Source of the DNA: Candidatus Methanomethylophilaceae archaeon
GTDB taxonomy: Archaea; Thermoplasmatota; Thermoplasmata; Methanomassiliicoccales; Methanomethylophilaceae
Direction: 5' to 3'
Length of the DNA stretch: 64,000 nucleotides
Assembly: GCA_017524805.1 (NCBI GenBank)
Contig: JAFXUX010000009.1
Location: forward strand, 1 to 64,000
Shown here: in pieces, positions 1 through 64,000 of the stretch
Layout of the letters: every line of letters starts with the position of its first letter
Position numbering within the stretch: the stretch's first letter is position 1
Program-made: the position numbers and the translations under genes
The notes under the pieces: generated by a model
What the model was told of the DNA's origin: nothing
Seen by the model: the letters and a program-made list of their open reading frames with translations, nothing else
Database searches by the model: none

Positions 1-440
1 AGTTCTTTCCGATAGCGCTGTGTCTCATGTTGCGCACCTGGGCCGAAACCCGAGGCCGGTGCCCGAAGCCGGGCGTTACGACGGTTGCGCCCATGTATCG
101 AATGGAGGGCGAAACCCCGATACGCCCCGGCGAGATGGAGGACTGGGTGAGGCCGCGCGCACATGGCACAGTTCGTTCTTTCTCCGATCTATCAAATTTT
201 ATGATTGGGCATTTTTATCGCTTCATAGGTCAGGTGCGGATTGCTTTCATCGCTTTAAAAATAGAATATAATGGATTTATATTGCATTTGTAACGGATTT
301 TATTTACAATTGTCAAACAAATGTAATGAATTGTATTATACAACCAACACAGGTTAGTTCTTGATGAAACATCGGCCCCTGTCGGCCCTGACGCGATCCT
401 TATCTTCGGCTTCGGAGGATTTCAAAGGAACGTGTTGAAA
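1..440. other. no gene called at left edge
   Basis: I cannot support a gene here. Two overlapping plus-strand frames are open from the window edge to about 271 and 293, so one could be the 3' end of a gene that starts outside, but neither translation resembles a family I know. From about 190 to 360 the DNA becomes AT-rich and non-coding in appearance, with the 8-base palindrome ACAATTGT near 305. This probably serves as a promoter region for the gene at 441. Confidence 0.4.
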
Positions 441-821
441 ATGGACAATATGGAATTGGACTGTGAGATCATATTTGATCGTGGTCTCGACATCATCGAT
501 ATCGAAAGCCTGGACGAGGCGCCCGTCTACATCCCCAAGGGGATGGGACAGTGCCCCCTCTCGCCCGTATGCCGCCGCTTCGGGGATTTCAGCGACTGCA
601 GGAGCGCCGAACCGGCCCTTCTCCAGCTGTCGCTCTTCTTCGAGTACTCGAGGAGGACCGAGCGCGGCACGTAGTACGTCTTCTCACCTTATTACCATCC
701 GGACCTCTTCGTCGTCTTCACGGGCGACGGGGTGTCCGTGGAATGGTTCGACGGCAGGTCGAAGGCGATGGAGTCTCCCGAGGAGCTCATAGACATCCTC
801 TCGAGGAGACAAAACGCTTGA
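441..821 (+). CDS. unknown protein with in-frame amber codon (possible pyrrolysine)
   Basis: I do not recognise this protein. An ATG at 441 (a GTG at 432 is also possible) opens a frame that reaches TAG at 672-674 and then continues without a frame change to TGA at 819-821. The part after the TAG reads like ordinary protein: YVFSPYYHPDLFVV, then VSVEWFDG, and an acidic helix before the end. Read through, the product is about 126 residues with the amber codon at residue 78. The N-terminal part has CPLSPVC and a further Cys, a possible metal site. TAG is almost never a stop in this window, so decoding as pyrrolysine is plausible. Other readings are a point-mutated pseudogene or a 77-residue truncated product. 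It sits near an integrase, so it may belong to a mobile element. Confidence 0.5.
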
Positions 822-900
822 TCTTCGTCCGCTATCGTGCGGGCGAATCATTATCCGGAGGCCCGTAAGCGACCGCGTCATGGGCCGACGCCGACGGCGA

Positions 901-1212
901 TCAGTCGTCTGCGGAATCGGGCTTCGTCTTTCTGCGGTCGAGTACGACCTTGGCCTTCTTGAAATAGGTTACGAGCTCCTCCGCGTCCCTCGTGAGGACC
1001 ATCCTCTCGCCCCTGAAGTTCTCCGATCTGACGTAGTCGATGTAGCCCGCCGCCGAGAGCTCGGTCAGCCTCTGGAACTTCGTGCGCACGTTCCCCGGCT
1101 CCAGGTGCGTTATCTCCACCTTGGTGGAATAGGGATGCTCGGAAAGCGCCACGAGGACGTAGATGGCGAACTTCCTCTCTAGGAGATCGAAGTCGTTGCT
1201 CTTCAGTGTCAT
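901..1212 (-). CDS. winged-helix transcriptional regulator
   Basis: A 103-residue protein with the layout of a small archaeal winged-helix DNA-binding domain. Helices fill residues 8-60, including a likely recognition region around TKFQRLTELSAAGYID. A beta wing follows near residues 60-75 (VRSENFRGERMVLT), and the C-terminal helix is basic. Such proteins usually bind DNA as dimers and repress nearby promoters; the target is not known here. The gene points away from the integrase, and the shared intergenic region carries repeated TGCTGAAT elements that could be its operator. That link is inference. It may be a regulator of the neighbouring integrated element rather than of the host. Confidence 0.75.
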   Translation of the reverse strand: MTLKSNDFDLLERKFAIYVLVALSEHPYSTKVEITHLEPGNVRTKFQRLTELSAAGYIDYVRSENFRGERMVLTRDAEELVTYFKKAKVVLDRRKTKPDSADD

Positions 1213-1245
1213 GCTTGCACATCGTCCCTACGGTTGATATAATTT

Positions 1246-1397
1246 TGCTGAATTTGTAATAGTGTATGGTGAATACGTCCCCGATTCACCACTTTTATTT
1301 ATAAATGAAAACAGGTTTTCGTCCCATCTGATTCCGATTCTGATCATTATCGCACTATTCGGCGTCAATCATAAAGTGCTGAATTGCACATTCAGCA
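1246..1397. promoter_or_regulatory. repeated TGCTGAAT elements, candidate operator
   Basis: TGCTGAAT occurs at 1246-1253 and again at 1377-1384. The second copy is followed after five bases by its exact inverse ATTCAGCA at 1390-1397. A second inverted repeat (GGTGAAT with ATTCACC) lies near 1268-1289. All are between the divergent regulator and integrase genes. Autoregulation by the winged-helix protein is a guess from position. Confidence 0.35.
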
Positions 1398-1511
1398 ATT
1401 ATTAATACCAGGTCGGCGATGTTCATATGCAGAGGGCGGAGCGGACCCGTTCAGTGTCATGAGGATTCTCCGTATCCGCCCTGTGCCGATGAACGAAGAG
1501 GAGGTAAGGAG

Positions 1512-2495
1512 ATGGGAAAGTATCCATTCGGAGAGTACGCGTCCCGCTACATGGACTCCGTCCGCGGCGTATACGCCGAGGAGACATGGAAGACCAGGGA
1601 GCGCAGGTACAGGAGGATGGAACGCAAGGTAATCGATCTAAAAGAGAAGAAGCTCATTTCGACTATGTCGCCTAAGGCGATGACGGAGGAGGACGTGCGC
1701 CAGTACATCCTCTACTGCAAGGAGAAGCAGGCTCCGTCGGACATGGTGCACGAGGTGAACGCGCTCCGCAACCTGCTGCTGTTCGCCGACAACCATGCCG
1801 TGGACGTCTGCATGAACCACAACCCCGGCCTCAGGCCGAGGAACAAGCCGCAGAGGAAGTCCGCCATGAGCGACGAAATTTACAATTCGATATTGCAGAA
1901 AGCGCAAAGCCTCGATCCCTTGGATTTCCGCCGCACGAGGGCTTATGCCCTCGTTCTGATCTGCATCAACGCGGGGACGAGGAACAAGGAGGTACGCCTT
2001 TCTGAGTTGGATGATTTAGACACCGACTCGTGGGTATTGCACATTCTGCACGTCAAGGGGGAGGCCTCCTACGGCATGCCGAGGGACGTCCCCATACCCC
2101 CGGAGATACGCGGGGTATTGCTGAACTATCTATTGCTCCGCAAGAAGTGGGTGGTGGACAACAACTGTGACTCGCGCGCGCTTTTCCCGTCGAAGGATGC
2201 AGAAAGTGGATTCTGCTCGGGGAACAGCCTGAGGAAGTACAAGGCGATCGTCGAGGACGACCTCGGGATCCGCTTCGACCTCCGCATGTGCCGCAGGACG
2301 TTCGGGCAGAGGTACCTCGACAGGGACCTCGACATCGAGTCCGTGAGCGTCCTCATGGGCCACTCGAGCACCAAGACCACCGAGAGCTTCTACAGCCGCA
2401 GGAGGCTCGACGACGCAATGCGCAAGGCCCGCGGCTCCTGGCCGGACAACAAGGCCGGGAAGGACGGGGATCCCGCCGGGAAGAAGGATTGCTGA
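1512..2495 (+). CDS. tyrosine recombinase / integrase
   Basis: A 327-residue site-specific recombinase of the phage-integrase type. The N-terminal part (about 1-110) is the helical core-binding domain. The catalytic domain carries Arg157 (AGTRNKEV), a lysine after the beta hairpin (HVKGEA), Arg261, His284 (LMGHSS) and nucleophile Tyr294 (ESFYSRR). The usual His of the H-x-x-R box is Arg258, a noticeable deviation. I start at ATG 1512 because a strong purine-rich site, GAGGTAAGGAG, lies just before it; the frame is open further upstream but that stretch looks non-coding. The gene ends about 70 bases from the 3' end of tRNA-Ala, the classic position of an integrase at its attachment site. It probably catalyses integration or excision of an element extending leftward. 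Confidence 0.88.
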   Translation: MGKYPFGEYASRYMDSVRGVYAEETWKTRERRYRRMERKVIDLKEKKLISTMSPKAMTEEDVRQYILYCKEKQAPSDMVHEVNALRNLLLFADNHAVDVCMNHNPGLRPRNKPQRKSAMSDEIYNSILQKAQSLDPLDFRRTRAYALVLICINAGTRNKEVRLSELDDLDTDSWVLHILHVKGEASYGMPRDVPIPPEIRGVLLNYLLLRKKWVVDNNCDSRALFPSKDAESGFCSGNSLRKYKAIVEDDLGIRFDLRMCRRTFGQRYLDRDLDIESVSVLMGHSSTKTTESFYSRRRLDDAMRKARGSWPDNKAGKDGDPAGKKDC

Positions 2496-2566
2496 ATTAT
2501 GCATAAGGGGGGTGCGGACAATGGATTTCGACAAGGTTTTCAGATGTCTGGCTAGGGTGAAGGGAG

Positions 2567-2640
2567 TGGACAAGGCGAGATTCGAACTCGCGACTTCTGC
2601 CTTGCGAAGGCAGCGATCTACCGGGCTGATCTACTTGCCC
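2567..2640 (-). tRNA. tRNA-Ala (anticodon CGC)
   Basis: The reverse complement folds as a complete cloverleaf. The acceptor GGGCAAG pairs with CTTGTCC, including the G3:U70 pair that is the alanine identity element. The anticodon stem is CTGCC/GGCAG with loop TTCGCAA, giving anticodon CGC. The T arm contains the usual GTTCGAATC. CCA is not encoded. A TATA-like TTTATATC on the minus strand lies upstream near 2674-2684. The 3' end faces the integrase gene, so the tRNA may be its attachment site. Confidence 0.93.
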
Positions 2641-2752
2641 ATAGTTATAATCCGGTAAATCTGCGCATGTGTATTAGATATAAAATGATTGCGAACGGCG
2701 CCAGACGAAACCCTCACCCACAGATATGAAATAAAAACGCCATTCCCTGGGC

Positions 2753-3457
2753 ATGAAAATCACGTACTGGACAGATTTCTCATGCCCGTACTGCTACATC
2801 GGCGACACCCGCCTCAGAAAGGCGATAGAATCCATCGGAGCCGAAGATATCATAGAGATGGAAATGAGGTCATTCCAACTCACTCCTCAAGCAGGCCCGA
2901 AACCCCGCAATTCGATGGTGGCAGGCATGGCCAAACACTATGGCATGTCCTTGGAAGAGGCGCAGGAGAAAGTCGACAGGATATCCTCGGAAGGCCAGGC
3001 GGAAGGCCTGAGGTTCAGATACGCCGACGTCCAAAGCTGCAACACTTTCGATGCGCACCGCCTGTCTAAGATGGCGTTCTCCCATGGGAAAGAAGCCGGG
3101 GAAAGAATGAACGAGAAGCTCTTCGAGGCTTTCTTCGGGGACTGCGAGCTCATCGCCGACCATAGTGTCCTGAAACGCCTCGCAATCGGATGCGGTTTCG
3201 ATGGCGATGAAGTGGATGACGTCCTGTCATCGGAGAAATTCGCCAAGGAAGTCATGGCCGATGAGCTGGAAGCCGATTCCTATGGCATCTATGCCGTCCC
3301 GTTCTACATAATCGGCCGCTACGGAGTCCCGGGAGCGCTCTCCACGGAGGATTTCGCGGATCTGCTCAAACAAGAATTGGAAGAGTCTGGAGAACTGAGG
3401 AAGGCTCCCGAGGGATCCGTATGCGGCCCGGACGGCTGCTCCATGCCCAAAAAATGA
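2753..3457 (+). CDS. DsbA-family oxidoreductase (FrnE-like)
   Basis: A 234-residue thioredoxin-fold protein of the DsbA/FrnE group. The active site CPYC is at residues 11-14 (WTDFSCPYCYIG), followed by the long helical insertion typical of the family, and the cis-proline strand near residue 180 reads YAVPFYIIG. The C-terminus has a short Cys tail (VCGPDGCSM), also seen in FrnE-like proteins. No signal peptide, so it acts in the cytoplasm, probably in thiol-disulfide exchange; the substrate is unknown. The start has no ribosome site, but an A/T box lies about 25 bases before the ATG, so the message may be leaderless. Confidence 0.85.
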   Translation: MKITYWTDFSCPYCYIGDTRLRKAIESIGAEDIIEMEMRSFQLTPQAGPKPRNSMVAGMAKHYGMSLEEAQEKVDRISSEGQAEGLRFRYADVQSCNTFDAHRLSKMAFSHGKEAGERMNEKLFEAFFGDCELIADHSVLKRLAIGCGFDGDEVDDVLSSEKFAKEVMADELEADSYGIYAVPFYIIGRYGVPGALSTEDFADLLKQELEESGELRKAPEGSVCGPDGCSMPKK

Positions 3458-3503
3458 CGGCCAGACCGCTCACCTATAAATCTTGAGAAGGGGATTCTTG
3501 ACC

Positions 3504-3908
3504 ATGGTCGGCCTTACGCCTGAGATCATAGAGGAAATGAAAAACCAGAGGATCTTTTCCCTGGCCACATCAAGCAAAAATGGGATGCCGAACGTCGTAC
3601 CGGTCGGATTTCTCTTCGTCGGAGACGACAATAAAATTTGGGTCATCGACAACTACTTCAAGAAAACCCTGAAGAACATCAAGGAGAACCCGTTCGTCTC
3701 GTTCTACATATGGTACCCGGAATGCAAGGAGTCCTACCAGATCAAAGGGAAAGCCGAGATCGTAAGCTCCGGACCTGACTACGAGAAGGCCGTGGCATTG
3801 GCGCACTCCAAGAAGGAGACCTATCCCGCCAAGAATCTCATCAAAATCGAGGTCACCGAAGTCTATTACGTCACCCCGGGGGACCACGCCGGAGACCTTT
3901 GCGAATGA
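3504..3908 (+). CDS. pyridoxamine 5'-phosphate oxidase-like flavin protein
   Basis: A 134-residue protein with the split-barrel fold of the PNPOx-like family, which bind FMN or F420. Characteristic stretches are FSLATSSKNGMPNVVPVGF near residues 17-36 and KIWVIDNYFKKTLKNI near 43-58. The C-terminal half contains the barrel strand YQIKGKAEIV. I chose ATG 3504 over upstream codons because CTATAAATC lies about 27 bases before it, the normal archaeal TATA spacing for a leaderless gene. The substrate cannot be told from sequence. It converges on the small membrane protein downstream, with a shared hairpin between them. Confidence 0.75.
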   Translation: MVGLTPEIIEEMKNQRIFSLATSSKNGMPNVVPVGFLFVGDDNKIWVIDNYFKKTLKNIKENPFVSFYIWYPECKESYQIKGKAEIVSSGPDYEKAVALAHSKKETYPAKNLIKIEVTEVYYVTPGDHAGDLCE

Positions 3909-3911
3909 TAA

Positions 3912-3935
3912 GGAGGGGATTCCCCTCCGAAAAAC
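3912..3935. terminator. hairpin between convergent genes
   Basis: GGAGGGG pairs with CCCCTCC across a three-base loop (3912-3928), followed by an A/T-rich run. It sits between convergent genes ending at 3908 and 3942 and could stop transcription in either direction. Confidence 0.55.
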
Positions 3936-3941
3936 TCTTTC

Positions 3942-4130
3942 TTAAGATGACCGAACCGGCCTTCGCTCATCGTCCGCCGGCCTGAGAAGCTGGGGAGCCA
4001 TCCCGAGGATTCCGGCTACTGGGATCAGAAGAAGGCAGAGGTAATTATTGGTCATCAGAGTGAATGGGACGCCGATTATAGCCCCGGCGATAAGGCCGAA
4101 GAACAAACCCTGCTTAGCTTTCGCTTCCAT
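3942..4130 (-). CDS. small two-helix membrane protein
   Basis: A 62-residue hypothetical protein. Two hydrophobic segments (about residues 8-26 and 30-47) are joined by a short polar turn, and the C-terminus is charged (RPADDERRPVRSS). Its ATG is one base past the purB stop codon, so the two are probably co-transcribed and translationally coupled. I do not recognise a family and assign no function. Confidence 0.6.
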   Translation of the reverse strand: MEAKAKQGLFFGLIAGAIIGVPFTLMTNNYLCLLLIPVAGILGMAPQLLRPADDERRPVRSS

Positions 4131-4131
4131 C

Positions 4132-5499
4132 TCACTCTACCTTCCTTCCCAAGGCTTTCTCAGCCTCGGCCACCATGTTGTCGACGATTTCCCTTGCGCC
4201 GCCGACGTAATTGGCCGCGTCCATCGTCTGGACGATCTCTTCCCTGGTGAGCACACCTTTCAGGTCTTCCCTCTCGGAAAGCACGTCTCTGAGATGCCTC
4301 CCGGTATCCTCGGCGACCATCGACGATTCACGGACGATCTCGTGGGCGTCCTGCCTTCCGATGCCCTTCTCGGTGAGCTTCATCATCAGCGGCTCAGCCA
4401 TCACAAGCCCTTTGGAGGATTCGATGTTCTGAAGCATCTTGTCCTTGTGGATCTCGAGCCCCTGGAAGATCCAATCCATCTTCTTCAGGATCTCATCGAC
4501 GAGTATGAAGACGTGGGGCAGCGTGAACCTCTCGGTGGAGGAGTTGGAAAGGTCCCTCTCATGCCAGAGCACCTGGCTCTCGAACGTGGGGGTGACGAAG
4601 CTCCTGACAACCCTCGCCAAACCGCAGACGTTCTCTGAATTCATCGGATTCCTCTTCTGCGCCATGGTGGAGCTTCCCACCTGCTTCTTCACGTCGAAAT
4701 ATTCGGAAGCCTCGCCGATCTCCGACCTCTGGAGATTCCTGATCTCAGTCCCGTATCTCTCTAAAGAAGTCGCTATGTTTGCCATGATGCAGATGGCTTC
4801 GGTGTATCTGTCGCGCCCTACCACCTGCGTGGCGGCAGGCTCGTATTCAAGGCCTAGGTCCTCCATGACCATCTTCTGTATCCTGAAGAAATTTTTTCCG
4901 AGGGCGGCTCCGGTTCCGACGGCACCGGCCATCTTTCCGGCGCATATCCTGGGCTTCGCCTGGATTAACCTCTCCCTGTGCCTGAGCATCTCGGCGACAT
5001 AGCCCGCGATCTTGAATCCGAAAGTTATGGGGATGGCGAACTGGGCGTGGGTCCTCCCTATCTCGATGGTGTCCCTTTCCCGTTTCGCGAGGGAGGCGAG
5101 AGTATAGATGAGCTTGTCGACGTCCTCCTGCACGATCTCCACCGCCGCCTTGAGCTGCAAAGCAGTGGCCGTATCGACGATATCGTTGGAGGTGGCGCCG
5201 AGATGCACGTATTTGCCGGCATTCCCGGAGCATTTCTCGGTCATTGCCTTTACCATAGCCATAAGATCGTGCCTGGTGTCCTTCTCGATCTCCTTGATCC
5301 TGTCGACGCTGACGATATCCAGGGATGCCACGCGCCCGATCTCGTCCGCATCCTCCTGGGATATCGTGCCGATGGCGGCATGAGCCCTGGCCAAAGCCGC
5401 TTCCACGTTCATCTGATACTGGATACGGCTCTCCTCGCTGAAGACCGCTTTCATATCGGCGCGACCGTATCTATAGTCAAGGGGACAGACATTGCTCAT
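4132..5499 (-). CDS. purB: adenylosuccinate lyase
   Basis: A 455-residue enzyme of the fumarase/aspartase superfamily. It removes fumarate from SAICAR and from adenylosuccinate in purine and AMP synthesis. Family marks are the N-terminal LDYRYGRADM, GRTHAQFAIP in the middle, and the flexible catalytic loop GSSTMAQKRNPMNSEN near residue 290. Length is normal for archaeal PurB. I start at ATG 5499 (MSNVCPLDYRYG): a TATA-like TTATTATATC lies about 30 bases upstream, while the longer open frame has no family-like residues. The small membrane protein gene follows directly. Confidence 0.95.
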   Translation of the reverse strand: MSNVCPLDYRYGRADMKAVFSEESRIQYQMNVEAALARAHAAIGTISQEDADEIGRVASLDIVSVDRIKEIEKDTRHDLMAMVKAMTEKCSGNAGKYVHLGATSNDIVDTATALQLKAAVEIVQEDVDKLIYTLASLAKRERDTIEIGRTHAQFAIPITFGFKIAGYVAEMLRHRERLIQAKPRICAGKMAGAVGTGAALGKNFFRIQKMVMEDLGLEYEPAATQVVGRDRYTEAICIMANIATSLERYGTEIRNLQRSEIGEASEYFDVKKQVGSSTMAQKRNPMNSENVCGLARVVRSFVTPTFESQVLWHERDLSNSSTERFTLPHVFILVDEILKKMDWIFQGLEIHKDKMLQNIESSKGLVMAEPLMMKLTEKGIGRQDAHEIVRESSMVAEDTGRHLRDVLSEREDLKGVLTREEIVQTMDAANYVGGAREIVDNMVAEAEKALGRKVE

Positions 5500-5784
5500 C
5501 GATATCGGATTAGCGACGGCCAACTTGATATAATAACTTGACCTACGATTCATTGCATAATCCAACTGGTAAATACCCTCGACGAAAGCGGATCTGTCTG
5601 GCATAACGTCCCTTTAGCATCGGATAACCGCATAATTGGAGCCGATTTGATAGGGCAAAAATCCATGGAAATATGCCACCAATATTCTCACAGTAGAAAT
5701 CCTTATATTTATGGCTATAATAGGGCCAATTGAAGTAGGCCATGCTTCATGCTCATGGCACGTTGAATAACTAAGTGATGATTT

Positions 5785-6801
5785 ATGGAAGATTTTGTGG
5801 AGGAAGTTCAGCAGCAGGATTCTCAGGTAGAGGAGCAGGTTTCTATGGCGACCGAGGAAAAGACGGAAAACGCCCCTGCGACCGATGAGTCCGGAGCTGA
5901 TAAGACAACCGTCTCGTCCGAGGACGAACTCGTAGAGCTCGAGGAAAAGCGCGGCATCATCAATGAGGATGCGGAAAAGCACAGGAAACTCAGGGATGAG
6001 CTCAACAACCAGACCAAAGAGTGGAAAGCCAAGAGGGATGCGCTCAATGGGCAGGTCAGGGAGCTTGTGGACGAAGCTGGAAAGTGCAGAGAGGAGCGCG
6101 ACTCCCTCAACCAGAAGGTCAAGGAGACCAAAGAGCTCAGAGACGAGTGGAACCAGAAGGTTACCGCTCTCAAGGAGCAGCTCGCTCCTTACAGGAACAC
6201 CGAGAGAAACGACGAGAAGAATGAGGTTCCCGTCAAGCAGCTGAAAAAACAGCTCCAAGATCTTGAGTACACCCAGCAGACCAAAGCGCTCGGGAAAGAC
6301 AAGGAGAACGAAATCATCAAGCAGATCTCCGTCCTCGCCAAGGAAATCGCCGACAGGGAGAAGACCTACGAGCAGAACGATGAGGTCAAAGCGCTCGTCG
6401 GACAGCTCAGAGAGGCCAAAGCCCAGGCCGAGAGCTACCACCGCCAGGTTTCCGAATACGCTGAGCAGGCTCAGGCCGCCCACGACAAGATGATCGGGTA
6501 CTACGAGCAGGCCGACAAACTCAGGAAGGAAGCCGACTCCGCCCAGGCGAAATTCGTGGAGTGCAAGCAGGCAGCCGACGAGGAGCACAAGAAGCACATC
6601 GAGCAGATCAAATCCGTCCACCAGATGGACCGCGACGCTTCCGAATACAAAGGGAAGAAGAACAGCGGAGCTCGCAGCGGAAAGAAGAGGACCGAGACCG
6701 ACAACAAGAAAGAGGCCAAGGAAATCTTCGAGCGCTTCAAGGCGGGAGACAAGCTCTCCACCGAAGACCTCATGGCTCTCCAGAAGTCTGGGTACCTCTG
6801 A
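5785..6801 (+). CDS. archaeal coiled-coil protein (COG1340-like)
   Basis: A 338-residue protein that is almost entirely predicted coiled coil from about residue 45 to 285, very rich in Glu, Lys, Gln and Arg. The N-terminal 40 residues are acidic and disordered. The C-terminus (KEIFERFKAGDKLSTEDLMALQKSGYL region) is a conserved short helical hairpin seen in archaeal COG1340 proteins. The family is widespread in Euryarchaeota but has no established function; an SMC-like or scaffold role has only been suggested by shape. The gene stands alone, divergent from purB, followed by a terminator-like hairpin. Confidence 0.8.
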   Translation: MEDFVEEVQQQDSQVEEQVSMATEEKTENAPATDESGADKTTVSSEDELVELEEKRGIINEDAEKHRKLRDELNNQTKEWKAKRDALNGQVRELVDEAGKCREERDSLNQKVKETKELRDEWNQKVTALKEQLAPYRNTERNDEKNEVPVKQLKKQLQDLEYTQQTKALGKDKENEIIKQISVLAKEIADREKTYEQNDEVKALVGQLREAKAQAESYHRQVSEYAEQAQAAHDKMIGYYEQADKLRKEADSAQAKFVECKQAADEEHKKHIEQIKSVHQMDRDASEYKGKKNSGARSGKKRTETDNKKEAKEIFERFKAGDKLSTEDLMALQKSGYL

Positions 6802-7194
6802 ATCTCAACTGAGGGGCGATTATCGCCTCTCATCAAACATTTTAAATACTTTTGTTTTCAACAAATATAAGTTTTTCTTATCATACCACTTGTGTTCTAA
6901 ATCTTAGCATAAACTTATTATATAATTTTCATTATTTTAATATAATTAGAATTATGTTATTTTTTATTATCAATATATTTTATATTAATTATAAGAAATT
7001 TAAGTTTTGAATAATATTGAATATTCTTAAATGAATTTTTTTATAAGAAAGATAAATATACCATTGGCGCGAATACCGTGAATGCGAGGATTAGGCGGGC
7101 AGAGTGCATCCCATCCCTTCTTATCGTCCGCCCGATCCCCCGCTACTTCATTCCGACATTATTTTATGAAGTTCGCAGATATGGAGTCGATCAA
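6802..7194. other. AT-rich gene-free region
   Basis: About 390 bases without a supported gene. From 6840 to 7060 the strand is extremely AT-rich, with runs such as TTTTATATTAATTATAAG, in a genome that is otherwise moderately GC-rich. The final part before srp54 contains a likely TATA element (TTATTTTATGAA, 7158-7170) 27 bases before the ATG. I see no RNA gene. An origin or a strong promoter region are possibilities but unproven. Confidence 0.5.
6811..6831 (+). terminator. hairpin after coiled-coil gene
   Basis: GAGGGGCGA pairs with TCGCCTCTC (one mismatch in the middle) ten bases after the stop codon at 6801, followed by an AT-rich stretch with T runs. Confidence 0.55.
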
Positions 7195-8550
7195 ATGGGT
7201 TTGGAAGGATTGGGAAAATCCCTGAGGAACGTCTTCGGACGCATAGGAAACGCGAGCTCCGTAGACGACGATCTCATCAACGACATATGCAAGGATATCC
7301 AGCGCGCCCTTTTGGAAGCTGATGTGAACGTGAGGCTGGTCCTCGACCTTACGAACAGGGTCAAGCAGCGCGCGACGGAAGAGCCCCCTCCAGCCGGCAA
7401 GAGCCTCAAGGACCACCTTACCCAGATCATCTACCAGGAGTTGGTCCGCCTCGTGGATAACGGCGAAGGGATCAAGCTCAAACCCCAGACCATAATGATG
7501 GTCGGTCTGTACGGCCAAGGAAAGACCACCACCACTGGAAAGCTGGCGCTGTACTTCTCGAAGAAGGGCTTCTCCGTCGGTCTCATCGGAGCCGACGTTT
7601 ACAGGCCGGCCGCGCTTGACCAGCTGAAGCAGCTCGGCGAGAAGGTGGGCGTCGAAGTATATGGCGAACCCGGGGAATCCGACGCGGCCGGAATAGCCAG
7701 CAGAGGCCTCCAGAAATTCAAGGACAAAAAAATCGTCATAATAGACACATCCGGACGCCATGCCTTGGAAGAGGACCTCATTGAGGAAGTCAAGAGGATA
7801 GCCGAGGTCGCCAAGCCCGACGAGAGGATACTCGTCCTGGATTCCCAGGTGGGACAGCAGGCAGGGCCCCAGGCGGAAGCTTTCCACAACGCGGTCGGAG
7901 TCACCGGCGTTATCCTCACCAAGATGGACGGTACCGCGAAGGGAGGAGGAGCCATCTCCGCCATCTCCAAGACCAACGCGAGGATCGTCTTCCTGGGTAC
8001 CGGAGAGCATATCCGCGATCTGGAGCCTTTCAACGCGAACAAATTCATATCCAGGCTTCTGGGCATGGGAGACTTGGAATCTCTCATTCAGCTGGCCAAC
8101 GAAGAGATCGACGACGCCGACTCGATGCAGAAGGTCACCGAAGCGATGATGAGCGGGAAATTCACGCTGAACGACATGTACTATCAGATGTCCCAAGTCA
8201 AAAAGATGGGGCCGCTCCAGAAGGTCATGAGCCTGCTTCCGGGATTCAGCGGGATAGAGGATAAGATCGATTACGAGGCGTCCCAGAAGAAGCTGCAGAT
8301 CTTCCGCACGATCATGGACTCCATGACCAACGAAGAGAGGGAGGATCCGTCTCTTATCAAGTCCAAGCGCATCGAAAGGATCGCCAACGGCGCGGGGGTT
8401 TCTCCGCATGACGTCAAAGAGCTCCTCGCCCAGTACAACATGACGAAGAAGAGCATGTCCCAATTCGGGAAGGACCGCAAGGCCCGCAAGAATATGATGA
8501 AGCAGCTGAACGGTGTGAACCTGGAAGCCCTGAAGAACATGCAGCAGTGA
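7195..8550 (+). CDS. srp54: signal recognition particle 54 kDa protein
   Basis: A 451-residue GTPase that binds signal sequences and 7S RNA and delivers ribosomes to the membrane. The N domain covers residues 1-90. The G domain has G1 GLYGQGKTTTTGK (about 104), the ADVYRPAA insertion motif, DTSGRH (G3) and TKMDG (G4). The M domain, rich in Met, fills the last 150 residues, with the RNA-binding region KSKRIERIANGAGVS. The real start is ATG 7195 (MGLEGLGKSLRNVF), 27 bases after a TATA box. It is the first gene of a seven-gene run through etfA with gaps of four bases or overlaps. Confidence 0.97.
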   Translation: MGLEGLGKSLRNVFGRIGNASSVDDDLINDICKDIQRALLEADVNVRLVLDLTNRVKQRATEEPPPAGKSLKDHLTQIIYQELVRLVDNGEGIKLKPQTIMMVGLYGQGKTTTTGKLALYFSKKGFSVGLIGADVYRPAALDQLKQLGEKVGVEVYGEPGESDAAGIASRGLQKFKDKKIVIIDTSGRHALEEDLIEEVKRIAEVAKPDERILVLDSQVGQQAGPQAEAFHNAVGVTGVILTKMDGTAKGGGAISAISKTNARIVFLGTGEHIRDLEPFNANKFISRLLGMGDLESLIQLANEEIDDADSMQKVTEAMMSGKFTLNDMYYQMSQVKKMGPLQKVMSLLPGFSGIEDKIDYEASQKKLQIFRTIMDSMTNEEREDPSLIKSKRIERIANGAGVSPHDVKELLAQYNMTKKSMSQFGKDRKARKNMMKQLNGVNLEALKNMQQ

Positions 8551-8554
8551 TAGG

Positions 8555-9151
8555 ATGAGATATTTCGTCATCACCGGCCACAAAGCTGCCACCAGCGGGG
8601 ATTTCAAGCTCGATGACATCGCCGGCGGAGCGGGCAGGCTGGACATCCTTGTGAGATGCGTCAACTCTGCGTTCTTCCTCAGCCACAACCTCCGCAAGGA
8701 TGTCGAGGCCTATCTGGTATGCGAGGGCGGCAAAGATGCGCCCAAGACGGTCATATTCAGAGGGAGCGAACTGAAATACCTCAATCCGGACGAGAGAAGC
8801 ACATCGTCGCTGATCCGCAACGCGCTCATGAAACCCCTGAAAGATGGGGAGACCAAATCCTCGCCCGGAGTCTACGTCTCAAGGATGTCTTTCGACGACG
8901 TCCTGGAAAGGCTTTCTGAAAAGGGGCAGTTCGTCTATCTCAAAGAGGACGGCGCGGACTGCAGGGAGTTCGAGTTCCCGGAGAACCCGATATTCGTGCT
9001 CGGGGACAACAGCGATCTCACCGAGGAGGAAGAATCCTCGCTTCTCAGCCGCGGACCCGGGAAGATCAGCATCGGGCCGCTGAGCCTGCATGCCGACCAT
9101 TGCATGATCGTGGTCAACAACGAGCTGGACCGCAGGGAGGCACAGACATGA
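8555..9151 (+). CDS. trmY: tRNA pseudouridine(54) N1-methyltransferase
   Basis: A 198-residue SPOUT-class methyltransferase of the archaeal TrmY family, which uses AdoMet to methylate N1 of pseudouridine 54 in the tRNA T loop. Recognisable parts are the N-terminal YFVITGHKA, the strand NPIFVLGDNSDLTEEE (about 147-162) that forms the trefoil-knot AdoMet site, and SIGPLSLHADHCMIVVNNELDR at the C-terminus. Length agrees with the family. It starts four bases after the srp54 stop and its own stop overlaps the next ATG. Confidence 0.92.
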   Translation: MRYFVITGHKAATSGDFKLDDIAGGAGRLDILVRCVNSAFFLSHNLRKDVEAYLVCEGGKDAPKTVIFRGSELKYLNPDERSTSSLIRNALMKPLKDGETKSSPGVYVSRMSFDDVLERLSEKGQFVYLKEDGADCREFEFPENPIFVLGDNSDLTEEEESSLLSRGPGKISIGPLSLHADHCMIVVNNELDRREAQT

Positions 9152-9342
9152 ACGATATGATACCTCAGCACAAGCACTGCGTGAATTGCGGCAAAGCGTT
9201 CTCCGGAGGCGGAATGTACTGCAGCGATGCCTGCAAAGAATCCTCCGGCAAGGAAGTCAAAGGAAAGCTGTGGAAGCTGGGCGGCATCTGGCTGGCGATA
9301 GTCATCGCTACCATAGCCTTGGTTCTGCTCGTGAGGCGATGA
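9148..9342 (+). CDS. DUF2116-type zinc-ribbon membrane protein
   Basis: A 64-residue protein. Residues 9-30 form a zinc ribbon (CVNCGKAFSGGGMYCSDAC) and residues 44-62 form one hydrophobic transmembrane helix ending in two arginines. This matches the small archaeal COG4068/DUF2116 family of unknown function. Its ATG overlaps the trmY stop codon and its stop overlaps the next ATG, so translation is coupled on both sides. Confidence 0.8.
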   Translation: MNDMIPQHKHCVNCGKAFSGGGMYCSDACKESSGKEVKGKLWKLGGIWLAIVIATIALVLLVRR

Positions 9343-10349
9343 CGACCGCAGCAGTGGCGGGGACATTCGACGTCCTCCATGACGGCCACAGAGCGCTGAT
9401 CAGACGCGCCTTCGAAATCGCGGACCATGTTGAGATCGGGATTACCTCGGATCTCATGGCATCCTCGAAGAACCACGCCCACGTACCGATCAGCATCCGC
9501 AGGAAAGAGCTGGAGGATTTCGTCGGCCTCTTGGGGGAGGCCCATATTTTCGAGATCGAAGACGCCTACGGCCCGGACGAGATCATGGACAACGTAGACA
9601 TCCTGGTGGTCTCGGAAGAGACTCTCGGCAACGGGAACAGAATCAACGAAAGGAGGAAAGCCAGAGGGCTGAAGCCCCTTGAGCTGTCCGTTGTGCCTCT
9701 GGTGATGTCTGACTCCGGAGAGAAGATATCCTCCTCATCAATTCTCAGAGGGGAATACGGACGCTCCGGTAAATCCGGGGCGATAGACATCGCGGTGGGA
9801 TCTGCGAACATGGTCAAAGTGTCCGCGGTCAGATCCGTGATGGAGCGCATCTACGGGGACGTCAGAATCACAGCGATAAATGCGGACAGCGGCGTGCCCC
9901 CTCAGCCTTTCGGAGAGCAGACGCACCAGGGCTCGGTCAACAGAGCCAAGGCGGCGCTCGGGAACCACGACATGGCCGTAGGGATAGAGGCCGGCGTATT
10001 CGAGATGCTGGATGGCCTCTACGACATACAGCATTGCACCGTCATAGACAGCCGGGGAAAGATGACCTGCGGTCAGGGGCCTGGTTTCCGCTATCCGGAT
10101 GCCGTTGCTGATTTAGTGCGCTCAGGGATGACCGTAGGGGACTCCATGCGCCGGATCTACGGCGAGACCGACATCGGGAAGAAACAGGGAGCGATAGGTC
10201 TCCTGAGCAAAGGGCTTCTGGACCGCAAAACTCTTACGGAGCAAGCCGTCATCGCGGCCATGGTTCCGCGCCTATGGGATGAGCGAAGATGTTCAGCAGA
10301 GAGAGAATCGGACGCAGCGAGGAATACCTCACCGACGAATCGAAAATGA
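9339..10349 (+). CDS. phosphopantetheine adenylyltransferase fused to ITP/XTP phosphatase
   Basis: A 336-residue fusion. Residues 1-145 are an archaeal-type phosphopantetheine adenylyltransferase (CoA synthesis), with nucleotidyltransferase motif GTFDVLHDGHRALI and, near residue 125, DSGEKISSSSILRGEYG in place of the ISSTR box. Residues 150-315 resemble the DUF84/YjjX family of inosine/xanthosine triphosphatases that clean damaged purine nucleotides, starting at VGSANMVKVSAVRSV and containing GVPPQPFGEQTHQGSVNRA and VGIEAGV. The last 20 residues look unstructured, and their DNA overlaps the next gene by 61 bases. The start at 9339 overlaps the preceding stop. Both activities are inferred from family membership. 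Confidence 0.85.
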   Translation: MTTAAVAGTFDVLHDGHRALIRRAFEIADHVEIGITSDLMASSKNHAHVPISIRRKELEDFVGLLGEAHIFEIEDAYGPDEIMDNVDILVVSEETLGNGNRINERRKARGLKPLELSVVPLVMSDSGEKISSSSILRGEYGRSGKSGAIDIAVGSANMVKVSAVRSVMERIYGDVRITAINADSGVPPQPFGEQTHQGSVNRAKAALGNHDMAVGIEAGVFEMLDGLYDIQHCTVIDSRGKMTCGQGPGFRYPDAVADLVRSGMTVGDSMRRIYGETDIGKKQGAIGLLSKGLLDRKTLTEQAVIAAMVPRLWDERRCSAERESDAARNTSPTNRK

Positions 10350-11830
10350 CCGGGCACGCGAATAACGTCCTGCTCCCGATGACCGAGCAGGAGCTCAGGG
10401 AGATACTGAGGGTATACAACTCCAAAGGGACCCAGGTCACCGTCGCCGCCATGAGGACTGGCGTGTGCGGCGGGAGCGTCCCGCAGGGAGGGGATGTCCT
10501 TTCTTTGGAGCGCATGTCCGGCGTTATAGGCATCGGGAAAGACGGCAGGGGATACTACCTCCGCGCTCAGCCCTGCACCACGTTGGAGGAGATAGATTCC
10601 ATCCTCTCCCGCAAGGATTTCTCCGGCCTGGCAGACTTAACCGAAGGAGCATGCGAATCCCTCAGAAAGGAACCGGTAACATACTTCTATCCCGTCGATC
10701 CGACCGAGATGGGGGGATCGATAGGCGGCAACATTGCGACCAACGCATCCGGCCCCAGAACCTACCGCTACGGCCCCACCCGCGACTGGGTCAGAAGGAT
10801 CAGAGTGGCAATGGCAGACAGCGCCGTAGCAGACATAACCCGCGGAGAATGCCGTGCGGAAGGCAGGAGGATGAGCTTCGCCGCCGGCCGCAACTATTAT
10901 TCCTTCGATCTTCCCGGATATGATTTCAACGGCACGGTCAAAAACGCGGCCGGACCCAGGATCGGCGAGAACATGGATCTCATAGACCTTTTCATAGGCT
11001 CCGAAGGAATCTTCGGCGTGATATCCGAGGTCGACGTATATCTCGCCCCCAGGCATCCGCTCATATCCACGGTGCTTTTCTTCCCTGACGATGTATCCGC
11101 GCTGGAAGCCGTGAAAGACATCCGTTCCGACGACATACTGGATCCGGAGTTCTTGGAATTCATGGACGGAAAATCTTTGGAACTGATCAGATCGATGAAA
11201 AAACGCGATCCGCTTTCCATCCGCGTCCCGGATCTGCCGGAACACGCCGGGTCCGCCCTCTTCTTCGACATAGAGGAAGGGAAATCGGACGCTTCGTTCG
11301 CTAGGCTCGGAGAGATCGCAGAGAGGCACGGTGCATCCCTTGACGTCTCATGGTGCGGCCACGAGCCTTCGGACATGGAAAGGATGAGGGAGCTCAGGCA
11401 TTCGATACCCAAGACGATATTCGAATACGTCGCATCCCTGAAAGGCGAGATGCCGAAGATCCACAAGCTGGGAAGCGATATGGCGGTGCCGGACGAAGCG
11501 GCAGACCTGATGATGTCCTTCTACAAGGAGAGGCTAGATTCCGCCGGCTTGGAGTATTGCATGTTCGGCCATGTCGGGAACAACCACCCCCATGTGGAGG
11601 TCATCCTGAAATCCATGGAAGAGTTCGGCAAGGCCAAGGCGATCTACAAGGAATTCGCGGCCAAGGCTGTGGAGCTGGGCGGATCTCCCAGCGCGGAGCA
11701 TGGCATCGGGAAGATCAAGACCGGATACATGGAGCTTCTTTACGGGAAAAAGGGCGTGGAAGAGCTCCGCAAAGTCAAAAGGATACTGGACCCGAACGGA
11801 ATTCTCTGCCCCGGGAACATGATAGGGTGA
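10289..11830 (+). CDS. FAD-linked 2-hydroxyacid (lactate-type) dehydrogenase, GlcD family
   Basis: A 513-residue flavoprotein of the GlcD/D-lactate dehydrogenase family. The PCMH-type FAD domain spans about residues 20-240 (EMGGSIGGNIATNASGPRTYRYG near 136, IGSEGIFGVISEVDVY near 230). The C-terminal FAD-oxidase domain ends with the family signatures SAEHGIGK and ILDPNGILCPGNM. I keep ATG 10289 although it overlaps the previous gene by 61 bases, because EYLTDESKMTGHAN is conserved family sequence that a later ATG at 10346 would cut off. It is followed directly by etfB and etfA, the arrangement of Etf-linked lactate dehydrogenases. Substrate (lactate, glycolate or other) is not certain. Confidence 0.88.
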   Translation: MFSRERIGRSEEYLTDESKMTGHANNVLLPMTEQELREILRVYNSKGTQVTVAAMRTGVCGGSVPQGGDVLSLERMSGVIGIGKDGRGYYLRAQPCTTLEEIDSILSRKDFSGLADLTEGACESLRKEPVTYFYPVDPTEMGGSIGGNIATNASGPRTYRYGPTRDWVRRIRVAMADSAVADITRGECRAEGRRMSFAAGRNYYSFDLPGYDFNGTVKNAAGPRIGENMDLIDLFIGSEGIFGVISEVDVYLAPRHPLISTVLFFPDDVSALEAVKDIRSDDILDPEFLEFMDGKSLELIRSMKKRDPLSIRVPDLPEHAGSALFFDIEEGKSDASFARLGEIAERHGASLDVSWCGHEPSDMERMRELRHSIPKTIFEYVASLKGEMPKIHKLGSDMAVPDEAADLMMSFYKERLDSAGLEYCMFGHVGNNHPHVEVILKSMEEFGKAKAIYKEFAAKAVELGGSPSAEHGIGKIKTGYMELLYGKKGVEELRKVKRILDPNGILCPGNMIG

Positions 11831-11834
11831 TCCG

Positions 11835-12611
11835 ATGAGATACGCGGTAGCGATCAAGCAAGTCCCCGACACATCCGAAGTGACGGTGAATGAGGAAGGC
11901 AATCTGGTAAGAACTGGGGTGCCTTCGATATTGGACCCGTATTGCGAATACGCCCTCAGGAAAATAGCAGCGATGAAGAAGGAAGGCGACGAGATAACAG
12001 TGTTCACGATGGGTCCGCCGCAAGCCTCGGAAGCTCTCAGGCGCTGCCTATGCCTGGGAGCCGATAAAGCGTTCCTGCTTTCCGACCCGGGTTTCGCCGG
12101 GGCCGACGTGTGGGCCACATCCAGGACTCTGGCTGCGTTCATACAGAAATACGCCTGCGATTCGGATCTGTTCGTATTCGGCGCCCGCTCAGCGGACGGA
12201 GAGACCGGCCAGGTCCCGTTCGAAACCGCGCAGCTTCTGTCTGCCCAGCAATTCGCATATGTGGCTGACCTGACCTTGGAAGGGGATTCTTTCGTCTGCA
12301 CCCAGAATTATGGCGGCTCCCTGAGGGAATGCCGCGTGCCGAAGGGATCCGTCGTCTCTTTCGGCGGGGTTGACCCGTGCGGGACTCTGATGTCCATTTC
12401 CGACCGCATATCCGGCCAAAGAAAAACAATCGAAACTTTGGGGCGCGTGGATCTGGGTCTTGGACTCTATTCCGTCGGCCTGAAAGGTTCCAGAACCAAA
12501 ATAGTCAGCACCGATTCGTCAGTCATCCGCAGAAAGAACAGGAAAGCCGTGATCAGCAGCCCAGAAAGGGCGGCAGAACTCATTATGGGTGAGATGGGGG
12601 TGAAAAGATGA
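11835..12611 (+). CDS. etfB: electron transfer flavoprotein, beta subunit
   Basis: A 258-residue EtfB. N-terminal YAVAIKQVPDTSEVTVNEEG, LDPYCEYALR and the AMP/FAD-binding region GARSADGETGQVPFETA (about 116-132) are diagnostic. It forms a heterodimer with EtfA and passes electrons between the flavin dehydrogenase upstream and an acceptor. The spacing is four bases from the dehydrogenase stop, and its own stop overlaps etfA. Whether this Etf performs flavin-based bifurcation cannot be read safely by eye, but the gene order matches bifurcating lactate dehydrogenase complexes in anaerobic bacteria. Confidence 0.9.
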   Translation: MRYAVAIKQVPDTSEVTVNEEGNLVRTGVPSILDPYCEYALRKIAAMKKEGDEITVFTMGPPQASEALRRCLCLGADKAFLLSDPGFAGADVWATSRTLAAFIQKYACDSDLFVFGARSADGETGQVPFETAQLLSAQQFAYVADLTLEGDSFVCTQNYGGSLRECRVPKGSVVSFGGVDPCGTLMSISDRISGQRKTIETLGRVDLGLGLYSVGLKGSRTKIVSTDSSVIRRKNRKAVISSPERAAELIMGEMGVKR

Positions 12612-13660
12612 GCGGCTGCGAAGGAGGTTCGTGTTCGACATGCTCCAGCGATCAGGAAAGACTTCCTCCCGGCATGCTGAAAAAATACGACTTGAACAGC
12701 TCCACGGCCGACGGGATTCTGGTATGGGCCGAAACTGATGGAGCTGCGCTGGCAAGGGAGAGCGGGGAGCTCATATCCGCCGCTTCCAAGCTATCGGATG
12801 GGAGAGTTTACGTCACCCTTTTCGGAGGCCCCGAGATGAAATCCCTGTATCCGACGGTATTCGGGTATGGGACTGATACCATATACCATGTCCGCGGAAA
12901 GGGCACCGAACAATATGCCCCCGAGACTTTCGCGGAAGCTCTGGCGCAGGTGGCCGAACGCACCAATCCAGCGGCGATACTCATAGGCGCCACACCCCGC
13001 GGCAGAGAGACCGCCCCCAGACTGGCTGCCATGCTGGGAACGGGGCTGACCGCCGATTGCACCGGCCTCAGAGCGGAAGGAAGGAAGATCATAATGACCC
13101 GCCCAGCTTTCGGAGGAAATCTGTATGCCGACATCGAATGCACTTCGTTCCCCCAGATGGCCACCGTCCGCAGGGGGACTTTCGAGGCACCGGCGCCGCG
13201 GGAGGGCAAAGGAACCGCCATCTATTGGCAATACCAAGGCGATCTGACAAAAGAAATCCTCTCTGAGAATCGCTCGAAAGAGGACACCCAAGACATCTGC
13301 GAAGCCAGAGTTCTCATCTCGCTTGGAGCTGGAATTCGTGATAGAACTATAGTGGAACTAGCAGAAGAAGCCGCGAAATCCGTGGATGGAGCTATGGTGT
13401 GCTGCTCCAGAGCGCTGGTAGAGAGAGGATGGATGCCGCCATCCCGCCAGGTTGGAATGTCCGGCAGGACCGTCAGACCAGACCTATACATCGCATTCGG
13501 AATCTCAGGGTCGGTCCAGCATCGCGCAGGCATATCTGGTGCCAAGAAAATCATAGCGGTGAACACGGATAAGAAAGCACCTATTCATGAGTTCGCCGAC
13601 CTGAGCATCATTTCGGACGCTGAGCCGGTGCTGAGATCGATATCCAAATTGCTCGGGTGA
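12608..13660 (+). CDS. etfA: electron transfer flavoprotein, alpha subunit
   Basis: A 350-residue EtfA. The C-terminal FAD domain is clear (GRTVRPDLYIAFGISGSVQH near residues 287-306, then KIIAVNTDKKAPIHEFADL). The N-terminal domain starts after an unusual Cys-rich leader, GCEGGSCSTCSS, four to fifteen residues from the start, which could bind metal or be a remnant of a small cluster domain; it lacks enough spacing for a full ferredoxin. ATG overlaps the etfB stop. It is the last gene of the srp54 run; downstream lie a 12-base palindrome and a hairpin. Confidence 0.9.
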   Translation: MSGCEGGSCSTCSSDQERLPPGMLKKYDLNSSTADGILVWAETDGAALARESGELISAASKLSDGRVYVTLFGGPEMKSLYPTVFGYGTDTIYHVRGKGTEQYAPETFAEALAQVAERTNPAAILIGATPRGRETAPRLAAMLGTGLTADCTGLRAEGRKIIMTRPAFGGNLYADIECTSFPQMATVRRGTFEAPAPREGKGTAIYWQYQGDLTKEILSENRSKEDTQDICEARVLISLGAGIRDRTIVELAEEAAKSVDGAMVCCSRALVERGWMPPSRQVGMSGRTVRPDLYIAFGISGSVQHRAGISGAKKIIAVNTDKKAPIHEFADLSIISDAEPVLRSISKLLG

Positions 13661-13782
13661 TCCGGACTTTTCAGATTGTCTGATGGCAATGATTCAAAAC
13701 CCTTGAGTGGTGTCTGACAACTATCTCGTAGAACTATAGTTCACAATTAATAGCACTACAGTCCTGAACTGAACTAAAAGAA

Positions 13783-13800
13783 GGCAGGGAATCCCCTGCC
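13783..13800. terminator. hairpin between etfA and bcp
   Basis: GGCAGGG pairs exactly with CCCTGCC across four bases, between two convergent transcripts. A separate perfect 12-base palindrome, GAACTATAGTTC, lies just upstream at 13731-13742. Confidence 0.5.
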
Positions 13801-13806
13801 ATAGTT

Positions 13807-14277
13807 TCATTCATTCTTGAAAAGAGAAAGGGCCCTGTCGAAAACTTTCTCCGCATGCCCGCCGGCTTTCACATTATGCCAAGCGGCTTCGACGTTTCCG
13901 TCCTTGCCGACGATGAATGTAGAGCGTATCGTTCCCACAGTCTCTTTGCCATAGCTGATCTTGGTGCCCCAAGCTCCGACTTTCTCCATGAGCTCATGGT
14001 TGGGGTCGCTGAGAAGCTTGATTTTGAGTTCCTTTGAGTCTATGAATTTCCTGTGGGACGCAGACGAATCCTTGCTCACGCCGATTATAGGGATGTTCCT
14101 GAGCATGAACTTCGGGAACAAAGCCGTGAACTCCTGGGCCTCTTTGGTGCACCCGGGGGTGTTGTCCTTGGAATAGAAATAAATCACATAGCGCACGCCT
14201 TCAAGCGAGGAAGAGGAAAATTCCTCTCCGTTCTCGTCTGGAAGCGTGAAATCCGGGAATCTGTCTCCAATCTCCAT
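13807..14277 (-). CDS. bcp: peroxiredoxin, BCP type
   Basis: A 156-residue thiol peroxidase of the AhpC/TSA fold, PrxQ/BCP subfamily. The peroxidatic cysteine sits in DNTPGCTKEAQEF (about residues 38-50). The usual resolving Cys five residues later is absent (CTKEAQ), so this would work as a one-Cys enzyme or use an outside thiol. It starts eight bases after pheT and is probably co-transcribed with it. The likely role is removal of peroxides in an oxygen-sensitive anaerobe, together with the rubrerythrin nearby. Confidence 0.88.
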   Translation of the reverse strand: MEIGDRFPDFTLPDENGEEFSSSSLEGVRYVIYFYSKDNTPGCTKEAQEFTALFPKFMLRNIPIIGVSKDSSASHRKFIDSKELKIKLLSDPNHELMEKVGAWGTKISYGKETVGTIRSTFIVGKDGNVEAAWHNVKAGGHAEKVFDRALSLFKNE

Positions 14278-14285
14278 ATTATCAC

Positions 14286-15944
14286 TCAGAATAGCGTTGT
14301 TTTCTTCTCGGCGATGATCTTAGAAAGATCCATCTCGACGAACATCACAGGGTGCGTTATCTCATAACCTATGACTATGGACGGGGCCATCTCGCCGAAG
14401 AAACCGATGGGCTCATCTCCCATGACTATCTCCGCGCCCCTCCCAGGGATGAACGTGGGATAATCGCATGCCCTTACGGAATGCTCGCATCCCAGCTCTT
14501 TGAGGATGCCTTCGGCAACCCCTTTGATCTCCGCGAACGGGGTCTTGGATGCGGTGGCCATGACGCACAGATGGGGGACGGTTTTCTCATCCCTGACGAC
14601 GTATCCCACCTCGAAGATTTTCTGCGGAAGGTCGCGGTGCTTGTTGTGCTTCAGAATGCGTATGAGACTGGGCATCAAATAGGATCTCAAGCAGGTGTGG
14701 TCCTCCGTGATCGGGTTGAGCACGCGCACATTGTCGATCTTCGGAAGCCCAGAAAGGACGAACTCCTCTTTCTCGCTGCTCAGGGTCAGAGTGTTGACCT
14801 CGGAATATCCCATCCCGATAGCGATGTCTCTGATGCTTTCTGAGAAGGAGGTTATAGGCTCTAAACCGCCGGCGGTCTGATCCAATCTGTAAGACCCTCC
14901 GAACCTATCGAACCCGTATCCGGTGGCGACATCCTCGAAGATATCCACCTTATGCATGATGTCCAACCTGTAAGCCGGATATGTCACATGAACCGTATCT
15001 CCATCAGCGATGGCATCCATGCCCATCCTGCGGAGGCATTCCACAGTCCCATCTGGACCAAGATTCTTCCCAAGGAATCTGTCGCATTCCGAAGCGGATA
15101 TGTCGATGTGCATAGGGGAAAGATCTGGAGACATGAAAGTCTCGCCGCCATCATGCATCTTGACGCGCATGATCTTCCCTCCGCGCTCGGCCAGAGCAGT
15201 GCAGACTATGTCCAGAGCGCCTTTCACGGCTTTGCGGTCGTTCCCGGTGACGTCTATGAATAGATTGTGCCTGCCAGTGGTCACCGTGGTTAGAGCGCCG
15301 TTTATGATCGGAGGGAACGAAAGAACATTTCCGTTCTTATCCAGAATGACCGGATATTTTTCCATGCCATCCAGAAGATGTGCATATGCGACGCCTTTCT
15401 CATGCGTCCTGAGGATGCCTTCCAAATCCATCTCCTCGGTCTTGGCCAGAGGAACGAACCTGATGCTGTGCGGATCGGCCAATCTGTACGTGAATGGAGG
15501 CTCGACTTTATCGAGATCATGTATCCCGATGGCAAGCTTGCTCCTCTTCCTTCCGATAGTTATGTGGAGCTTCTCCTGGAGCTCCATCATCGCCCTGAGG
15601 ATCTCATCGTCAATGACGACGCCCAGAACGACGCCGCACAAGAAGTATGGCCTTACCGATTTGACGCTGGGATCTACGGTAACTTCGATGTCGGTCTCTC
15701 CCATGTCATATGTCTTCATCCCCGGCTCGATGTCGAGGAAAGCCCTCATTCCTCTGGCGAGACCTTCGACGCTGTAAAGATCAGGACGGTCCGGGAAGAA
15801 TTCCACGGACATGTCCTCGCATCCGCTTTCAGTCTCATGCATGTCCGCGCCGATCATGGGGATCCTATCCACCAATGTGTCTTGGGGGACATCGCGGCCG
15901 AGCATGGTGCAAAGGTCGCTATACTTGAAGTTGATGACAGGCAT
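14286..15944 (-). CDS. pheT: phenylalanyl-tRNA synthetase beta subunit
   Basis: A 552-residue archaeal/eukaryotic-type PheT. N-terminal region with VEFFPDRPDLYSVEGLARG (about 48-66), the B3/B4 editing domain in the middle (TTVTTGRHNLFIDVTG near 220), B5 (VTYPAYRLDIMHKVDIFEDVA near 325), and the catalytic-like core at the C-terminus. It pairs with PheS, which is not in this window. The TATA-like CTTTATACTA lies 26 bases before the ATG, suggesting a leaderless message. bcp follows after eight bases. Confidence 0.94.
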   Translation of the reverse strand: MPVINFKYSDLCTMLGRDVPQDTLVDRIPMIGADMHETESGCEDMSVEFFPDRPDLYSVEGLARGMRAFLDIEPGMKTYDMGETDIEVTVDPSVKSVRPYFLCGVVLGVVIDDEILRAMMELQEKLHITIGRKRSKLAIGIHDLDKVEPPFTYRLADPHSIRFVPLAKTEEMDLEGILRTHEKGVAYAHLLDGMEKYPVILDKNGNVLSFPPIINGALTTVTTGRHNLFIDVTGNDRKAVKGALDIVCTALAERGGKIMRVKMHDGGETFMSPDLSPMHIDISASECDRFLGKNLGPDGTVECLRRMGMDAIADGDTVHVTYPAYRLDIMHKVDIFEDVATGYGFDRFGGSYRLDQTAGGLEPITSFSESIRDIAIGMGYSEVNTLTLSSEKEEFVLSGLPKIDNVRVLNPITEDHTCLRSYLMPSLIRILKHNKHRDLPQKIFEVGYVVRDEKTVPHLCVMATASKTPFAEIKGVAEGILKELGCEHSVRACDYPTFIPGRGAEIVMGDEPIGFFGEMAPSIVIGYEITHPVMFVEMDLSKIIAEKKTTLF

Positions 15945-16018
15945 GGGGCCGCAATCCGCTGGTTAGTATAAAGGATTTCTTTATCTGGGACGGATTCGGA
16001 TGCGTGCGTTCGGAGCGG

Positions 16019-17173
16019 TCACCTTCCGAGCGAAGCGTGGGCGCTGCCCAATTGCCCGGCAGCCTGGGCCGCCAACGTCGAAAGCTCACCGGCCAGGATC
16101 GTGGCCGCTACGATTTCACCCAATTTCTTGGCTTTTCCTTCGCCCAGGCACCCGATCATCTCCAGCGCCTCCCTCTGGCACGGCAGACGGGTTCCGCCGC
16201 CTACGGTTCCCACTTCTACGGCAGGAACCCTGACGCTGATGTAGAGGTCCCCGTCCAAATCCTCGCATGAGGTCATAGACATGCTGCAGCCGACGATCTG
16301 CGCGGGATCCTGCCCGGTGGCTATGTACAGGGCAGCGGCCATGTTCGCCGCATGGGCGTTGGAACCCAGCGTCCCGGCCATGGCGCTTCCAATCAGATTT
16401 TTCCGGGTATTGGTCTCGACTATCGACGCCGAAGTGGCATGGAGCGACTTCTCCACCATCTCCTTCGGGATTTTCGCCTCGGCCACAACGGTCTTTCCGC
16501 GGCCCTCTATGAGGTTGATCGCCGCAGGCTTCTTGTCGGAGCACATATTCCCGGATACCGAGACCAGAATCGCCCCCGTCTCTTTCTCTATCTCCCTGCA
16601 CATCGCCTCCGACGCTATCGTAGCCATGTTCATCCCCATGGCATCGCCGGTCGAGAATGAGAACCTCAGGAAAAGGCTCCTTCCATCCGGGAACTTCTCA
16701 ATCCTCACCAGTTTCCCATGCGATGTCGTGGATTCCACGATGTTTTTCAGGGCCGGCTCGTTCCTGTCGACCCAATCCATGACCTGGACGCAGTGGCTCA
16801 GATCGCGGACCCTGAAGACCGGAGCTCTGGTCATGGCATCGCCGAACACGCGCGCCGAAGCGCCTCCGGACTTGGTGATCACAGACATCCCGCGGGATAT
16901 CGACGCTACCAAAGCGCCCTCTGTGGTCGCGAGAGGCACCAGAAACTCCCCCTGCGCATGCTCCCCATTTATCCTGATGGGCCCGGCGAAACCGAGCGGG
17001 ATCTGCGTGACCCCTATCATGTTCTCGATGTTCTTCGATGCCGCGGGATAATCGAATCCGCACCTATGGATCTGATCGAACCTGACGCCCGTGAATTCCT
17101 CGACGGCGGTTCTGCGGTCCTCAGCGTCTTCCTCGCTGTATCCGCGGTTCTTGAGCCCCTTGCGTTCGGCCAT
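16019..17173 (-). CDS. hmgA: hydroxymethylglutaryl-CoA reductase, class I
   Basis: A 384-residue enzyme that reduces HMG-CoA to mevalonate with NADPH, the committed step to archaeal isoprenoid lipids. Signatures are PLATTEGALVASISRG near residue 80, GDAMGMNMATIASEAM near 175 (nucleotide binding), and GTVGGGTRLPCQREALEMIG near 325. The C-terminal SAHASLGR supplies the catalytic His. Length and motif order are those of archaeal class I enzymes. A TATA-like AATTTATAG lies about 26 bases upstream of the start. Confidence 0.96.
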   Translation of the reverse strand: MAERKGLKNRGYSEEDAEDRRTAVEEFTGVRFDQIHRCGFDYPAASKNIENMIGVTQIPLGFAGPIRINGEHAQGEFLVPLATTEGALVASISRGMSVITKSGGASARVFGDAMTRAPVFRVRDLSHCVQVMDWVDRNEPALKNIVESTTSHGKLVRIEKFPDGRSLFLRFSFSTGDAMGMNMATIASEAMCREIEKETGAILVSVSGNMCSDKKPAAINLIEGRGKTVVAEAKIPKEMVEKSLHATSASIVETNTRKNLIGSAMAGTLGSNAHAANMAAALYIATGQDPAQIVGCSMSMTSCEDLDGDLYISVRVPAVEVGTVGGGTRLPCQREALEMIGCLGEGKAKKLGEIVAATILAGELSTLAAQAAGQLGSAHASLGR

Positions 17174-17264
17174 GATAAGACAATGGGTCAGCCGCTATAA
17201 ATTGTGATGCGGAAGGGCCGCCGGTTCAGTTACGATTATTAATGCCCATTTGATTCGAAGACCC

Positions 17265-18428
17265 ATGCCAAAGGATTCATCTCGCAGGAAACTGGACTTG
17301 GAATCCATCAACGACAGGATAGACCATACCGCAGAGATCGTCGGCGGCCGCCCCAGAACCAACCCGCGCTCTGAGAAAAGAGACATTACGATAGTCAAGA
17401 TTTTCAAGGGTTTCCTGGTCGCCTGCGTCCTGATATCTTTGGCGCTGATAATCCACAACGAGGATTATTATTCGGCCTGGAAAATCATCGACGATATCTG
17501 CTACGGATTCGTCCTGGGGTTCACTTTCCTTGGCATATGGTCGATAGCATACCTGGACAGGGGCCCGTTTCCGTTCTGGTTCCTTACCGGTTTCATCATG
17601 ATGACCGGGGCGATAATGTGGTTTTACGTGACGGGAGCCGGATCGATGCTGATTCTGGGGGGCGCGTCCTCCTTGAAACCGTTCATCCCCGGCGACGTCG
17701 GAGAAATAACGCTGTTCATAGACCTGCTGCTCTCGATATTCCTGCTTCTTTTCTCTTCCATAGGCGTTCTGACGACGATCTCCGCCATGCTGAGAAAATT
17801 CATGCCTGGGGTTCTACTTTCCATCGAGAAATGCGCCCATAAAGGGGAGAGGGGGAAGGCAGCCGATTTCTTCATGGTGCCTGACATCATCGATGTGGAA
17901 AGCGTAGAGATGGAGCCTCAGATTGACGACCACATATTCGATCTCAAATCGTTCATCGAGCTTTCCGTCAATGTATTCACCCTGGGGATGGTCATCTGCT
18001 CCATCCTTTTCCTGAACCCCATTGTGCTCGATTCCGTGCCGAAATACAGCACCATCAGGATAATGATGCTTCTTTCAATATTCCTTCCATCGCTTATCAT
18101 ACCGTGGCAATCGGTCAGAAGCACCGGAGCCAAGGCGATATCGTCCGCGCCCCGCCCGTATTATCTCTGGACGGGAGCGAGAAGAAGGCTCTTCACCGGA
18201 TCGGCCATGCTAGGGGTATTCTTCCTGCTTTTCATCATATCGGTGTATTTTGGCAACGATATCGGGAACATCATCGGGTACTACGTCCAGTATATCGTCC
18301 CTCTGGCGTCCATATCCATCCTCGCCGGGCTGCTCTATGCCAATTGCATATCGAGGAACCTCCGCGATTCCATCTGCTTCAGATTCGAAAGCAAAAAGAG
18401 CGCCTTCGAAGAATCGCTTAAAGAATGA
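17265..18428 (+). CDS. polytopic membrane protein of unknown function
   Basis: A 387-residue protein with roughly eight hydrophobic helices. The first 40 residues are charged and cytoplasmic-looking; helices follow from about residue 45, with paired helices near 75-120 and 150-180, two near 235-290, and two near 320-370. A hydrophilic loop (about 195-230) separates the halves. I do not recognise a family. The start at ATG 17265 is supported by TTATTAATG about 25 bases upstream. The next gene, a TPR protein, begins 42 bases downstream with its own TATA box. Confidence 0.65.
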   Translation: MPKDSSRRKLDLESINDRIDHTAEIVGGRPRTNPRSEKRDITIVKIFKGFLVACVLISLALIIHNEDYYSAWKIIDDICYGFVLGFTFLGIWSIAYLDRGPFPFWFLTGFIMMTGAIMWFYVTGAGSMLILGGASSLKPFIPGDVGEITLFIDLLLSIFLLLFSSIGVLTTISAMLRKFMPGVLLSIEKCAHKGERGKAADFFMVPDIIDVESVEMEPQIDDHIFDLKSFIELSVNVFTLGMVICSILFLNPIVLDSVPKYSTIRIMMLLSIFLPSLIIPWQSVRSTGAKAISSAPRPYYLWTGARRRLFTGSAMLGVFFLLFIISVYFGNDIGNIIGYYVQYIVPLASISILAGLLYANCISRNLRDSICFRFESKKSAFEESLKE

Positions 18429-18470
18429 TCTCTCGTCCCTGTTAAATACGGCGTATGCCGTCCGCGCTGT

Positions 18471-19127
18471 ATGACGTCGGACGCGGCATTCGAAGCGATC
18501 AGCAAAGCCAGGAGGCAGGCCGACAGCAACAACGCCACCGGAGCGGTCAACACGCTGGAGACTTATCTGGCTACGGACCCCCATAACACCAAGCCTCGGC
18601 TGGAACTGGCCAAGATTTCCATCTACAATCTGAAAGACCTCAGGTATGGCCTGATGCAGCTGGATATCATCATGGATCTGGAGCCCGAAAACACCGATGC
18701 CATGAAAGCTGCGGTCACGGTGATGTCGGAAGACAAGAAATACACCGAAAAAACATTGGAAATCTTCGATAAACTTCTGGTTCTTGAGCCCACGGCCGAC
18801 GTGTACAACCTTTACGCCAAATTCCTCAGACGCCAGACGGGGGATTTCAAGAAAGCCGGCGAATACTATGAGAAAGCCCTGGCCCTCAAGCCGAACGACG
18901 TCGACATCCATCAGAATTATGCGGTGCTGCTTCTGAACGACCTCCACGACTATCCCAAAGCGAAGGAGGAGCTGGAATTCCTGCTTCAAAAGAAGCCGGG
19001 AGACCAGAAGATCAGGAAGGCCTACGAGCGCCTGATGAAGCAGAAATTCGATAAAGACGGGAACCCAAAGAAATCCATTTTCGGATGGAAGCGGCGACGA
19101 GCGACGTTAAAAAGCTTTGATTGCTGA
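18471..19127 (+). CDS. TPR-repeat protein
   Basis: A 218-residue helical repeat protein. At least four tetratricopeptide-like units can be followed: residues 5-40, 40-75, 95-135 (YNLYAKFLRRQTGDFKKAGEYYEKALALKPND) and 135-175. The C-terminal 30 residues are basic. TPR proteins act as protein-binding scaffolds; the partner is unknown. The start is supported by GTTAAATAC about 25 bases before the ATG, and no signal peptide or membrane helix is seen. Confidence 0.72.
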   Translation: MTSDAAFEAISKARRQADSNNATGAVNTLETYLATDPHNTKPRLELAKISIYNLKDLRYGLMQLDIIMDLEPENTDAMKAAVTVMSEDKKYTEKTLEIFDKLLVLEPTADVYNLYAKFLRRQTGDFKKAGEYYEKALALKPNDVDIHQNYAVLLLNDLHDYPKAKEELEFLLQKKPGDQKIRKAYERLMKQKFDKDGNPKKSIFGWKRRRATLKSFDC

Positions 19128-19169
19128 GCCTTATATAAGCGTAAACTGATAGCCCGGCGAGGTACAATA

Positions 19170-19709
19170 ATGGAACTCAAAGGATCCAAAACAGAAGCCA
19201 ACCTGCAAGCCGCATTCGCTGGAGAGAGCCAGGCCAGAAACAAATACACTTACTACGCGTCCCAGGCCCAGAAAGAAGGATACGAGCAGATTGCCAGCAT
19301 TTTCCTTGAGACCGCTGGGAACGAGCAGGAGCATGCGAAAATATGGTTCAAAAAGCTCCACGGCGGATCCGTTCCCAAAACCGTCGAAAACCTCAAAGAT
19401 GCCGCGAGCGGGGAGAACTACGAGTTCAACGTCATGTATGCCCAGTTCGCCAAAGAGGCCAGGGAAGAGGGATTCGAGGAGATCGCAGACCTTTTCGAAG
19501 CCGTCGGAAAGATCGAGAAAGAGCACGAGGAGAGATATCTCGCGCTCCTGAAGAACATCGAAGATGGCGTCGTCTTCAAGAAAGACAAAGTCGTCATGTG
19601 GAAATGCCGCAACTGCGGATACATCCACATAGCCACTGAGGCGCCCAAGGTCTGCCCTGTGTGCAAGCACCCCCAGTCCTTCTTCGAAGTAAGAGCCACA
19701 AACTGGTGA
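19170..19709 (+). CDS. rubrerythrin
   Basis: A 179-residue non-haem iron peroxidase. The N-terminal four-helix bundle carries the diiron ligands ([32 protein letters not shown]), and the C-terminal rubredoxin-like domain has CRNCGYIH and CPVCKHPQ. It reduces hydrogen peroxide using electrons from rubredoxin or similar donors, protecting anaerobes from oxygen stress. A strong TATA element, CTTATATAAG, lies about 30 bases before the start. A good hairpin with a T tract follows the gene. Confidence 0.95.
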
Positions 19710-19716
19710 TTCCAAC

Positions 19717-19748
19717 GCCTTCCCTTCGGGGAAGGCACATTTTTTTTA
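19717..19748 (+). terminator. hairpin plus T tract after rubrerythrin
   Basis: GCCTTCCC pairs with GGGAAGGC around a short loop and is followed by eight T residues, seven bases after the rubrerythrin stop. It resembles an intrinsic terminator; FttA-dependent archaeal termination also favours such U-rich tracts. Confidence 0.75.
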
Positions 19749-19833
19749 AATAACAAATAGAAGGGGACATGAATCCCCGTTGAATGTGGGAGGCCCGAAA
19801 ACCCGGACCTGCTCCACATTTCAAGACAGCCAA

Positions 19834-21735
19834 TCATTTGAGACGTATGGTCTCCAGATTCATAGGCGCTTTAGTTTCGATGCTGTATCTCTTGTATATC
19901 GAAGAAGCCAGATCGGTGCACTTGCGATCTTCCCCATGGCCGATTATTATCCTGTCCGGCTTCGGCTCCAAGGACCCGATGTACTTCATCAGCTGCTTCC
20001 TGTCGGAGTGTCCTGAGAAACCGTCCACGGTGGCCCTCTGAAGCTTGATTTCGAGGTCTATGGACTTGCCCCTCATGTTCAGGGTGATCTGGTTCCTTCC
20101 CCTCTGGATCGTCTTTCCCATGCTCCCCTCGGATTGGTATCCCACGAAGAGGAGCCAATTCTTCTCGTCGTCGGCCCATTCCCGGAAATACTCCATGACC
20201 GGGCCGCCGGACATCATTCCGCTGGTGGCGAGAACTATGCACGGGTCGGGAGAATGGCAGATCTCCTCCCTCATATCGGCGGTCTCTACCCTCTTGAAAA
20301 TCGGGGAAAGGAAGGGATTCTCATTCTGCTGGAATATCTGTGTCCTCAGCTGGTTGTTGAGATATTCTGGATATGCCGTATGGATGGCGGTAGCCTCCCA
20401 AATCATCCCGTCCAGATAGACCGGGCATTTGGGGATGGTGCCCTTGCGCATCAGCTCCTCGATGACCAGCATGACTTCCTGGGACCTTCCGACGGCGAAA
20501 ACCGGTATCAGAACCTTCCCGCCGTGCTCCGCCGCAGATAAGAGATGCCTGCCAAGCTCCTGGGACGCGTCCGCCCTGGACGGCTGGTAATCCTTCTGGC
20601 CGCCGTATGTGGATTCTATGACCAAGGTCTCGAGCCTAGGGAACCTGTTTGTGGCAGGATTGAAAAGCCATGTCTTCTCATATTTGGTGTCGCCTGAGAA
20701 CGCTACGTTGTGAAGGCCGTCTCCGATGTGGAAATGGGCTATCGCAGATCCAAGGATGTGCCCGGCATTGTGCAGAGTAAGCCTTATGTCGGGGGCGATA
20801 TCGGTGGTCTCGTTGTACTTGAGGGCGATTGTATGAAGTATCTCTTTCCTGACGTCCCTTGACTCGTAGAGATTCTTCTTGTTCTCTCCGAAGCTGAGTT
20901 TGATGTTATCCAATTGGAGCAGCGCCATCAAATCTCTGGTGGGCGCGGTGCAATAGACCGGGCCGTCATAGCCGTATTTGAAAAGCGCTGGAAGCGTGCC
21001 GCAGTGGTCCAGGTGAGCATGCGTTACGACCACGGCGTCGATCTTGCTGATGTCGGCTTCGGGGATAGCGAAATAAGGCGTGGCGTCGGAGCTGGGGTCC
21101 AATCCGCAGTCTATGAGGACCCTGCTTTCCTTGGTCATAAGAAGCGAAGCGGATCTCCCTACCTGCCTGAACCCTCCCATCGTGGTCACTCTGACCCACT
21201 GCTCGCCGGGAAGGATGTCCCTTGAGATGCTTTTGGCGACCTTCTTGAGCATCGCCTGGCGCTCGTCATGGTTCGATCTGAGATATCCTCTGACGTCGGA
21301 GACTGTCTTCGAAGGGATCGGTGGGGCTCTCATCACCTTGACATTCCATCCGGTCTCCTTCCTTATGCCGCCCAGGCGCTGCCCTTCCTTGCCGATGACC
21401 TCGTTGGGGTTGATAGCCTCCACGATGGCCTCTCCGGTCTCCTCGATGAAATTGATGTCAAAAATCTCCGCTGATTCAGGGATCATTGAGCGGATTTTCT
21501 CTTCTACCTCCGCCGAATCCGCGAGAGTGGATCTGTCAGGCCGGATATCGACTCTGCGATGTATGCTCTGCGCCAGCATGCGCGCTAACGAATCGTTGGA
21601 GGAGAACTTCTCATACTCATCAGTATAGACCACGATGAGAGGACCCTCGAACTCTATGGAGGTTATGCTCATGTCCGAAGGGACCAGCCTCCGCACCTCT
21701 TTTGAGAGGTTCTCGAACAGTCTTTCTACATTCAT
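19834..21735 (-). CDS. fttA: transcription termination factor FttA (aCPSF1), KH-metallo-beta-lactamase-beta-CASP nuclease
   Basis: A 633-residue archaeal CPSF73-like ribonuclease that cleaves nascent RNA and terminates transcription. Two KH-type domains fill residues 1-150 (VIGKEGQRLGGIRKETGW). The metallo-beta-lactamase domain has the zinc motif VVTHAHLDHCG (about 242-252), and beta-CASP motifs include FSGDTKYE, HNAGHILGSA and the late HSDR and GHGED. I start at ATG 21735 (MNVERLFENL) rather than the upstream open frame, which has no family-like residues. The gene converges with rubrerythrin. Confidence 0.95.
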   Translation of the reverse strand: MNVERLFENLSKEVRRLVPSDMSITSIEFEGPLIVVYTDEYEKFSSNDSLARMLAQSIHRRVDIRPDRSTLADSAEVEEKIRSMIPESAEIFDINFIEETGEAIVEAINPNEVIGKEGQRLGGIRKETGWNVKVMRAPPIPSKTVSDVRGYLRSNHDERQAMLKKVAKSISRDILPGEQWVRVTTMGGFRQVGRSASLLMTKESRVLIDCGLDPSSDATPYFAIPEADISKIDAVVVTHAHLDHCGTLPALFKYGYDGPVYCTAPTRDLMALLQLDNIKLSFGENKKNLYESRDVRKEILHTIALKYNETTDIAPDIRLTLHNAGHILGSAIAHFHIGDGLHNVAFSGDTKYEKTWLFNPATNRFPRLETLVIESTYGGQKDYQPSRADASQELGRHLLSAAEHGGKVLIPVFAVGRSQEVMLVIEELMRKGTIPKCPVYLDGMIWEATAIHTAYPEYLNNQLRTQIFQQNENPFLSPIFKRVETADMREEICHSPDPCIVLATSGMMSGGPVMEYFREWADDEKNWLLFVGYQSEGSMGKTIQRGRNQITLNMRGKSIDLEIKLQRATVDGFSGHSDRKQLMKYIGSLEPKPDRIIIGHGEDRKCTDLASSIYKRYSIETKAPMNLETIRLK

Positions 21736-21821
21736 CTCGAAACCATCTTCCAATCGCTGAATAACTGGCAAAAAAAAGTTTCAAAGTAAAGGGTTTGAAT
21801 GGACGCTTCCGAACGCCGTGT

Positions 21822-22451
21822 TCAGTTGGGATACTGGCTGAACCCGATGGAAGCACAGATGGACCTTATCTCCTCGTCGGAGAATTCCTGGTACCCGTCG
21901 GGTCCTATGTATGCCATCAGCATACCATCGCCCGAGAAGAGATCTCTCTTGATCGAGGAGCTGAGCGCGGTGACCGCAAGCCTCATTCCTTCTTCTTTGG
22001 TCATCCCGGGCTTGTATTGCGCATCTAGAACTCCGAACGCGAAAACGGATCCGCTTCCCACGGACATGTAGTCCATCTCGAGGCTGCTGCCATCTCCGGC
22101 AACCTCGAAGACATGGCCTCCGGTGCTGTCATATCCTCCGATGATGAGCCCTATTTCGAGGCCCATGATAACCCTGGAAGTGTAGACCGCAGCCGTGCTG
22201 ACAGTCATCGGGACTCCCTTCTTGATGTTGTATTCCAATATGTGCCCCTGAAGGAATCTGACCGCTACCTGGAGCTGACCTACGGCCCCGGCGGTTGTGA
22301 CTCCGAGATTGTCCGAGAGCTTGAAGAGCTTGCGGGTCCCTTTGTCGACCGCGAAATTTGTGGAAGCCCTCCTGTCGGTGGCGAGGATAACACCGTCCGC
22401 GAGTTTAATCCCTATGGTGGTCGTCCCGGTTTTAATAACGTTATCTGCCAT
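21822..22451 (-). CDS. psmB: proteasome beta subunit
   Basis: A 209-residue catalytic subunit of the archaeal 20S proteasome. A nine-residue propeptide ends at Gly9, and the mature protein would begin TTTIGIK, with Thr10 as nucleophile. ATDRRAS and the later SVGSGSVFAFGVLD region complete the Ntn-hydrolase site. A strong ribosome site, GGGAGGA, precedes the ATG, so unlike many genes here the message has a leader; TATA-like TTTAAATATA lies about 75-85 bases upstream. No alpha subunit is in the window. Confidence 0.96.
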   Translation of the reverse strand: MADNVIKTGTTTIGIKLADGVILATDRRASTNFAVDKGTRKLFKLSDNLGVTTAGAVGQLQVAVRFLQGHILEYNIKKGVPMTVSTAAVYTSRVIMGLEIGLIIGGYDSTGGHVFEVAGDGSSLEMDYMSVGSGSVFAFGVLDAQYKPGMTKEEGMRLAVTALSSSIKRDLFSGDGMLMAYIGPDGYQEFSDEEIRSICASIGFSQYPN

Positions 22452-22695
22452 ATGAATCCTCCCTTAGTAAGAGAAAAAGCGCGGCTCTTGCCACACTACT
22501 ATGAGAGTGTATCTGGCAGGGTATATTTAAATCCAATCTGCAAGGCCCGATTGTCGCAAATAATTACCGAACAATTGTTGCCTTCAATTATGACATGTCA
22601 CGGCAATAAATATTAGGATGTATATTCCAAGTCTGTAAAACGCGTAGTCTGTCATTTGGCGCTCAAAGAATTATTAACCCGTACACTTTAGCGTG

Positions 22696-24993
22696 ATGGG
22701 CCTGCGGAAGGCCTGCGAGAACGCCGGCAGACCGTGGCAAACAGGGGAAATAGAGATGGAAATATCCGATTGGCTGGGAGAAGACAATCAGCTGGGCACA
22801 GACATATGGGAGCGGAAATACCGCCATGCCGGGGAGAATTTCGAGCAATGGCTCAATCGCGTGAGCGCTGGCGATGACGACATCAAAAAACTGATCCGCC
22901 AGAAGAAGTTCCTTTTCGGCGGGAGGATCCTTGCCAACAGAGGACTCCAGCGCAGCGGCCTCAAAGTCACATTGTCCAACTGCTATGTCCTATCGTCGCC
23001 GGAGGATTCCATAGAATCGATCTTCGAAACGGCAGGAAAACTGGCCCGCACATTCAGCTATGGCGGCGGAGCGGGGATAGACATATCCAAGCTGGCTCCC
23101 CGCGGAGCGAAAATCAACAATACCGCATCCCAAACCTCGGGCGCGGTATCTTTCACCGACTTATATTCGATGGTAACCGGCCTCATAGGCCAGCACGGCC
23201 GCCGCGGAGCGCTTATGCTGACCATCTCATGCGAGCACCCCGACATGGAGGAATTCATGTCCGTCAAGACCAACCTGGATAGGGTTACCAAAGCCAACAT
23301 GTCCATCCGCATGACGGACAAATTCATGGAGACCGTCCGCGACAGGGGCATTTACACCCAGAAATTCTACCGCCCCGAAAGCGGCGAGACAATCACCAAA
23401 GAAGTCAACGCGGCAGAATTCTTCAGCAAGATGTGCGCGGCCAATTGGGACTATGGGGAGCCGGGATGCCTGTTCTGGGACAGGATATCCTCATGGAACC
23501 TTCTGAGCGAATTCCCCGATTACTCCTACGAATCCACCAACCCATGCGCGGAAGAGCCCCTCCCCGCCGGAGGGAGCTGCCTGCTCGGAAGCATAAACCT
23601 GTCGGCTTTCGTCGAGAACGGCGTCTTCCAGATGGAGGACTTCAAGAAAGCCGTCAGAGTCTGCGTCCGCGGGCTCAACGACGTCCTTGACGAGGGGCTT
23701 CCCCTGCACCCCTTGGAGGAACAGAAGGAATCCGTGAGGAACTGGAGGCAGATCGGGCTCGGAATAATGGGGCTTGCCGACATGCTGATAGAGCTTGGCT
23801 ACAGATACGGATCGCCTGAAGCGGCAGACTTCTGCAACAAACTCGGCAAAATAATGGCGGACACGGCGATGAACGAATCCGCCCTCATGGCCAAAGAATT
23901 AGGAATGTTCCCCAAATGCGTCCCGCAGCAGATCGTGGATTCCCCGTATTTCAAGGAGAATGCGTCCGAGGAGACCAAAGAGCTGGTCCTGCAGTACGGT
24001 CTGAGAAATTCCCAGCTTCTCACGATCGCCCCCACCGGCACCCTGTCCACCATGATAGGCATCTCGGGAGGCATAGAGCCCATCTTCGCCATCTCGTACG
24101 AAAGGAGGACCACATCCCTGTCCGACCATGACGAGTATTACAAAGTGTACACGCCGGTGGTCCAAGCCTACATGAACACTCACCCGGAGGTCCAGAAGGA
24201 CGAGGACCTGCCGGACATATTTGTGACCGCCCAGAACCTCGATTACAGAGAAAGAATCGAGATGCAGGCCACCTGGCAGAAGCACATCGACGCGTCGATC
24301 AGCTCCACGGTCAACCTGCCCGAGGAATTCCCGATGGAGGATGTCTATTACATCTACATGTACGCGTGGGAGTCCGGGTGCAAAGGCGTCACCGTATTCC
24401 GCGACGGATGCAAGAGATTGGGCATCCTGTCCACCAAGAGCTCCGAAAAGAAAGATGAGCCCGAGGAGAAGGAAGAGCCCAGGAAGAAGGCGGTCGTCAG
24501 GGCGGCGTCCGATAACCTTGTCGGAAAGAAGCGCAAGCTGATGACGGGATGCGGAAGCCTGCATTGCACTGCGTTCTTCGATCCCGAGACCGGCGATCTG
24601 GTGGAAGCGTACCTCAACAAAGGATCGACCGGAGGATGCAACAACTTCATGGTCGGACTCTCCAGGATGATCTCCCTCGCGGCAAGATCCGGCTGCGGTG
24701 TGGACGAGATCATCGATCAGCTGAAATCCTGCGGCTCCTGCCCGTCATATGTCGTGCGCACCCACACCAAGAGAGACACCAGCATCGGTTCCTGCTGTCC
24801 CATGGCGGTCGGTTGGGCCCTCAGGGATATGTACGACGAAATGCAGAGCCAGCTAAAAGGAATCCCGGAATCCAAGGATCCCGAGGCTCCCTCCAGGAAC
24901 ATCAAGAACCCCTGCCCCAAATGCGGTGCGGAATTGGAGTTCCAGGGCGGATGCAACACCTGCAAATCCTGCGGCTGGTCCAAGTGCGATTGA
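22696..24993 (+). CDS. nrdJ: adenosylcobalamin-dependent ribonucleotide reductase (class II)
   Basis: A 765-residue class II ribonucleotide reductase, which needs coenzyme B12 and makes deoxyribonucleotides without oxygen. Visible marks are SNCYVLSS (first redox Cys, about 97), RTFSYGGGAGIDIS, the active-site ESTNPCAEEPLP (N-x-C-x-E, about 278), TIAPTGTLSTMIG, and a C-terminal zinc ribbon with CPKCG and CKSCGWSKC. A long charged linker with many Glu and Lys precedes the C-terminal domain at about 580-600. TTATTAACCC lies 20-25 bases before ATG 22696, supporting that start. B12 dependence fits the corrinoid metabolism elsewhere in the window. Confidence 0.95.
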   Translation: MGLRKACENAGRPWQTGEIEMEISDWLGEDNQLGTDIWERKYRHAGENFEQWLNRVSAGDDDIKKLIRQKKFLFGGRILANRGLQRSGLKVTLSNCYVLSSPEDSIESIFETAGKLARTFSYGGGAGIDISKLAPRGAKINNTASQTSGAVSFTDLYSMVTGLIGQHGRRGALMLTISCEHPDMEEFMSVKTNLDRVTKANMSIRMTDKFMETVRDRGIYTQKFYRPESGETITKEVNAAEFFSKMCAANWDYGEPGCLFWDRISSWNLLSEFPDYSYESTNPCAEEPLPAGGSCLLGSINLSAFVENGVFQMEDFKKAVRVCVRGLNDVLDEGLPLHPLEEQKESVRNWRQIGLGIMGLADMLIELGYRYGSPEAADFCNKLGKIMADTAMNESALMAKELGMFPKCVPQQIVDSPYFKENASEETKELVLQYGLRNSQLLTIAPTGTLSTMIGISGGIEPIFAISYERRTTSLSDHDEYYKVYTPVVQAYMNTHPEVQKDEDLPDIFVTAQNLDYRERIEMQATWQKHIDASISSTVNLPEEFPMEDVYYIYMYAWESGCKGVTVFRDGCKRLGILSTKSSEKKDEPEEKEEPRKKAVVRAASDNLVGKKRKLMTGCGSLHCTAFFDPETGDLVEAYLNKGSTGGCNNFMVGLSRMISLAARSGCGVDEIIDQLKSCGSCPSYVVRTHTKRDTSIGSCCPMAVGWALRDMYDEMQSQLKGIPESKDPEAPSRNIKNPCPKCGAELEFQGGCNTCKSCGWSKCD

Positions 24994-25199
24994 AACTTAT
25001 CGGGCTCCGGCCCGGTTTCTTTCCATAATAACGGCGCCGGGATGGATAGGGATAGGATGCGATTGGCCCGACGCCGTCTATCATATCTCGGGATTCTTAT
25101 AATAACTATATTCTGTTATTTTTGTTTTTTATGTTATTCAAACCTATGCTATCGTAGATAACCGTATAACGGATGTTTCATTATCCTCAGACGGTCGCA

Positions 25200-26159
25200 A
25201 TGAACGAGATTTGGACGGAGAAATACAGGCCCAAAAACCTGGACGAGGTAGTTGGGCAGAAGCACGTATCCGAAAGGCTGAAAGCGTACGTCGCCTCGAG
25301 GAATATGCCGCATCTTATGTTCACTGGACCTGCAGGGACCGGAAAGACGACCTGCTCCCTGGCTCTCGCGAGAGAGATGTTCGGAGGGGAGTGGAAGGGC
25401 AATTTCATAGAGCTCAACGCCTCCGACGAAAGAGGGATAGACGTCGTCCGCGGGAAGATAAAGGAATTCGCCAGGACGGCCCCGATCGGTGGGGCGGAGT
25501 TCAAGATCATCTTCATGGACGAGGCTGATGCGCTGACTTCGGACGCCCAGGCCGCCCTGAGAAGGACCATGGAGAAATACTCCGGAATCTGCCGTTTCAT
25601 CCTCTCATGCAACTATTCGTCCAAAATCATCGACCCGATCCAGTCCAGATGCGCCGTGTTCAGATTCAAGCCGCTGACCGCCGCCGATGTCGAGGGATTC
25701 CTCAGGAAAATAATCGAGAAAGAAGGCGTCGATATCGATGACGACGCAATCAAAGGGCTCGTCGTGGTAGCCAGGGGGGACATGAGACGCGCGGTCAATT
25801 CGCTCCAGGTCGCCGCATCCCTCGGCAAAAAGATAGATCTGGACATCATCTATCAGACCACCGGCATGGCCAACCCCGAAGCGGTCAGGAATATTTTGGA
25901 GACAGCTCTCGCCGGCAATTTCGTCAAAGCGCGCGATATGCTGGACAACACGATGATAGAATTCGGCCTTTCCGGCCAGGACATAATCAAGCAGATCTAT
26001 TCGACGTTCTTCGACCTCAGCCTCACCGGCTCCGAGAAGGTCAGGCTCATCGACAAGACCGGCGAGATCGAATTCCGCATAGTCGAAGGCAGCAACGAGA
26101 AGATCCAGCTGGAAGCCCTTCTGGCCTATCTCGTGATGGTCGGCGGCAAAAACAGATGA
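25200..26159 (+). CDS. rfcS: replication factor C small subunit
   Basis: A 319-residue AAA+ clamp-loader subunit that places PCNA on DNA. It has Walker A GPAGTGKTT (about 43-51), Walker B FMDEADAL, the sensor/arginine-finger SRC box (IQSRCAVFRF), and the C-terminal collar domain. The ATG at 25200 (MNEIWTEKYRPKNLDEVVGQ) is the family start and lies about 30 bases after a TATA-like CGTATAAC; an upstream in-frame ATG at 25173 is less likely. It converges on the phosphatase-family gene with only three bases between the stops. Confidence 0.96.
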   Translation: MNEIWTEKYRPKNLDEVVGQKHVSERLKAYVASRNMPHLMFTGPAGTGKTTCSLALAREMFGGEWKGNFIELNASDERGIDVVRGKIKEFARTAPIGGAEFKIIFMDEADALTSDAQAALRRTMEKYSGICRFILSCNYSSKIIDPIQSRCAVFRFKPLTAADVEGFLRKIIEKEGVDIDDDAIKGLVVVARGDMRRAVNSLQVAASLGKKIDLDIIYQTTGMANPEAVRNILETALAGNFVKARDMLDNTMIEFGLSGQDIIKQIYSTFFDLSLTGSEKVRLIDKTGEIEFRIVEGSNEKIQLEALLAYLVMVGGKNR

Positions 26160-26162
26160 ACC

Positions 26163-26948
26163 TCAGAGGCCCATGGCTGAAAGGATGGCCGGCAGGATCT
26201 CCGCTTTGGCCTCTGCCAATACCTCCGGGGAAGAGCACATGATCAGGATGCGGTGATCATCCAGCAGATGGCGGTCATAAACGGCCCCGGCTTTTTCCGC
26301 TATGAACAGCCCCGGGAGAAAATCCCATATCTTGTTCGTGAAGCGTATATGAGCATCGGTTCTTCCGCTAGCCAGATACGAGAAATCGACGCAGGCCGCA
26401 CCGAACATTTTGAATCTGGCGACGGAACCGTAGCACTCGGAAAGGACTGCCGCCTGGGCTTTCCTGAAGGCGTCTGACTTCCTGCTGTAATCGCCCGTCG
26501 AAATCAGGCACTGGCTCAGAGGGCGAGCGGAAGCGACGGCAATCGGCTTCCCGTTGAGGAAAGCGCCGTCCTCGGATGCGGAAAACATCTCCCCGAATTC
26601 CGGCAGATAGATCGACGCCGCTTTCGGGACTCCTCCCTCAAGAAAGACGGCTTGAATGCCATAGAGAGGGATTCCCCGCGAGAAATTCATGGTGCCGTCT
26701 ATGGGATCGATGGCCCAAGACCGCCCGGATATCCTGGCGTCCGGGTTGGTCTCCTCCGAGATTATGGTGTCTTCGGGAAACTCTGACCGTATTCTGTCTA
26801 TGATAACATTCTCAGCCGATACATCCGACTCTGTCACCACATCGAATACTCCATGAGGATTTGCCTTGGTCTTGGCTTCCCGGTCGCCCGAACCGACAAT
26901 CTTCGCCGCCTCCATTATGGCGGTTTGCATCACATCCAATTCGCGCAT
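26163..26948 (-). CDS. inositol monophosphatase-family phosphatase
   Basis: A 261-residue protein of the IMPase/FBPase superfamily. Metal-binding motifs are ISEETNPD (about 67) and WAIDPIDGTMNFSRGIP (about 79-95), with the third aspartate in NKIWDFLPG near 208. It would hydrolyse a phosphomonoester such as inositol-1-phosphate, fructose-1,6-bisphosphate or PAP; archaeal members are often bifunctional, so the substrate is open. ATG 26948 lies one base past the stop of the ligase gene upstream, and it is the last gene of the Sel1/PaaK operon. Confidence 0.85.
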   Translation of the reverse strand: MRELDVMQTAIMEAAKIVGSGDREAKTKANPHGVFDVVTESDVSAENVIIDRIRSEFPEDTIISEETNPDARISGRSWAIDPIDGTMNFSRGIPLYGIQAVFLEGGVPKAASIYLPEFGEMFSASEDGAFLNGKPIAVASARPLSQCLISTGDYSRKSDAFRKAQAAVLSECYGSVARFKMFGAACVDFSYLASGRTDAHIRFTNKIWDFLPGLFIAEKAGAVYDRHLLDDHRILIMCSSPEVLAEAKAEILPAILSAMGL

Positions 26949-26949
26949 C

Positions 26950-28185
26950 TCAATACCTGTTGTCGAAGAATCTATTGGTTTTCTTCTCTGAGCGGGGAAG
27001 GTATCCGACATCGACGGCTTTCGATGCCACGGTCACGCCTATGCGCGATTTTATCAGGGCCGTCATTTCGCGTTCGAGCTCGGCGCGGGAATCTTCCTGG
27101 CGATCGGTCTCGAAATACAGCGTGATCATGTCCTTCCCTTCGAGATGGTCGATCATGACCTGGTATTCCCCGGTGGCGCCGTCCAAGGCGGATATGGCCT
27201 CATCGTACTGCGCGGGGAACATGTTGACCCCTTTGACCTTGACCATGTCGTCGGTCCTTCCGACGATGATGTCTATGCGCGGGAATCTGGAGCCGCAAGG
27301 GCATTCTCCGGGGATGATCCTGGTGAGATCATGCGTCCTGTACCTTATCAATGGGGCGCCTTCCTTCCTGAAAGCCGTTATCACAAGCTCGCCGGTCTCC
27401 CCATCAGGAAGGATTTCGCCGGTGTTGGGGTCGATTATCTCGAAATAGACGTAATCGTCCCACATATGGATGCCGTTGCGATAATCGCAGCTTATGCCGA
27501 TTCCTGGGCCGTAAATCTCGGTGAGGCCGTAGATGTCGTAGAAATCCACGCCGAGGCTTTCGGCGATGCTCTGCCTCATCTTCTCGCCCCAACGTTCGGA
27601 TCCGATTATTCCCTTTTTCAGGAACAGTTCATCCCTGATCCCGCGCTTCTCGATCTCCTCCGAAAGCAGAAGGGCATAAGAGGACGTCCCGGTGATCACG
27701 GTCGTCTTCATATCCTTCATCATGCGGAGCTGCTTCTCGGTATTCCCGGGGCCCATAGGGATGGCCATTGCTCCCAGCCTCTCGCATCCCGCTTGGAATC
27801 CTATCCCGGCCGTCCAAAGGCCGTAACCGGGGGTTATCTGGATGCGGTCGTTCTCCGTCACGCCAGCCATCCTGTAGCACCGCTCGAACATGACCGCCCA
27901 GTCCTCGACGTCCCTTCTGGTGTAAGGGATCACAACTGGCGTCCCTGTGGTTCCGGAAGAGGAGTGTATCCTCACAATGTCCCTCTCGGGCACCGCGGCG
28001 AGACCCAGCGGATATGCCTCGCGGAGATCGCCTTTATCGGTGAACGGGAGCGTCTCGAACTCCTCCTGGGTGGACATGGACGACACGTCGATGCCTTCGT
28101 ATTTCTTGGCGTAAAAGGGGCTCCTTTCCTTGATCGTGGACAGCAGCCTGAAAATGTTCTCTTTCTGATATCCGTTCATCCTCAT
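26950..28185 (-). CDS. phenylacetate-CoA ligase-like adenylate-forming enzyme
   Basis: A 411-residue PaaK-family acyl-CoA ligase. The P-loop-like HSSSGTTGTPVVIPYT (about 93-108), IYGLTEIYGPG (about 217), ELVITAFRKEGAPLIRYRTHD and GRTDDMVKVKGVNMFP (about 310-330) are characteristic. It activates a carboxylic acid to its AMP ester and then its CoA thioester. Phenylacetate or another aryl or indole acid is possible; methanogens use such ligases for aromatic amino-acid synthesis from aryl acids. I start at ATG 28185, which has the ribosome site AAGGAAGG and overlaps the Sel1 gene stop. Confidence 0.88.
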   Translation of the reverse strand: MRMNGYQKENIFRLLSTIKERSPFYAKKYEGIDVSSMSTQEEFETLPFTDKGDLREAYPLGLAAVPERDIVRIHSSSGTTGTPVVIPYTRRDVEDWAVMFERCYRMAGVTENDRIQITPGYGLWTAGIGFQAGCERLGAMAIPMGPGNTEKQLRMMKDMKTTVITGTSSYALLLSEEIEKRGIRDELFLKKGIIGSERWGEKMRQSIAESLGVDFYDIYGLTEIYGPGIGISCDYRNGIHMWDDYVYFEIIDPNTGEILPDGETGELVITAFRKEGAPLIRYRTHDLTRIIPGECPCGSRFPRIDIIVGRTDDMVKVKGVNMFPAQYDEAISALDGATGEYQVMIDHLEGKDMITLYFETDRQEDSRAELEREMTALIKSRIGVTVASKAVDVGYLPRSEKKTNRFFDNRY

Positions 28186-28919
28186 CGGGACGCCTTCCTT
28201 ATCTCTGTCAGCAGCTCTGCTGCCTCCGCATTTCCGCGGCCCGCGGCTTTCTTGAGCCATTTCTCCGCGTTGCGAAGGCTGAGAACCATGCCCTCCCCGG
28301 ACATGGACATCTTCCCCAGCATCAGCATGGCTTCGTCCAAGCCCAGATCTGCGGCTTTTGAGAAGTATTTCGACGCTTTATCCGGGTTCTTCGGGAATCC
28401 CTTGCCGTTCAGATGCATCATCCCCAATCTGTAGCCTCCCTTGGGATACCCGTGGGTGAGACATAGGTCATACCCTTCTGCCGCCTTGGCGTAATTTACG
28501 GGAACGCCGCGGCCTTCCTCGTCCATGACAGCCACGCGATATGCCGCAATCAGATTGCCTGCCTCTGCGGCCTTAGAATACCATTCGTACCCCTCGGCCC
28601 AATCCTGCTCGATGCCTTCCACGTCGGTGAGCATGAAGCCGAGATTGAACATTGCCGGCGGGTATCCGAGCTCGGCGGATTTCCTGTACAGTTCCATCGC
28701 CTTATCCAGATCCGCGCGTATCCCCTCGCCATGGGCTCTCATATGTCCCAGATTGCACATGGCTTCGGCGTTGCCCTGGTCCGCGGCCAGCCCGAACCAT
28801 CTTGCCGCCTCCCTGCGGTCCATCCCGACGCCGTCCCCTCTGTAGAACAGATATCCCATGGCGACCTGGGCATCCGGATCGCCCTCTCTGGCGGCGTTCA
28901 GAACCGTTTCGAAAGACAT
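28182..28919 (-). CDS. Sel1-repeat protein (third of operon)
   Basis: A 245-residue protein of tandem Sel1-like repeats, about six units of 36 residues. Examples are AQVAMGYLFYRGDGVGMDRREAARWF near residues 18-43 and AMCNLGHMRAHGEGIRADLDKAMELY. Sel1 repeats form a TPR-like solenoid for protein binding. ATG 28919 (MSFETVLNAAREGDPD) begins the repeat region at once; the longer open frame upstream is the shadow of the preceding gene. It starts one base after the previous stop and its own stop overlaps the ligase ATG. No signal peptide, so probably cytoplasmic. Confidence 0.85.
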   Translation of the reverse strand: MSFETVLNAAREGDPDAQVAMGYLFYRGDGVGMDRREAARWFGLAADQGNAEAMCNLGHMRAHGEGIRADLDKAMELYRKSAELGYPPAMFNLGFMLTDVEGIEQDWAEGYEWYSKAAEAGNLIAAYRVAVMDEEGRGVPVNYAKAAEGYDLCLTHGYPKGGYRLGMMHLNGKGFPKNPDKASKYFSKAADLGLDEAMLMLGKMSMSGEGMVLSLRNAEKWLKKAAGRGNAEAAELLTEIRKASR

Positions 28920-28920
28920 C

Positions 28921-29994
28921 TCAATGCCCCCTGACCCTGCGGACGTATACCTCCGGATGGTCCACGTAGCGGCCGAGATAATAGAATGCGGCCAGGAATC
29001 CGTTCGCGGCTGCCTGGGCGTAGTATCTGATGGCCAACGCCTCATCCCTCGGATAACGGTCGCTGTCGTATACCTTGCCGAGCGTGAATTGGGCATCGCA
29101 GGAGCCTGCCGCCGCCGCGCGGGTTAGAAGATCCAGAGATTTGCTGTCGCTGCGTCTGACGCAGATTCCCTGGTGATACATCATCGCGATCGCGAACAGC
29201 GCGTCGGGCTCTCCGAGCTCGGCTGCGGAACTGAAAAGCTTGAAAGCCGCGACCTCATCACCGGAAGCCAGCGCCTCATCTGCCTGATTCATGTAGAACG
29301 ACATGAGGTCGGTCTCCTTCTGGACGCCGGTGCTGCTTATCGCGTTCATTCTGGACTCGTAAGACTCGGATTCACCCAGAGATGCGCGGGAGAGACACAT
29401 GATGCATTTCTCATGGCCCATATCAGCCCCGTGCTGATACCATCTCAGGGCTTCGCTGACATTCTTGGATATCCCGTTCAAACCGTACTCATAATCCAAG
29501 CCTATGTCCAGGAATATGTCGGCATCCCCGGAGACAGAGACGGATGAGAACCACATCTCCGAATCTTCGGCCGACGATTGGACGTCGGATGCGGACTGCA
29601 GAAGATATCCGACCATGAATTTGGCCAGTATGTGCCCTTTTGTGGCCGCCGCCCTGAACCACGACAGAGCCAGGGAATCGTCGCGCTCCACGATCCTTCC
29701 GGAACGGTACTCGCATGCGATGGCATACTGGGCGTCCATATTCCCCATCTCCGATGCGGACATGAGATGACCCATGTATTTCGCGATATCCTGGGGGATC
29801 AGATCCCCGTTCAGGTAAAGCTTTGCCAATTCCCAATGGGCTCTGGGGCATCCGCCGGAAGCGGCGCGCTCATACCACGAGACTGCGCTGTCGATGTTCT
29901 GGTCAACGCCGATGCCTTCTTGATAGTAATATGCGACTCCAAGGCACGCATAAGGATCGCCCAGCTCGGCGGCGCGGAATATAGGCTCTCTCAC
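28921..29994 (-). CDS. Sel1-repeat protein (second of operon)
   Basis: A 357-residue Sel1-repeat protein, roughly eight or nine units, some degenerate in the middle (about 140-260). Clear units include ACLGVAYYYQEGIGVDQNIDSAVSWYERAA near the N-terminus and AQFTLGKVYDSDRYPRDEALAIRYYAQAA near the C-terminus. The likely start is GTG 29994, which overlaps the stop codon of the gene before it (GTGA); a TTG three bases further upstream is the alternative. Function is presumably scaffolding; no catalytic domain is visible. Confidence 0.82.
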   Translation of the reverse strand: MREPIFRAAELGDPYACLGVAYYYQEGIGVDQNIDSAVSWYERAASGGCPRAHWELAKLYLNGDLIPQDIAKYMGHLMSASEMGNMDAQYAIACEYRSGRIVERDDSLALSWFRAAATKGHILAKFMVGYLLQSASDVQSSAEDSEMWFSSVSVSGDADIFLDIGLDYEYGLNGISKNVSEALRWYQHGADMGHEKCIMCLSRASLGESESYESRMNAISSTGVQKETDLMSFYMNQADEALASGDEVAAFKLFSSAAELGEPDALFAIAMMYHQGICVRRSDSKSLDLLTRAAAAGSCDAQFTLGKVYDSDRYPRDEALAIRYYAQAAANGFLAAFYYLGRYVDHPEVYVRRVRGH

Positions 29995-31472
29995 CAACGT
30001 TTCCTCTCCGACTTGATTTTGCTGAGCAATGCAGCGGCATCAGGGTCGCCTTTCTTCATCGCTCTGGTCAGATGCTTCTTAGCTTTGCCGAGATCCTTTT
30101 TGACGTATTCGCCCTCATAATAGAGCTGACCCAGATAGAAATCGGCATCCGGGAAATCCGATTCGGCGGCTTCGTTCAGATCTTCCAGACCGGCCTTTAT
30201 ATCTTGTGGAACTCCGCGGCCGGTGATGCGCATCATACCGATGAAAGCTTTGGCTGCGGGGTGGCCTTGATCGGACGCCTGATCGAACCAGACCGCGGCT
30301 TGCTCATCATCCTTGTCCGTCCCGCGGCCGTCGTGATAGAAGCAAGCCAAAGCGTATTGAGAATTCGGCTCGCTCATCTCGGCGGCGTCCTTGAAGAACT
30401 CGAATGCTTTGGCGTCGTCCCTTTCGAAATACATGCCGTTGCCGTACATGCATCCGAGAGCATATTTTGCATAGCCGTTGCATCTGTCCGACGCGACGGT
30501 GAACCAATGAGCGGCCTTCTCGAAATCCTGGGGGACCAGCTGCCCGTCCAGACACAGCTTGGCGTAATCCGTCATCGCCTGCTGGAATCCGTTCTCGCAG
30601 GATTCTTCCAGCCATTTGACCGCCAATTCTGGATCCCTCTTCAACCCATCCCCGTAGGCGTACGAAAGGCCGACCTGATACTGGGCTTCAGCATGGCCTT
30701 GCTCGGCGGCCTTCAAGAAATAATCCATGCCTTTGGAAGGGTTTGTGAACTTGTTTCCGGGTGTGGAATAAACGCAAGCCGCGTTGAACTGCGCCTCGGG
30801 ATCTCCTGCCTCGGACGCGCGGACGTACCATTCCATGGCCTTGGAGAGATTGGGCGCGGTGTCGCAGAGGCCTCTGTCATACATCTGCCCGAGATGATAC
30901 ATAGCAGAAGCGGAACCATTGTCAGCAGCTTTCTGAAGCCAGTAGACCGCTTTCTCACGGTCCTTGCGGATCCCCTTCCCCATGAGATACATGAAACCGA
31001 TGGCGCTCTGCGCGGCCGGGTTGTCGTCCTCTGCGCATACAGTATACCATCTCACGGCCTCTGCATGGTTTTTCTTAACTTCCGATGTCCCTTTGTCATA
31101 CATCGCAAACAATTCGGAGCAGGAATCTGGATCCCTCTGCTCGCCGCTCAGCCTGAGCGCAAGAAGCCTGTCCATCACATCCTCCGGATTCTTGGAAAGC
31201 TCGGAAACGACGATCGCGGCTTCTTTGGACCCGGATGACGCGGCAAGAGCGAACAATTCCCCTGCGGTTTTCTTGTCTACGATTGTGTTGGCGGCCCCGG
31301 TATAAAGGAAAAGGGCATGAAGATACTGGGCGTCCGGTATGGCTTCCCCCGCGCCGCGTTCGGCCTCTGCGGCGGCACCCTTGAGATCGTATGAGACGGA
31401 GCCACAATCCATGAGGCCGCGCGACGGCATATAGTAGCCATCTTGGGAGACCATTTTTTCGGACATGCCCAT
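29991..31472 (-). CDS. Sel1-repeat protein (first of operon)
   Basis: A 493-residue Sel1-repeat protein with about eleven repeats from residue 45 to 480, for example AQSAIGFMYLMGKGIRKDREKAVYWLQKAADNG and AQYQVGLSYAYGDGLKRDPELAVKWLEES. The first 40 residues are not repeat. It heads a five-gene leftward operon (three Sel1 proteins, PaaK-like ligase, IMPase-like phosphatase) joined by overlapping or nearly touching stops and starts. TATA-like TTTAATATA lies about 20-28 bases upstream; ATG 31466 is an alternative start two codons later. Confidence 0.85.
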   Translation of the reverse strand: MGMSEKMVSQDGYYMPSRGLMDCGSVSYDLKGAAAEAERGAGEAIPDAQYLHALFLYTGAANTIVDKKTAGELFALAASSGSKEAAIVVSELSKNPEDVMDRLLALRLSGEQRDPDSCSELFAMYDKGTSEVKKNHAEAVRWYTVCAEDDNPAAQSAIGFMYLMGKGIRKDREKAVYWLQKAADNGSASAMYHLGQMYDRGLCDTAPNLSKAMEWYVRASEAGDPEAQFNAACVYSTPGNKFTNPSKGMDYFLKAAEQGHAEAQYQVGLSYAYGDGLKRDPELAVKWLEESCENGFQQAMTDYAKLCLDGQLVPQDFEKAAHWFTVASDRCNGYAKYALGCMYGNGMYFERDDAKAFEFFKDAAEMSEPNSQYALACFYHDGRGTDKDDEQAAVWFDQASDQGHPAAKAFIGMMRITGRGVPQDIKAGLEDLNEAAESDFPDADFYLGQLYYEGEYVKKDLGKAKKHLTRAMKKGDPDAAALLSKIKSERKRW

Positions 31473-31614
31473 CTTTATGCATAAATCCCTATATTAAATC
31501 TACAAAAATGTCTGGGAACAGTCTGCCGCCGACGATCTGGCTCGGAATAATATGTCACTTTCGGGCACCCCTCCCTTTCTCAGTCTTAAATACGCTTTCC
31601 ACCTGGTTTGAATC

Positions 31615-32472
31615 ATGGGAGAAACCTACGCTGAGAATTCGACATATACGAGGAAAATCGGGTTCCCTGGAAGAGAACTTCCTGGTTTCAGATTGCCGAG
31701 GCGTGAAGGGGCCGCCGATCGCAGCGGTTTCGGGGAAAGCGATAGGGACTGCGGAAACCAAGAACCCAGGAAAATGCTTCCTCCAGCGAAGAAAGCCATA
31801 AGTGCATCATCGCATATGACTTATGGAAGCGAAATGGAGTTGCCGCCAGAAAAAATGGAGGCCAGGAAGAAGGCTGCATCCATAATTCTCAACAGAATCA
31901 GCGGCAGCTATGAATTCGCTTTCAAAACATTCTCAGATGAAGAATGCGAGAATTCGTCCGAAGCCCAGTTTTTCCTCGGAATAATGTATCTTTATGGATA
32001 CGGCACCGAAAAGAACGATTCGAAAGCCTTCGAGCACATGGAAAAATCCTATGAATTGGGCAACCCCAACTCCGCCTATTATCTCGGCCTCATGTATCTG
32101 AACGGCATAGGGACTTTCAAAGTCGCGTTCAAAGCCATGGCCTTGTTCAAGGAAGCGGCCCATAACAACGAGAATGACCATCGCGCTCAGCTCCAGATAG
32201 GGCTCATGTACTTGGAGGGCGTGGGAACGGTCGAAAACCCGGAGAACGCATTCAAATGGATCAAAAGGGCGGCCGAACATACGGACGCCGAAGCCCAATT
32301 CATTCTCGGCCAGCTATACAGAGTTGGGTACGGATGCAAGAAAGATCCCGGATCCATGAAGAACTGGCTAGAATTGGCGGCGGCAAGGGGCCACCTGGGA
32401 GCGAACACCCTTCTCGGCAATATCTACACGAATGGCGATGGGGTCCGCGCCAACAAGGAAAGGGGCCAATAG
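31615..32472 (+). CDS. Sel1-repeat protein ending at an amber codon inside a repeat
   Basis: A 285-residue protein to the TAG at 32470. Residues 1-75 are basic and not repeat-like; Sel1 repeats run from about residue 105 (AQFFLGIMYLYGYGTEKNDSKAFEHMEKS) to the end. The last repeat, LLGNIYTNGDGVRANKERGQ, stops at TAG, yet the same frame continues CYDIGDGKRPLP to TGA at 32506, and CY falls where the Sel1 consensus has its W-Y pair. This is the only complete gene here whose apparent stop is TAG, so readthrough or pyrrolysine is possible. Start 31615 is supported by CTTAAATAC 26 bases upstream; ATG 31819 is an alternative. Confidence 0.7.
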   Translation: MGETYAENSTYTRKIGFPGRELPGFRLPRREGAADRSGFGESDRDCGNQEPRKMLPPAKKAISASSHMTYGSEMELPPEKMEARKKAASIILNRISGSYEFAFKTFSDEECENSSEAQFFLGIMYLYGYGTEKNDSKAFEHMEKSYELGNPNSAYYLGLMYLNGIGTFKVAFKAMALFKEAAHNNENDHRAQLQIGLMYLEGVGTVENPENAFKWIKRAAEHTDAEAQFILGQLYRVGYGCKKDPGSMKNWLELAAARGHLGANTLLGNIYTNGDGVRANKERGQ

Positions 32473-32531
32473 TGCTACGATATAGGCGACGGGAAAAGAC
32501 CTCTTCCATGAGGCCGGACAATAAAGTGGGA

Positions 32532-32547
32532 GAGGGGGTGCCCCTCC
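32532..32547. terminator. hairpin between convergent Sel1 and fhs genes
   Basis: GAGGGG and CCCCTC form a short GC-rich stem between the rightward Sel1 gene and the leftward fhs gene. Confidence 0.4.
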
Positions 32548-32557
32548 GTTTGCGGAC

Positions 32558-34231
32558 TCACTTGAGCCCGACTATGCTTCCGTCCGGGTTGAGGTCCATC
32601 CTCATGGCCGCCGGCACTTTGGGGAGCCCGGGCATCAGAGTGAGAGTCCCGCACACCGGAACTATGAATCCGGCTCCTGCCGACAGCCAAACCTCCCTGA
32701 CGTTGAGCTTCCATCCTTTTGGAGCCCCTTTGACCTTGGAATCGTCGGAAAGCGAAGCCTGAGTCTTCGCGATGCAGACAGGAAGATTTCCATACCCGTT
32801 CTCGACTATAGTCTTGAGCGCTTTTTCGGCCGCCGCCGAATATACGACGCCATCGGCCCCATAGATCTTCTTGGCCACGGTCTCGATCTTCTCTTTGACC
32901 GGAGCGCCGAGATCATAAAGGAACTCGAACTTCTTCGGCATCTCGACAGCTTCGATCACTGCGTTGGCCAGATCGACGCCGCCTTTGCCGCCCTCGATGA
33001 AACCGTCCGAGAACGCGACCCTTACGCCCGCCTCTTTGCAGTGGGTACGGAGGAGCTCGATCTCTTCCGGCTTATCCTGGGCGAAGTGGTTGATCGACAC
33101 CACGATCGGGACCCCGTAATAGGACATGTTCTCAATGTGCTTGTCGAGGTTGCAGAGTCCTTTCCTGAGCGTATCCAAAGTGAGAGTGGACTCGTCTTCC
33201 AGAATGCCGCCTCCGTGGGTCATCAGCGCTTTGATGGATGCGACTATTACGACGCAATCAGGCGATATCCCGCCCTGCCTGCAGACGATATCCATGAATT
33301 TCTCGCCGCCGAGATCGGACGCGAATCCAGCCTCGGTGATGACATAATCCCCAAGCTTCAGAGCGGCCTTTGTGGCGATGAGGCTGTTGGTACCGTGGGC
33401 GATGTTGGCGAACGGAAACCCATGGACGAAAACGGGCTGCCCTTCTAGCGTCTGGACGAGGTTGGGGCTTATGGCATCCTTAAGAAGAACCATCAAAGCG
33501 CCCACGCAGCCGAGATCCTTCACGGTGACGGGTTTGCTGTCATAGGTATATGCGACGACCATGTTCTCCAACCTGCGCCTGAGATCCTCGCGATCGGTGG
33601 AGAGAGCCAGAATGGCCGAGATCTCGGAGGCGGACGTGATGAGGAATCCGGTCTCGTGGGGAACGCCGCCCAAGGTCCTGTCGTTGCCGAGGCCTACCAC
33701 GATATTCCTGAGCTCTCTGGCATTGATGTCCATAGCCTTCTTTAGGACGATTTTGGTCTGATCGATGTTCAGAGGATTGTCTCTGACCAGCTGGTTGTCG
33801 ATGATGGACGACAGGAGGTTGTGCGCCGCGGTGACGGCATGGATGTCTCCGGTGAAATGGAGATCGATGTCCCACATGGGATAAACCTGAGCATATCCGC
33901 CTCCGGTCGCGCCTCCTTTAACACCGAAAGTCGGTCCGATTGAGGGCTCCCTGAGCGCGCCGACAACGTTCTTGCCCAAGTAGCCGAGACCTTGGATGAG
34001 GCTGATGGTTGTGACGGTCTTGCCTTCTCCCGCCGGAGTGGGGGTTATGGCAGTAACCATGATCAGCTTCCCATTTTTGCGGTCTTTATACTTGTCGATA
34101 ACGTTCAAGGGTACTTTGGCGATGTATTTCCCGTAGGGAACGATTTCATCCTCTGAAAGCCCTATTTTGCTCGCTATCTCCTTGATCGGTTTGGCGGTCG
34201 CCTCTTGGGCGATTTCGATGTCTGCCTTCAT
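32558..34231 (-). CDS. fhs: formate--tetrahydrofolate ligase
   Basis: A 557-residue ligase that joins formate to tetrahydrofolate with ATP. The P-loop TPTPAGEGKTVTT (about 64-76), EPSIGPTFGVKGGATGGGYAQV (about 95-115) and SINHFAQDKPEE (about 363) are typical, and the length is normal. Most methanogens use tetrahydromethanopterin instead; Methanomassiliicoccales lack the full methanopterin branch, so folate one-carbon units for biosynthesis fit that group. TATA-like ACTTTATAAC lies about 27 bases upstream of the ATG. Bacterial origin by transfer is likely but cannot be shown here. Confidence 0.95.
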   Translation of the reverse strand: MKADIEIAQEATAKPIKEIASKIGLSEDEIVPYGKYIAKVPLNVIDKYKDRKNGKLIMVTAITPTPAGEGKTVTTISLIQGLGYLGKNVVGALREPSIGPTFGVKGGATGGGYAQVYPMWDIDLHFTGDIHAVTAAHNLLSSIIDNQLVRDNPLNIDQTKIVLKKAMDINARELRNIVVGLGNDRTLGGVPHETGFLITSASEISAILALSTDREDLRRRLENMVVAYTYDSKPVTVKDLGCVGALMVLLKDAISPNLVQTLEGQPVFVHGFPFANIAHGTNSLIATKAALKLGDYVITEAGFASDLGGEKFMDIVCRQGGISPDCVVIVASIKALMTHGGGILEDESTLTLDTLRKGLCNLDKHIENMSYYGVPIVVSINHFAQDKPEEIELLRTHCKEAGVRVAFSDGFIEGGKGGVDLANAVIEAVEMPKKFEFLYDLGAPVKEKIETVAKKIYGADGVVYSAAAEKALKTIVENGYGNLPVCIAKTQASLSDDSKVKGAPKGWKLNVREVWLSAGAGFIVPVCGTLTLMPGLPKVPAAMRMDLNPDGSIVGLK

Positions 34232-34479
34232 GAGGTATGCCAGAGTTTGACCTGTTATAAAGTATGCTGCATTTTGAGCGTTAAAACGGCAGCCGGAACC
34301 AATTTGGATTTTGATGCGCGAACAATCGCAGGGCGAACCCCATCATCCGCCGGGGATTCTGCAAAAGAATATATTCGGGTTGCTGACGGACCCGTTCCCA
34401 AAAAAACTGGAAACCCATGATTGCATTTTGTAGACAGGTCTAAAATTGTTTTGGAATAACTAAATTATAAATACTAAAT

Positions 34480-34493
34480 TTAGGATTACCTAA
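34480..34493. promoter_or_regulatory. palindromic operator before feo genes
   Basis: TTAGG-ATTA-CCTAA is a perfect inverted repeat ending two bases before the first feoA ATG. TTATAAATA (34465-34473) lies just upstream as TATA box, so a bound repressor would cover the transcription start. TTAGG/CCTAA half-sites are known for DtxR/IdeR-type metal regulators; assignment here is by resemblance and context. Confidence 0.6.
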
Positions 34494-34495
34494 TT

Positions 34496-34768
34496 ATGAG
34501 TCCAAGCAGCGCATGCGAAAGCGAGACCGCCAGGAATTGTCCCGCAGTACCTCTTTCTTTCATGAAAAGAAGCGAAAAAGGCGAGATCGTCCGTATTTCG
34601 GGTACCGAGGAAATAAAAAGGCACCTAGCAGAGCTCGGTTTTCTGGCTGGCACCAAAGTCATAGCCATCAGCACCACCAATGGCAATGTAATCGTCGACA
34701 TCAAAGGCTCAAAAATAGCCATTGATTCGAAAGTCGCCTCGAAAATAATGTGCTGCCCTACGAGTTGA
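34496..34768 (+). CDS. feoA: FeoA-domain protein (first)
   Basis: A 90-residue protein with a FeoA SH3-like domain in residues 25-90 (IKRHLAELGFLAGTKVIAIST, then NVIVDIKGSKIAIDSKVASKI). The first 22 residues are a Cys-containing extension not typical of FeoA. FeoA proteins bind FeoB and support ferrous iron uptake. It is the first gene of a four-gene run, directly behind a palindromic operator and probably expressed from a near-leaderless message when iron is low. A second FeoA-like gene follows after five bases. Confidence 0.85.
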   Translation: MSPSSACESETARNCPAVPLSFMKRSEKGEIVRISGTEEIKRHLAELGFLAGTKVIAISTTNGNVIVDIKGSKIAIDSKVASKIMCCPTS

Positions 34769-34773
34769 TAAAA

Positions 34774-34995
34774 ATGAGGACGTTGAAAGAGGCCGAAATA
34801 GGATCCACCGTGACGGTGGTGAAAATCAGAGGCGAAGGCGCTGTCAGAAGGCACATCATGGATATGGGCATCACGAAGGGCTGCCCGATCTACGTTCGCA
34901 AAGTGGCGCCTCTGGGGGACCCGGTTGAGATCACTCTGAGAGGGTATGAACTCAGCCTAAGAAAAGAATACGCAGAAATGGTAGAAATCGAGTGA
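34774..34995 (+). CDS. feoA: FeoA-domain protein (second)
   Basis: A 73-residue FeoA protein: LKEAEIGSTVTVVKIRGEGAVRRHIMDMGI, then GCPIYVRKVAPLGDPVEITLRGYELSLRKEYAEMV. It matches the FeoA consensus better than its upstream neighbour and has no extension. ATG 34774 is five bases after the previous stop. Two separate FeoA proteins before one FeoB are common in archaea and anaerobes. It probably interacts with the cytoplasmic part of FeoB. Confidence 0.9.
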   Translation: MRTLKEAEIGSTVTVVKIRGEGAVRRHIMDMGITKGCPIYVRKVAPLGDPVEITLRGYELSLRKEYAEMVEIE

Positions 34996-35038
34996 ATCTC
35001 CGCATTTTTTTGCCATTCTGGATTTGAAAGGGATAGAA

Positions 35039-37183
35039 ATGAGTTATGTCATAGCTTTGGCTGGAAATCCCAATTGCGGGAAGACCACGCTGTTCAACGC
35101 GCTGACAGGAGCATCCCAGCGCGTCGGAAACTGGCCAGGCGTGACAATCGATAAAAAAACGGGCAAAATCCGCGGTACGGACTCACAATTAGTGGATTTG
35201 CCCGGGATCTATTCGATGTCACCCTACTCACCGGAAGAGATGGTCAGCAGGAATTTCATCATCGATGAGAAACCTGATGCGATAATAAACATCGTCGATG
35301 CCACCAACTTAGAGAGGAATCTCTTCCTCACACTTCAGCTGATCGAAATGGGCACCCCCATGGTGGTCGCGCTGAATATGATGGATGAGATCGAAAGATT
35401 CGGGGACAAAATAGACGTACATGGGCTTTCCAAGCGCCTTGGAGTCCCTGTAGTACCCATCTCAGCGGCAAAAAAGACTGGGATAGATGAGCTCGTCAAG
35501 AAAGTCCATGAAGTCGCCGATTCCAAGATCAGACCGACGCCACCGAAATATGAGGATAGCATCGAGACGGCAGTCTCCGAAGCCGAAAAAGCTCTCAAAG
35601 GCAAAGTTCCGGACGAAAACCTCAGATTCTACGCGTTCAAACTTCTCGAAGACGATTCCAGCGTGGCCGAGAAATTCCCCGGCCTAAAAGACGGGATATC
35701 CTCTCAGATCGAAGCGGTCGAAAAGAAATACGACGACTCGATGGATTCTATAATCGCCGATGGAAGATACGATTTCATCTCCGAATTCATCTCCGAAACC
35801 GTCGAGCGCGCGCCTCGGGATGAGAGAGGGACCCTCTCGGACCGCATCGACCGCATCGTCACCAACAGATGGCTGGGAATACCGATCTTCATCGCGGTGA
35901 TCGCGCTCGTTTACATGATTGCGATGTATGACGGGGATTGGGGAACTTCTCCCGGAGCTTTCGCTACCGGATGGCTCAACGACTGGTTCGGAGAGCTTGG
36001 AGAGAACGTCGGCTCATGGTGCGAAGAGAACGGCGTGGAGCCCTGGATCCAGGGGATTCTCGTCGATGGAATAATAGGCGGAGTGGGAGCCGTGCTGGGA
36101 TTCCTCCCTCAGATGATAGTCCTGTTCGTATGCCTGGTACTCTTGGAAGAGATCGGGTACATGGCCCGTGTAGCTTTCGTTATGGACCGCGTGTTCAGGT
36201 ATTTCGGCCTCTCAGGGAAATCATTCATACCTCTTCTCGTGGGCACTGGGTGCGGTATCCCCGGAGTCATGTCCACCAGGACAATCGAAAGCGAAAGCGA
36301 CAGGCGCATCACCGCGATGACCGTCACGTTCATGCCATGCGGAGCCAAATTGCCGGTCATCGCCATGATTGCCGGGGCCCTCTTCGGCGGCAGCGCACTC
36401 ATCGGGGTGTTCTCGTATGTGCTAGGGATCGTGGCCGTGATAATATCCGGGGTCATCCTCAAAAAACTCAGGAGATTCTCCGGGACTCCCGCCCCGTTCA
36501 TCATGGAGCTTCCGCCTTACCACTGGCCTCAGCTTTTCAGCTTCCTGAAAACAGTCTTCGACAGGGTCTGGGCATTCGTCAAAAAAGCCGGAACGATCAT
36601 CCTTCTGTCATCTATACTCATCTGGTTCCTCGCCAGCTACGATATCGGCCTCCACATGGTCGACATCGGAGACTCCATGCTGGCTTCCATCGGAGGCGCG
36701 ATCCACGCCATATTCATCCCTCTGGGATGGGGAGAAAACTGGGAGTTCTCCGTGGCAACCATAACCGGCCTCGTTGCGAAAGAGAATCTCATCGCCACCA
36801 TGGGCACGCTGTTTGGGCTCGAGGAGATCGGAGATGAGGGAGAAGAAATCTGGGACCTCCTTGCGGCGGCGCTCGGAAGCGCGGGCGGGCTGTCGTTCCT
36901 GACGTTCAACCTGCTCTGCGCCCCATGCTTCGCAGCGATCGGAGCCATGCACAGGGAACTCGGAACCTGGAAGAGCACCGGGTTCGCCGTCGCATACCAG
37001 TGCGTCCTGGCGTATCTCATATCCGTCATAGTCTATGTGGTCGCTGGCCTGATCTGCGGCGAGGACACGGGAATCCTATCCTGCGTGCTGTGCATAATCA
37101 ACGTCGCCATCCTGATCTATCTGCTCTGGGCAAAGGATCCGTTCAGACAGCTCAGCAAAGAAAACGAGAGGGCTCCGGAATGA
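35039..37183 (+). CDS. feoB: ferrous iron transporter FeoB
   Basis: A 714-residue Fe(II) transporter. The N-terminal G domain has G1 GNPNCGKTTLFN (about 9-20), G3 DLPGIYS and G4 NMMDE, followed by a helical regulatory domain to about residue 265. The membrane part has paired gate segments, with the conserved GTGCGIPG near residue 403 and later LCAPCFAAIGAMHRE. ATG 35039 is preceded by AAAGGGA. It overlaps the small Cys-rich gene downstream. The operon is likely induced by iron limitation through the operator at 34480. Confidence 0.96.
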   Translation: MSYVIALAGNPNCGKTTLFNALTGASQRVGNWPGVTIDKKTGKIRGTDSQLVDLPGIYSMSPYSPEEMVSRNFIIDEKPDAIINIVDATNLERNLFLTLQLIEMGTPMVVALNMMDEIERFGDKIDVHGLSKRLGVPVVPISAAKKTGIDELVKKVHEVADSKIRPTPPKYEDSIETAVSEAEKALKGKVPDENLRFYAFKLLEDDSSVAEKFPGLKDGISSQIEAVEKKYDDSMDSIIADGRYDFISEFISETVERAPRDERGTLSDRIDRIVTNRWLGIPIFIAVIALVYMIAMYDGDWGTSPGAFATGWLNDWFGELGENVGSWCEENGVEPWIQGILVDGIIGGVGAVLGFLPQMIVLFVCLVLLEEIGYMARVAFVMDRVFRYFGLSGKSFIPLLVGTGCGIPGVMSTRTIESESDRRITAMTVTFMPCGAKLPVIAMIAGALFGGSALIGVFSYVLGIVAVIISGVILKKLRRFSGTPAPFIMELPPYHWPQLFSFLKTVFDRVWAFVKKAGTIILLSSILIWFLASYDIGLHMVDIGDSMLASIGGAIHAIFIPLGWGENWEFSVATITGLVAKENLIATMGTLFGLEEIGDEGEEIWDLLAAALGSAGGLSFLTFNLLCAPCFAAIGAMHRELGTWKSTGFAVAYQCVLAYLISVIVYVVAGLICGEDTGILSCVLCIINVAILIYLLWAKDPFRQLSKENERAPE

Positions 37184-37365
37184 ACGCCATAAGCTTGGCT
37201 CTGGCGGCTTTTATAGCACTGGTCATCGCGGCGGCGTTGGCGCATCTGATCGGCAACAAACGCAAAGGCATAAGCGATTGCGGCTGCGGATGCGGCAGAT
37301 GCAACAGATGCTCCGGCTCGAACGTGGATCTTCCCGATTGCTGCGAGAAAGAACGGGAGAGCTGA
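37180..37365 (+). CDS. FeoB-associated Cys-rich membrane protein
   Basis: A 61-residue protein: one N-terminal transmembrane helix (about 4-24), then a Cys-rich tail with DCGCGCGRCNRC and DCC. This is the architecture of the FeoB-associated Cys-rich family, thought to assist FeoB, perhaps by metal or cluster binding. ATG overlaps the feoB stop, so translation is coupled. A strong hairpin with a T tract follows. Confidence 0.85.
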   Translation: MNAISLALAAFIALVIAAALAHLIGNKRKGISDCGCGCGRCNRCSGSNVDLPDCCEKERES

Positions 37366-37378
37366 GCCCCATCCAATA

Positions 37379-37415
37379 CCGGCGGGAGATTGCTCCGCCG
37401 GAAAACCTTTTTTTC
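37379..37415 (+). terminator. terminator of feo operon
   Basis: CCGGCGGAG-type stem: CCGGCGGGAG pairs with CTCCGCCGG (37379-37401), and a seven-T tract follows at 37408-37414. Confidence 0.75.
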
Positions 37416-37525
37416 ATTTCAGGAAAACGTTTGGATATCTGCGAAATCGAAAGATGATTGCGGCGCTGATTGACGGATGGACTCCTGAAATAGATTATTA
37501 ACGTTCAGAGCCTATTATATTCGAA

Positions 37526-38923
37526 ATGGTCTCCAAGTCTTCCGCCATCAACTTGACCATAGTAGCGCTATTGTGCATTCTAGCGGCGCTTTGCTTGGTG
37601 GTCTACCCCGAGTCGTATATCGGATTCGATCTTGATGTCGAAAGCGACGACGGCATTGAGCGCATCGATGGCACGGGACACTATCGCCAATCGGAGACCG
37701 TCACTGTTACGGCCGTCGTGAAAAACGGATACCTATTCGATGGCTGGTACGGAGAAGACGGGGAGCTGAAATCTCCCGACAAATCATATACGTTCTTGGC
37801 CACGAAAGAGAAGCTGTATGCCAGAAGCGAAAGGGGAGCGTTCATAGAGGTCTCCCATTCCGAAGGTCTGCTGGCCACAGTGGGGGGAACGTACAAGATC
37901 GGCGATGAGGTCTCCCTGGAAGCTTTCGTCTGCAGGAAAGGCGTGTCCTTCACCGGCTGGTACGTGGACGGGACAGACCTGATGACGAAGGATTGGCAAT
38001 GCTCATTCACAGCGACCGCGGACACGAAGATGGTCGCCAGAAGCGACAGCGATTATTTCTCCGGGAGCGACAGGCTGACATGGAATTTCGACTGCAAGAA
38101 TCTGAATGATTCCGTTGTCATTCTGTCGGATGCGTACACCAAGAACTATATCGAAACCTACAAAGACGCTTCGGAAGGCTATGCCGATCTGATTCCTGGA
38201 AAATACAGCATAACGCTGAAGGGAACTGACTCCGAAGGTAACCCCCGTTCCGAGACGATCATCTCCGAGATAGAGGGGGATTTCACCCGCACATACTGCT
38301 GGGAAAACCTGCGCAGACCTGCTGACGCCTTTGGGAGCGGAACATACTCGCTGACATCATTCGAGACGATAGAATGGAAAGTATCCTATGATGAGCTGAA
38401 ATCGTTCAGGGAATCCCAATCCAACAGGGCCACGACCACCGAATCTGGCAGGATAAGTTTCGTTGAATACTCCTCGGAGTCCATGAAGAATCTGGCGGAA
38501 GCCCTGTGGAACAACACCGCCGGAATGAGCGATCTCGAACGGGCCGAATACGTGCTGAAATTCGTACAGCGCTATACAGACTATCAGCTGGATTCCGATT
38601 ACAACGGCCGCGCGGAGTACTGGAAATACCCGCTGGAAACCATCCTTGACAGGAGCGGGGATTGCGAGGATACATCCTGCCTTTACTGCTCGCTCATGAA
38701 GCTTATGGGGTACGACGTAGTCCTTCTGATTTTCGATGGATGGGAATACGACACCGGGCACGCGGCCGCCGGGATCGCGCTGGATGATGTTGAGGGCGGC
38801 GTCTATTATCAGATAGACGGAGAGGGCCCCAAGTACTATTTCTGCGAGACTACCAGCAATTACATGTTCGTCGGAGAAAGGACGGAAGGGTATAACAGAG
38901 CCTCGATCCTCAGAATCCCATAA
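37526..38923 (+). CDS. surface-anchored transglutaminase-like protein with InlB-type repeats
   Basis: A 465-residue protein. Residues 8-28 form an N-terminal membrane anchor or signal helix, so most of it lies outside the cell. Two Listeria-Bacteroides (InlB B) type repeats follow, marked by [12 protein letters not shown] (about 72) and [11 protein letters not shown] (about 138). Residues 330-465 resemble a transglutaminase-like cysteine protease domain: [17 protein letters not shown] carries the Cys and [10 protein letters not shown] the His. Such proteins are common in gut-associated methanogens and may act on peptide or host surfaces; the substrate is unknown. TTATTAACG lies 27 bases before the start. 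Stop codon is TAA. Confidence 0.78.
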
Positions 38924-38954
38924 ACGTATATGCGCACGCAACTTACCGGATACC

Positions 38955-39089
38955 ATGAAGTTCAAATGCGGACTTTGCGGATACATCTACGACGAAGACA
39001 AAGAAGGCGTCAAATTCGCCGACCTTCCCGACGACTGGGTATGCCCCACGTGCGGAGAACCCAAATCAGAATTCAGCCAGGTATACTGA
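38955..39089 (+). CDS. rubredoxin
   Basis: A 44-residue electron carrier: [15 protein letters not shown] with the first CxxC, and [15 protein letters not shown] with the second. The four Cys bind one iron. The ATG lies about 25 bases after TATA-like CGTATATG, consistent with leaderless expression. It may feed electrons to the rubrerythrin or other oxygen-stress enzymes in this window. The stop of the convergent ArsR gene is two bases away. Confidence 0.95.
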
Positions 39090-39091
39090 GA

Positions 39092-39454
39092 TCAATCCTT
39101 TTCCGAGATGTGCTCCGCGGCCGTCTCGATTATTATCCTAACATGGTCGTCGCATAGCGAGTAAAATACGTTGCGACCCTCTTTCCTTGAAGATACCAGA
39201 TGGGCATCCTTGAGCACGCGGAGCTGATGGGATACCGCCGATTTGTTCATGTCCAAGACCTCGCAGAGATCGCAGACGCAAAGCTCTTCCTTGTCCAGCG
39301 CCAGCAATATCCTCAGCCTTGTGCCGTCGGCGAACAGCTTGAAAAAATCCGATAGATCGGCTCCATCCCTCTGATCCATGATGAATGATTTCGCGCGGCA
39401 CACGGCGTCGCCGTGGATCTCATGGCATTCGCATTCCATCCGCTCGTCTGGCAT
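39092..39454 (-). CDS. ArsR/SmtB-family metal-responsive regulator
   Basis: A 120-residue winged-helix repressor. The metal-type signature ELCVCDLCEVLDMNKSAVSHQLRVLKDAHLV spans residues 58-88, with the C-x-C of the alpha-3 site and the recognition helix SAVSHQLRVL. Extra cysteines and histidines near the N-terminus (ECECHEIHG, AVCRAK) resemble CadC-type sensors that respond to soft metals. It is coupled to the small membrane protein gene upstream (one base between them), which is its most likely target together with its own promoter. Confidence 0.88.
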   Translation of the reverse strand: MPDERMECECHEIHGDAVCRAKSFIMDQRDGADLSDFFKLFADGTRLRILLALDKEELCVCDLCEVLDMNKSAVSHQLRVLKDAHLVSSRKEGRNVFYSLCDDHVRIIIETAAEHISEKD

Positions 39455-39455
39455 C

Positions 39456-39635
39456 TCACACCTTCCTCATGCGGATGAGCATGACCAACAGAACCGCAAT
39501 GACCGCCACGGCAACTATTCCGGACAGAGCGCCTATGATTCCGATATATTCAGGCTTCCAAACTATGACTAACGACATCACCATGAGAATCGCCGCCAAA
39601 ACGAAAGCGATCTTCACCAAGGGCCCTTTGATCAT
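39456..39635 (-). CDS. small two-helix membrane protein upstream of ArsR gene
   Basis: A hypothetical 59-residue protein (68 residues if translation begins at TTG 39662, which a TATA-like box about 26 bases before it would favour as a leaderless start). Two hydrophobic helices occupy most of the sequence (KIAFVLAAILMVMSLVIVW and IIGALSGIVAVAVIAVLLVML), and the end is basic. It is too short for a transporter. The metal-type regulator downstream suggests a link to metal stress, but nothing in the protein itself shows it. Confidence 0.6.
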   Translation of the reverse strand: MIKGPLVKIAFVLAAILMVMSLVIVWKPEYIGIIGALSGIVAVAVIAVLLVMLIRMRKV

Positions 39636-39712
39636 ATCCTGGTGATCATCCGTTTCATTCAAGTAACCTTGGTTCCGATGCTTCCTTAAACTGGCTCCGC
39701 ACTTCAGACGGC

Positions 39713-40645
39713 ATGCAAGACCCTGCCGAACTGTGCCGCAAAGCGGCGGAATGCTTCTGCGACGACCCCCAAAGATCGCTCGAATTGTTCTCCGAGGCTG
39801 CGAAGAGCGGTTTCCCGAACGCATTCTTCGGCATAGCTGAGATGAAAATGTCCGGACAGCTGGAAGAGCCCGACCCGGCGGCCGCGGAAGAGCTTTATTT
39901 GGCGGCGGCGGAAGCGGGGCACCCGCCATCCATGTACAGACTGGGGATGCTTTTCTCCGGGGCCGGAGGCCATGAGGAGAATCCCGAACTCTGCAGGATG
40001 TGGTTCGAAAAAGCCGCTGAAGCGGGGATGGAAGAAGCGTACCCCGAGATATCAGATATATGCATGTGCGGATACGGAGGGGAGGTCGACGCTGAGAAAG
40101 GGCTCAGATATTGCCGCCTGAGCGCAGATGCCGGAGACCCGATGTCCTGCTTCAAACTCGGATGCATGCTTTCGGATGGGATCGCCGCCGAAATAGACGA
40201 TAAAGAAGCCCTTCGCCTGTTCAGGATAGCCGCATTCAAAGGAGTCCCCGAAGCCCAATTCAAAATGGGATTGCTTGCCCAAGAAGGGAAAACCAGCGAT
40301 GACGACATGCCGGCCGCGAAATGGTACGAAATGGCGGCGGACGCAGGCCTTGCGGCGGCCAAATTCAACCTCGGAACTCTCTATTATGAAGGAAATGGCG
40401 TGAAAAAAGACTTGAAAAAGGCGTTCTCTCTCTACAAAGAAGTCTCGGAAACCAACGAAGGGGATGCGCTTTTCATGGTCGGACGGATGCTGATGGAAGG
40501 CTTGGGAACCGAGAAAGACCCGCAAAAAGGGCTCGAATACTTCGGCAAAGCGGCGGCGGCCGGAAACCCTCTTGCTTCAGAGTTCCTGAAAAACATCGAG
40601 CGCCGGCAAAACGCGCAGCTCATCACTGCAGATGACATAAAATGA
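39713..40645 (+). CDS. Sel1-repeat protein upstream of Hsp70 operon
   Basis: A 310-residue protein with about seven Sel1 repeats, among them MYRLGMLFSGAGGHEENPELCRMWFEKAAEAG and AKFNLGTLYYEGNGVKKDLKKAFSLYKEVSE. No signal peptide. It has its own TATA-like TTAAAC about 26 bases before the ATG and lies 87 bases upstream of the Hsp70-VWA gene on the same strand. Sel1 solenoids often work as adaptors in chaperone and degradation pathways, so a role with the neighbouring chaperone-like operon is conceivable but unproven. Confidence 0.83.
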   Translation: MQDPAELCRKAAECFCDDPQRSLELFSEAAKSGFPNAFFGIAEMKMSGQLEEPDPAAAEELYLAAAEAGHPPSMYRLGMLFSGAGGHEENPELCRMWFEKAAEAGMEEAYPEISDICMCGYGGEVDAEKGLRYCRLSADAGDPMSCFKLGCMLSDGIAAEIDDKEALRLFRIAAFKGVPEAQFKMGLLAQEGKTSDDDMPAAKWYEMAADAGLAAAKFNLGTLYYEGNGVKKDLKKAFSLYKEVSETNEGDALFMVGRMLMEGLGTEKDPQKGLEYFGKAAAAGNPLASEFLKNIERRQNAQLITADDIK

Positions 40646-40700
40646 CACTTTCCCAGTGATCAGAAAATGCGATTTTAACTTCGATTTCTGCATTAACTAA

Positions 40701-40712
40701 GGTTTAAATTAC
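40701..40712 (+). promoter_or_regulatory. promoter of Hsp70-VWA operon
   Basis: GGTTTAAATTAC places a TATA-like element centred about 26 bases before ATG 40733, with a purine-rich BRE-like AAGG in front. The spacing implies a leaderless first gene. No other promoter is obvious within the five-gene operon. Confidence 0.6.
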
Positions 40713-40732
40713 CAATTTGTATATGGGCAAAC

Positions 40733-42769
40733 ATGGGCAGAAGGGCTGGGATTGACTTAGGAACGACGTTCTCATTGATAGCTATTATGAAGAACGGGAG
40801 GCCCGAAATTATCAAGAATAGCTACGACAGCGAGCTGACGCCGTCCGCTGTATGCTTCAGCGAGGGCAAAATCCTTGTGGGAAATGAAGCGTACGCCAGA
40901 ATCGCGGATGGGACGGGCAACGGGATTACCGCATTCAAATCCCGTATGGGCGACGATTCCCCGTTGATATGCGGAAATGGCGAGGAATACGACGCAGAAG
41001 AGCTGTCAGCGATCCTCCTCAAGGAAATGATCAAGGAGGCGGAGGACCGCATCGGAGAGAAGATTACGGAAGTCGTCATCACCGTTCCGCACTATTTCGA
41101 CGAATCCCGGAGGATAGCCACCAAAAAAGCGGGCGAAGAGTGCGGAGTCAGAGTCCTCAGACTGCTCAATGAGCCGACATCTGCGGCGCTCTATTATGGC
41201 TACAACCATTTCGAGAGGAAGACCATCATGGTGTATGACCTCGGAGGAGGGACTTTCGACACCAACATCATCCACTTCGAGAATGGGAAGACAGAGGTCA
41301 TATCCACCAACGGCAACCACAGCCTGGGAGGCAAGGATTGGGACGCCGAGCTTGCTGCGATCGCCTGCAGGAGGTTCTTTGCCGAATACGGCGTCAACCC
41401 GTTCGACGACAAGAACTTCCGCAATGTGCTGATGGCCACCGCCGAGAAGGTGAAGAAACAGCTTTCCTCGGCCAAGAACGCCATGTTCCAGATCGAATAT
41501 GAAGGCAAGAAAGGGAGCTATAACATCACGAGGGACGAACTGCGCGATGCGACGATGCACCTCATGCAGCTCACCAAAGAGCTGTGCGAAGAAGCCCTCA
41601 GCGCGAAGGGACTCAAATGGCAGGACATCGACGAGATCCTTCTCATCGGCGGATCCAGCAGAATGCCTATCATCCAAGAGTTCTTGGAAGAGAACACGCC
41701 GTGCAACATAGTCCACCATCCCGACATGGAATTGGCGGTCGCCAAAGGAGCCGCCATCGATGCGGATCATTTCCGTGAGGGGCTCACCGACAAACCCATC
41801 CTGCATGACATCACGTCCCACAGCCTCGGAGCACTGTCCATAAAAGAGAACGAGGACAGGTTCATCAACGAGATAATAATCCCCAAAAACTCCAAGATCC
41901 CATTCGAAGCGACCAAATCCTTCAAGCTGGAGAAAGGCAACAGGGCGAATTACATCGAAGTCTACGCGTTGCAAGGGGAATCGACCGACCCCACCGAATG
42001 CGTCGTGGTCACCGAAGCAGTGATCAACGGATTCAGGAACGATGGCAATGGGGTAGTCATCAACGTTACGTACAGCTACGATGAGAACGGCGTCGTCAAA
42101 ATCACCGCGGACAGCGATGGGAAACCCCTGAACGTGACCGCCAAATCGCTTCCTGACATCGGCTGGATCGAGGGAAGGCCTTCCGAAAGGGCCTCCCAGA
42201 ACAACACTGAGAAGAACATCGTGGTCTGCCTCGACCTGTCCAGAAGCATGACGTTCAAGGACAGGGACAGCGGAGCCATCCCTCTCGATGAAGCCAAGAA
42301 TTCCATCATCCAATTCGTCGACAGCCTCGGCACCGAAAACAACTACTTCTCCCTCATAGGGTTCGGCGATTCCATGAGCGTGCTCTGCGAACTGACCAAA
42401 GACCTCGGGAAATTCAAAAGCGCGCTGGAAAAGACCAGAGCCAAAGATATGGGCAGAGGCACCAGGGCGATCCCCCTCGGCCTCGCCAAATCCGTGGCCG
42501 AGGAAGAAGGCAGGATGGGAATCATCGTGACCGTCACCGACGGGGAATGGGAGAAAAAAGATGAAGCCATCGGCGAGGCCCGCAAAGTCGGTATGCCCAT
42601 CTTTGCCATCGGTTTCGGCGAAGCCAACGAAGGATTCCTCAGACAGATCTCGACTGTGGAGAGGGGCGCGCTTTACACTACGATCGACAGGCTGGGCCAC
42701 ACGTTCCAGACTATCGCCACCGCCATCAGAACCGAAAGCATGAGCCTCAGAGACCCGAACGGAGAATGA
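40733..42769 (+). CDS. Hsp70 (DnaK-like) ATPase fused to von Willebrand A domain
   Basis: A 678-residue fusion. Residues 1-360 form an Hsp70 nucleotide-binding domain: phosphate-1 GIDLGTTFS, ITVPHYFDESRR, LLNEPTSAALYYGY, VYDLGGGTFD and LIGGSSRMP. Residues 365-475 resemble the Hsp70 beta-sandwich substrate domain, starting DITSHSLGA. The helical lid is replaced by a VWA domain from about 495 to 670 with an intact metal site: DLSRS at 501-505, GRGTRAIP and TDGEW. VWA domains bind protein partners through a metal ion. It is the first gene of five tightly coupled genes. This order, Hsp70 first and VWA in place of the lid, is not a classic DnaK. Binding of specific clients rather than general folding is inferred. 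Confidence 0.88.
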   Translation: MGRRAGIDLGTTFSLIAIMKNGRPEIIKNSYDSELTPSAVCFSEGKILVGNEAYARIADGTGNGITAFKSRMGDDSPLICGNGEEYDAEELSAILLKEMIKEAEDRIGEKITEVVITVPHYFDESRRIATKKAGEECGVRVLRLLNEPTSAALYYGYNHFERKTIMVYDLGGGTFDTNIIHFENGKTEVISTNGNHSLGGKDWDAELAAIACRRFFAEYGVNPFDDKNFRNVLMATAEKVKKQLSSAKNAMFQIEYEGKKGSYNITRDELRDATMHLMQLTKELCEEALSAKGLKWQDIDEILLIGGSSRMPIIQEFLEENTPCNIVHHPDMELAVAKGAAIDADHFREGLTDKPILHDITSHSLGALSIKENEDRFINEIIIPKNSKIPFEATKSFKLEKGNRANYIEVYALQGESTDPTECVVVTEAVINGFRNDGNGVVINVTYSYDENGVVKITADSDGKPLNVTAKSLPDIGWIEGRPSERASQNNTEKNIVVCLDLSRSMTFKDRDSGAIPLDEAKNSIIQFVDSLGTENNYFSLIGFGDSMSVLCELTKDLGKFKSALEKTRAKDMGRGTRAIPLGLAKSVAEEEGRMGIIVTVTDGEWEKKDEAIGEARKVGMPIFAIGFGEANEGFLRQISTVERGALYTTIDRLGHTFQTIATAIRTESMSLRDPNGE

Positions 42770-42773
42770 GGAC

Positions 42774-45740
42774 ATGACCGGGTGCTACTGCCAGCTCCTC
42801 GGAATCAATCCATACAAAGAGAGCGAATACAACGACCAGGCCCTTGAGAAAGCCATCGAAGCCGCCAAGAACAGATGGAACGCCGAGAAGAATGCGTTCG
42901 ACGAGAACGTGCGCTATGACGCGGACAGCAATCTGAACCAATTGGAAGACATCTACGAGAGGATGTCGTATCCGAAGACGAGAGCGGAGGAATTCAAGAA
43001 AGGAAGAGAGCTTCTGAAGAGCTACCTCCAGCCCATATTGAATTACTGCGTGGTGACCGAGGACGGCAAGGCATACGCGTTCCAGACCGCTTTGAAAGGT
43101 CAGATCGCCAGGCTGGCTTGGCCAGGCATCACGGAAAAAGATGCCGCGGAGATACTTGATCTCGGGGAAGGATCTCCTCCCCTCCCGATCGGCAGAAAGG
43201 CTGCGGATGAATACCGCAAACTCAGCGATATGGGATACCATACCCCGGCTCAGGTGCTCAACTATCTGATATCCAAGCTCCAAATCGCCAATTGCCATCC
43301 GCTCAGCGACGCAAGCCCAGCGGTATCGGTGAGGGAAGCCATAACGGCCTGCGTCCCCAAGCTCGAGATGGACAGGAAAAACTTCCCTGGCCATAAGACC
43401 TATCTGGATTGCGTCAGGCGCCTCAAATACATGTCCGACAAGGACCTGGAGGAGCTCATAGAATATGGGAGATGCCGCCAGGATCTAAGCCAGGTTACCG
43501 AGAGGCTCAAGCTGGAATACAACGACAGGATAACCCGCAAACAGATCGATGACCTTCTGGAGACCTTCCGCGTGAGCGACCAGAAGATGGCTATCCCGGC
43601 GTTGGAATCGTTCTGCTACGAGAACGGTCTCGCAGCGGATTTCTCCGGGACGAGAAGCGAATCCATCAGATGCCCGTTCTGCAAGAACTTCATCAGCGGC
43701 AGCGAAGACGTGTCCTACTGCCCGATCTGCAAGCGCAAAATCAAGAAGAAATGCCGCAGATGCGGGACGGTACAGAGCAATCAGAACAAGATATGCGTCA
43801 GCTGCGGATTCGACTTCGACAATGAGATGAAGAATGCGACCAAACTCGGGGCCGCAGTCCGGGATTTCATCGATATGGGCGATTTCAAAAAAGCGGAGAT
43901 GGCATTGGCGGAGCTCGAAAGAGACTATTCCGAGATCATCAAAACCGAGGTGCTGGAATCTGAGATTGACAGCTCGAAGAAGATCATGTCGACCCTCACC
44001 AAACTGATGGACGACGCGTACTCTTCCGGCAGATACTGCCACTTCCTAGATCTTTGCGGCAAACTGCATTCCGAATTCCCCGGCGCCATCGAAAATGACA
44101 TCGATCTGAGGGAAAAGATCCGCGTGGCGGAGGAGCGCTGCAAATTGGCGGAAAAGGCCTGCGAGGAAGCCGCCGATAAGACGACTCATGAAGAAAAACT
44201 CATGCTTTACGTCAAAGCCAGCGACCACTGCAAAGACTGGCCGGAATCCAGGGATTATCTGATGGCTTACCCGCCCGATAACGTGGTCGATTGCGACGGG
44301 ACCACGAAGGACGGGGTCGTGAGGATCTCTTTCACCCCTCCGTCTGACACTAAAGATGTCGTCTATTGCATCTGGCGCGGCGAAGGGAGCGAACCGTACG
44401 CCGACGAGAACACCAAGCCGTACGAGGTCATCTCCAAGCATAAGCTGGACAGCTACTACGAGGACAAGAACGTGGAATCGGGGGTGAAATATTACTATCT
44501 CCTCTGCACCAGACGCTGGGGAATCCTCTCCAGCCCGATGAAGCTGATAGGGCCCCTAGTCCCATTCGAGCCCGTAGATAAAGTCAACATCGTGCGCACC
44601 GAGGATGGGTTCCACATCACCTTCGCCAGACCGAAGAAATCGATAGGTGTCCTCATAAGAAGATACGTCAAGGACGAGGACGACAGATACGTCGAGCACG
44701 AGATCAAGAATGCCGAGGAATATGACGACATATGCCTCAGAGGAACGACGTATTACTACCAGTTCTTCGCCGAATACTTCGTCGACGGGAGGATAGAGCT
44801 CTCGGACAAGAACGTCCAGTCAGCCTCGTCCATGGAGCTGCCTCCGCCCGTGACGGACCTCAAAGTCAACCGCAACAGAAACGGCACCTATACCGCCAGA
44901 TGGACATCCAGCATGGAAGCCAAACTGTACAGATCAGAGCGGAAGCTGAAATTCAACAGCAGAGTGATGATGATGGATGACGTCAGATCTCTGATGAAGG
45001 AAGTGGAGCCTGTGGACAACTATTCCGACGGCATCTCCTTCTCGATGGATGGCGGCGCCATTTGGTACCTCTTCCCGATCATACAGGTGGGAAAGACGGC
45101 GGTGAGAGGCGACGAGGTCTGCGTGATCAATCTGGAGCCTTTCAAGAACATCGAGAGGACGGTGAAAGACGGGGATTGCATCATAACCATGGACTGGCCG
45201 CAATCCGCGCTCGGAGCAGAGCTGAGGATCTCCGACGTCAATGTCGCCGATTCGGAAGACCCAAGGCTGATGGTTAGGTCCGTCAGCCGCAAGGAGTACG
45301 AGGACAAAAGGCAGATCGTCGTCCCGATGGGGAAATCGACGACCAAATTCGTGTATATATTTGCCAAATACAAATATGAGGACGAAATCCGCCTGTCCCA
45401 CCCCACGATGATCAGCGCCTTCTCCGCGTCCTGCAGGAAGGTCAGATATTCCGCTTCCCGCGATAGGAAAAGCATATCCTTCAGGATTCAGACCGACCCT
45501 GGCGTTGACAGCATCCCCGAGATCATGGCGGTGCAATCCGACGGCAGATTCCCGCTGAGGTCCGGGGACGGGAAGACCGTGTGGAAATCCGGCGGCGCCG
45601 TGTCGCTGTCCGGTGGGACTGCCACCGTTTCCTTCGCCGCGGAACCCCAGATGGAAGTCGAAAAGATGAGGCTGTTCTTCTGCGAAGAATCGAACTACAA
45701 CATATTCAAGTTCATCCACCCACTGTACAGGAGGGATTGA
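42774..45740 (+). CDS. large zinc-ribbon, beta-sandwich protein with J-domain-like N-terminus
   Basis: A 988-residue protein I cannot assign to a named family. Residues 1-75 resemble a J-domain in layout (CYCQLLGINPYKESEY, helix, IYERMSYPKTRAEEF), but the HPD tripeptide that activates Hsp70 is missing. Residues 80-295 are helical. Two zinc ribbons follow at about 300-350 (IRCPFCKN, YCPICKRK, CRRCG, CVSCGF). Another helical part reaches about 500, and four or so fibronectin-III-like beta sandwiches fill the rest (for example ARPKKSIGVLIRRYV and NGTYTARWTSS). No membrane helix. It starts four bases after the Hsp70-VWA stop. A large scaffold that brings chaperone, client and GTPase together would fit, as inference. 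Confidence 0.75.
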   Translation: MTGCYCQLLGINPYKESEYNDQALEKAIEAAKNRWNAEKNAFDENVRYDADSNLNQLEDIYERMSYPKTRAEEFKKGRELLKSYLQPILNYCVVTEDGKAYAFQTALKGQIARLAWPGITEKDAAEILDLGEGSPPLPIGRKAADEYRKLSDMGYHTPAQVLNYLISKLQIANCHPLSDASPAVSVREAITACVPKLEMDRKNFPGHKTYLDCVRRLKYMSDKDLEELIEYGRCRQDLSQVTERLKLEYNDRITRKQIDDLLETFRVSDQKMAIPALESFCYENGLAADFSGTRSESIRCPFCKNFISGSEDVSYCPICKRKIKKKCRRCGTVQSNQNKICVSCGFDFDNEMKNATKLGAAVRDFIDMGDFKKAEMALAELERDYSEIIKTEVLESEIDSSKKIMSTLTKLMDDAYSSGRYCHFLDLCGKLHSEFPGAIENDIDLREKIRVAEERCKLAEKACEEAADKTTHEEKLMLYVKASDHCKDWPESRDYLMAYPPDNVVDCDGTTKDGVVRISFTPPSDTKDVVYCIWRGEGSEPYADENTKPYEVISKHKLDSYYEDKNVESGVKYYYLLCTRRWGILSSPMKLIGPLVPFEPVDKVNIVRTEDGFHITFARPKKSIGVLIRRYVKDEDDRYVEHEIKNAEEYDDICLRGTTYYYQFFAEYFVDGRIELSDKNVQSASSMELPPPVTDLKVNRNRNGTYTARWTSSMEAKLYRSERKLKFNSRVMMMDDVRSLMKEVEPVDNYSDGISFSMDGGAIWYLFPIIQVGKTAVRGDEVCVINLEPFKNIERTVKDGDCIITMDWPQSALGAELRISDVNVADSEDPRLMVRSVSRKEYEDKRQIVVPMGKSTTKFVYIFAKYKYEDEIRLSHPTMISAFSASCRKVRYSASRDRKSISFRIQTDPGVDSIPEIMAVQSDGRFPLRSGDGKTVWKSGGAVSLSGGTATVSFAAEPQMEVEKMRLFFCEESNYNIFKFIHPLYRRD

Positions 45741-46995
45741 GGCGGCATTCTGGAAAAAGACCAAGAAAAAACCGACGGGGACGTACAAATGCCCGTACTG
45801 CTCCGCCAAATTCTCGATGGATGAGGTCCACTGCGTCTGCTTCAACAGGTTCTGCGCCGCGAACTTCGCCAGCTCAGAAAGGAACAGGGGCGGCAGATAC
45901 GCCACCGCCGACGGGATGCATGAGATCGACTACGAGAGGACAGTCTTCCGCGGGATAGACCCCAAGAGCAGCAAGGCAATCATCACGAACCACCATATCA
46001 TCCGCAATTCCTCCATGGAATGCGACATGTGCAAAAGGCCGGTATCCGTGCGCATATGCCCGTACTGCCACAGCGAAATACCTCCGGGAGCGGAGGAAAG
46101 CGGGAACAAGATATTCGTCGTGCTGGGGCCGAAGGGAGTGGGTAAAAGCCACTACATCGGGGTGCTCATAAACAGGCTCAGCAACACCGTGGCCAACGAA
46201 TTCGGCGCGGTATTCAATCCCGCCGGGGATTCGACGATCGACAGGTACCGCGAGATCTATGGCAACCCCCTTTTCACGGCGAAAAGGACGCTCCCGTCCA
46301 CCGTACCTTACGATGCGTCGGAAGACTCCAGAGAGCCTCTGATCTACTATCTGAACATGAAATCCGGGGACAGGCAGATAGTCCACACCTTTGCGTTCAT
46401 AGATACCGCAGGGGAAGACCTGGAAGGGACGGACAGAGCCGCAGAGACCAATCTGGACAATCTCATAGCGAACGCATCCGGAATCGTGTACCTTGTGGAT
46501 CCCCTCCAAATCAAATACATCAGGGATCGCATCCACATGGACGATCTCCCGCCGATCAGAGGTAGCGCATCGGAGACGCTCACCATGATCAGCAACATAA
46601 TCCGCGGCAAGAGGGAGGGCCTGAACCCTAACGCCCGGATAGACATACCTCTGGCGGTCGCGCTGACCAAATGCGACTTGCTGCTGAAACCGGCTAAGAA
46701 CGATGAGGAGGACTTGATCTTCCTGTCGCCGGGATCGGCTGTGCGCATCCCCCGCGAAACCGGTTCCTTCGACAAAGAGAACTTCGATCAGATAGACGCT
46801 GAGATCGAGGAATATCTGAGAAGGACCGCGGGGGAGGAATTCATACAGATAGTGAACGGGTTCGCAGACCATTGCTACTTCGCGGTGTCCGCCCTGGGGA
46901 ACAATCCCGAAGGCGAAGAACTCCTGCGCGGTGTGATGCCCATGAGAGTCGAAGACCCATTCATATGGCTCCTCAACAGGAAAGGAATGGAATGA
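45736..46995 (+). CDS. zinc-ribbon P-loop GTPase, possible ATT start
   Basis: About 419 residues if read from ATT 45736; 392 residues from the first ATG at 45817. The longer form completes an N-terminal zinc ribbon (YKCPYCSAKF, then CVCFNRFC). A second ribbon is ECDMCKRP and ICPYCHSEIPPG. The GTPase domain has P-loop LGPKGVGKSHY, G3 DTAGEDLEG and G4 TKCDLL. It resembles the DO-GTPase (double-GTPase) type found with VWA and chaperone-like partners in bacterial systems, a resemblance not tested here. Between the upstream in-frame stop at 45667 and 45817 there is no ATG, GTG or TTG; ATT at 45736 overlaps the previous stop codon much as ATGA overlaps do. Confidence 0.8.
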   Translation: MEAAFWKKTKKKPTGTYKCPYCSAKFSMDEVHCVCFNRFCAANFASSERNRGGRYATADGMHEIDYERTVFRGIDPKSSKAIITNHHIIRNSSMECDMCKRPVSVRICPYCHSEIPPGAEESGNKIFVVLGPKGVGKSHYIGVLINRLSNTVANEFGAVFNPAGDSTIDRYREIYGNPLFTAKRTLPSTVPYDASEDSREPLIYYLNMKSGDRQIVHTFAFIDTAGEDLEGTDRAAETNLDNLIANASGIVYLVDPLQIKYIRDRIHMDDLPPIRGSASETLTMISNIIRGKREGLNPNARIDIPLAVALTKCDLLLKPAKNDEEDLIFLSPGSAVRIPRETGSFDKENFDQIDAEIEEYLRRTAGEEFIQIVNGFADHCYFAVSALGNNPEGEELLRGVMPMRVEDPFIWLLNRKGME

Positions 46996-47840
46996 GCGGT
47001 GAAAAAGAGAACAAACTTGTGAGTTTCATCATGAACGGCCGCAGAACCATGGAACAGGAAGAGCAACCGCAGAATGACGAGGAGACGCGGGAATGGGACA
47101 GCTCTGCGGCAGAGAAGATCTTCGAGAGGCTGGATTCGATAGAGAAGGCCATCTCGGAGCTGGGATCGCCGATGACCGTCCCAGAACCTGATTTGGAGCC
47201 GCTGGAATCTGCCGTCCGTGATCTCCGCGAGAAAACCGAAGCAGATGCTGCGGAGATCGCCGCGGAGATCAGGGAACTCAAAGGGAAAGAGACCGAGAAA
47301 CAGGACCTCACCCCCTATATGACATCCAGGGAGCAGATGAAGACCATCATCGCCGCCGTGGAGAGGCGCGACGCCGAGATCACGGACAAGGCCTTCTCCA
47401 GAGCCATGGAGCAGGTCGCGACGATGAGGGAGGATTTCCTGAAGCTGTGCCTCAGCATCAGGGAAAGGATCGATTCCATGGGCGTGGAAGATGTGCTTTC
47501 CTCGTTCGAAGCTTACATGATAGACTTGGAGAACATACTGTGCGACGGAGGGGTGTACATCGGCCCCTTCCCATACGAAAAACTCAAGACCTCTCACCAA
47601 CGCATCGTCGGGGTGATCCCCACCGCGGATCCCAACCAAAATGGGATGGTAGCGGAAAGGATGACGGATGGTTACAAGCTGGGGAACAAAGTCCTCATAA
47701 AAGAGAAAGTGACCGTTTATCGGCTGTCCGAGAGCATGATGAACGCGGAGAAAGAGCCCGAGCCTGAACCAGAGGCCGCAATAGAAACGACTTCCGAAAC
47801 CGCTTCCGAAGAAGAAACAAAACAGGAGGAGATAGAATGA
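46992..47840 (+). CDS. GrpE-like nucleotide exchange factor candidate
   Basis: A 282-residue acidic protein. The first 60 residues are disordered, followed by a coiled coil (about 30-90 and 120-160). The segment from about 190 to 240 resembles the GrpE beta domain: RIVGVIPTADPNQNGMVAERMTDGYKLGNKVL matches the GrpE pattern of G-x-V, E-x-x-x-x-G-Y-x-L and a final VTVY strand. The tail is Glu-rich. GrpE speeds ADP release from Hsp70, so it would serve the two Hsp70 proteins flanking it. The identification is by eye and is weaker than for the Hsp70 genes. Start and stop overlap both neighbours (ATGA). Confidence 0.7.
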   Translation: MSGEKENKLVSFIMNGRRTMEQEEQPQNDEETREWDSSAAEKIFERLDSIEKAISELGSPMTVPEPDLEPLESAVRDLREKTEADAAEIAAEIRELKGKETEKQDLTPYMTSREQMKTIIAAVERRDAEITDKAFSRAMEQVATMREDFLKLCLSIRERIDSMGVEDVLSSFEAYMIDLENILCDGGVYIGPFPYEKLKTSHQRIVGVIPTADPNQNGMVAERMTDGYKLGNKVLIKEKVTVYRLSESMMNAEKEPEPEPEAAIETTSETASEEETKQEEIE

Positions 47841-49414
47841 CGGATCAATGCGTCGGAATAGATCTTGGAACGACATATTCGTGCCTCGCGTACATAGATG
47901 AGGATGGCAATCCCGCAGTAGAGAAGAACTACGAGCAAGGGGAAACGACGCCTTCGGTCATCCTATTCAACGAGAACGGCGAGGTAGTGGTCGGGAATTC
48001 CGCCAAGGACCAGGCCCTCATGTACTCCAAGGACAGGGTCATAAGCGCCATAAAGAGAAGCATGGGCCAGGATTACTCGGTCACCATAGACGGGAACACA
48101 TACAACCCGACCCAGCTGTCCGCCATGATCCTCAGGAAGCTCATCGGCGACTTCGAAGAGAACCACGGATGCACCTTGGACCGCGCCGTGATCACCGTCC
48201 CCGCTTACTTCGGCGAGAACCAGAAGGATCAGACCAAGACCGCCGGGATCATCGCCGGCCTCAAGGAGGTTTTCCTCATCAACGAGCCGACCGCCGCGGC
48301 CATCGCCTTCGGATACGGCGAACCCAAGGACAAGAAAGAGAGAGTGCTCGTCTACGATCTGGGAGGCGGAACCTTCGATGTCACCATACTGGAGATCGAC
48401 AGCGGCGAATTCTCCACCGTGGCCACCGATGGCGCGATGTACCTCGGAGGGAAGGACTGGGACGCAGACCTCACCGACATAATCCTGGAGAAGGTCGCGG
48501 AGGAATCAGGGACCGACAAGAACGTCCTCAAAGACGACCCGGACATAATGCAGACTCTGGCTTACGACTCCGAGACGATCAAGAAGAGGCTCTCCACCGC
48601 CGAGAACACCAAGGGCACTCTCACAGTGGACGGCCACAAATACGTCTTCAACATCAACCGCGACGAATTCGAGAGCAGATCCGAGGCCAACCTCCTCCAG
48701 ACCATCGACATAATCCACAGGGTTCTCGAATCGAAATCCTTCACCATGGATGACATCGATGAGATCATCCTCGTCGGCGGATCCAGCAGGATGCCCCAGG
48801 TCAAGAACGCGATCGCAGCCAACTTCCCCGGGAAGGACATCAAGATCTACGATCCCGACCAGTCGGTCGCCAAGGGAGCGGCTCTGTACGCCCATTCCCT
48901 GATGCTCGCAGACCTTGAGGCGAGAGGAGAAGCCCCGGCCATCGGCGAAGGGGACGAACCGCCCAGAAGGGTGACCATCAAGAACGTGCTGAGCAAGACC
49001 TTCGGCATCAAGGCGATCTACGAGGACGGCTCCGAGAAGATATCCAACCTCATCTTCAGGAATGAGACGCTCCCGATCACCAAGACCAAGATCTACTATC
49101 CCGTCGAAGACGATCAGAGCTCCATCAAAGTGGAGATCTTCGAGAGCGCCGCCCTCAACAACGAAGAGGGCCACAAGACCGACACCGACGATGGAAACCT
49201 CATCGGAGATTTCACCATGGACCTCCCTCCGGGAACCAGCAAGGACACGCCGATCGAAGTCACGTTCCTCGCAACCGAGGAAGGGATCCTGACGGCCAAC
49301 GTCAAGTGCGAGGACGAGAGCAGGGAATACAAGCTCCACAACGACCTGACGATGACCGAGGAAGAGATCTCCAAGTCCCAGAGCCTCATGGAAAAGGTCA
49401 TCAGAAGTGAATGA
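47837..49414 (+). CDS. second Hsp70 (DnaK-like), lid missing
   Basis: A 525-residue Hsp70 relative. The ATPase domain is well conserved: GIDLGTTYSCLAY, ITVPAYFGENQKDQT, LINEPTAAAIAFGYG, VYDLGGGTFDVTI and LVGGSSRMPQV. The substrate beta domain follows from about residue 375 (VLSKTFGIKAIY) to 500. The helical lid of DnaK, about 100 residues, is absent and the protein ends soon after the beta domain. It is more DnaK-like than the VWA fusion and may be its partner. ATG overlaps the GrpE-like stop; it is the last gene of the operon. Expression is likely shared with the whole operon. Confidence 0.9.
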   Translation: MTDQCVGIDLGTTYSCLAYIDEDGNPAVEKNYEQGETTPSVILFNENGEVVVGNSAKDQALMYSKDRVISAIKRSMGQDYSVTIDGNTYNPTQLSAMILRKLIGDFEENHGCTLDRAVITVPAYFGENQKDQTKTAGIIAGLKEVFLINEPTAAAIAFGYGEPKDKKERVLVYDLGGGTFDVTILEIDSGEFSTVATDGAMYLGGKDWDADLTDIILEKVAEESGTDKNVLKDDPDIMQTLAYDSETIKKRLSTAENTKGTLTVDGHKYVFNINRDEFESRSEANLLQTIDIIHRVLESKSFTMDDIDEIILVGGSSRMPQVKNAIAANFPGKDIKIYDPDQSVAKGAALYAHSLMLADLEARGEAPAIGEGDEPPRRVTIKNVLSKTFGIKAIYEDGSEKISNLIFRNETLPITKTKIYYPVEDDQSSIKVEIFESAALNNEEGHKTDTDDGNLIGDFTMDLPPGTSKDTPIEVTFLATEEGILTANVKCEDESREYKLHNDLTMTEEEISKSQSLMEKVIRSE

Positions 49415-49453
49415 GACCGGAACCGAAAAGCCGCTTCTGCGGCGCCTTTTATT

Positions 49454-49879
49454 TTACGCCCGGGGCGCTCCCGGGTCCCCTCCCCTTTCAGAATCGCCGA
49501 CGATTATCACGGTGCATTCGGCGTTCTTCACGACATAGTTGGAGACGCTGCCCAAGAACAGCTTGTCCAATGAGGATCTGCTGGACCTCCCAACTATTAT
49601 TGTGTCGCACATATAGAGGCCGGCGACTTCCAGCACGGTTTCGTCAGGCTTTCCGACCTCTATCATGGTGTGTACGGAAACCCCTTCGGCCGCCGCCTTC
49701 CCGACCGCGGCTTCCATGTATTCCCTCACGGAAGGATCCGGATCCGCCGGATCGGCTTGATCCTTGGACACTACTGTCAGGATGTACAAGGGCTCGGAAT
49801 AATATGCCGAGTGCTTGATAGCATAATCCAAAGCTTTCTCAGAGTTCGGCCTCCCATCGTAGGCCAGCAATATGGTCAT
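49454..49879 (-). CDS. universal stress protein (UspA family)
   Basis: A 141-residue UspA-fold protein. N-terminal TILLAYDGRPNSEKALDYAI, and the nucleotide-binding signature IIVGRSSRSSLDKLFLGSVSNYVVKNAECTVIIV near residues 92-125 contains the G-x2-G-x9-G(S/T)-type loop in modified form. Such proteins bind ATP or sense stress, with no single known reaction. TATA-like GTTTATAAC lies about 27 bases before the ATG. It stands alone between the Hsp70 operon and the ramA gene, with TAA as stop. Confidence 0.88.
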   Translation of the reverse strand: MTILLAYDGRPNSEKALDYAIKHSAYYSEPLYILTVVSKDQADPADPDPSVREYMEAAVGKAAAEGVSVHTMIEVGKPDETVLEVAGLYMCDTIIVGRSSRSSLDKLFLGSVSNYVVKNAECTVIIVGDSERGGDPGAPRA

Positions 49880-49923
49880 TTTAGAATGGATTAAAATGGA
49901 ACGTTATAAACATGGCGATAGCT

Positions 49924-51615
49924 TCACCGCCAATCCCATGGAAAAATGGATGGAAAAAGTTTTGGCGGCCAATAATAGCTGCATTCAGAATTATTCTGCC
50001 CCTCATCTCTTCCGATGATTTTGTCCGAGACCCGAAGACCGTATAATCGAAGTTTGAGAGCGGAATAATCGAACTTATGCTCGGGACACCTTTCTTCGCA
50101 TCTTCTGCATGCGGTCCCCAGACATCTGCCGGTCAGAACTGAGAACGTCCCTTCGCTGTAAGATAAAGCCTTCTCTGGGCATCCTCTGACGCATGACAAG
50201 CATCCGGAACAATCCCAGGACCCATGCATGGAAGTCCCCAGATCGATTATCTCCAAGCTCTCGCCGATGTCTCTGATGTCCCTGATGCAAACCTTCTCCG
50301 TCTCCATCGGGCCGTCCGGTTCGAGATAGCCATCGATCCCATACCTCTCCAAAGCGCGCCTGTAACGGGACAATGGCATACCCTCCGCCCAATAGCCATA
50401 CTCGTAGACATACAGGTCGCTGAACGCTTCGGACGAGGCGAACATCGTGTGCTCGGTGACGAGCTTGTCCCTGAGGGCATTAAGACCGTCCAGCCTCCCG
50501 GGATCGAGAGCTATCTCTCTGGCCAATTCCAAAGAGGTATTCCCGACCTGGATTGCCTTCGTGCATCTCGGGACGATCATGCCGACGCCTCTGGACTTGA
50601 CGGGATCGACATAGGTCCCGGAAGCCCCGGCCATATACATCGTGCGGATATCATCTGGGGACACCCCTGCCCTGATCATCAGGGTCATGTGCCCTGCTCT
50701 GATTGCCCCGATTGCTTTCCCGGCCTCCCTCAGATCTTCCGTCCTGAAATCAATGCCTCTGGCCAGAGTGATAGATCCGCCGTGGATCTCGGAGTTCTCT
50801 ATCAGCCCGTCCTCCAATCCGGCATAGACCAGAGCGACCACGCCGGTCCCAGTTATCCCGGTCGGAATCGCGCCTTCTTTCCTGGTTATGCCGCTCCGCA
50901 GATTGACCATCGGCCCATCCAACGGAAGCAGATCTTCGCCCAGGACTTTCGCCCTCCAACCTTGCGGGGTACGAACCATATCGCTGACCGCGCCAGGAGC
51001 AGCCAGCATGCCGCATCTGATCTGCTGGCCTTCCATCGCGGGACCTGCCGCTGCGGATCCGGTGTAGATGCTGTCGCCTACCTTCAGAGCCATCTCGGCG
51101 TTGGTCCCATAATCGGTGACCATGCACATGTCGTCGTCGAGAAAACCGGACTTCAGCATCATGGCCAAAGCGTCTGCGCCTATCTCGTGCTTCACCGCCG
51201 GGGGAATGACGATTTCGGTGCCCGGAAATCCGAGGGAAGCGCCGTCTGAGGTATGCCCTTTCCTGTCGATACGGGACACATTCTCGCTGCGGAGCTTGTT
51301 GTCCCCGGCATAGGCGAGGTCCCTGATGTCAAGGCCCTCGAAAAGGGAGAGCTGGATGGGGTTCCCGCAGACCGAGAGCCTCTCCAATCTCTCCGGATGA
51401 AGTTTCGATACCACATCCCTGACAGCCGAGAGAAGGATACCGTGGGCGAGATCGGCCCCGCAATCGATTGCGAAAGACATGTGATCCATCACGTTCGCTC
51501 CAGGGACGGGATTCCTGGATGTGATGCATGTGCGGATCACTTGCCCATCGCCGAGATCCAGGAGCTGTCCCCTGATCCCGCTGGTTCCAATGTCCACGGC
51601 AATCGCTTGCTCCAT
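49924..51615 (-). CDS. ramA: RamA-type corrinoid activation protein (first copy)
   Basis: A 563-residue ATP-dependent reductive activase for corrinoid proteins. The N-terminal and central parts form the ASKHA/DUF4445 domain (VDIGTSGIRGQLLDLG, TDYGTNAEMALK, GSAAAGPAMEGQ, MYMAGASGTYVDP). The C-terminus has two [4Fe-4S] motifs, CSGCLSCVRGCP and CLGTACRRCEERCP. It restores Co(I) in corrinoid proteins that were oxidised by accident. It is third in a leftward operon after the methyltransferase and the corrinoid protein, nine bases after the latter, so it probably serves that protein. The last 35 residues form an extra aromatic-rich tail not present in the other copy. Confidence 0.92.
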   Translation of the reverse strand: MEQAIAVDIGTSGIRGQLLDLGDGQVIRTCITSRNPVPGANVMDHMSFAIDCGADLAHGILLSAVRDVVSKLHPERLERLSVCGNPIQLSLFEGLDIRDLAYAGDNKLRSENVSRIDRKGHTSDGASLGFPGTEIVIPPAVKHEIGADALAMMLKSGFLDDDMCMVTDYGTNAEMALKVGDSIYTGSAAAGPAMEGQQIRCGMLAAPGAVSDMVRTPQGWRAKVLGEDLLPLDGPMVNLRSGITRKEGAIPTGITGTGVVALVYAGLEDGLIENSEIHGGSITLARGIDFRTEDLREAGKAIGAIRAGHMTLMIRAGVSPDDIRTMYMAGASGTYVDPVKSRGVGMIVPRCTKAIQVGNTSLELAREIALDPGRLDGLNALRDKLVTEHTMFASSEAFSDLYVYEYGYWAEGMPLSRYRRALERYGIDGYLEPDGPMETEKVCIRDIRDIGESLEIIDLGTSMHGSWDCSGCLSCVRGCPEKALSYSEGTFSVLTGRCLGTACRRCEERCPEHKFDYSALKLRLYGLRVSDKIIGRDEGQNNSECSYYWPPKLFPSIFPWDWR

Positions 51616-51624
51616 ATCGGCGCC

Positions 51625-52440
51625 TCAGTGGTAATCTTCCCAGGTCTTCTTCTTGCCGATGATATCCGATGCGGCGTGCACGGTCTCCAGCGGGGACTTG
51701 GTATACAGCGAATTGCGGAATGTCTCGACGAAAGCCTTGGATACCGCCGCCCCTCCGCAGGCCACGGGCACACCGGTCTTCTGCAGCTCGAGGAGCAGAG
51801 CGGTGTCCACCAAACCGGGCTTGGTGGTGCTCATCAAAGTCGATCCGCAAGCCAGCTGGACGTTCTTGTCCTTGACAATCTGCAGAACCTTCTCCTTGGG
51901 AACATCCCTTCCGATGTCGATGACCGTGAACCCGTTGGCCTTCAGGATGGCCGCGCAGATGTTCTTGCCTATGTCGTGCAGATCCCCTTCGGCAACGAAA
52001 GATACTATGGTGCCCTTGCTCGGGACATCCCCGATGACATCCTGGCAGAGCTTGATCCCTCCCTGCATCGCATCGTTGGACATCAGAATCTCCGGCACAA
52101 AGCTCTGGCCCATATCATACATCTCGCATTGAACCTGTATGCCGGGCATCAACGCGTTCGTGACTATGTCAACCGGATCCTTCCCATCTGCGATGAGATC
52201 CTTCACCAGGCTTTCCACAGTCTTCCTCTTGCCGTCCAGAACGCCCTGCGAAACCGCCCTGTACTTTATGTCGGCGGGGAACAGCTCCTCCTTGAGCTTC
52301 TCGGCGCTCTTCTGCTTCTTGGACACCGGGCCTATTATGCCGAGCTCTGTCGCCATCCCTTCCTGGACCAGCTTGTTGAAACGGACGGGATCTTCCTTGC
52401 GCATCCTCTCGACATTCTGCATAACAATATCCATCTTCAT
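51625..52440 (-). CDS. corrinoid (methyl-cobamide) binding protein
   Basis: A 271-residue methyltransferase corrinoid protein. Residues 1-55 are an N-terminal extension, 55-140 the helical cap that shields the methyl group (VPEILMSNDAMQGGIKLCQ), and 145-265 the B12-binding Rossmann domain with GDLHDIGKN (D-x-H-x-x-G, about residues 152-158), whose His ligates cobalt. It accepts a methyl group from a substrate methyltransferase and hands it to the next enzyme. Its start overlaps the stop of the UroD-fold gene by one base. Longer than MtmC/MtbC/MttC (about 215), so it is not obviously one of the methylamine proteins. Confidence 0.92.
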   Translation of the reverse strand: MKMDIVMQNVERMRKEDPVRFNKLVQEGMATELGIIGPVSKKQKSAEKLKEELFPADIKYRAVSQGVLDGKRKTVESLVKDLIADGKDPVDIVTNALMPGIQVQCEMYDMGQSFVPEILMSNDAMQGGIKLCQDVIGDVPSKGTIVSFVAEGDLHDIGKNICAAILKANGFTVIDIGRDVPKEKVLQIVKDKNVQLACGSTLMSTTKPGLVDTALLLELQKTGVPVACGGAAVSKAFVETFRNSLYTKSPLETVHAASDIIGKKKTWEDYH

Positions 52441-53549
52441 CAGAACGCACCCCCTTGGGCCTCATAAGTTGCCATAGCCTTGAGATTCTTCGCCTTAGCC
52501 CTTCCGTAAGCGCGGACGCAGTCGTCGATGTCGCATTCGTCCGGGATCGGAGTTTCCTTGCACGCTCTTACATAGGCCTTCAGATTGGCGATCGGAGTTC
52601 CGTTGGATACGTCGCAAGCGGTTCCGACAACGTCTACGCCTTCCCTTATGCATTGGGCAGTCCTGGCATAGACCTGCTCCGGAGTCCCGTTCGGCATCAG
52701 ATCGATCACGTCAAGGCTTCCCAGACATCTCATCTCATTGCCCAGCTGCTGCCTGACATACCATGCCGGAGGGGCATCGAACGAGAAGCAGTCCATTCCG
52801 CTCTCCTTTATCTTCGGCAGGAGCTTCTCGGTGTGCCCGCACATGTGGAGGATCTTCGGTGCGCTGACTGCCCTCGCGAACTTTTTGTGGTAAGGCAGGA
52901 CGAACTCCTCGTAAGTCTCGGGCGAAATCAGATCCCCGGATGCGGAAGGATCGGCTGGGAACAGCATATGCGCGCCCGCCGCTACCTGCTGCCTCCCATA
53001 GTCGATGCAGAAGTCGGTAGCGGCTTCGATAGCCTCGTGCGCCTTCTCTGGATCGGTTACGGTCATCATGACGAGCTTCTCCACGCCCATGATGTGGCCC
53101 GCCACGGTGAAAGGCGCAGTTATCACAGGGATTATGGGTAGATCCCCGCAATACCTCTCGCGGAGTATTCTGATCGCTTCGAGGACGACCGCCGCCCTAT
53201 CCTTCTCGTAGAATTTGTCGTCCCACGTTATGTCCTTCGGATCCTTGTAGGCTGGTCCGGTGACCGGCGGGCGGTCAGGCTTATTCCAATCCAGCTTGCA
53301 TCCTAGCACCTCCGCCTCCAATGAGATATCGAATTGCGGCCTTGCCGCCTCAATCCCGCATACTTCGTAAGGCGCGGCGGCCAGATCAGCCATCATCTTC
53401 GGATCTCTATGCGCTTTGGGCCAGGAAGCCCCGCAGAAATCCATCAGCTCTCTTGTCGTCTGGGCGAGCGGGTTCGCCGGAGGGACATAATCCACGCGTC
53501 CCCCCAATACAGCGGCCAACGCACGCCGGGTGCATGTCATCTCATTCAT
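52440..53549 (-). CDS. UroD-fold cobamide methyltransferase (MtaA/CmuA-like)
   Basis: A 369-residue protein of the uroporphyrinogen decarboxylase-like family that includes MtaA, MtbA and CmuA. The zinc site is visible as HMCGH (about residue 235) and a later Cys in [11 protein letters not shown] (about 315). These enzymes move methyl groups between a corrinoid protein and coenzyme M, or from a methylated substrate to the corrinoid. Being first in an operon with one corrinoid protein and RamA, it may be either the CoM-methylating or the substrate-specific component; the substrate is unknown. ATG 53549 follows AAGGA; TATA-like TTTTAAATAG lies about 60 bases upstream, giving a short leader. Confidence 0.87.
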
Positions 53550-53646
53550 TTTCAATCCTTCTGGACGGTTTTCCGTCGTTGGAATAATATCACATATTGG
53601 ACTATTTAAAATGCAACTCAACAATTAAAAAAACCCGATAACATAT

Positions 53647-53656
53647 TGATTAATCA
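53647..53656. promoter_or_regulatory. TGATTAATCA palindrome, site 1
   Basis: A perfect 10-base palindrome about 35 bases upstream of the leftward TATA box. The identical sequence recurs at 55488 before the second ramA. Confidence 0.55.
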
Positions 53657-53750
53657 CGAATAATGAACTCAAATCAACATTTCATCGCATCCTCATCGCC
53701 TATTGCCGCAGAAAAAACAATCCGAAAAGTATGTCGAATCTGCCAATCTG

Positions 53751-53824
53751 AATGATTAATATCGTTATTGGGATACAAATATTACATTAATCATTGTTTT
53801 TTGGAATGATTTAGTAATAATCAT
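53751..53824. promoter_or_regulatory. inverted AATGATTAAT repeats, sites 2 and 3
   Basis: AATGATTAAT (53751-53760) and its exact inverse ATTAATCATT (53786-53795) flank 25 bases. A further pair, ATGATT (53806-53811) and AATCAT (53819-53824), follows. All share the TGATTAAT core of site 1, on the side of the rightward CobW operon. Confidence 0.55.
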
Positions 53825-53916
53825 ATCAAGTCGATTTATTGGATACTATATTCTCTCATCTTTCTATCCAAAAACAACGACAAGATATCATATCGTATAT
53901 CATTCGACGTAAATAC

Positions 53917-54525
53917 ATGAATGCCAATCCGCTTTCCATGTATGTTTACATTATCGGTGGCTTCCTAGGCAGCGGGAAAACCACCCTTCTGATGAGGCTC
54001 GCATCCATGTATACCAAACGCGGGTTGAAAACGGCTCTTCTCGTCAACGAATCCGGTGAGATAGGTGTCGACGGAGCCACGCTCAAAGCGGAAGGATACG
54101 ACGCCATAGAACTTCCCAACGGCTGCATATGCTGCTCCCTTTCCGGCACTTTGCAATCGGCCCTCCAGAACATTGAGAACGACATCGACCCCGATGTCAT
54201 CATCGTGGAACCCACTGGGCTTGCTCTTCCCCACAAAGTCAAAGAGCTAGTCCACGTCTCAGGAATAGACGCCGAGGAAATGTTCATCATCGGAGTCGTT
54301 GACATCCAGAGATTCGACGATCTCATAAAGAAAAAGGAGCAGTTCTTCTCCATGCAGATGAACCATGCGGATTTCATCCTCATCAACAAATGCGATATCG
54401 CCAAAGAAGGGCAGATAGGTGAGATCACCGAATGGCTTAAAGACAGATACCCGAACAAACCGATTATCCCCATTTCCGCTTCCACCGGAGAGAACCTCGA
54501 AAAAGTATACGAGATGATGAGATGA
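53917..54525 (+). CDS. short CobW/G3E-family GTPase (metallochaperone type)
   Basis: A 202-residue G3E GTPase. Walker A IIGGFLGSGKTT (about 12-23), the metal-binding GCICC (CxCC, about 69-73), VEPTGLALP (about 100) and NKCD are clear. The C-terminal CobW domain present in most relatives is missing, so only the GTPase domain remains. CobW-type proteins deliver zinc, cobalt or other metals to target enzymes. The next gene, a His-rich protein, overlaps its stop codon and may supply the missing metal-binding part. The likely target is the corrinoid/zinc methyltransferase machinery around it. Start 53917 fits a TATA box at 53893; ATG 53938 is an alternative. Confidence 0.88.
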   Translation: MNANPLSMYVYIIGGFLGSGKTTLLMRLASMYTKRGLKTALLVNESGEIGVDGATLKAEGYDAIELPNGCICCSLSGTLQSALQNIENDIDPDVIIVEPTGLALPHKVKELVHVSGIDAEEMFIIGVVDIQRFDDLIKKKEQFFSMQMNHADFILINKCDIAKEGQIGEITEWLKDRYPNKPIIPISASTGENLEKVYEMMR

Positions 54526-55490
54526 GCCACGAACATGAGCACCACCATGAACAGACCTCCCTGGAAATGGCAGGAGGATGCGCCGTCGGATTCACCGGAA
54601 CAATCAACGGCTATAATGCGGACGCCGAAGCGAGATTCTCCAAGGCACTGCTGGAAACTGGAAAATGGGTTACGAAAGAGTCGGGAGTCCTTCTTGGGCA
54701 CATCAAAGCTGCCATCGTCAAGGAAGACGGATCCGGGATAACGCTTAATCTCACAGACCTGGAGAATGGGGTCGAGCACCATGGCACCCTCAGCCCGCAG
54801 GACAAAGTGAAATTCTCATTCATGTCCGCGGTTCTTGATGTCGACGAGCACGAGCTGAAACATGTTATGTGGCATGCCATCGAGGACACTGGGCTGGACT
54901 ATGAGCTTGATGAGCCGGTGTGCCACTGCCACGATCACGACAACCATCATGACGATGAATGCTGCCACGGGCACCACCACGACGATGATGGGTGCGGATG
55001 CCATGAACACGGCCATGATCACCAACATCACCATGACGATGAGTGCCACGGGCACCACCATGAGAGATGCTGCTGCGACGAAGACGAAGAGATCATCGTG
55101 GATATGACAGGTTCCCTTTCCGGGGTAAAGTCCGAAGACATGGTCAACATCATCGAATCGATGGATGAAATTTGGGAATGGATCAAAGAGAGACATGGCA
55201 TCCCAGAATACATCGAGATTACCGTAGCCCCCGAGAAGCATGATTGGGCCACGATCTGCATGACCGAAAAGGATTTCACTTATATCAGCGGCAGAATCCA
55301 CGCTTGCGACAAAATCTTCTTGCGCGTCGAATGTGCGGCGTTCGGAATCGACGAGCACCAGCTGAAACACAGGATTTTCCATGCCATCGAAGACATCGGC
55401 CCAGAATGCTCCGTGAACGGCGAAACCTACTGCCACTGCCACGACGAGTGCAGCGGAGAAGAATGCCACTGCCACGACCATAAACACTGA
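54522..55490 (+). CDS. His/Cys-rich metal-binding protein with duplicated domain
   Basis: A 322-residue protein. It begins with MSHEHEHHHEQ and has two related domains, about 18-130 and 190-305, that both end in the same pattern: DEHELKHVMWHAIEDTG then CHCHD, and DEHQLKHRIFHAIEDIG then CHCHD. Between them lies a very His-, Asp- and Cys-rich linker (about 130-185), and the tail repeats CHCHD. This is a strong zinc, nickel or cobalt reservoir. ATG overlaps the CobW stop, so the two are made together, and ramA follows. I know no named family for the repeated domain. Confidence 0.8.
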   Translation: MSHEHEHHHEQTSLEMAGGCAVGFTGTINGYNADAEARFSKALLETGKWVTKESGVLLGHIKAAIVKEDGSGITLNLTDLENGVEHHGTLSPQDKVKFSFMSAVLDVDEHELKHVMWHAIEDTGLDYELDEPVCHCHDHDNHHDDECCHGHHHDDDGCGCHEHGHDHQHHHDDECHGHHHERCCCDEDEEIIVDMTGSLSGVKSEDMVNIIESMDEIWEWIKERHGIPEYIEITVAPEKHDWATICMTEKDFTYISGRIHACDKIFLRVECAAFGIDEHQLKHRIFHAIEDIGPECSVNGETYCHCHDECSGEECHCHDHKH

Positions 55491-55497
55491 TTAATCA
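55488..55497. promoter_or_regulatory. TGATTAATCA palindrome, site 4
   Basis: The same perfect 10-base palindrome as at 53647, overlapping the stop codon of the His-rich gene, 88 bases before the second ramA start. Confidence 0.5.
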
Positions 55498-55584
55498 ACA
55501 TACCGTCAGCAGAATCACCCTTAAACCGCCAAAAGGCGGAAACCTTTTACTTTTCATCCTTCTAACATCACTTGGAGGAAACAG

Positions 55585-57198
55585 ATGAACGGAATATCGC
55601 TGGACATTGGAACCAGCGGTACCAGAGGCCACCTAGTGGATTTGGATACCGGAAAAATCATATCGACTGCGGTGACGGAGTGCCATCCGCTGCCTGGCGC
55701 CAACATTATGGATCATCTGACGTTCTGCATAAACGCCGGAACCGATGTTGCGCACAAAATTCTGATGGACACGGTGAACAAAGTCATCGCCGCCCTAGGA
55801 GCAGAAAAAGAAAAGGTCGAAAGGGTCAGCATATGCGGGAACCCCATTCAGCTGTCTCTTTTCCAGGGGATACCGGTGGATGACCTCGCATTCGCCGGGG
55901 AGAATGCACATAAAGCCAGAGGGATCAAAGAACAGAAAAGGGATGCCGGCATCTTCTCTGCGGTCGACGCGGGACTCGATGTCAAAGATTCCTGCGAACT
56001 TCTGGTGCCGCCCGCAATTAGGCATGAGATTGGGGCTGATGCCCTTGCGATGATGTATAAAAGCGGATTCCTGGAGCAGAAAGAGAACTGCATGGTCACT
56101 GATTACGGGACCAACGCCGAGATGGCTCTGAAAGTGGGGGACAATATCTTCACCGGATCCGCCGCGGCAGGCCCGGCCATGGAAGGGCAGTCCATAAAAT
56201 GCGGAATGCTTGCGGGACCTGGGGCAATCTCTGATCTGGAGTATGATTTCCAATGGATATGCAAAGTATTGGACGAAAACATCACCCCACAGAACGGTTC
56301 CAGAGTTGATTTCAGCCTGGAAACCGTCGAGCCTGAAGGTCCGATGAGCGGAAAAGCCATCGGAATCACCGGAACGGGAGTTGTGGCCGCGGTCGCCGCC
56401 GCCATGGAAAACCACCTCTATAGGAAAGGCAAGATCACGACTTCCGATGGAAAGCTGCACATGCAGGATGGCGTCTACATCGACTCGAAAGACGTGTCGG
56501 AGGCTATGAAAGCGATAGGAGCCATCAGAGCCGGCCATTTCACTCTCTTGGAGCATGCTGGCATCAAATTCAGCGAGATGAAGACCATGTACATGGCCGG
56601 AGCCTCGGGAACCTATGTCGATGCCCTGAAAGCGAGAGAGATAGGTTTGGTCCCTCCCTCATGCGATACCATCTATCAGTACGGAAACACCTCATTGGCC
56701 ATGTCGACCGACATACTGAGGAATCCAGAGCTTCTGGATGAGCTGCAAGACATCGCCAACAGCATCAGAGCCAACCACGTCATGTTCGCCAAGGACAAGA
56801 TCTTCGAGCAGATCTACATGCAAGAGCTTGCGGTCTGCGAGGAGGGCATGAGCATTGAGATGTACAACAGAAACAACGCGATGGCCGGCATCCAAGAGCT
56901 TCCGAAGCCGACCGGAACACCGAAAATCCACCGCGTTGTCGAACGTGACATACCCGATCTCGGTGAGAAGGGGCTGACAATCCTCCATGACATCGGAACC
57001 GAGCTCCGCGGCCGCATGAAAGGTTGCACTGGCTGCAAGAAATGCGAAAGGGAATGCCCCGAGAAAGCTCTCACAGTGACCCGCGACAAAGAGATCATAG
57101 TGAAGACCAAAGACTGCCTGGGAACCGCCTGCTACAGGTGCCAGTTCTCATGTCCCGAAAAAGTGTACAGATACGACGATCTGAAACTGACTTTCTGA
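55585..57198 (+). CDS. ramA: RamA-type corrinoid activation protein (second copy)
   Basis: A 537-residue relative of the first RamA, with the same landmarks: SLDIGTSGTRGHLVDLD, SICGNPIQLSLFQG, TDYGTNAEMALKVGDNIFTGSAAAGP (long conserved block), MYMAGASGTYVD, and C-terminal clusters CTGCKKCERECP and CLGTACYRCQFSCP. It lacks the aromatic tail of the first copy and is closer to the usual RamA length. A strong ribosome site, GGAGGAAAC, precedes the ATG. It probably activates corrinoid proteins encoded elsewhere, such as methylamine or methanol systems, while the first copy serves the local one; this division is inference. Confidence 0.93.
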   Translation: MNGISLDIGTSGTRGHLVDLDTGKIISTAVTECHPLPGANIMDHLTFCINAGTDVAHKILMDTVNKVIAALGAEKEKVERVSICGNPIQLSLFQGIPVDDLAFAGENAHKARGIKEQKRDAGIFSAVDAGLDVKDSCELLVPPAIRHEIGADALAMMYKSGFLEQKENCMVTDYGTNAEMALKVGDNIFTGSAAAGPAMEGQSIKCGMLAGPGAISDLEYDFQWICKVLDENITPQNGSRVDFSLETVEPEGPMSGKAIGITGTGVVAAVAAAMENHLYRKGKITTSDGKLHMQDGVYIDSKDVSEAMKAIGAIRAGHFTLLEHAGIKFSEMKTMYMAGASGTYVDALKAREIGLVPPSCDTIYQYGNTSLAMSTDILRNPELLDELQDIANSIRANHVMFAKDKIFEQIYMQELAVCEEGMSIEMYNRNNAMAGIQELPKPTGTPKIHRVVERDIPDLGEKGLTILHDIGTELRGRMKGCTGCKKCERECPEKALTVTRDKEIIVKTKDCLGTACYRCQFSCPEKVYRYDDLKLTF

Positions 57199-57237
57199 GA
57201 GGATAAGTTGCCGCCGAGATTCGACGGCAACCCTCTC
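57197..57237 (+). terminator. two-part hairpin after second ramA
   Basis: GAGAGG pairs with CCTCTC, and inside it TTGCCG pairs with CGGCAA. The stem starts within the ramA stop region and is followed by an AT-rich stretch. Confidence 0.55.
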
Positions 57238-57333
57238 ATCTATGATTTGGCGTTTCTAAATATTTTGAAAAGAGCCGAAGGCCCCAGCCCTGCGTGCCTT
57301 ACACACAATTACTGGGGCTTCTGGCATTGGAAG

Positions 57334-58194
57334 TCAATCTTCCATGACGTTCTGCATTTCCAGATATTCGAGGATCCTCTTCCTCAGCTCGGTGAATTCG
57401 GGGTTCGCCCTGTCCCTAGGCCTTTTCCACGGGACGTCGATTATCTTGTAGATAGTAGATGGCCTCTTGGTCAGTATTACTACCCTGTCTGATAGGAAGA
57501 GAGCCTCATCGACCGAGTGCGTAACGAATAGGATGGTCCTTTCGCTGCGCGTGATGATGTTGGTCAGCTGCTCCTGCATGATGTTCCTGGTCTGCGCATC
57601 CAAAGCGCCGAACGGCTCATCCATCAGAATGACAGCCGGATGCATGACCAACGCGCGCGCTATCCCGACGCGCTGCTTCATCCCGCCGGAAAGCTCGTGG
57701 ATGCGTGAATCAGCGAATTTCTCCAGACCGACGGCCTTTATGTATCTCATCGCCCTCTCTTCGGCCTCATCCTTAGGGACTTTGGCGATCTCCATGCCGA
57801 ATTTGACATTCTGCTTCACCGTCCTCCATGGGAACAGCGCGAAATCCTGGAAAACCATGCCGCGATCCGACCCTGGCGAAGTGCATTCGTTGTCCCCGAT
57901 GGTTATCTTCCCGCTGGTGGGCTGAAGCAGCCCTGCGATGCAGCGGAGGATTGTGGTCTTGCCGCATCCTGACGGGCCTACGATGGATACGAATTCGCCT
58001 TTCTTCACATCCAAAGAGAAATCGTCCACGGCTACCGTCTCTTTATCGTCGGTAACATAGACGACCCTCAGGTTTTTGATGGACATCAAAGTCTCTCCTT
58101 CGGGGATGTGCTTGTAAAGCTCGTCCGTACGATCGGCGCGGACGCGATCCTGGCTGTATTTCTCCCCTTCGATCTTGATTTTGCTCTTGGACAT
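57334..58194 (-). CDS. ABC transporter ATPase (nitrate/sulfonate/taurine type)
   Basis: A 286-residue ATPase. Walker A VGPSGCGKTT (about 76), Q-loop QDFALFPWRTV, signature LSGGMKQRVGIARAL, Walker B VILMDEPFGALDA and the H-switch FVTHSVDEAL are all present. The first 40 residues are a charged extension. It belongs to the SsuB/TauB/NrtD type, which powers uptake of sulfonates, nitrate, or thiamine precursors. ATG 58194 overlaps the permease stop by one base. With the permease and binding protein it makes one importer; the cargo is unknown. Confidence 0.93.
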   Translation of the reverse strand: MSKSKIKIEGEKYSQDRVRADRTDELYKHIPEGETLMSIKNLRVVYVTDDKETVAVDDFSLDVKKGEFVSIVGPSGCGKTTILRCIAGLLQPTSGKITIGDNECTSPGSDRGMVFQDFALFPWRTVKQNVKFGMEIAKVPKDEAEERAMRYIKAVGLEKFADSRIHELSGGMKQRVGIARALVMHPAVILMDEPFGALDAQTRNIMQEQLTNIITRSERTILFVTHSVDEALFLSDRVVILTKRPSTIYKIIDVPWKRPRDRANPEFTELRKRILEYLEMQNVMED

Positions 58195-59000
58195 CAGACA
58201 TCCATCCCCATTCTTCTGGAAACTATTCTGGAAACGTATTCGGCAAGGCCTGTAGTAAGAAGACCGAGGATCGCAATCACGATGATTCCGGCGTAGGCTT
58301 GCGGGAATGCTCCGTAAGTGATCATGTTCGCGACATAGAATCCGATACCGCCGAGAGGGGTCGCATAAAGCTCTGCGGCGACTATGCACATCCAACCTAT
58401 CCCAAGACCGACTTTTATACCGTTCATCAGGTAGGGGATGGTAGACGGTATCAACACTTTAAGGAATATCTGCATGTTCGAAGCGCCAAGAGTCTTGGAC
58501 GCATCTATCAAAACCTTGTCTATTTTGGTGACACCGAATATGATGTTGGTCAAAAGGGGGAAGAATATTCCTATGAAGACCACGAAAGTGGCACCTTGGA
58601 TGTAACCGAACAGCAATATGAATATGGGGGCCCATGCAATAGGGGCAATGGGTCTGAGAACCTCGATCCAGGGATTCACGAACGACCTGATGTACTTGAA
58701 ATTCCCCAGAATAAGCCCTATGGGCAAAGCTATGACGAGCGCCAGCACGAATCCCCTCAAGAACTTGCTCAGACTTGACGCGACGTATGTGGATAAAGAC
58801 AAGCCCGTCACTGGATCGCCGTTGTATATGAGATTTACAAGCGCTTCGAAAGTCTCGAAAGGCTCCGGAATAGCCGCGTTATTTGCGATCTTGGAAACGA
58901 CCCACCACAAACATACGAATGCGATGAGCGAGACCGCTGTTATGAGCACCGTTCTTATGAAACGATGATATTTGTTGTGTTCATCAAATTTTAAGCTCAT
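58194..59000 (-). CDS. ABC transporter permease (SsuC/TauC type)
   Basis: A 268-residue membrane protein with about six helices. The EAA-type cytoplasmic loop, KVLIDASKTLGASNMQIFLKVLIPSTIPYL region near residues 162-190, contains the conserved A-x3-LGAS motif that contacts the ATPase. The start is ATG 59000 (MSLKFDEHNKY); an in-frame codon seven residues upstream is less likely. A TATA-like TTTTATTC lies about 30 bases upstream, so the permease and ATPase may have a promoter separate from the binding-protein gene. Confidence 0.92.
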   Translation of the reverse strand: MSLKFDEHNKYHRFIRTVLITAVSLIAFVCLWWVVSKIANNAAIPEPFETFEALVNLIYNGDPVTGLSLSTYVASSLSKFLRGFVLALVIALPIGLILGNFKYIRSFVNPWIEVLRPIAPIAWAPIFILLFGYIQGATFVVFIGIFFPLLTNIIFGVTKIDKVLIDASKTLGASNMQIFLKVLIPSTIPYLMNGIKVGLGIGWMCIVAAELYATPLGGIGFYVANMITYGAFPQAYAGIIVIAILGLLTTGLAEYVSRIVSRRMGMDV

Positions 59001-59078
59001 TCGTTTCACAACGCCTAACAATATGCAATGAATAAAAGGTTTTAGGGAAGTGCCCCGGTTTCCCGGGACTTTTTAACT

Positions 59079-60293
59079 TTAGGACTCTTGGATTACCCTT
59101 TGGAACTGGGGCTCCCAAATTATGCCGGCGTCGATGAACTCGTTGCCGGCGATGAGGTTGTAATTCGAAAGATTAGTGATCCAATAGATGGTGTCCGACG
59201 AGATCTTTTCTCCGACGGTGTACTGCTTAACCTTCAGCCCCATCTCGTTCGCGAGGGTGAGAAGCTGGATGTGCTGGATGGAGGTCGTCCCGGGGGTGCC
59301 GTAAACAAGCCCTCCCCAGGCCTTGGCGTTCTCGGAGCTGACCGAATACTTGCCGTTCGAAGCGCTGTAGAAAGCGGTTCCGTTCCTCTTGAAGTCAGAG
59401 GAAGAGGGGTCATCGAGGACTTTGGAGTTGATGTAGAGGCCGGAGCCTTCGCTGTTGACGCGGGCTACGAGGTTGTATGCCTTCGACGTATCCTTGACCG
59501 AATCCGAATCGATGTATCCGAAGTTGATCATGTTGATCGTCGCGGGAGGTGCCCCGAGGAATCCGAGCTGGGCATCGCCGTTTATGAGCGAAGTGGCGAC
59601 CCCGCCCCCGTTGGTGGCGTTAGATATCTCGATGCTCACGCCGTACTCCCTGAACATGCCCTTCTCGATTCCGACATGGATGGCTATCTGGTGTATGTCG
59701 CCGCTGATCACCGAGACCTTGACGGAAGCGGTTCCGGGCTTCAGGCTTTCCTTGTTCTGGATGGCATCTTTCATGTACGAGTCGCTCACGTAGTTGTCAG
59801 CGAACTTGGCGGGATCTTTGACTTCCTTGGTCAGAGCGCCGACATCCTTGAGCCCAGCAACAAGGGACTGAACGTCGGACTTGAGGTAGGCGAGATTTCC
59901 GTCGTTCCCGTCGGCGTAGAGATACGATATATTGGAAAGAGCGTCTTTGACCTCCTGTTCGGAAAGCCCGGGCACCTTGTTCTTGCTGAATTCGACGAGC
60001 CACTTGTAGTCGTCGGATGCGGGGTTCTTGATCGCCTGGTCGACGAAAATGACCGCATCATGGTATCCTGCGAGGAACTTCTCGACTCCCTCGGAGTTGT
60101 TCTCGAGATAGCTGTAATTGGCCGCGATGACGCAGCATGTATGGTCGGGGAAAAAGTTGTTGGTAAGTCCCAGACTGACATAGTCGGACTTCTTGTCTTC
60201 ATGGCCTCCGTTGTTGCCGAACGCGAAAAACGCTGCCGCAGCGGCGACGGCGACAATCGCGACCAGCAGAACGGCTAGAATCCTTTTGTCCAT
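59079..60293 (-). CDS. ABC substrate-binding protein with apparently permuted halves
   Basis: A 404-residue binding protein of the NMT1/SsuA type. An N-terminal helix (6-26) without lipobox Cys anchors it outside the cell. The order is unusual: residues 38-180 (DYVSLGLTNNFFPDHTCCVIAANYS through KFADNYVSDSYMKDA) resemble the C-terminal half of ordinary family members, while residues 191-404, beginning VKVSVISGDIHQIAIHVGIEKG, resemble the mature N-terminal half and stop at AGIIWEPQFQ, where a normal protein would continue. This is a circular permutation or a domain-swapped fusion. Ribosome site AAGGAGA precedes the ATG. It is separated from the permease by a hairpin. Stop TAA. Confidence 0.85.
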   Translation of the reverse strand: MDKRILAVLLVAIVAVAAAAAFFAFGNNGGHEDKKSDYVSLGLTNNFFPDHTCCVIAANYSYLENNSEGVEKFLAGYHDAVIFVDQAIKNPASDDYKWLVEFSKNKVPGLSEQEVKDALSNISYLYADGNDGNLAYLKSDVQSLVAGLKDVGALTKEVKDPAKFADNYVSDSYMKDAIQNKESLKPGTASVKVSVISGDIHQIAIHVGIEKGMFREYGVSIEISNATNGGGVATSLINGDAQLGFLGAPPATINMINFGYIDSDSVKDTSKAYNLVARVNSEGSGLYINSKVLDDPSSSDFKRNGTAFYSASNGKYSVSSENAKAWGGLVYGTPGTTSIQHIQLLTLANEMGLKVKQYTVGEKISSDTIYWITNLSNYNLIAGNEFIDAGIIWEPQFQRVIQES

Positions 60294-60374
60294 GGATTTG
60301 TCTCCTTGACTGAAGATTCTCGGTCGGGGTATATTACATCTATGTCCAATGATTATACAAAAGGGATAATTCGT

Positions 60375-60422
60375 TGGCCAGCAAACACAAGAAAGAATCG
60401 ACCCTGTTTTCGTTGCTGGCCA
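60375..60422. repeat. 10-base inverted repeat between SpeD-like and binding-protein genes
   Basis: TGGCCAGCAA (60375-60384) and its exact inverse TTGCTGGCCA (60413-60422) flank 28 bases. It lies just downstream of the SpeD-like gene and could be a terminator stem or an RNA element in the leader of the binding-protein gene. Confidence 0.5.
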
Positions 60423-60452
60423 GATAAGATGGGGACGATGCCCCCTTTGAAT

Positions 60453-60878
60453 TCAGATGTCTCTGAAAAGAGTGGCGTACTGCATCTTCTTGGCGCCGAA
60501 ATACTCCTTGCAGTACTGCGCGGTAGCCTCCGGCGGGAATTCTTTGCAGGAGAAGACATCGACGAAAGCCCTGTCGGTGTCCTCAGCGAAATGGCCTGAG
60601 ATACAGGATGTTTCGATGAGCTGTATCAAGGAATAACCTTGGACTTTGGGTTCCGCTCCGAAGCGGACTGCGATCGGCTCACCGTATCTTTTCATTTTGA
60701 TGTGATCCGCGAGATCGATGGCGAACTGTTTGATGTATTCGCCGTCGCAGATCTTCTGGTGGTCGCATTCACCGAGATCGATTGCGATGTGGAGTCCCCA
60801 CTGCTTCTCGTCGTTGTATTTCGTGATAGACTCCTCGTCGGAAAGGAGCTTACCCGCAAACTGACTCATGCTGTACAT
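60453..60878 (-). CDS. S-adenosylmethionine decarboxylase-like protein (SpeD family)
   Basis: A 141-residue protein resembling archaeal/bacterial AdoMet decarboxylase. The self-processing region reads LIETSCISGHF (Ser91 would become the pyruvoyl group), and Cys111 in VDVFSCK matches the catalytic Cys. The common E-S-H triad is E-T-S-C here, with Cys92 in place of His, so activity may differ. A second Cys pair earlier (ECDHQKIC, 38-44) is unusual. If active it would make decarboxylated AdoMet for polyamine synthesis; no spermidine synthase is nearby. The start at ATG 60878 follows the ribosome site AAGGTGG. Palindromes of the GAGAC/GTCTC type lie just upstream. Confidence 0.75.
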   Translation of the reverse strand: MYSMSQFAGKLLSDEESITKYNDEKQWGLHIAIDLGECDHQKICDGEYIKQFAIDLADHIKMKRYGEPIAVRFGAEPKVQGYSLIQLIETSCISGHFAEDTDRAFVDVFSCKEFPPEATAQYCKEYFGAKKMQYATLFRDI

Positions 60879-60890
60879 CGTAACCACCTT

Positions 60891-60975
60891 GAGACATAGT
60901 AGTCTCGAACCGAGTATCGGCTCCCTGTATTTGAAAGGATGCCCTGCGGTTACAGAAACGCGTCTCAAATGAGAC
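60891..60975. promoter_or_regulatory. two GAGAC/GTCTC inverted repeats
   Basis: GAGAC-N6-GTCTC (60891-60906) and GTCTCA-N2-TGAGAC (60962-60975) lie between the divergent SpeD-like and DUF362 genes. The first overlaps the ribosome-site region of the SpeD-like gene. They may be binding sites of one regulator. Confidence 0.4.
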
Positions 60976-61058
60976 ACATGACTGCCTTTTATATTCCCTG
61001 CAAATCAAAACCTCTCCGGAGGCAAAGTTATTCCATCGCGCGATGCCATCATCATCGC

Positions 61059-62171
61059 ATGCCGAATCCCGAAGTTTTCTTCACCGACATGCGCTGCAGA
61101 TTGGGCGATAGCCTCCCTGACAAGATGGACAGGCTGATACGCGCCGCCGGAATCGGAAGCATAGATATGGGGGGCAAATTCGTTGCAATCAAGATGCACT
61201 TCGGGGAGCTGGGGAATCTCGCTTACCTCAGGCCCAATTATGCCAAAGTGATAGCGGACTTCGTCAAAGAAAAGGGCGGTACGCCATTCCTCACCGACTG
61301 CAACACGCTGTATAAAGGAAGCAGGAAAAATGCCGTTGACCATCTGGAATGCGCCTCTTTGAATGGCTTCAATCCAACCACCACAGGATGCCAGATAATC
61401 ATAGGGGACGGACTGAAAGGCGACGACGACGTCGAGATTCCTATAGAAGGAGAATACGTGAGAAGCGCCAAGATAGGCCGTGCGATAGCGGACAGCGACG
61501 TGCTCATCACGCTTACTCATTTCAAAGGCCACGCGACCACCGCTTTCGGCGGGGCGATAAAGAATCTTGCCATGGGATGTGCCTCTCGCCGCGGCAAAAA
61601 GGAGCTCCACATCGACGGGATCCCCGAATTGGACTCCGGAAAATGCGTAGGCTGCGGGAGATGCGTCGATTCCTGCGGAGAGGAGGCAGTAATGGTGCGC
61701 CGCGGAAGGGCGAGCGTCATCGAAGAGAAATGTGTGGGATGCAGAAGATGCGTCGGGGCATGCCCAAAAAAGGCTCTGCGCTCTGTCAGAGATCTGGACG
61801 GGAAAATGGTCGATGGCAAAATGGTGGAGTACGCCGCCGCCATCGTAAGAAGCAAACCTTGCTTCCATGTGGCAGTCATCTGCGACGTTTCCCCGTTCTG
61901 CGATTGCGCCGCTTGGAACGATGTCCCGATCGTTCCGGACGTCGGCATTCTCGCATCGTTTGACCCCCTAGCTCTTGACAAAGCTTGCGTGGATCTGATC
62001 CAGAAGCAGCCCATGATCCCGGGCAGCCGGGCCTGGGACAACAAAGACCTTGGGTTCTCGGATGATATCATAAAATGCAACCAGCCCGGGACCAGATGGC
62101 AGAACCACTTCGAACATGCCGAAAAGATGGGGCTCGGAAACGGCGACTATTCTTTGATAGAAGTGAGATAA
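61059..62171 (+). CDS. DUF362 protein with two [4Fe-4S] clusters
   Basis: A 370-residue protein. Residues 1-185 are the DUF362 domain (KFVAIKMHFGELGNLAYLRPNYAK, DCNTLYKGSRKNAVDHL, ITLTHFKGHATTAFGGAIKNLAMG). A ferredoxin domain follows at about 190-255 with CVGCGRCVDSC and CVGCRRCVGACP. The rest (FHVAVICDVSPFCDCAAWNDVP) is another conserved part of the family with Cys residues that could bind a third centre. DUF362 proteins are iron-sulfur proteins of unsettled function in many anaerobes. ATG 61059 (MPNPEVFFTD) is chosen because the upstream open frame lacks family sequence. Stop TAA. Confidence 0.87.
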   Translation: MPNPEVFFTDMRCRLGDSLPDKMDRLIRAAGIGSIDMGGKFVAIKMHFGELGNLAYLRPNYAKVIADFVKEKGGTPFLTDCNTLYKGSRKNAVDHLECASLNGFNPTTTGCQIIIGDGLKGDDDVEIPIEGEYVRSAKIGRAIADSDVLITLTHFKGHATTAFGGAIKNLAMGCASRRGKKELHIDGIPELDSGKCVGCGRCVDSCGEEAVMVRRGRASVIEEKCVGCRRCVGACPKKALRSVRDLDGKMVDGKMVEYAAAIVRSKPCFHVAVICDVSPFCDCAAWNDVPIVPDVGILASFDPLALDKACVDLIQKQPMIPGSRAWDNKDLGFSDDIIKCNQPGTRWQNHFEHAEKMGLGNGDYSLIEVR

Positions 62172-62444
62172 AAATAACCGCAATTTGCGAAACCCCTTCC
62201 TTCCGCCTCCTTTCTACATAGAAAGTTGGCATTATGAGTAATCTGAATCAACCTCCCGCAGTCAATTTACCAACCGCAATAATTCCGCCATAGAATCAAA
62301 ATTGGCTTATTTGGCCAATTTATATTTTTGTACAATTACAATTCATTTTTTCCTAATTCAATAGCAAAATAATTGACGCTTGCATTAACTATCAAACGAA
62401 TCCATCATATCATTATTTAACGTACATTATCGTTGTCCCGCCCG

Positions 62445-64000
62445 ATGGAAACCTTAGAGCAATTGATTTCCAAGGCCGAAGCAGGGGACGTGCAGTCCTG
62501 CTTCGAGCTAGGGCAGAGATATGCGCTCGGTGAGGGCACCGATGCGGATGAGAAAGCGGCATTCGATTGGTACCTTCGCGCTGCCAGAGGAGGCAACGTC
62601 ATGGCCCAAAAGGCGGTAGGCATCTGTTATGCCAATGGCATAGCCACAGATGCCAACTGGGATGAAGCAGCCATGTGGTACCTCCGCGCCCTCATGAAGG
62701 GCGACCCGGAAGCGTTCCGCACCCTGTCTGACTATTACGAAACGCACGAAACACCGGCCGACGGTGCCATTCTCGAATATTACCGCAGCGCGTCCGAAAA
62801 GGACGATGCAGATGCCAACTATATGTTGGGCAGGCTGTATGAGCTCGGCGTCGGCACCGCATTCGATCCGGAAAACGCATTCGAATCGTACAAAAAAGCA
62901 TGCGAGAAAGGCCACATCGATGCCAAAGTCAAAGTCGCGACCTGCATCCTCGAAGGATTGGGAACGAGCAGAGACCGCGAAAAAGGAGCGTCGATGATCT
63001 CCAAGCTCTGGGACGAAGGATGTGTCTCAGCGGGATCCGCCCTCGCCAAATGCTACGAGTACGGAACCGGAGTCAAACGCGACCACTCCAAAGTCTTCTC
63101 CATCTACGACCAGATGGTAAGCAAAGGATCGGTCGAAGGGATGTACAACCTCGGAAGATGCTACATGGACGGAATCGGAGTCCCTAAGGACGGCAACTAT
63201 TCGTTCTCCTGGTTCACCGCGGCTGCCATGAGGAACTCCCGCGATGGCATATACGGTCTCGCCAGATGCTATATGGGAGGCATCGGGGTTGACAAAAACA
63301 AGGACACCGGCTTGAAGCTCCTCGAGAACGCATCGAAGCTCGGTCAGACCGACGCCATGATCATGCTGGGACAATTGTACAGCAAAGGCAAGCTCGTGCC
63401 GAAGAACGCCCAGATCTCCGCAGAGAATTTCAAGAGATCTGCCGACCTCGGAGATTCCTACGCCCAGCTGACCACCGGCGACAACTACGCCAACGGAACG
63501 GGCGTCAAGAAAGACGGCAGAGCCGCGCTGAAATACTACATGATGTCCGCCGCGCACGGAAACACCGTCGCCTGCTACAATGTGGGAACCGCTTACGCGC
63601 TCGGAAATGGGGTCAAGAAGAATGAGGAGGCCTCGTTCGAATGGCTCTCCAGAGCTGCCGAGGACAACTTCATGAAAGCGCAGTTCTCCATAGCCGAGGC
63701 ATACTCCAAGGGAAGGGGAACCAAGAAGGACCCCGAGAAAGCCTTCGAGATCCACAAGAACCTCGCCGAGAACGGATTCGGCAAGTCGCAATATCATGTG
63801 GCATACTCCTATTTCGAAGGGATCGGCACCGAGAAGAACGATGCCCTTGCCTACGAATGGTTCCAGAAGGGAGCCCAGAACGGCAACGTCCTGTGCCAGT
63901 ATTATGCTGGATACTGCCTGTGGAATGGGATCGGCGTCGAAGCCGACCAAGACAAAGCCATCGAATGGTACAAGCGCGCCGCAGAGCAGGGACACGTGGT
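62445..64000 (+). CDS. very large Sel1-repeat protein, cut by window end
   Basis: At least 518 residues, open at the right edge. From residue 15 on it consists of Sel1 repeats, about fourteen so far, for example CFELGQRYALGEGTDADEKAAFDWYLRAA and YNVGTAYALGNGVKKNEEASFEWLSRAA. The repeats become more regular toward the window edge. No signal peptide. TATA-like TTATTTAACG lies about 27 bases before the ATG, so the start is well supported. It is the sixth Sel1 gene in the window; the total size and C-terminal domains cannot be seen. Confidence 0.88.
   Translation, partial: METLEQLISKAEAGDVQSCFELGQRYALGEGTDADEKAAFDWYLRAARGGNVMAQKAVGICYANGIATDANWDEAAMWYLRALMKGDPEAFRTLSDYYETHETPADGAILEYYRSASEKDDADANYMLGRLYELGVGTAFDPENAFESYKKACEKGHIDAKVKVATCILEGLGTSRDREKGASMISKLWDEGCVSAGSALAKCYEYGTGVKRDHSKVFSIYDQMVSKGSVEGMYNLGRCYMDGIGVPKDGNYSFSWFTAAAMRNSRDGIYGLARCYMGGIGVDKNKDTGLKLLENASKLGQTDAMIMLGQLYSKGKLVPKNAQISAENFKRSADLGDSYAQLTTGDNYANGTGVKKDGRAALKYYMMSAAHGNTVACYNVGTAYALGNGVKKNEEASFEWLSRAAEDNFMKAQFSIAEAYSKGRGTKKDPEKAFEIHKNLAENGFGKSQYHVAYSYFEGIGTEKNDALAYEWFQKGAQNGNVLCQYYAGYCLWNGIGVEADQDKAIEWYKRAAEQGHV

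Follow-up and report, generated by a model that had tools for sequence, protein, structure and literature searches.

An in-frame amber codon, predicted to be read as pyrrolysine, in a small orphan gene near a tRNA-associated integrase of a Methanomethylophilaceae archaeon

In the methylamine methyltransferases MtmB, MtbB and MttB, an in-frame TAG is read as pyrrolysine, and this residue is conserved and catalytic. Archaea that read all of their TAG codons as pyrrolysine were reportedly described in 2025. In 'Ca. Methanomethylophilus alvus', TAG-interrupted genes other than those for methyltransferases, 16 in number, were described by Borrel et al. 2014 (PMC4153887), who gave the share of TAG among the stops as 1.6% and reasoned that a newly arisen in-frame amber codon would be stable in this organism; according to the same paper, the downstream RNA signals called pyrrolysine insertion elements (PYLIS) are not obligatory, and its Table 7 contains unnamed hypothetical proteins.

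The gene studied here lies in the first 64 kb of contig C9 (the window, i.e. the whole stretch of DNA analysed) of a genome of 1.95 Mb in 47 contigs. It shares an in-frame TAG with mtmB, mtbB and mttB, which are present in the same genome, whereas its TAG is not conserved and its product falls outside those families. General use of TAG as a sense codon, as in the archaea said to read every TAG as pyrrolysine, would fully explain the gene, but two plausible TAG stops were left in our sample. As in the 'Ca. M. alvus' set, as far as this is described by Borrel et al. 2014 (PMC4153887), a coding sequence is interrupted by TAG, the downstream in-frame part belongs to the same protein and TAG-free homologues exist; the two genomes are also alike in having few TAG stops, a full pyl cassette and a Sel1 protein among the TAG genes. 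Unlike that set as described there, the present gene has no named family and adjoins a tRNA-associated recombinase.

Examination of the frame opened by ATG441, a plausible start (a GTG at 432 is also in frame), revealed 77 codons, TAG at 672-674 as residue 78, 48 further codons up to position 818 and TGA at 819-821, all on the forward strand and with no frame shift (Table 1). With 142 long ORFs from the same genome as the training set of a codon-usage model, the parts before (77 codons) and after the TAG (48 codons) scored 15.9 and 14.1, respectively, both coding, compared with -29 and -48 for the shifted forward frames before the TAG and -34 and -29 after it; one of the six reverse-frame scores was +3.0 and the others were negative. 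Apart from TAG78, the gene contained no stop, nor any indel relative to its homologue in the related genome G027.

Table 1. Features of the gene and its surroundings (positions in the window)
Feature	Position	Strand	Basis
Gene of a small orphan protein, 126 residues upon reading through TAG	441..821	+	Translation, codon scores, homologues in G027 and G114
In-frame amber codon, predicted pyrrolysine; Glu (GAG) in G027, Leu in G114	672..674	+	Homologue alignment
Downstream 48 codons, in-frame conservation; four strands and a C-terminal helix in a low-confidence model	675..818	+	Codon score, simulation, structure model
ORF of 103 aa without a family match; resembles a winged helix, by eye only	901..1212	-	Neighbour kept in G027 and G114
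Tyrosine recombinase / integrase	1512..2495	+	PF00589, phrog_1
tRNA-Ala (CGC), 71 bases from integrase, presumed integration target	2566..2640	-	tRNA scan

Homologues were rare: the gene was present in 3 of 102 genomes of the family and, with a three-row profile, in the same 3 among 147 genomes of the order. Three additional weak profile matches among the 147 (E 0.002 to 0.005) lacked the motif and the context and were rejected, as was G025, the best of the weak single-protein matches (6 of 60 relatives), which sits inside a larger, unrelated-looking ORF. Viral contigs and phage records yielded no relative, and a search of genome contigs returned a single match, GenBank:JAFYAH010000011.1, with no closer strain. 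This record belongs to G027, a Methanomethylophilaceae MAG of the same genus from sheep rumen, in which the homologue (L002 1495-1872, minus strand) was uninterrupted, had the same neighbours and was 53% identical over 126 gap-free columns. Its codon at the site of the TAG was GAG, one base away. The third homologue (G114, L021 1297-1758, plus strand), from another genus, was 30% identical, with Leu at the site. TAG78 is known from one assembly only. A conserved TAG or residue at 78, to which the earlier note had looked for a decision between pyrrolysine use and decay, did not emerge from the alignment. That note had also named two signs that would speak against its proposal, namely homologues ending at residue 78 and several disabling changes in the second half; none of the homologues found stops at this position, and no such changes were seen relative to G027, which is another species.

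The part following the TAG was the better conserved, with 34 of 48 residues identical between the two proteins (71%), compared with 33 of 77 before it; Nei-Gojobori estimates were dN 0.19 and dS 0.83 after the TAG, and dN 0.45 and dS 1.24 before it. In the downstream half, 35 base differences changed 14 of 48 amino acids, whereas 22.2 changes were expected upon random placement, and 14 or fewer were reached in a fraction of 0.0004 of 5000 simulations; since this comparison sums both lineages, mostly over a history possibly older than the TAG, it does not date the TAG and would be compatible with a very recent nonsense change. The differences were distributed over the three codon positions as 11, 7 and 17, numbers too small for an argument. 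The coding scores, the gap-free homologue and the deficit of amino-acid changes relative to random placement indicate that the open frame after the TAG is beyond chance, and the earlier note's reading of both sides as coding in one unshifted frame down to the TGA was thereby borne out.

It was also noticed that the G114 homologue has an in-frame TAG of its own further downstream, past which about 10 residues resemble the other two proteins. This was rejected as a second read-through case and not counted as support; the TAG is probably a real stop, because no PylS exceeded the cut-off in G114 and 6 of 8 sampled TAG ends of this genome had extensions with negative scores. PylS above the cut-off was likewise missing from its genus mate, G034.

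No Pfam, NCBIfam or PHROGs family was found for the target protein (Pfam with the whole read-through protein, E up to 5), and matches to the methylamine methyltransferase families PF05369, PF09505 and PF06253 were absent, in line with the earlier statement that it is not such an enzyme. Cys38, Cys44 and Cys53 were conserved among the homologues, which suggests metal binding. Structure prediction from the three-sequence alignment was poor (mean pLDDT 49.9), and in the model, tentatively, a four-stranded sheet begins at residue 78. As a guess, this may be a small protein with an accessory or regulatory role in the element.

The genome has a complete cassette for pyrrolysine, with pylT, pylS, pylB, pylC and pylD consecutive on contig C25; pylT was identified by ARAGORN as a tRNA-Pyl with anticodon CTA, and the proteins exceeded the NCBIfam cut-offs for PylS_Cterm, PylB, PylC and PylD. 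In-frame TAG codons were present in two mtmB genes and in mtbB and mttB (one gene each). Of the 1.95 Mb, 445,987 bases were sampled; under the standard code, they contained 429 ORFs, which ended in TGA (362), TAA (49) or TAG (18). Reading past the stop gave a coding-like extension, defined as a codon score above 5, for 11 of the 18 TAG ends and 39 of the 411 TAA/TGA ends (Fisher P 3e-7), and the long runs, which are most of the TAA/TGA extensions listed, were taken to enter neighbouring genes. Without the four methyltransferases, 7 of 14 TAG ends extended (P 2e-4), and with the present gene also removed, 6 of 13 (P 0.001). Pfam matches crossed the TAG in a riboflavin synthase, an HAD hydrolase, a CbiA-type P-loop protein, a DUF7064 protein, a citrate synthase and an IS66-like protein, the last by DUF6444 and among the seven TAG ends with no coding-like extension. 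These results suggest that, in this genome, most TAGs are sense codons, as judged from the 446 kb sampled.

Two TAGs were plausible true stops, those of a DUF2284 protein (C8) and of a Sel1 protein (window 31615-32472, TAG 32470), where the next TGA followed after 4 and 12 codons, respectively; termination at TAG may therefore still occur. A true end at TAG was judged unlikely, from sliding scores and translations, for a cobQ-like gene, the tail of a ferredoxin-like ORF and a doubtful ORF on C5. The reading frame of mcrC (L033 11806-12734, G000:C38) continued in another frame, a break in the assembly that points to indel errors or to damage, and the cobQ-like gene probably has such a break too. 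Genes with incidental in-frame TAG in the sample (contigs C4, C6, C8, C9, C10 and others) further included those for the CbiA-type P-loop protein, the HAD hydrolase, a Sel1 protein, a MarR-type regulator, the DUF7064 protein, the citrate synthase, an AIPR abortive-infection protein and the IS66-like protein.

The riboflavin synthase gene, located on the same contig as the target (G000:C9:86619-87089; L139; L023 2619-3089), carries TAG at codon 50, and a match of its product to 2b98, an enzyme of known structure, covered residues 2-154. The gene was found in 29 of 31 genomes of the genus, and two of these, the target's genome (G000) and that of a sister species, G026 (L140), had the TAG; in the 25 loci in which the site was read, Lys was encoded in the other 23. 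After the TAG, the two interrupted genes differed in 37 codons, 30 of them synonymously. A TAG shared by two species in a conserved enzyme, and followed by a stretch under purifying selection, would hardly be expected if it were not read, and this comparison suggests that riboflavin synthesis in both organisms needs pyrrolysine decoding. Since no riboflavin synthase gene was found besides the one with the shared TAG, the ordinary metabolism of this lineage would now depend on pyrrolysine decoding.

Around the gene, the arrangement suggests a mobile element (Table 1). A tRNA was located within 200 bases of the recombinase in 11 of 12 loci of related recombinases scanned; a match to the small ORF at 901-1212 was present in 9 of 20 loci with recombinases (E up to 1e-3), and one to the target gene in only two of the 20, those of G027 and G114. 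Because the recombinases adjoin tRNAs and the gene is patchy, it is probably cargo or an accessory of a tRNA-Ala-associated, tRNA-targeting element. An attachment repeat was sought in 10 kb of G027 and in the window, and none was found. Near the homologous element, G027 also encodes a reverse transcriptase with group II intron maturase and HNH parts (L090 10344-12173, G027:C72).

Probably, the gene is undamaged, and its product is a protein of 126 residues with pyrrolysine at residue 78, as a recent, incidental and tolerated replacement of Glu. One base change would have turned GAG into TAG; the cell would make tRNA-Pyl(CUA), PylS would charge it, and the ribosome would usually insert pyrrolysine at TAG78 and go on to the TGA. 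The change would have been tolerated because the codon is usually decoded, and pyrrolysine would be a mere substitution with no catalytic role in a cargo or helper protein of the element, which has the integrase and a small putative regulator. Pyrrolysine is the likeliest residue, as the full pyl system is encoded and TAG appears usually to be sense in this genome. By contrast, a recent nonsense mutation, with translation ending at residue 77 and decay begun but further damage not yet visible, is unlikely. It requires the single base that separates TAG from the GAG of G027 and would agree with the lack of conservation of the TAG, the neighbouring recombinase and the patchy occurrence in the order, but the genome appears to decode most in-frame TAGs, so that a TAG by itself would not be disabling, and the 48 downstream codons are free of another lesion. 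Still less likely is a base-calling or assembly error masking GAG or another sense codon. Occurrence in a single assembly and the breaks in mcrC and probably the cobQ-like gene, which show assembly errors or damage, are in its favour; these breaks are, however, insertions or deletions and not substitutions, and TAG in other genes is corroborated, as in the riboflavin synthase of two genomes.

In organisms that use pyrrolysine, a UAG can be subject to competition between release and suppression. Two products, one of 77 residues by termination and one of 126 by decoding, might thus be made in a ratio set by the pyrrolysine supply and act as a switch of the element, for which the adjoining recombinase and putative regulator would be suitable company; but the TAG is absent from both homologues, truncation would drop the only part modelled with moderate confidence, and there is no evidence for a stable first half, so that such a switch is very improbable. 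Hardly probable at all is the further idea that TAG78 ties this small protein to the host's pyrrolysine supply, with scarce methylamines leading to the short form and plentiful ones to the full form; if true, a mobile element would sense host metabolism.

With pyrrolysine as the predicted residue, that part of the earlier note's proposal of a new type of pyrrolysine protein stands, whereas the new type does not: the TAG is not conserved, with Glu and Leu in the homologues, and several other genes of the genome carry incidental TAGs. The protein probably fits the incidental pyrrolysine proteins described by Borrel et al. 2014 (PMC4153887), a known phenomenon and an ordinary one for this genome. 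To the predicted pyrrolysine proteins of gut methanogens, a set compared here by description, it would add that of one more orphan gene, which a mobile element probably carries. Standard gene calling splits or truncates TAG-interrupted genes of this kind.

Two minor observations were made. Window positions 1-175 were nearly identical to a segment of G027 (L002, minus strand), and the protein of the next gene was only about half identical. Weaker matches to positions 37-154 were located in G071, as two copies separated by 0.9 kb, and in G029, where the match by eye resembles a cobalamin-synthesis methyltransferase. As RNA, the 175 bases were not clearly structured (z -1.2 and -1.9) and matched no Rfam family; they are possibly a relic gene fragment. 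In G007, an open frame of more than 3000 codons (C1, about 1006783-1020000; L128 6783-20000) contained an internal TAG with both sides coding by codon score, and may encode a giant surface protein.

Follow-up and report, generated by a model that had tools for sequence, protein, structure and literature searches.

Gene layout at the locus

The window analysed here is a stretch of 64,000 nucleotides. Its source genome belongs to the Methanomassiliicoccales and measures 1.95 Mb in 47 contigs, with 98% completeness. On the + strand of the window, positions 40733-49414 carry five genes running from an Hsp70-VWA fusion through a scaffold protein, a zinc-ribbon GTPase and a GrpE-like factor to a second Hsp70. 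An earlier note on this DNA had read the region as such a set; all five genes were found where it placed them and its domain reading holds. The features are listed below with the evidence for each.

40733-42769, + strand: Hsp70-VWA fusion, 678 aa (Pfam HSP70 341 bits, VWA 52 bits; DnaK alignment; conserved motifs)
42774-45740, + strand: scaffold, 988 aa (AlphaFold, Foldseek and profile matches)
45736-46995, + strand: zinc-ribbon DO-GTPase, about 419 aa, start codon uncertain (PF19993, 39 bits)
46992-47840, + strand: GrpE-like nucleotide exchange factor, 282 aa (PF01025, 27.5 bits; Foldseek; profile match)
47837-49414, + strand: second Hsp70 with NBD and beta substrate-binding domain, without lid, 525 aa (PF00012, 336 bits; DnaK alignment)
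39713-40645, + strand: Sel1-repeat neighbour, counted outside the module (Pfam Sel1, 7 repeats)

The claim that the genes are coupled stands on a gap of only 4 bp between the Hsp70-VWA and scaffold genes and on ATGA overlaps at both the GTPase/GrpE-like and the GrpE-like/second Hsp70 junctions. NCBIfam returned DnaK-type and weak matches for the operon proteins and nothing else.

The operon had also been described as flanked by Sel1 genes. These are indeed present (28182-32472, 39713-40645 and 62433-63998 in the window), and a Sel1 gene neighbours most loci of the genus that we label g1, where it is usually divergent. About 130 Sel1 repeats are however spread over the host genome, so that the flank says little for a functional link. 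Sel1 was rejected as a module component on this ground and because Sel1 proteins are more numerous in the host-associated clade of the order (PMC7883539). Near the other end of the window, a tyrosine-recombinase-like ORF lies beside a tRNA-Ala gene (2566-2640); the pair (1419-2640) may mark one border of an integrated element, judging by its sequence.

The two Hsp70 proteins

The Hsp70-VWA protein aligns to DnaK residues 2-478, a span that takes in NBD and beta substrate-binding domain and stops short of the lid; in place of the lid there is a VWA domain with a complete MIDAS. Its ATPase motifs are intact, and the catalytic and MIDAS residues are kept in 53-54 of the 54 orthologues. The second Hsp70 aligns to DnaK up to residue 498, again with NBD and beta subdomain only, and its ATPase residues are conserved in all 52 orthologues. 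Both alignments thus stop before the lid, in agreement with the earlier view of one Hsp70 with a VWA domain instead of its lid and another that is lid-less. The linker (VLLLD in DnaK) is altered in both proteins, with changes that are conserved across the family, and in the second Hsp70 Asn replaces the equivalent of Asp393 in 52 of 52 orthologues. Such a change may loosen coupling. Residue conservation of the Hsp70s, the VWA domain, the GTPase and the zinc cysteines was scored over 52-59 orthologues and is near or complete invariance. Our literature search found nothing on Hsp70-VWA fusions.

Scaffold, GTPase and GrpE-like factor

The AlphaFold model of the scaffold (mean pLDDT 88) begins with an N-terminal helical part, continues with a zinc-ribbon region and helical repeats and ends in a C-terminal array of beta sandwiches; its best Foldseek matches are fibronectin FN3 arrays. 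The single sequence gives only sub-threshold matches against Pfam. A family profile built from 41 relatives finds, with weak but consistent E-values, DnaJ J-domains at residues ~4-77, zinc ribbons at ~295-370, TPR-like repeats at ~367-509 and titin FN3 at 511-689, and bacterial homologues exceed the Pfam cut-offs for fn3 and the double zinc ribbon (DZR). The protein is thus made up of a J-like domain, a helical region, a double zinc ribbon, TPR-like helices and about five FN3-like beta sandwiches, which upholds the J-like, zinc-ribbon and beta-sandwich parts proposed from the letters. The HPD motif, said earlier to be lacking from the J-like part, was looked for in 57 archaeal and 8 bacterial scaffolds and found in none, the window protein included. 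In several bacterial scaffolds the aligned site shows HP with S, T, G or R as the third residue, which looks like the remnant of an HPD. Mean identities of the FN3 units (0.42-0.54) are close to that of the whole scaffold (0.46), all regions evolving at similar rates; we found no variable effector or hypervariable part in the scaffold.

The third gene encodes a DO-GTPase2 (PF19993, 39 bits against a cut-off of 27) in which the G1, G3 and G4 motifs and eight zinc cysteines are conserved. Its first ATG is at 45817, yet the conserved frame extends upstream of it and includes a zinc knuckle, CPYC. At the place where relatives start there is no ATG, GTG or TTG, the window having ATT GAG GCG where a relative (G101) has ATT GAG ATG, so that the candidate starts are ATT at 45736 or GCG at 45742 (within 45736-45744). 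The corresponding locus of a sister species (L048) has the identical ATT/GCG. Since the upstream zinc knuckle is conserved and the sister species shares these codons, a non-canonical start of the GTPase gene is possible.

The GrpE-like protein is just above the Pfam cut-off (PF01025, 27.5 bits against 25.8). This modest score is backed by the AlphaFold model (mean pLDDT 82), for which the top 12 PDB matches in Foldseek are all GrpE or GrpE-containing, and by a family profile that matches GrpE at 1.1e-5; the identity first given to it is therefore retained.

Distribution and gene order

The scaffold, whole or in pieces, is present in 67 of 147 Methanomassiliicoccales genomes, all of one family (Methanomethylophilaceae) and in five genera of it (31/31, 3/3, 13/14, 15/17 and 5/6 genomes, 67/71 in total). 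Among 390 Thermoplasmatota genomes no full-length scaffold was found outside this family, the partial matches being to the zinc-ribbon and FN3 regions. It occurs in 2 of 398 Bacillota genomes, once partially, a sample that is sparse for judging GAP1-less bacterial operons. In all loci of sufficient length the genes stand in the order Hsp70-VWA, scaffold, GTPase, GrpE, Hsp70. The exception is genus g14, whose operons (L087, L089, L090, L092, L114) have no GrpE gene, the GTPase and Hsp70 genes lying about 75 bp apart. The proposal of a conserved system is thus carried by a gene order that is constant in five genera, one of them without GrpE. As a rule there is one module per genome; one genome (G044) has two GAP1-less copies (L094, L095).

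A second GTPase of the DO type, for which membrane segments are predicted from its sequence (TM-type), follows the module in its distribution: of the 67 module genomes 49 have it, as against 3 of the 80 others (Fisher p 4e-20, with phylogeny ignored). It adjoins the module in g6, g9 and some of g7 and is encoded elsewhere in the genome in g1; the copy of the host genome lies at C33:124828-126036 and is related to those of the GAP1 clusters described below. It is absent from all of g14 and most of g7. As GrpE is also missing in g14, neither of the two is universally needed. Further TM-type GTPase-like genes lie outside both clusters of the host genome (G000:C24:18978-20899).

Relation to GAP1-linked GTPase systems and other known machines

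Kaur, Burroughs, Iyer and Aravind (2020, PMC7159879) predicted from gene context a class of GTPase-centred conflict systems that are built on DO-GTPases and a partner, GAP1. In a second theme of the GAP1-N2 type, that paper places HSP70 and GrpE beside an FN3 protein carrying a DnaJ or TPR fusion, and a subset of it has a second, reduced HSP70 lacking the peptide-binding domain. The theme and the window operon have in common the zinc-ribbon DO-GTPase, the FN3/J-like/helical-repeat protein, HSP70, GrpE and a second HSP70; a further likeness is the second, TM-type GTPase, which in the window's genome is encoded elsewhere. As to the peptide-binding domain, both window Hsp70s keep the beta subdomain and are without the lid. 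The component set had therefore already been described, and the claim of an undescribed system is no more than half right.

There are also differences. The theme has GAP1, whereas Pfam finds no GAP1 domain in the window operon, and by Pfam and our own profile 60 of the 67 module genomes have no GAP1 at all. A mobile neighbourhood with variable effectors, as expected for the theme, is not seen, the window lineage having constant content inherited genus by genus. The paper's text, as far as available, describes neither the Hsp70-VWA fusion nor a GAP1-less, chromosomally fixed archaeal version, and the available parts of comparative-genomics papers on Methanomassiliicoccales do not mention the module. 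We found no experiments on the GAP1-linked relatives in the literature searched.

GAP1 was searched across the 147 genomes with Pfam and with our own 10-sequence profile, and was found in only 7, all of g1 and always with a second cluster. In the host genome this cluster (L009, G000:C33:84742-98411) has GAP1-N2 and GAP1-M (PF20013 43 bits, PF20014 32 bits) and also encodes two tandem TM-type GTPases, a zinc-ribbon GTPase, Hsp70-VWA, scaffold, GrpE and Hsp70. It thus holds homologues of all five genes of the window operon (scaffold 28%, GTPase 36% identical), but differs in having GAP1 and two TM-type GTPases within the operon and in being confined to one genus, where 7 genomes have it. Rearranged forms of this cluster occur in at least four further g1 genomes (L105, L106, L109, L111), the second Hsp70 standing at another place within the cluster and a portion of the cluster lying on the other strand.

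Homologous operons were examined in eight bacterial genomes (Alkalihalobacterium, Metabacillus, Desulfobacterales, Phaeospirillum, Lachnospiraceae, Aminicenantes, Acidobacteria and Planctomycetia). All have GAP1-N2, and seven have the Hsp70-VWA fusion; the Planctomycetia locus has two Hsp70s in which VWA was not detected. The usual bacterial order is GrpE, Hsp70, Hsp70-VWA, scaffold, GTPase, GAP1 and TM-type GTPase, and the block common to the loci is Hsp70-VWA, scaffold and GTPase followed by GAP1.

Other known machines are more distant. With the canonical DnaK-DnaJ-GrpE set the operon shares the Hsp70 ATPase, the GrpE fold and the J-domain ancestry of the scaffold N-terminus, but it is without HPD and lids, has altered linkers, and adds VWA, GTPase and FN3. 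The MoxR-vWA ternary systems are alike in tying an NTPase chaperone to a VWA domain, but in the window operon VWA is fused to Hsp70 and there is no MoxR and no AAA+ domain over the Pfam cut-off. A CoCoNuT (McrBC-type) system with Hsp70 was considered as well, and this label was dropped because the Pfam scan found no McrB or McrC domain.

Since GAP1, the hallmark of that class, was tested for and is absent, the operon is classed as a derived relative and not as a GAP1-N2 system. It very probably branched off, as a GAP1-less form, from the GAP1-N2 DO-GTPase systems of the HSP70/GrpE theme. Prediction had already made the class known; what is new is the GAP1-less, fixed archaeal form.

Evolution of the GAP1-less lineage

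We built quick trees, which have long branches, for the Hsp70-VWA and GTPase proteins. In the Hsp70-VWA tree all GAP1-less copies are split from the GAP1-linked ones (support 98), and the 7 group labels need 6 changes, which is the minimum possible. In the GTPase tree, rooted on Clostridium loci, the GAP1-less clade (100) is nested among GAP1-linked relatives, which is consistent with a single loss of GAP1. The trees disagree on whether the archaeal GAP1-linked copies are closer to bacteria or to the GAP1-less clade. The simplest reading of the sequences would be one acquisition, one GAP1 loss and vertical inheritance. The GAP1-less lineage is a fixed chromosomal gene set in five genera with near genus-by-genus inheritance.

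Proposed role and alternatives

As an overall explanation we lean towards a domesticated, vertically inherited, GTPase-gated Hsp70 remodelling machine that would work near the membrane. The scaffold would hold the two dedicated Hsp70s together, its degenerate J-like domain docking on them without the usual triggering of hydrolysis. The zinc-ribbon DO-GTPase may, with the TM-type DO-GTPase as its partner in most species, be a GTP-dependent switch that positions and times the machine at the membrane. A dedicated client would be captured by the beta substrate pocket and the VWA/MIDAS, and the GrpE-like factor would reset the Hsp70s. The machine would thereby build or dismantle a protein complex close to the membrane in a regulated way, and would not serve general folding. 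For the cellular purpose of such a machine, housekeeping remodelling in a dedicated assembly or quality-control role is our tentative choice, held at somewhat less than even confidence.

The earlier note had offered a conflict machine in the same breath as an assembly machine. The operon could still be an immune or conflict system, with the GTPase as sensor of attack and the Hsp70 assembly as multimeric effector or decoy, and this much of the proposal matches the published prediction, which classes the relatives as conflict systems from gene context (PMC7159879). Fixation in a lineage is reconcilable with a defence role. Against it, no conserved effector gene (nuclease, TIR, pore or other) accompanies the module in the loci surveyed, where gene content is fixed; the module is usually single-copy and inherited genus by genus, and the FN3 region evolves no faster than the rest of the scaffold. 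PADLOC-DB also gave no match for four operon proteins and three weak matches to the coiled coil of the GrpE-like protein. The lack of an effector, of signs of mobility and of excess variability in FN3 weakens the conflict half of the proposal; we regard this half as unlikely and rank it below the assembly or quality-control role.

It is improbable that the operon is an auxiliary folding or stress chaperone set, i.e. a spare DnaK-DnaJ-GrpE. The presence of a GrpE and the intact ATPase residues of both Hsp70s would suit such a set, but HPD and lids are absent, the altered linkers are conserved family-wide, and a GTPase and a VWA domain are out of place in general folding. Moreover, the host genome has a canonical DnaK of its own and a single canonical DnaJ. 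The earlier view that all components are specialised is supported. A chance neighbourhood of unrelated paralogues, for which only the modest GrpE score could be cited, is refuted by the gene-order survey and given practically no weight: dozens of species have these five genes in one order, and several bacterial phyla have them in a permuted one.

Returning to the preferred reading of a domesticated remodelling machine, we see a small chance that it represents an Hsp70 machine of a new kind. Control of the two lid-less Hsp70s would then lie with a pair of membrane-linked GTPases and a J-like scaffold without HPD, in place of a canonical J-protein, and a conflict system would have been turned into a core function of gut methanogens. 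The GAP1-less lineage keeps the Hsp70-GTPase core without GAP1 or effectors and passes it on vertically, so that it isolates the job of the core machine and makes it directly testable. It is also a natural experiment in how Hsp70s operate when both lids and an HPD J-protein are missing, and its hosts are gut methanogens relevant to ruminant methane.
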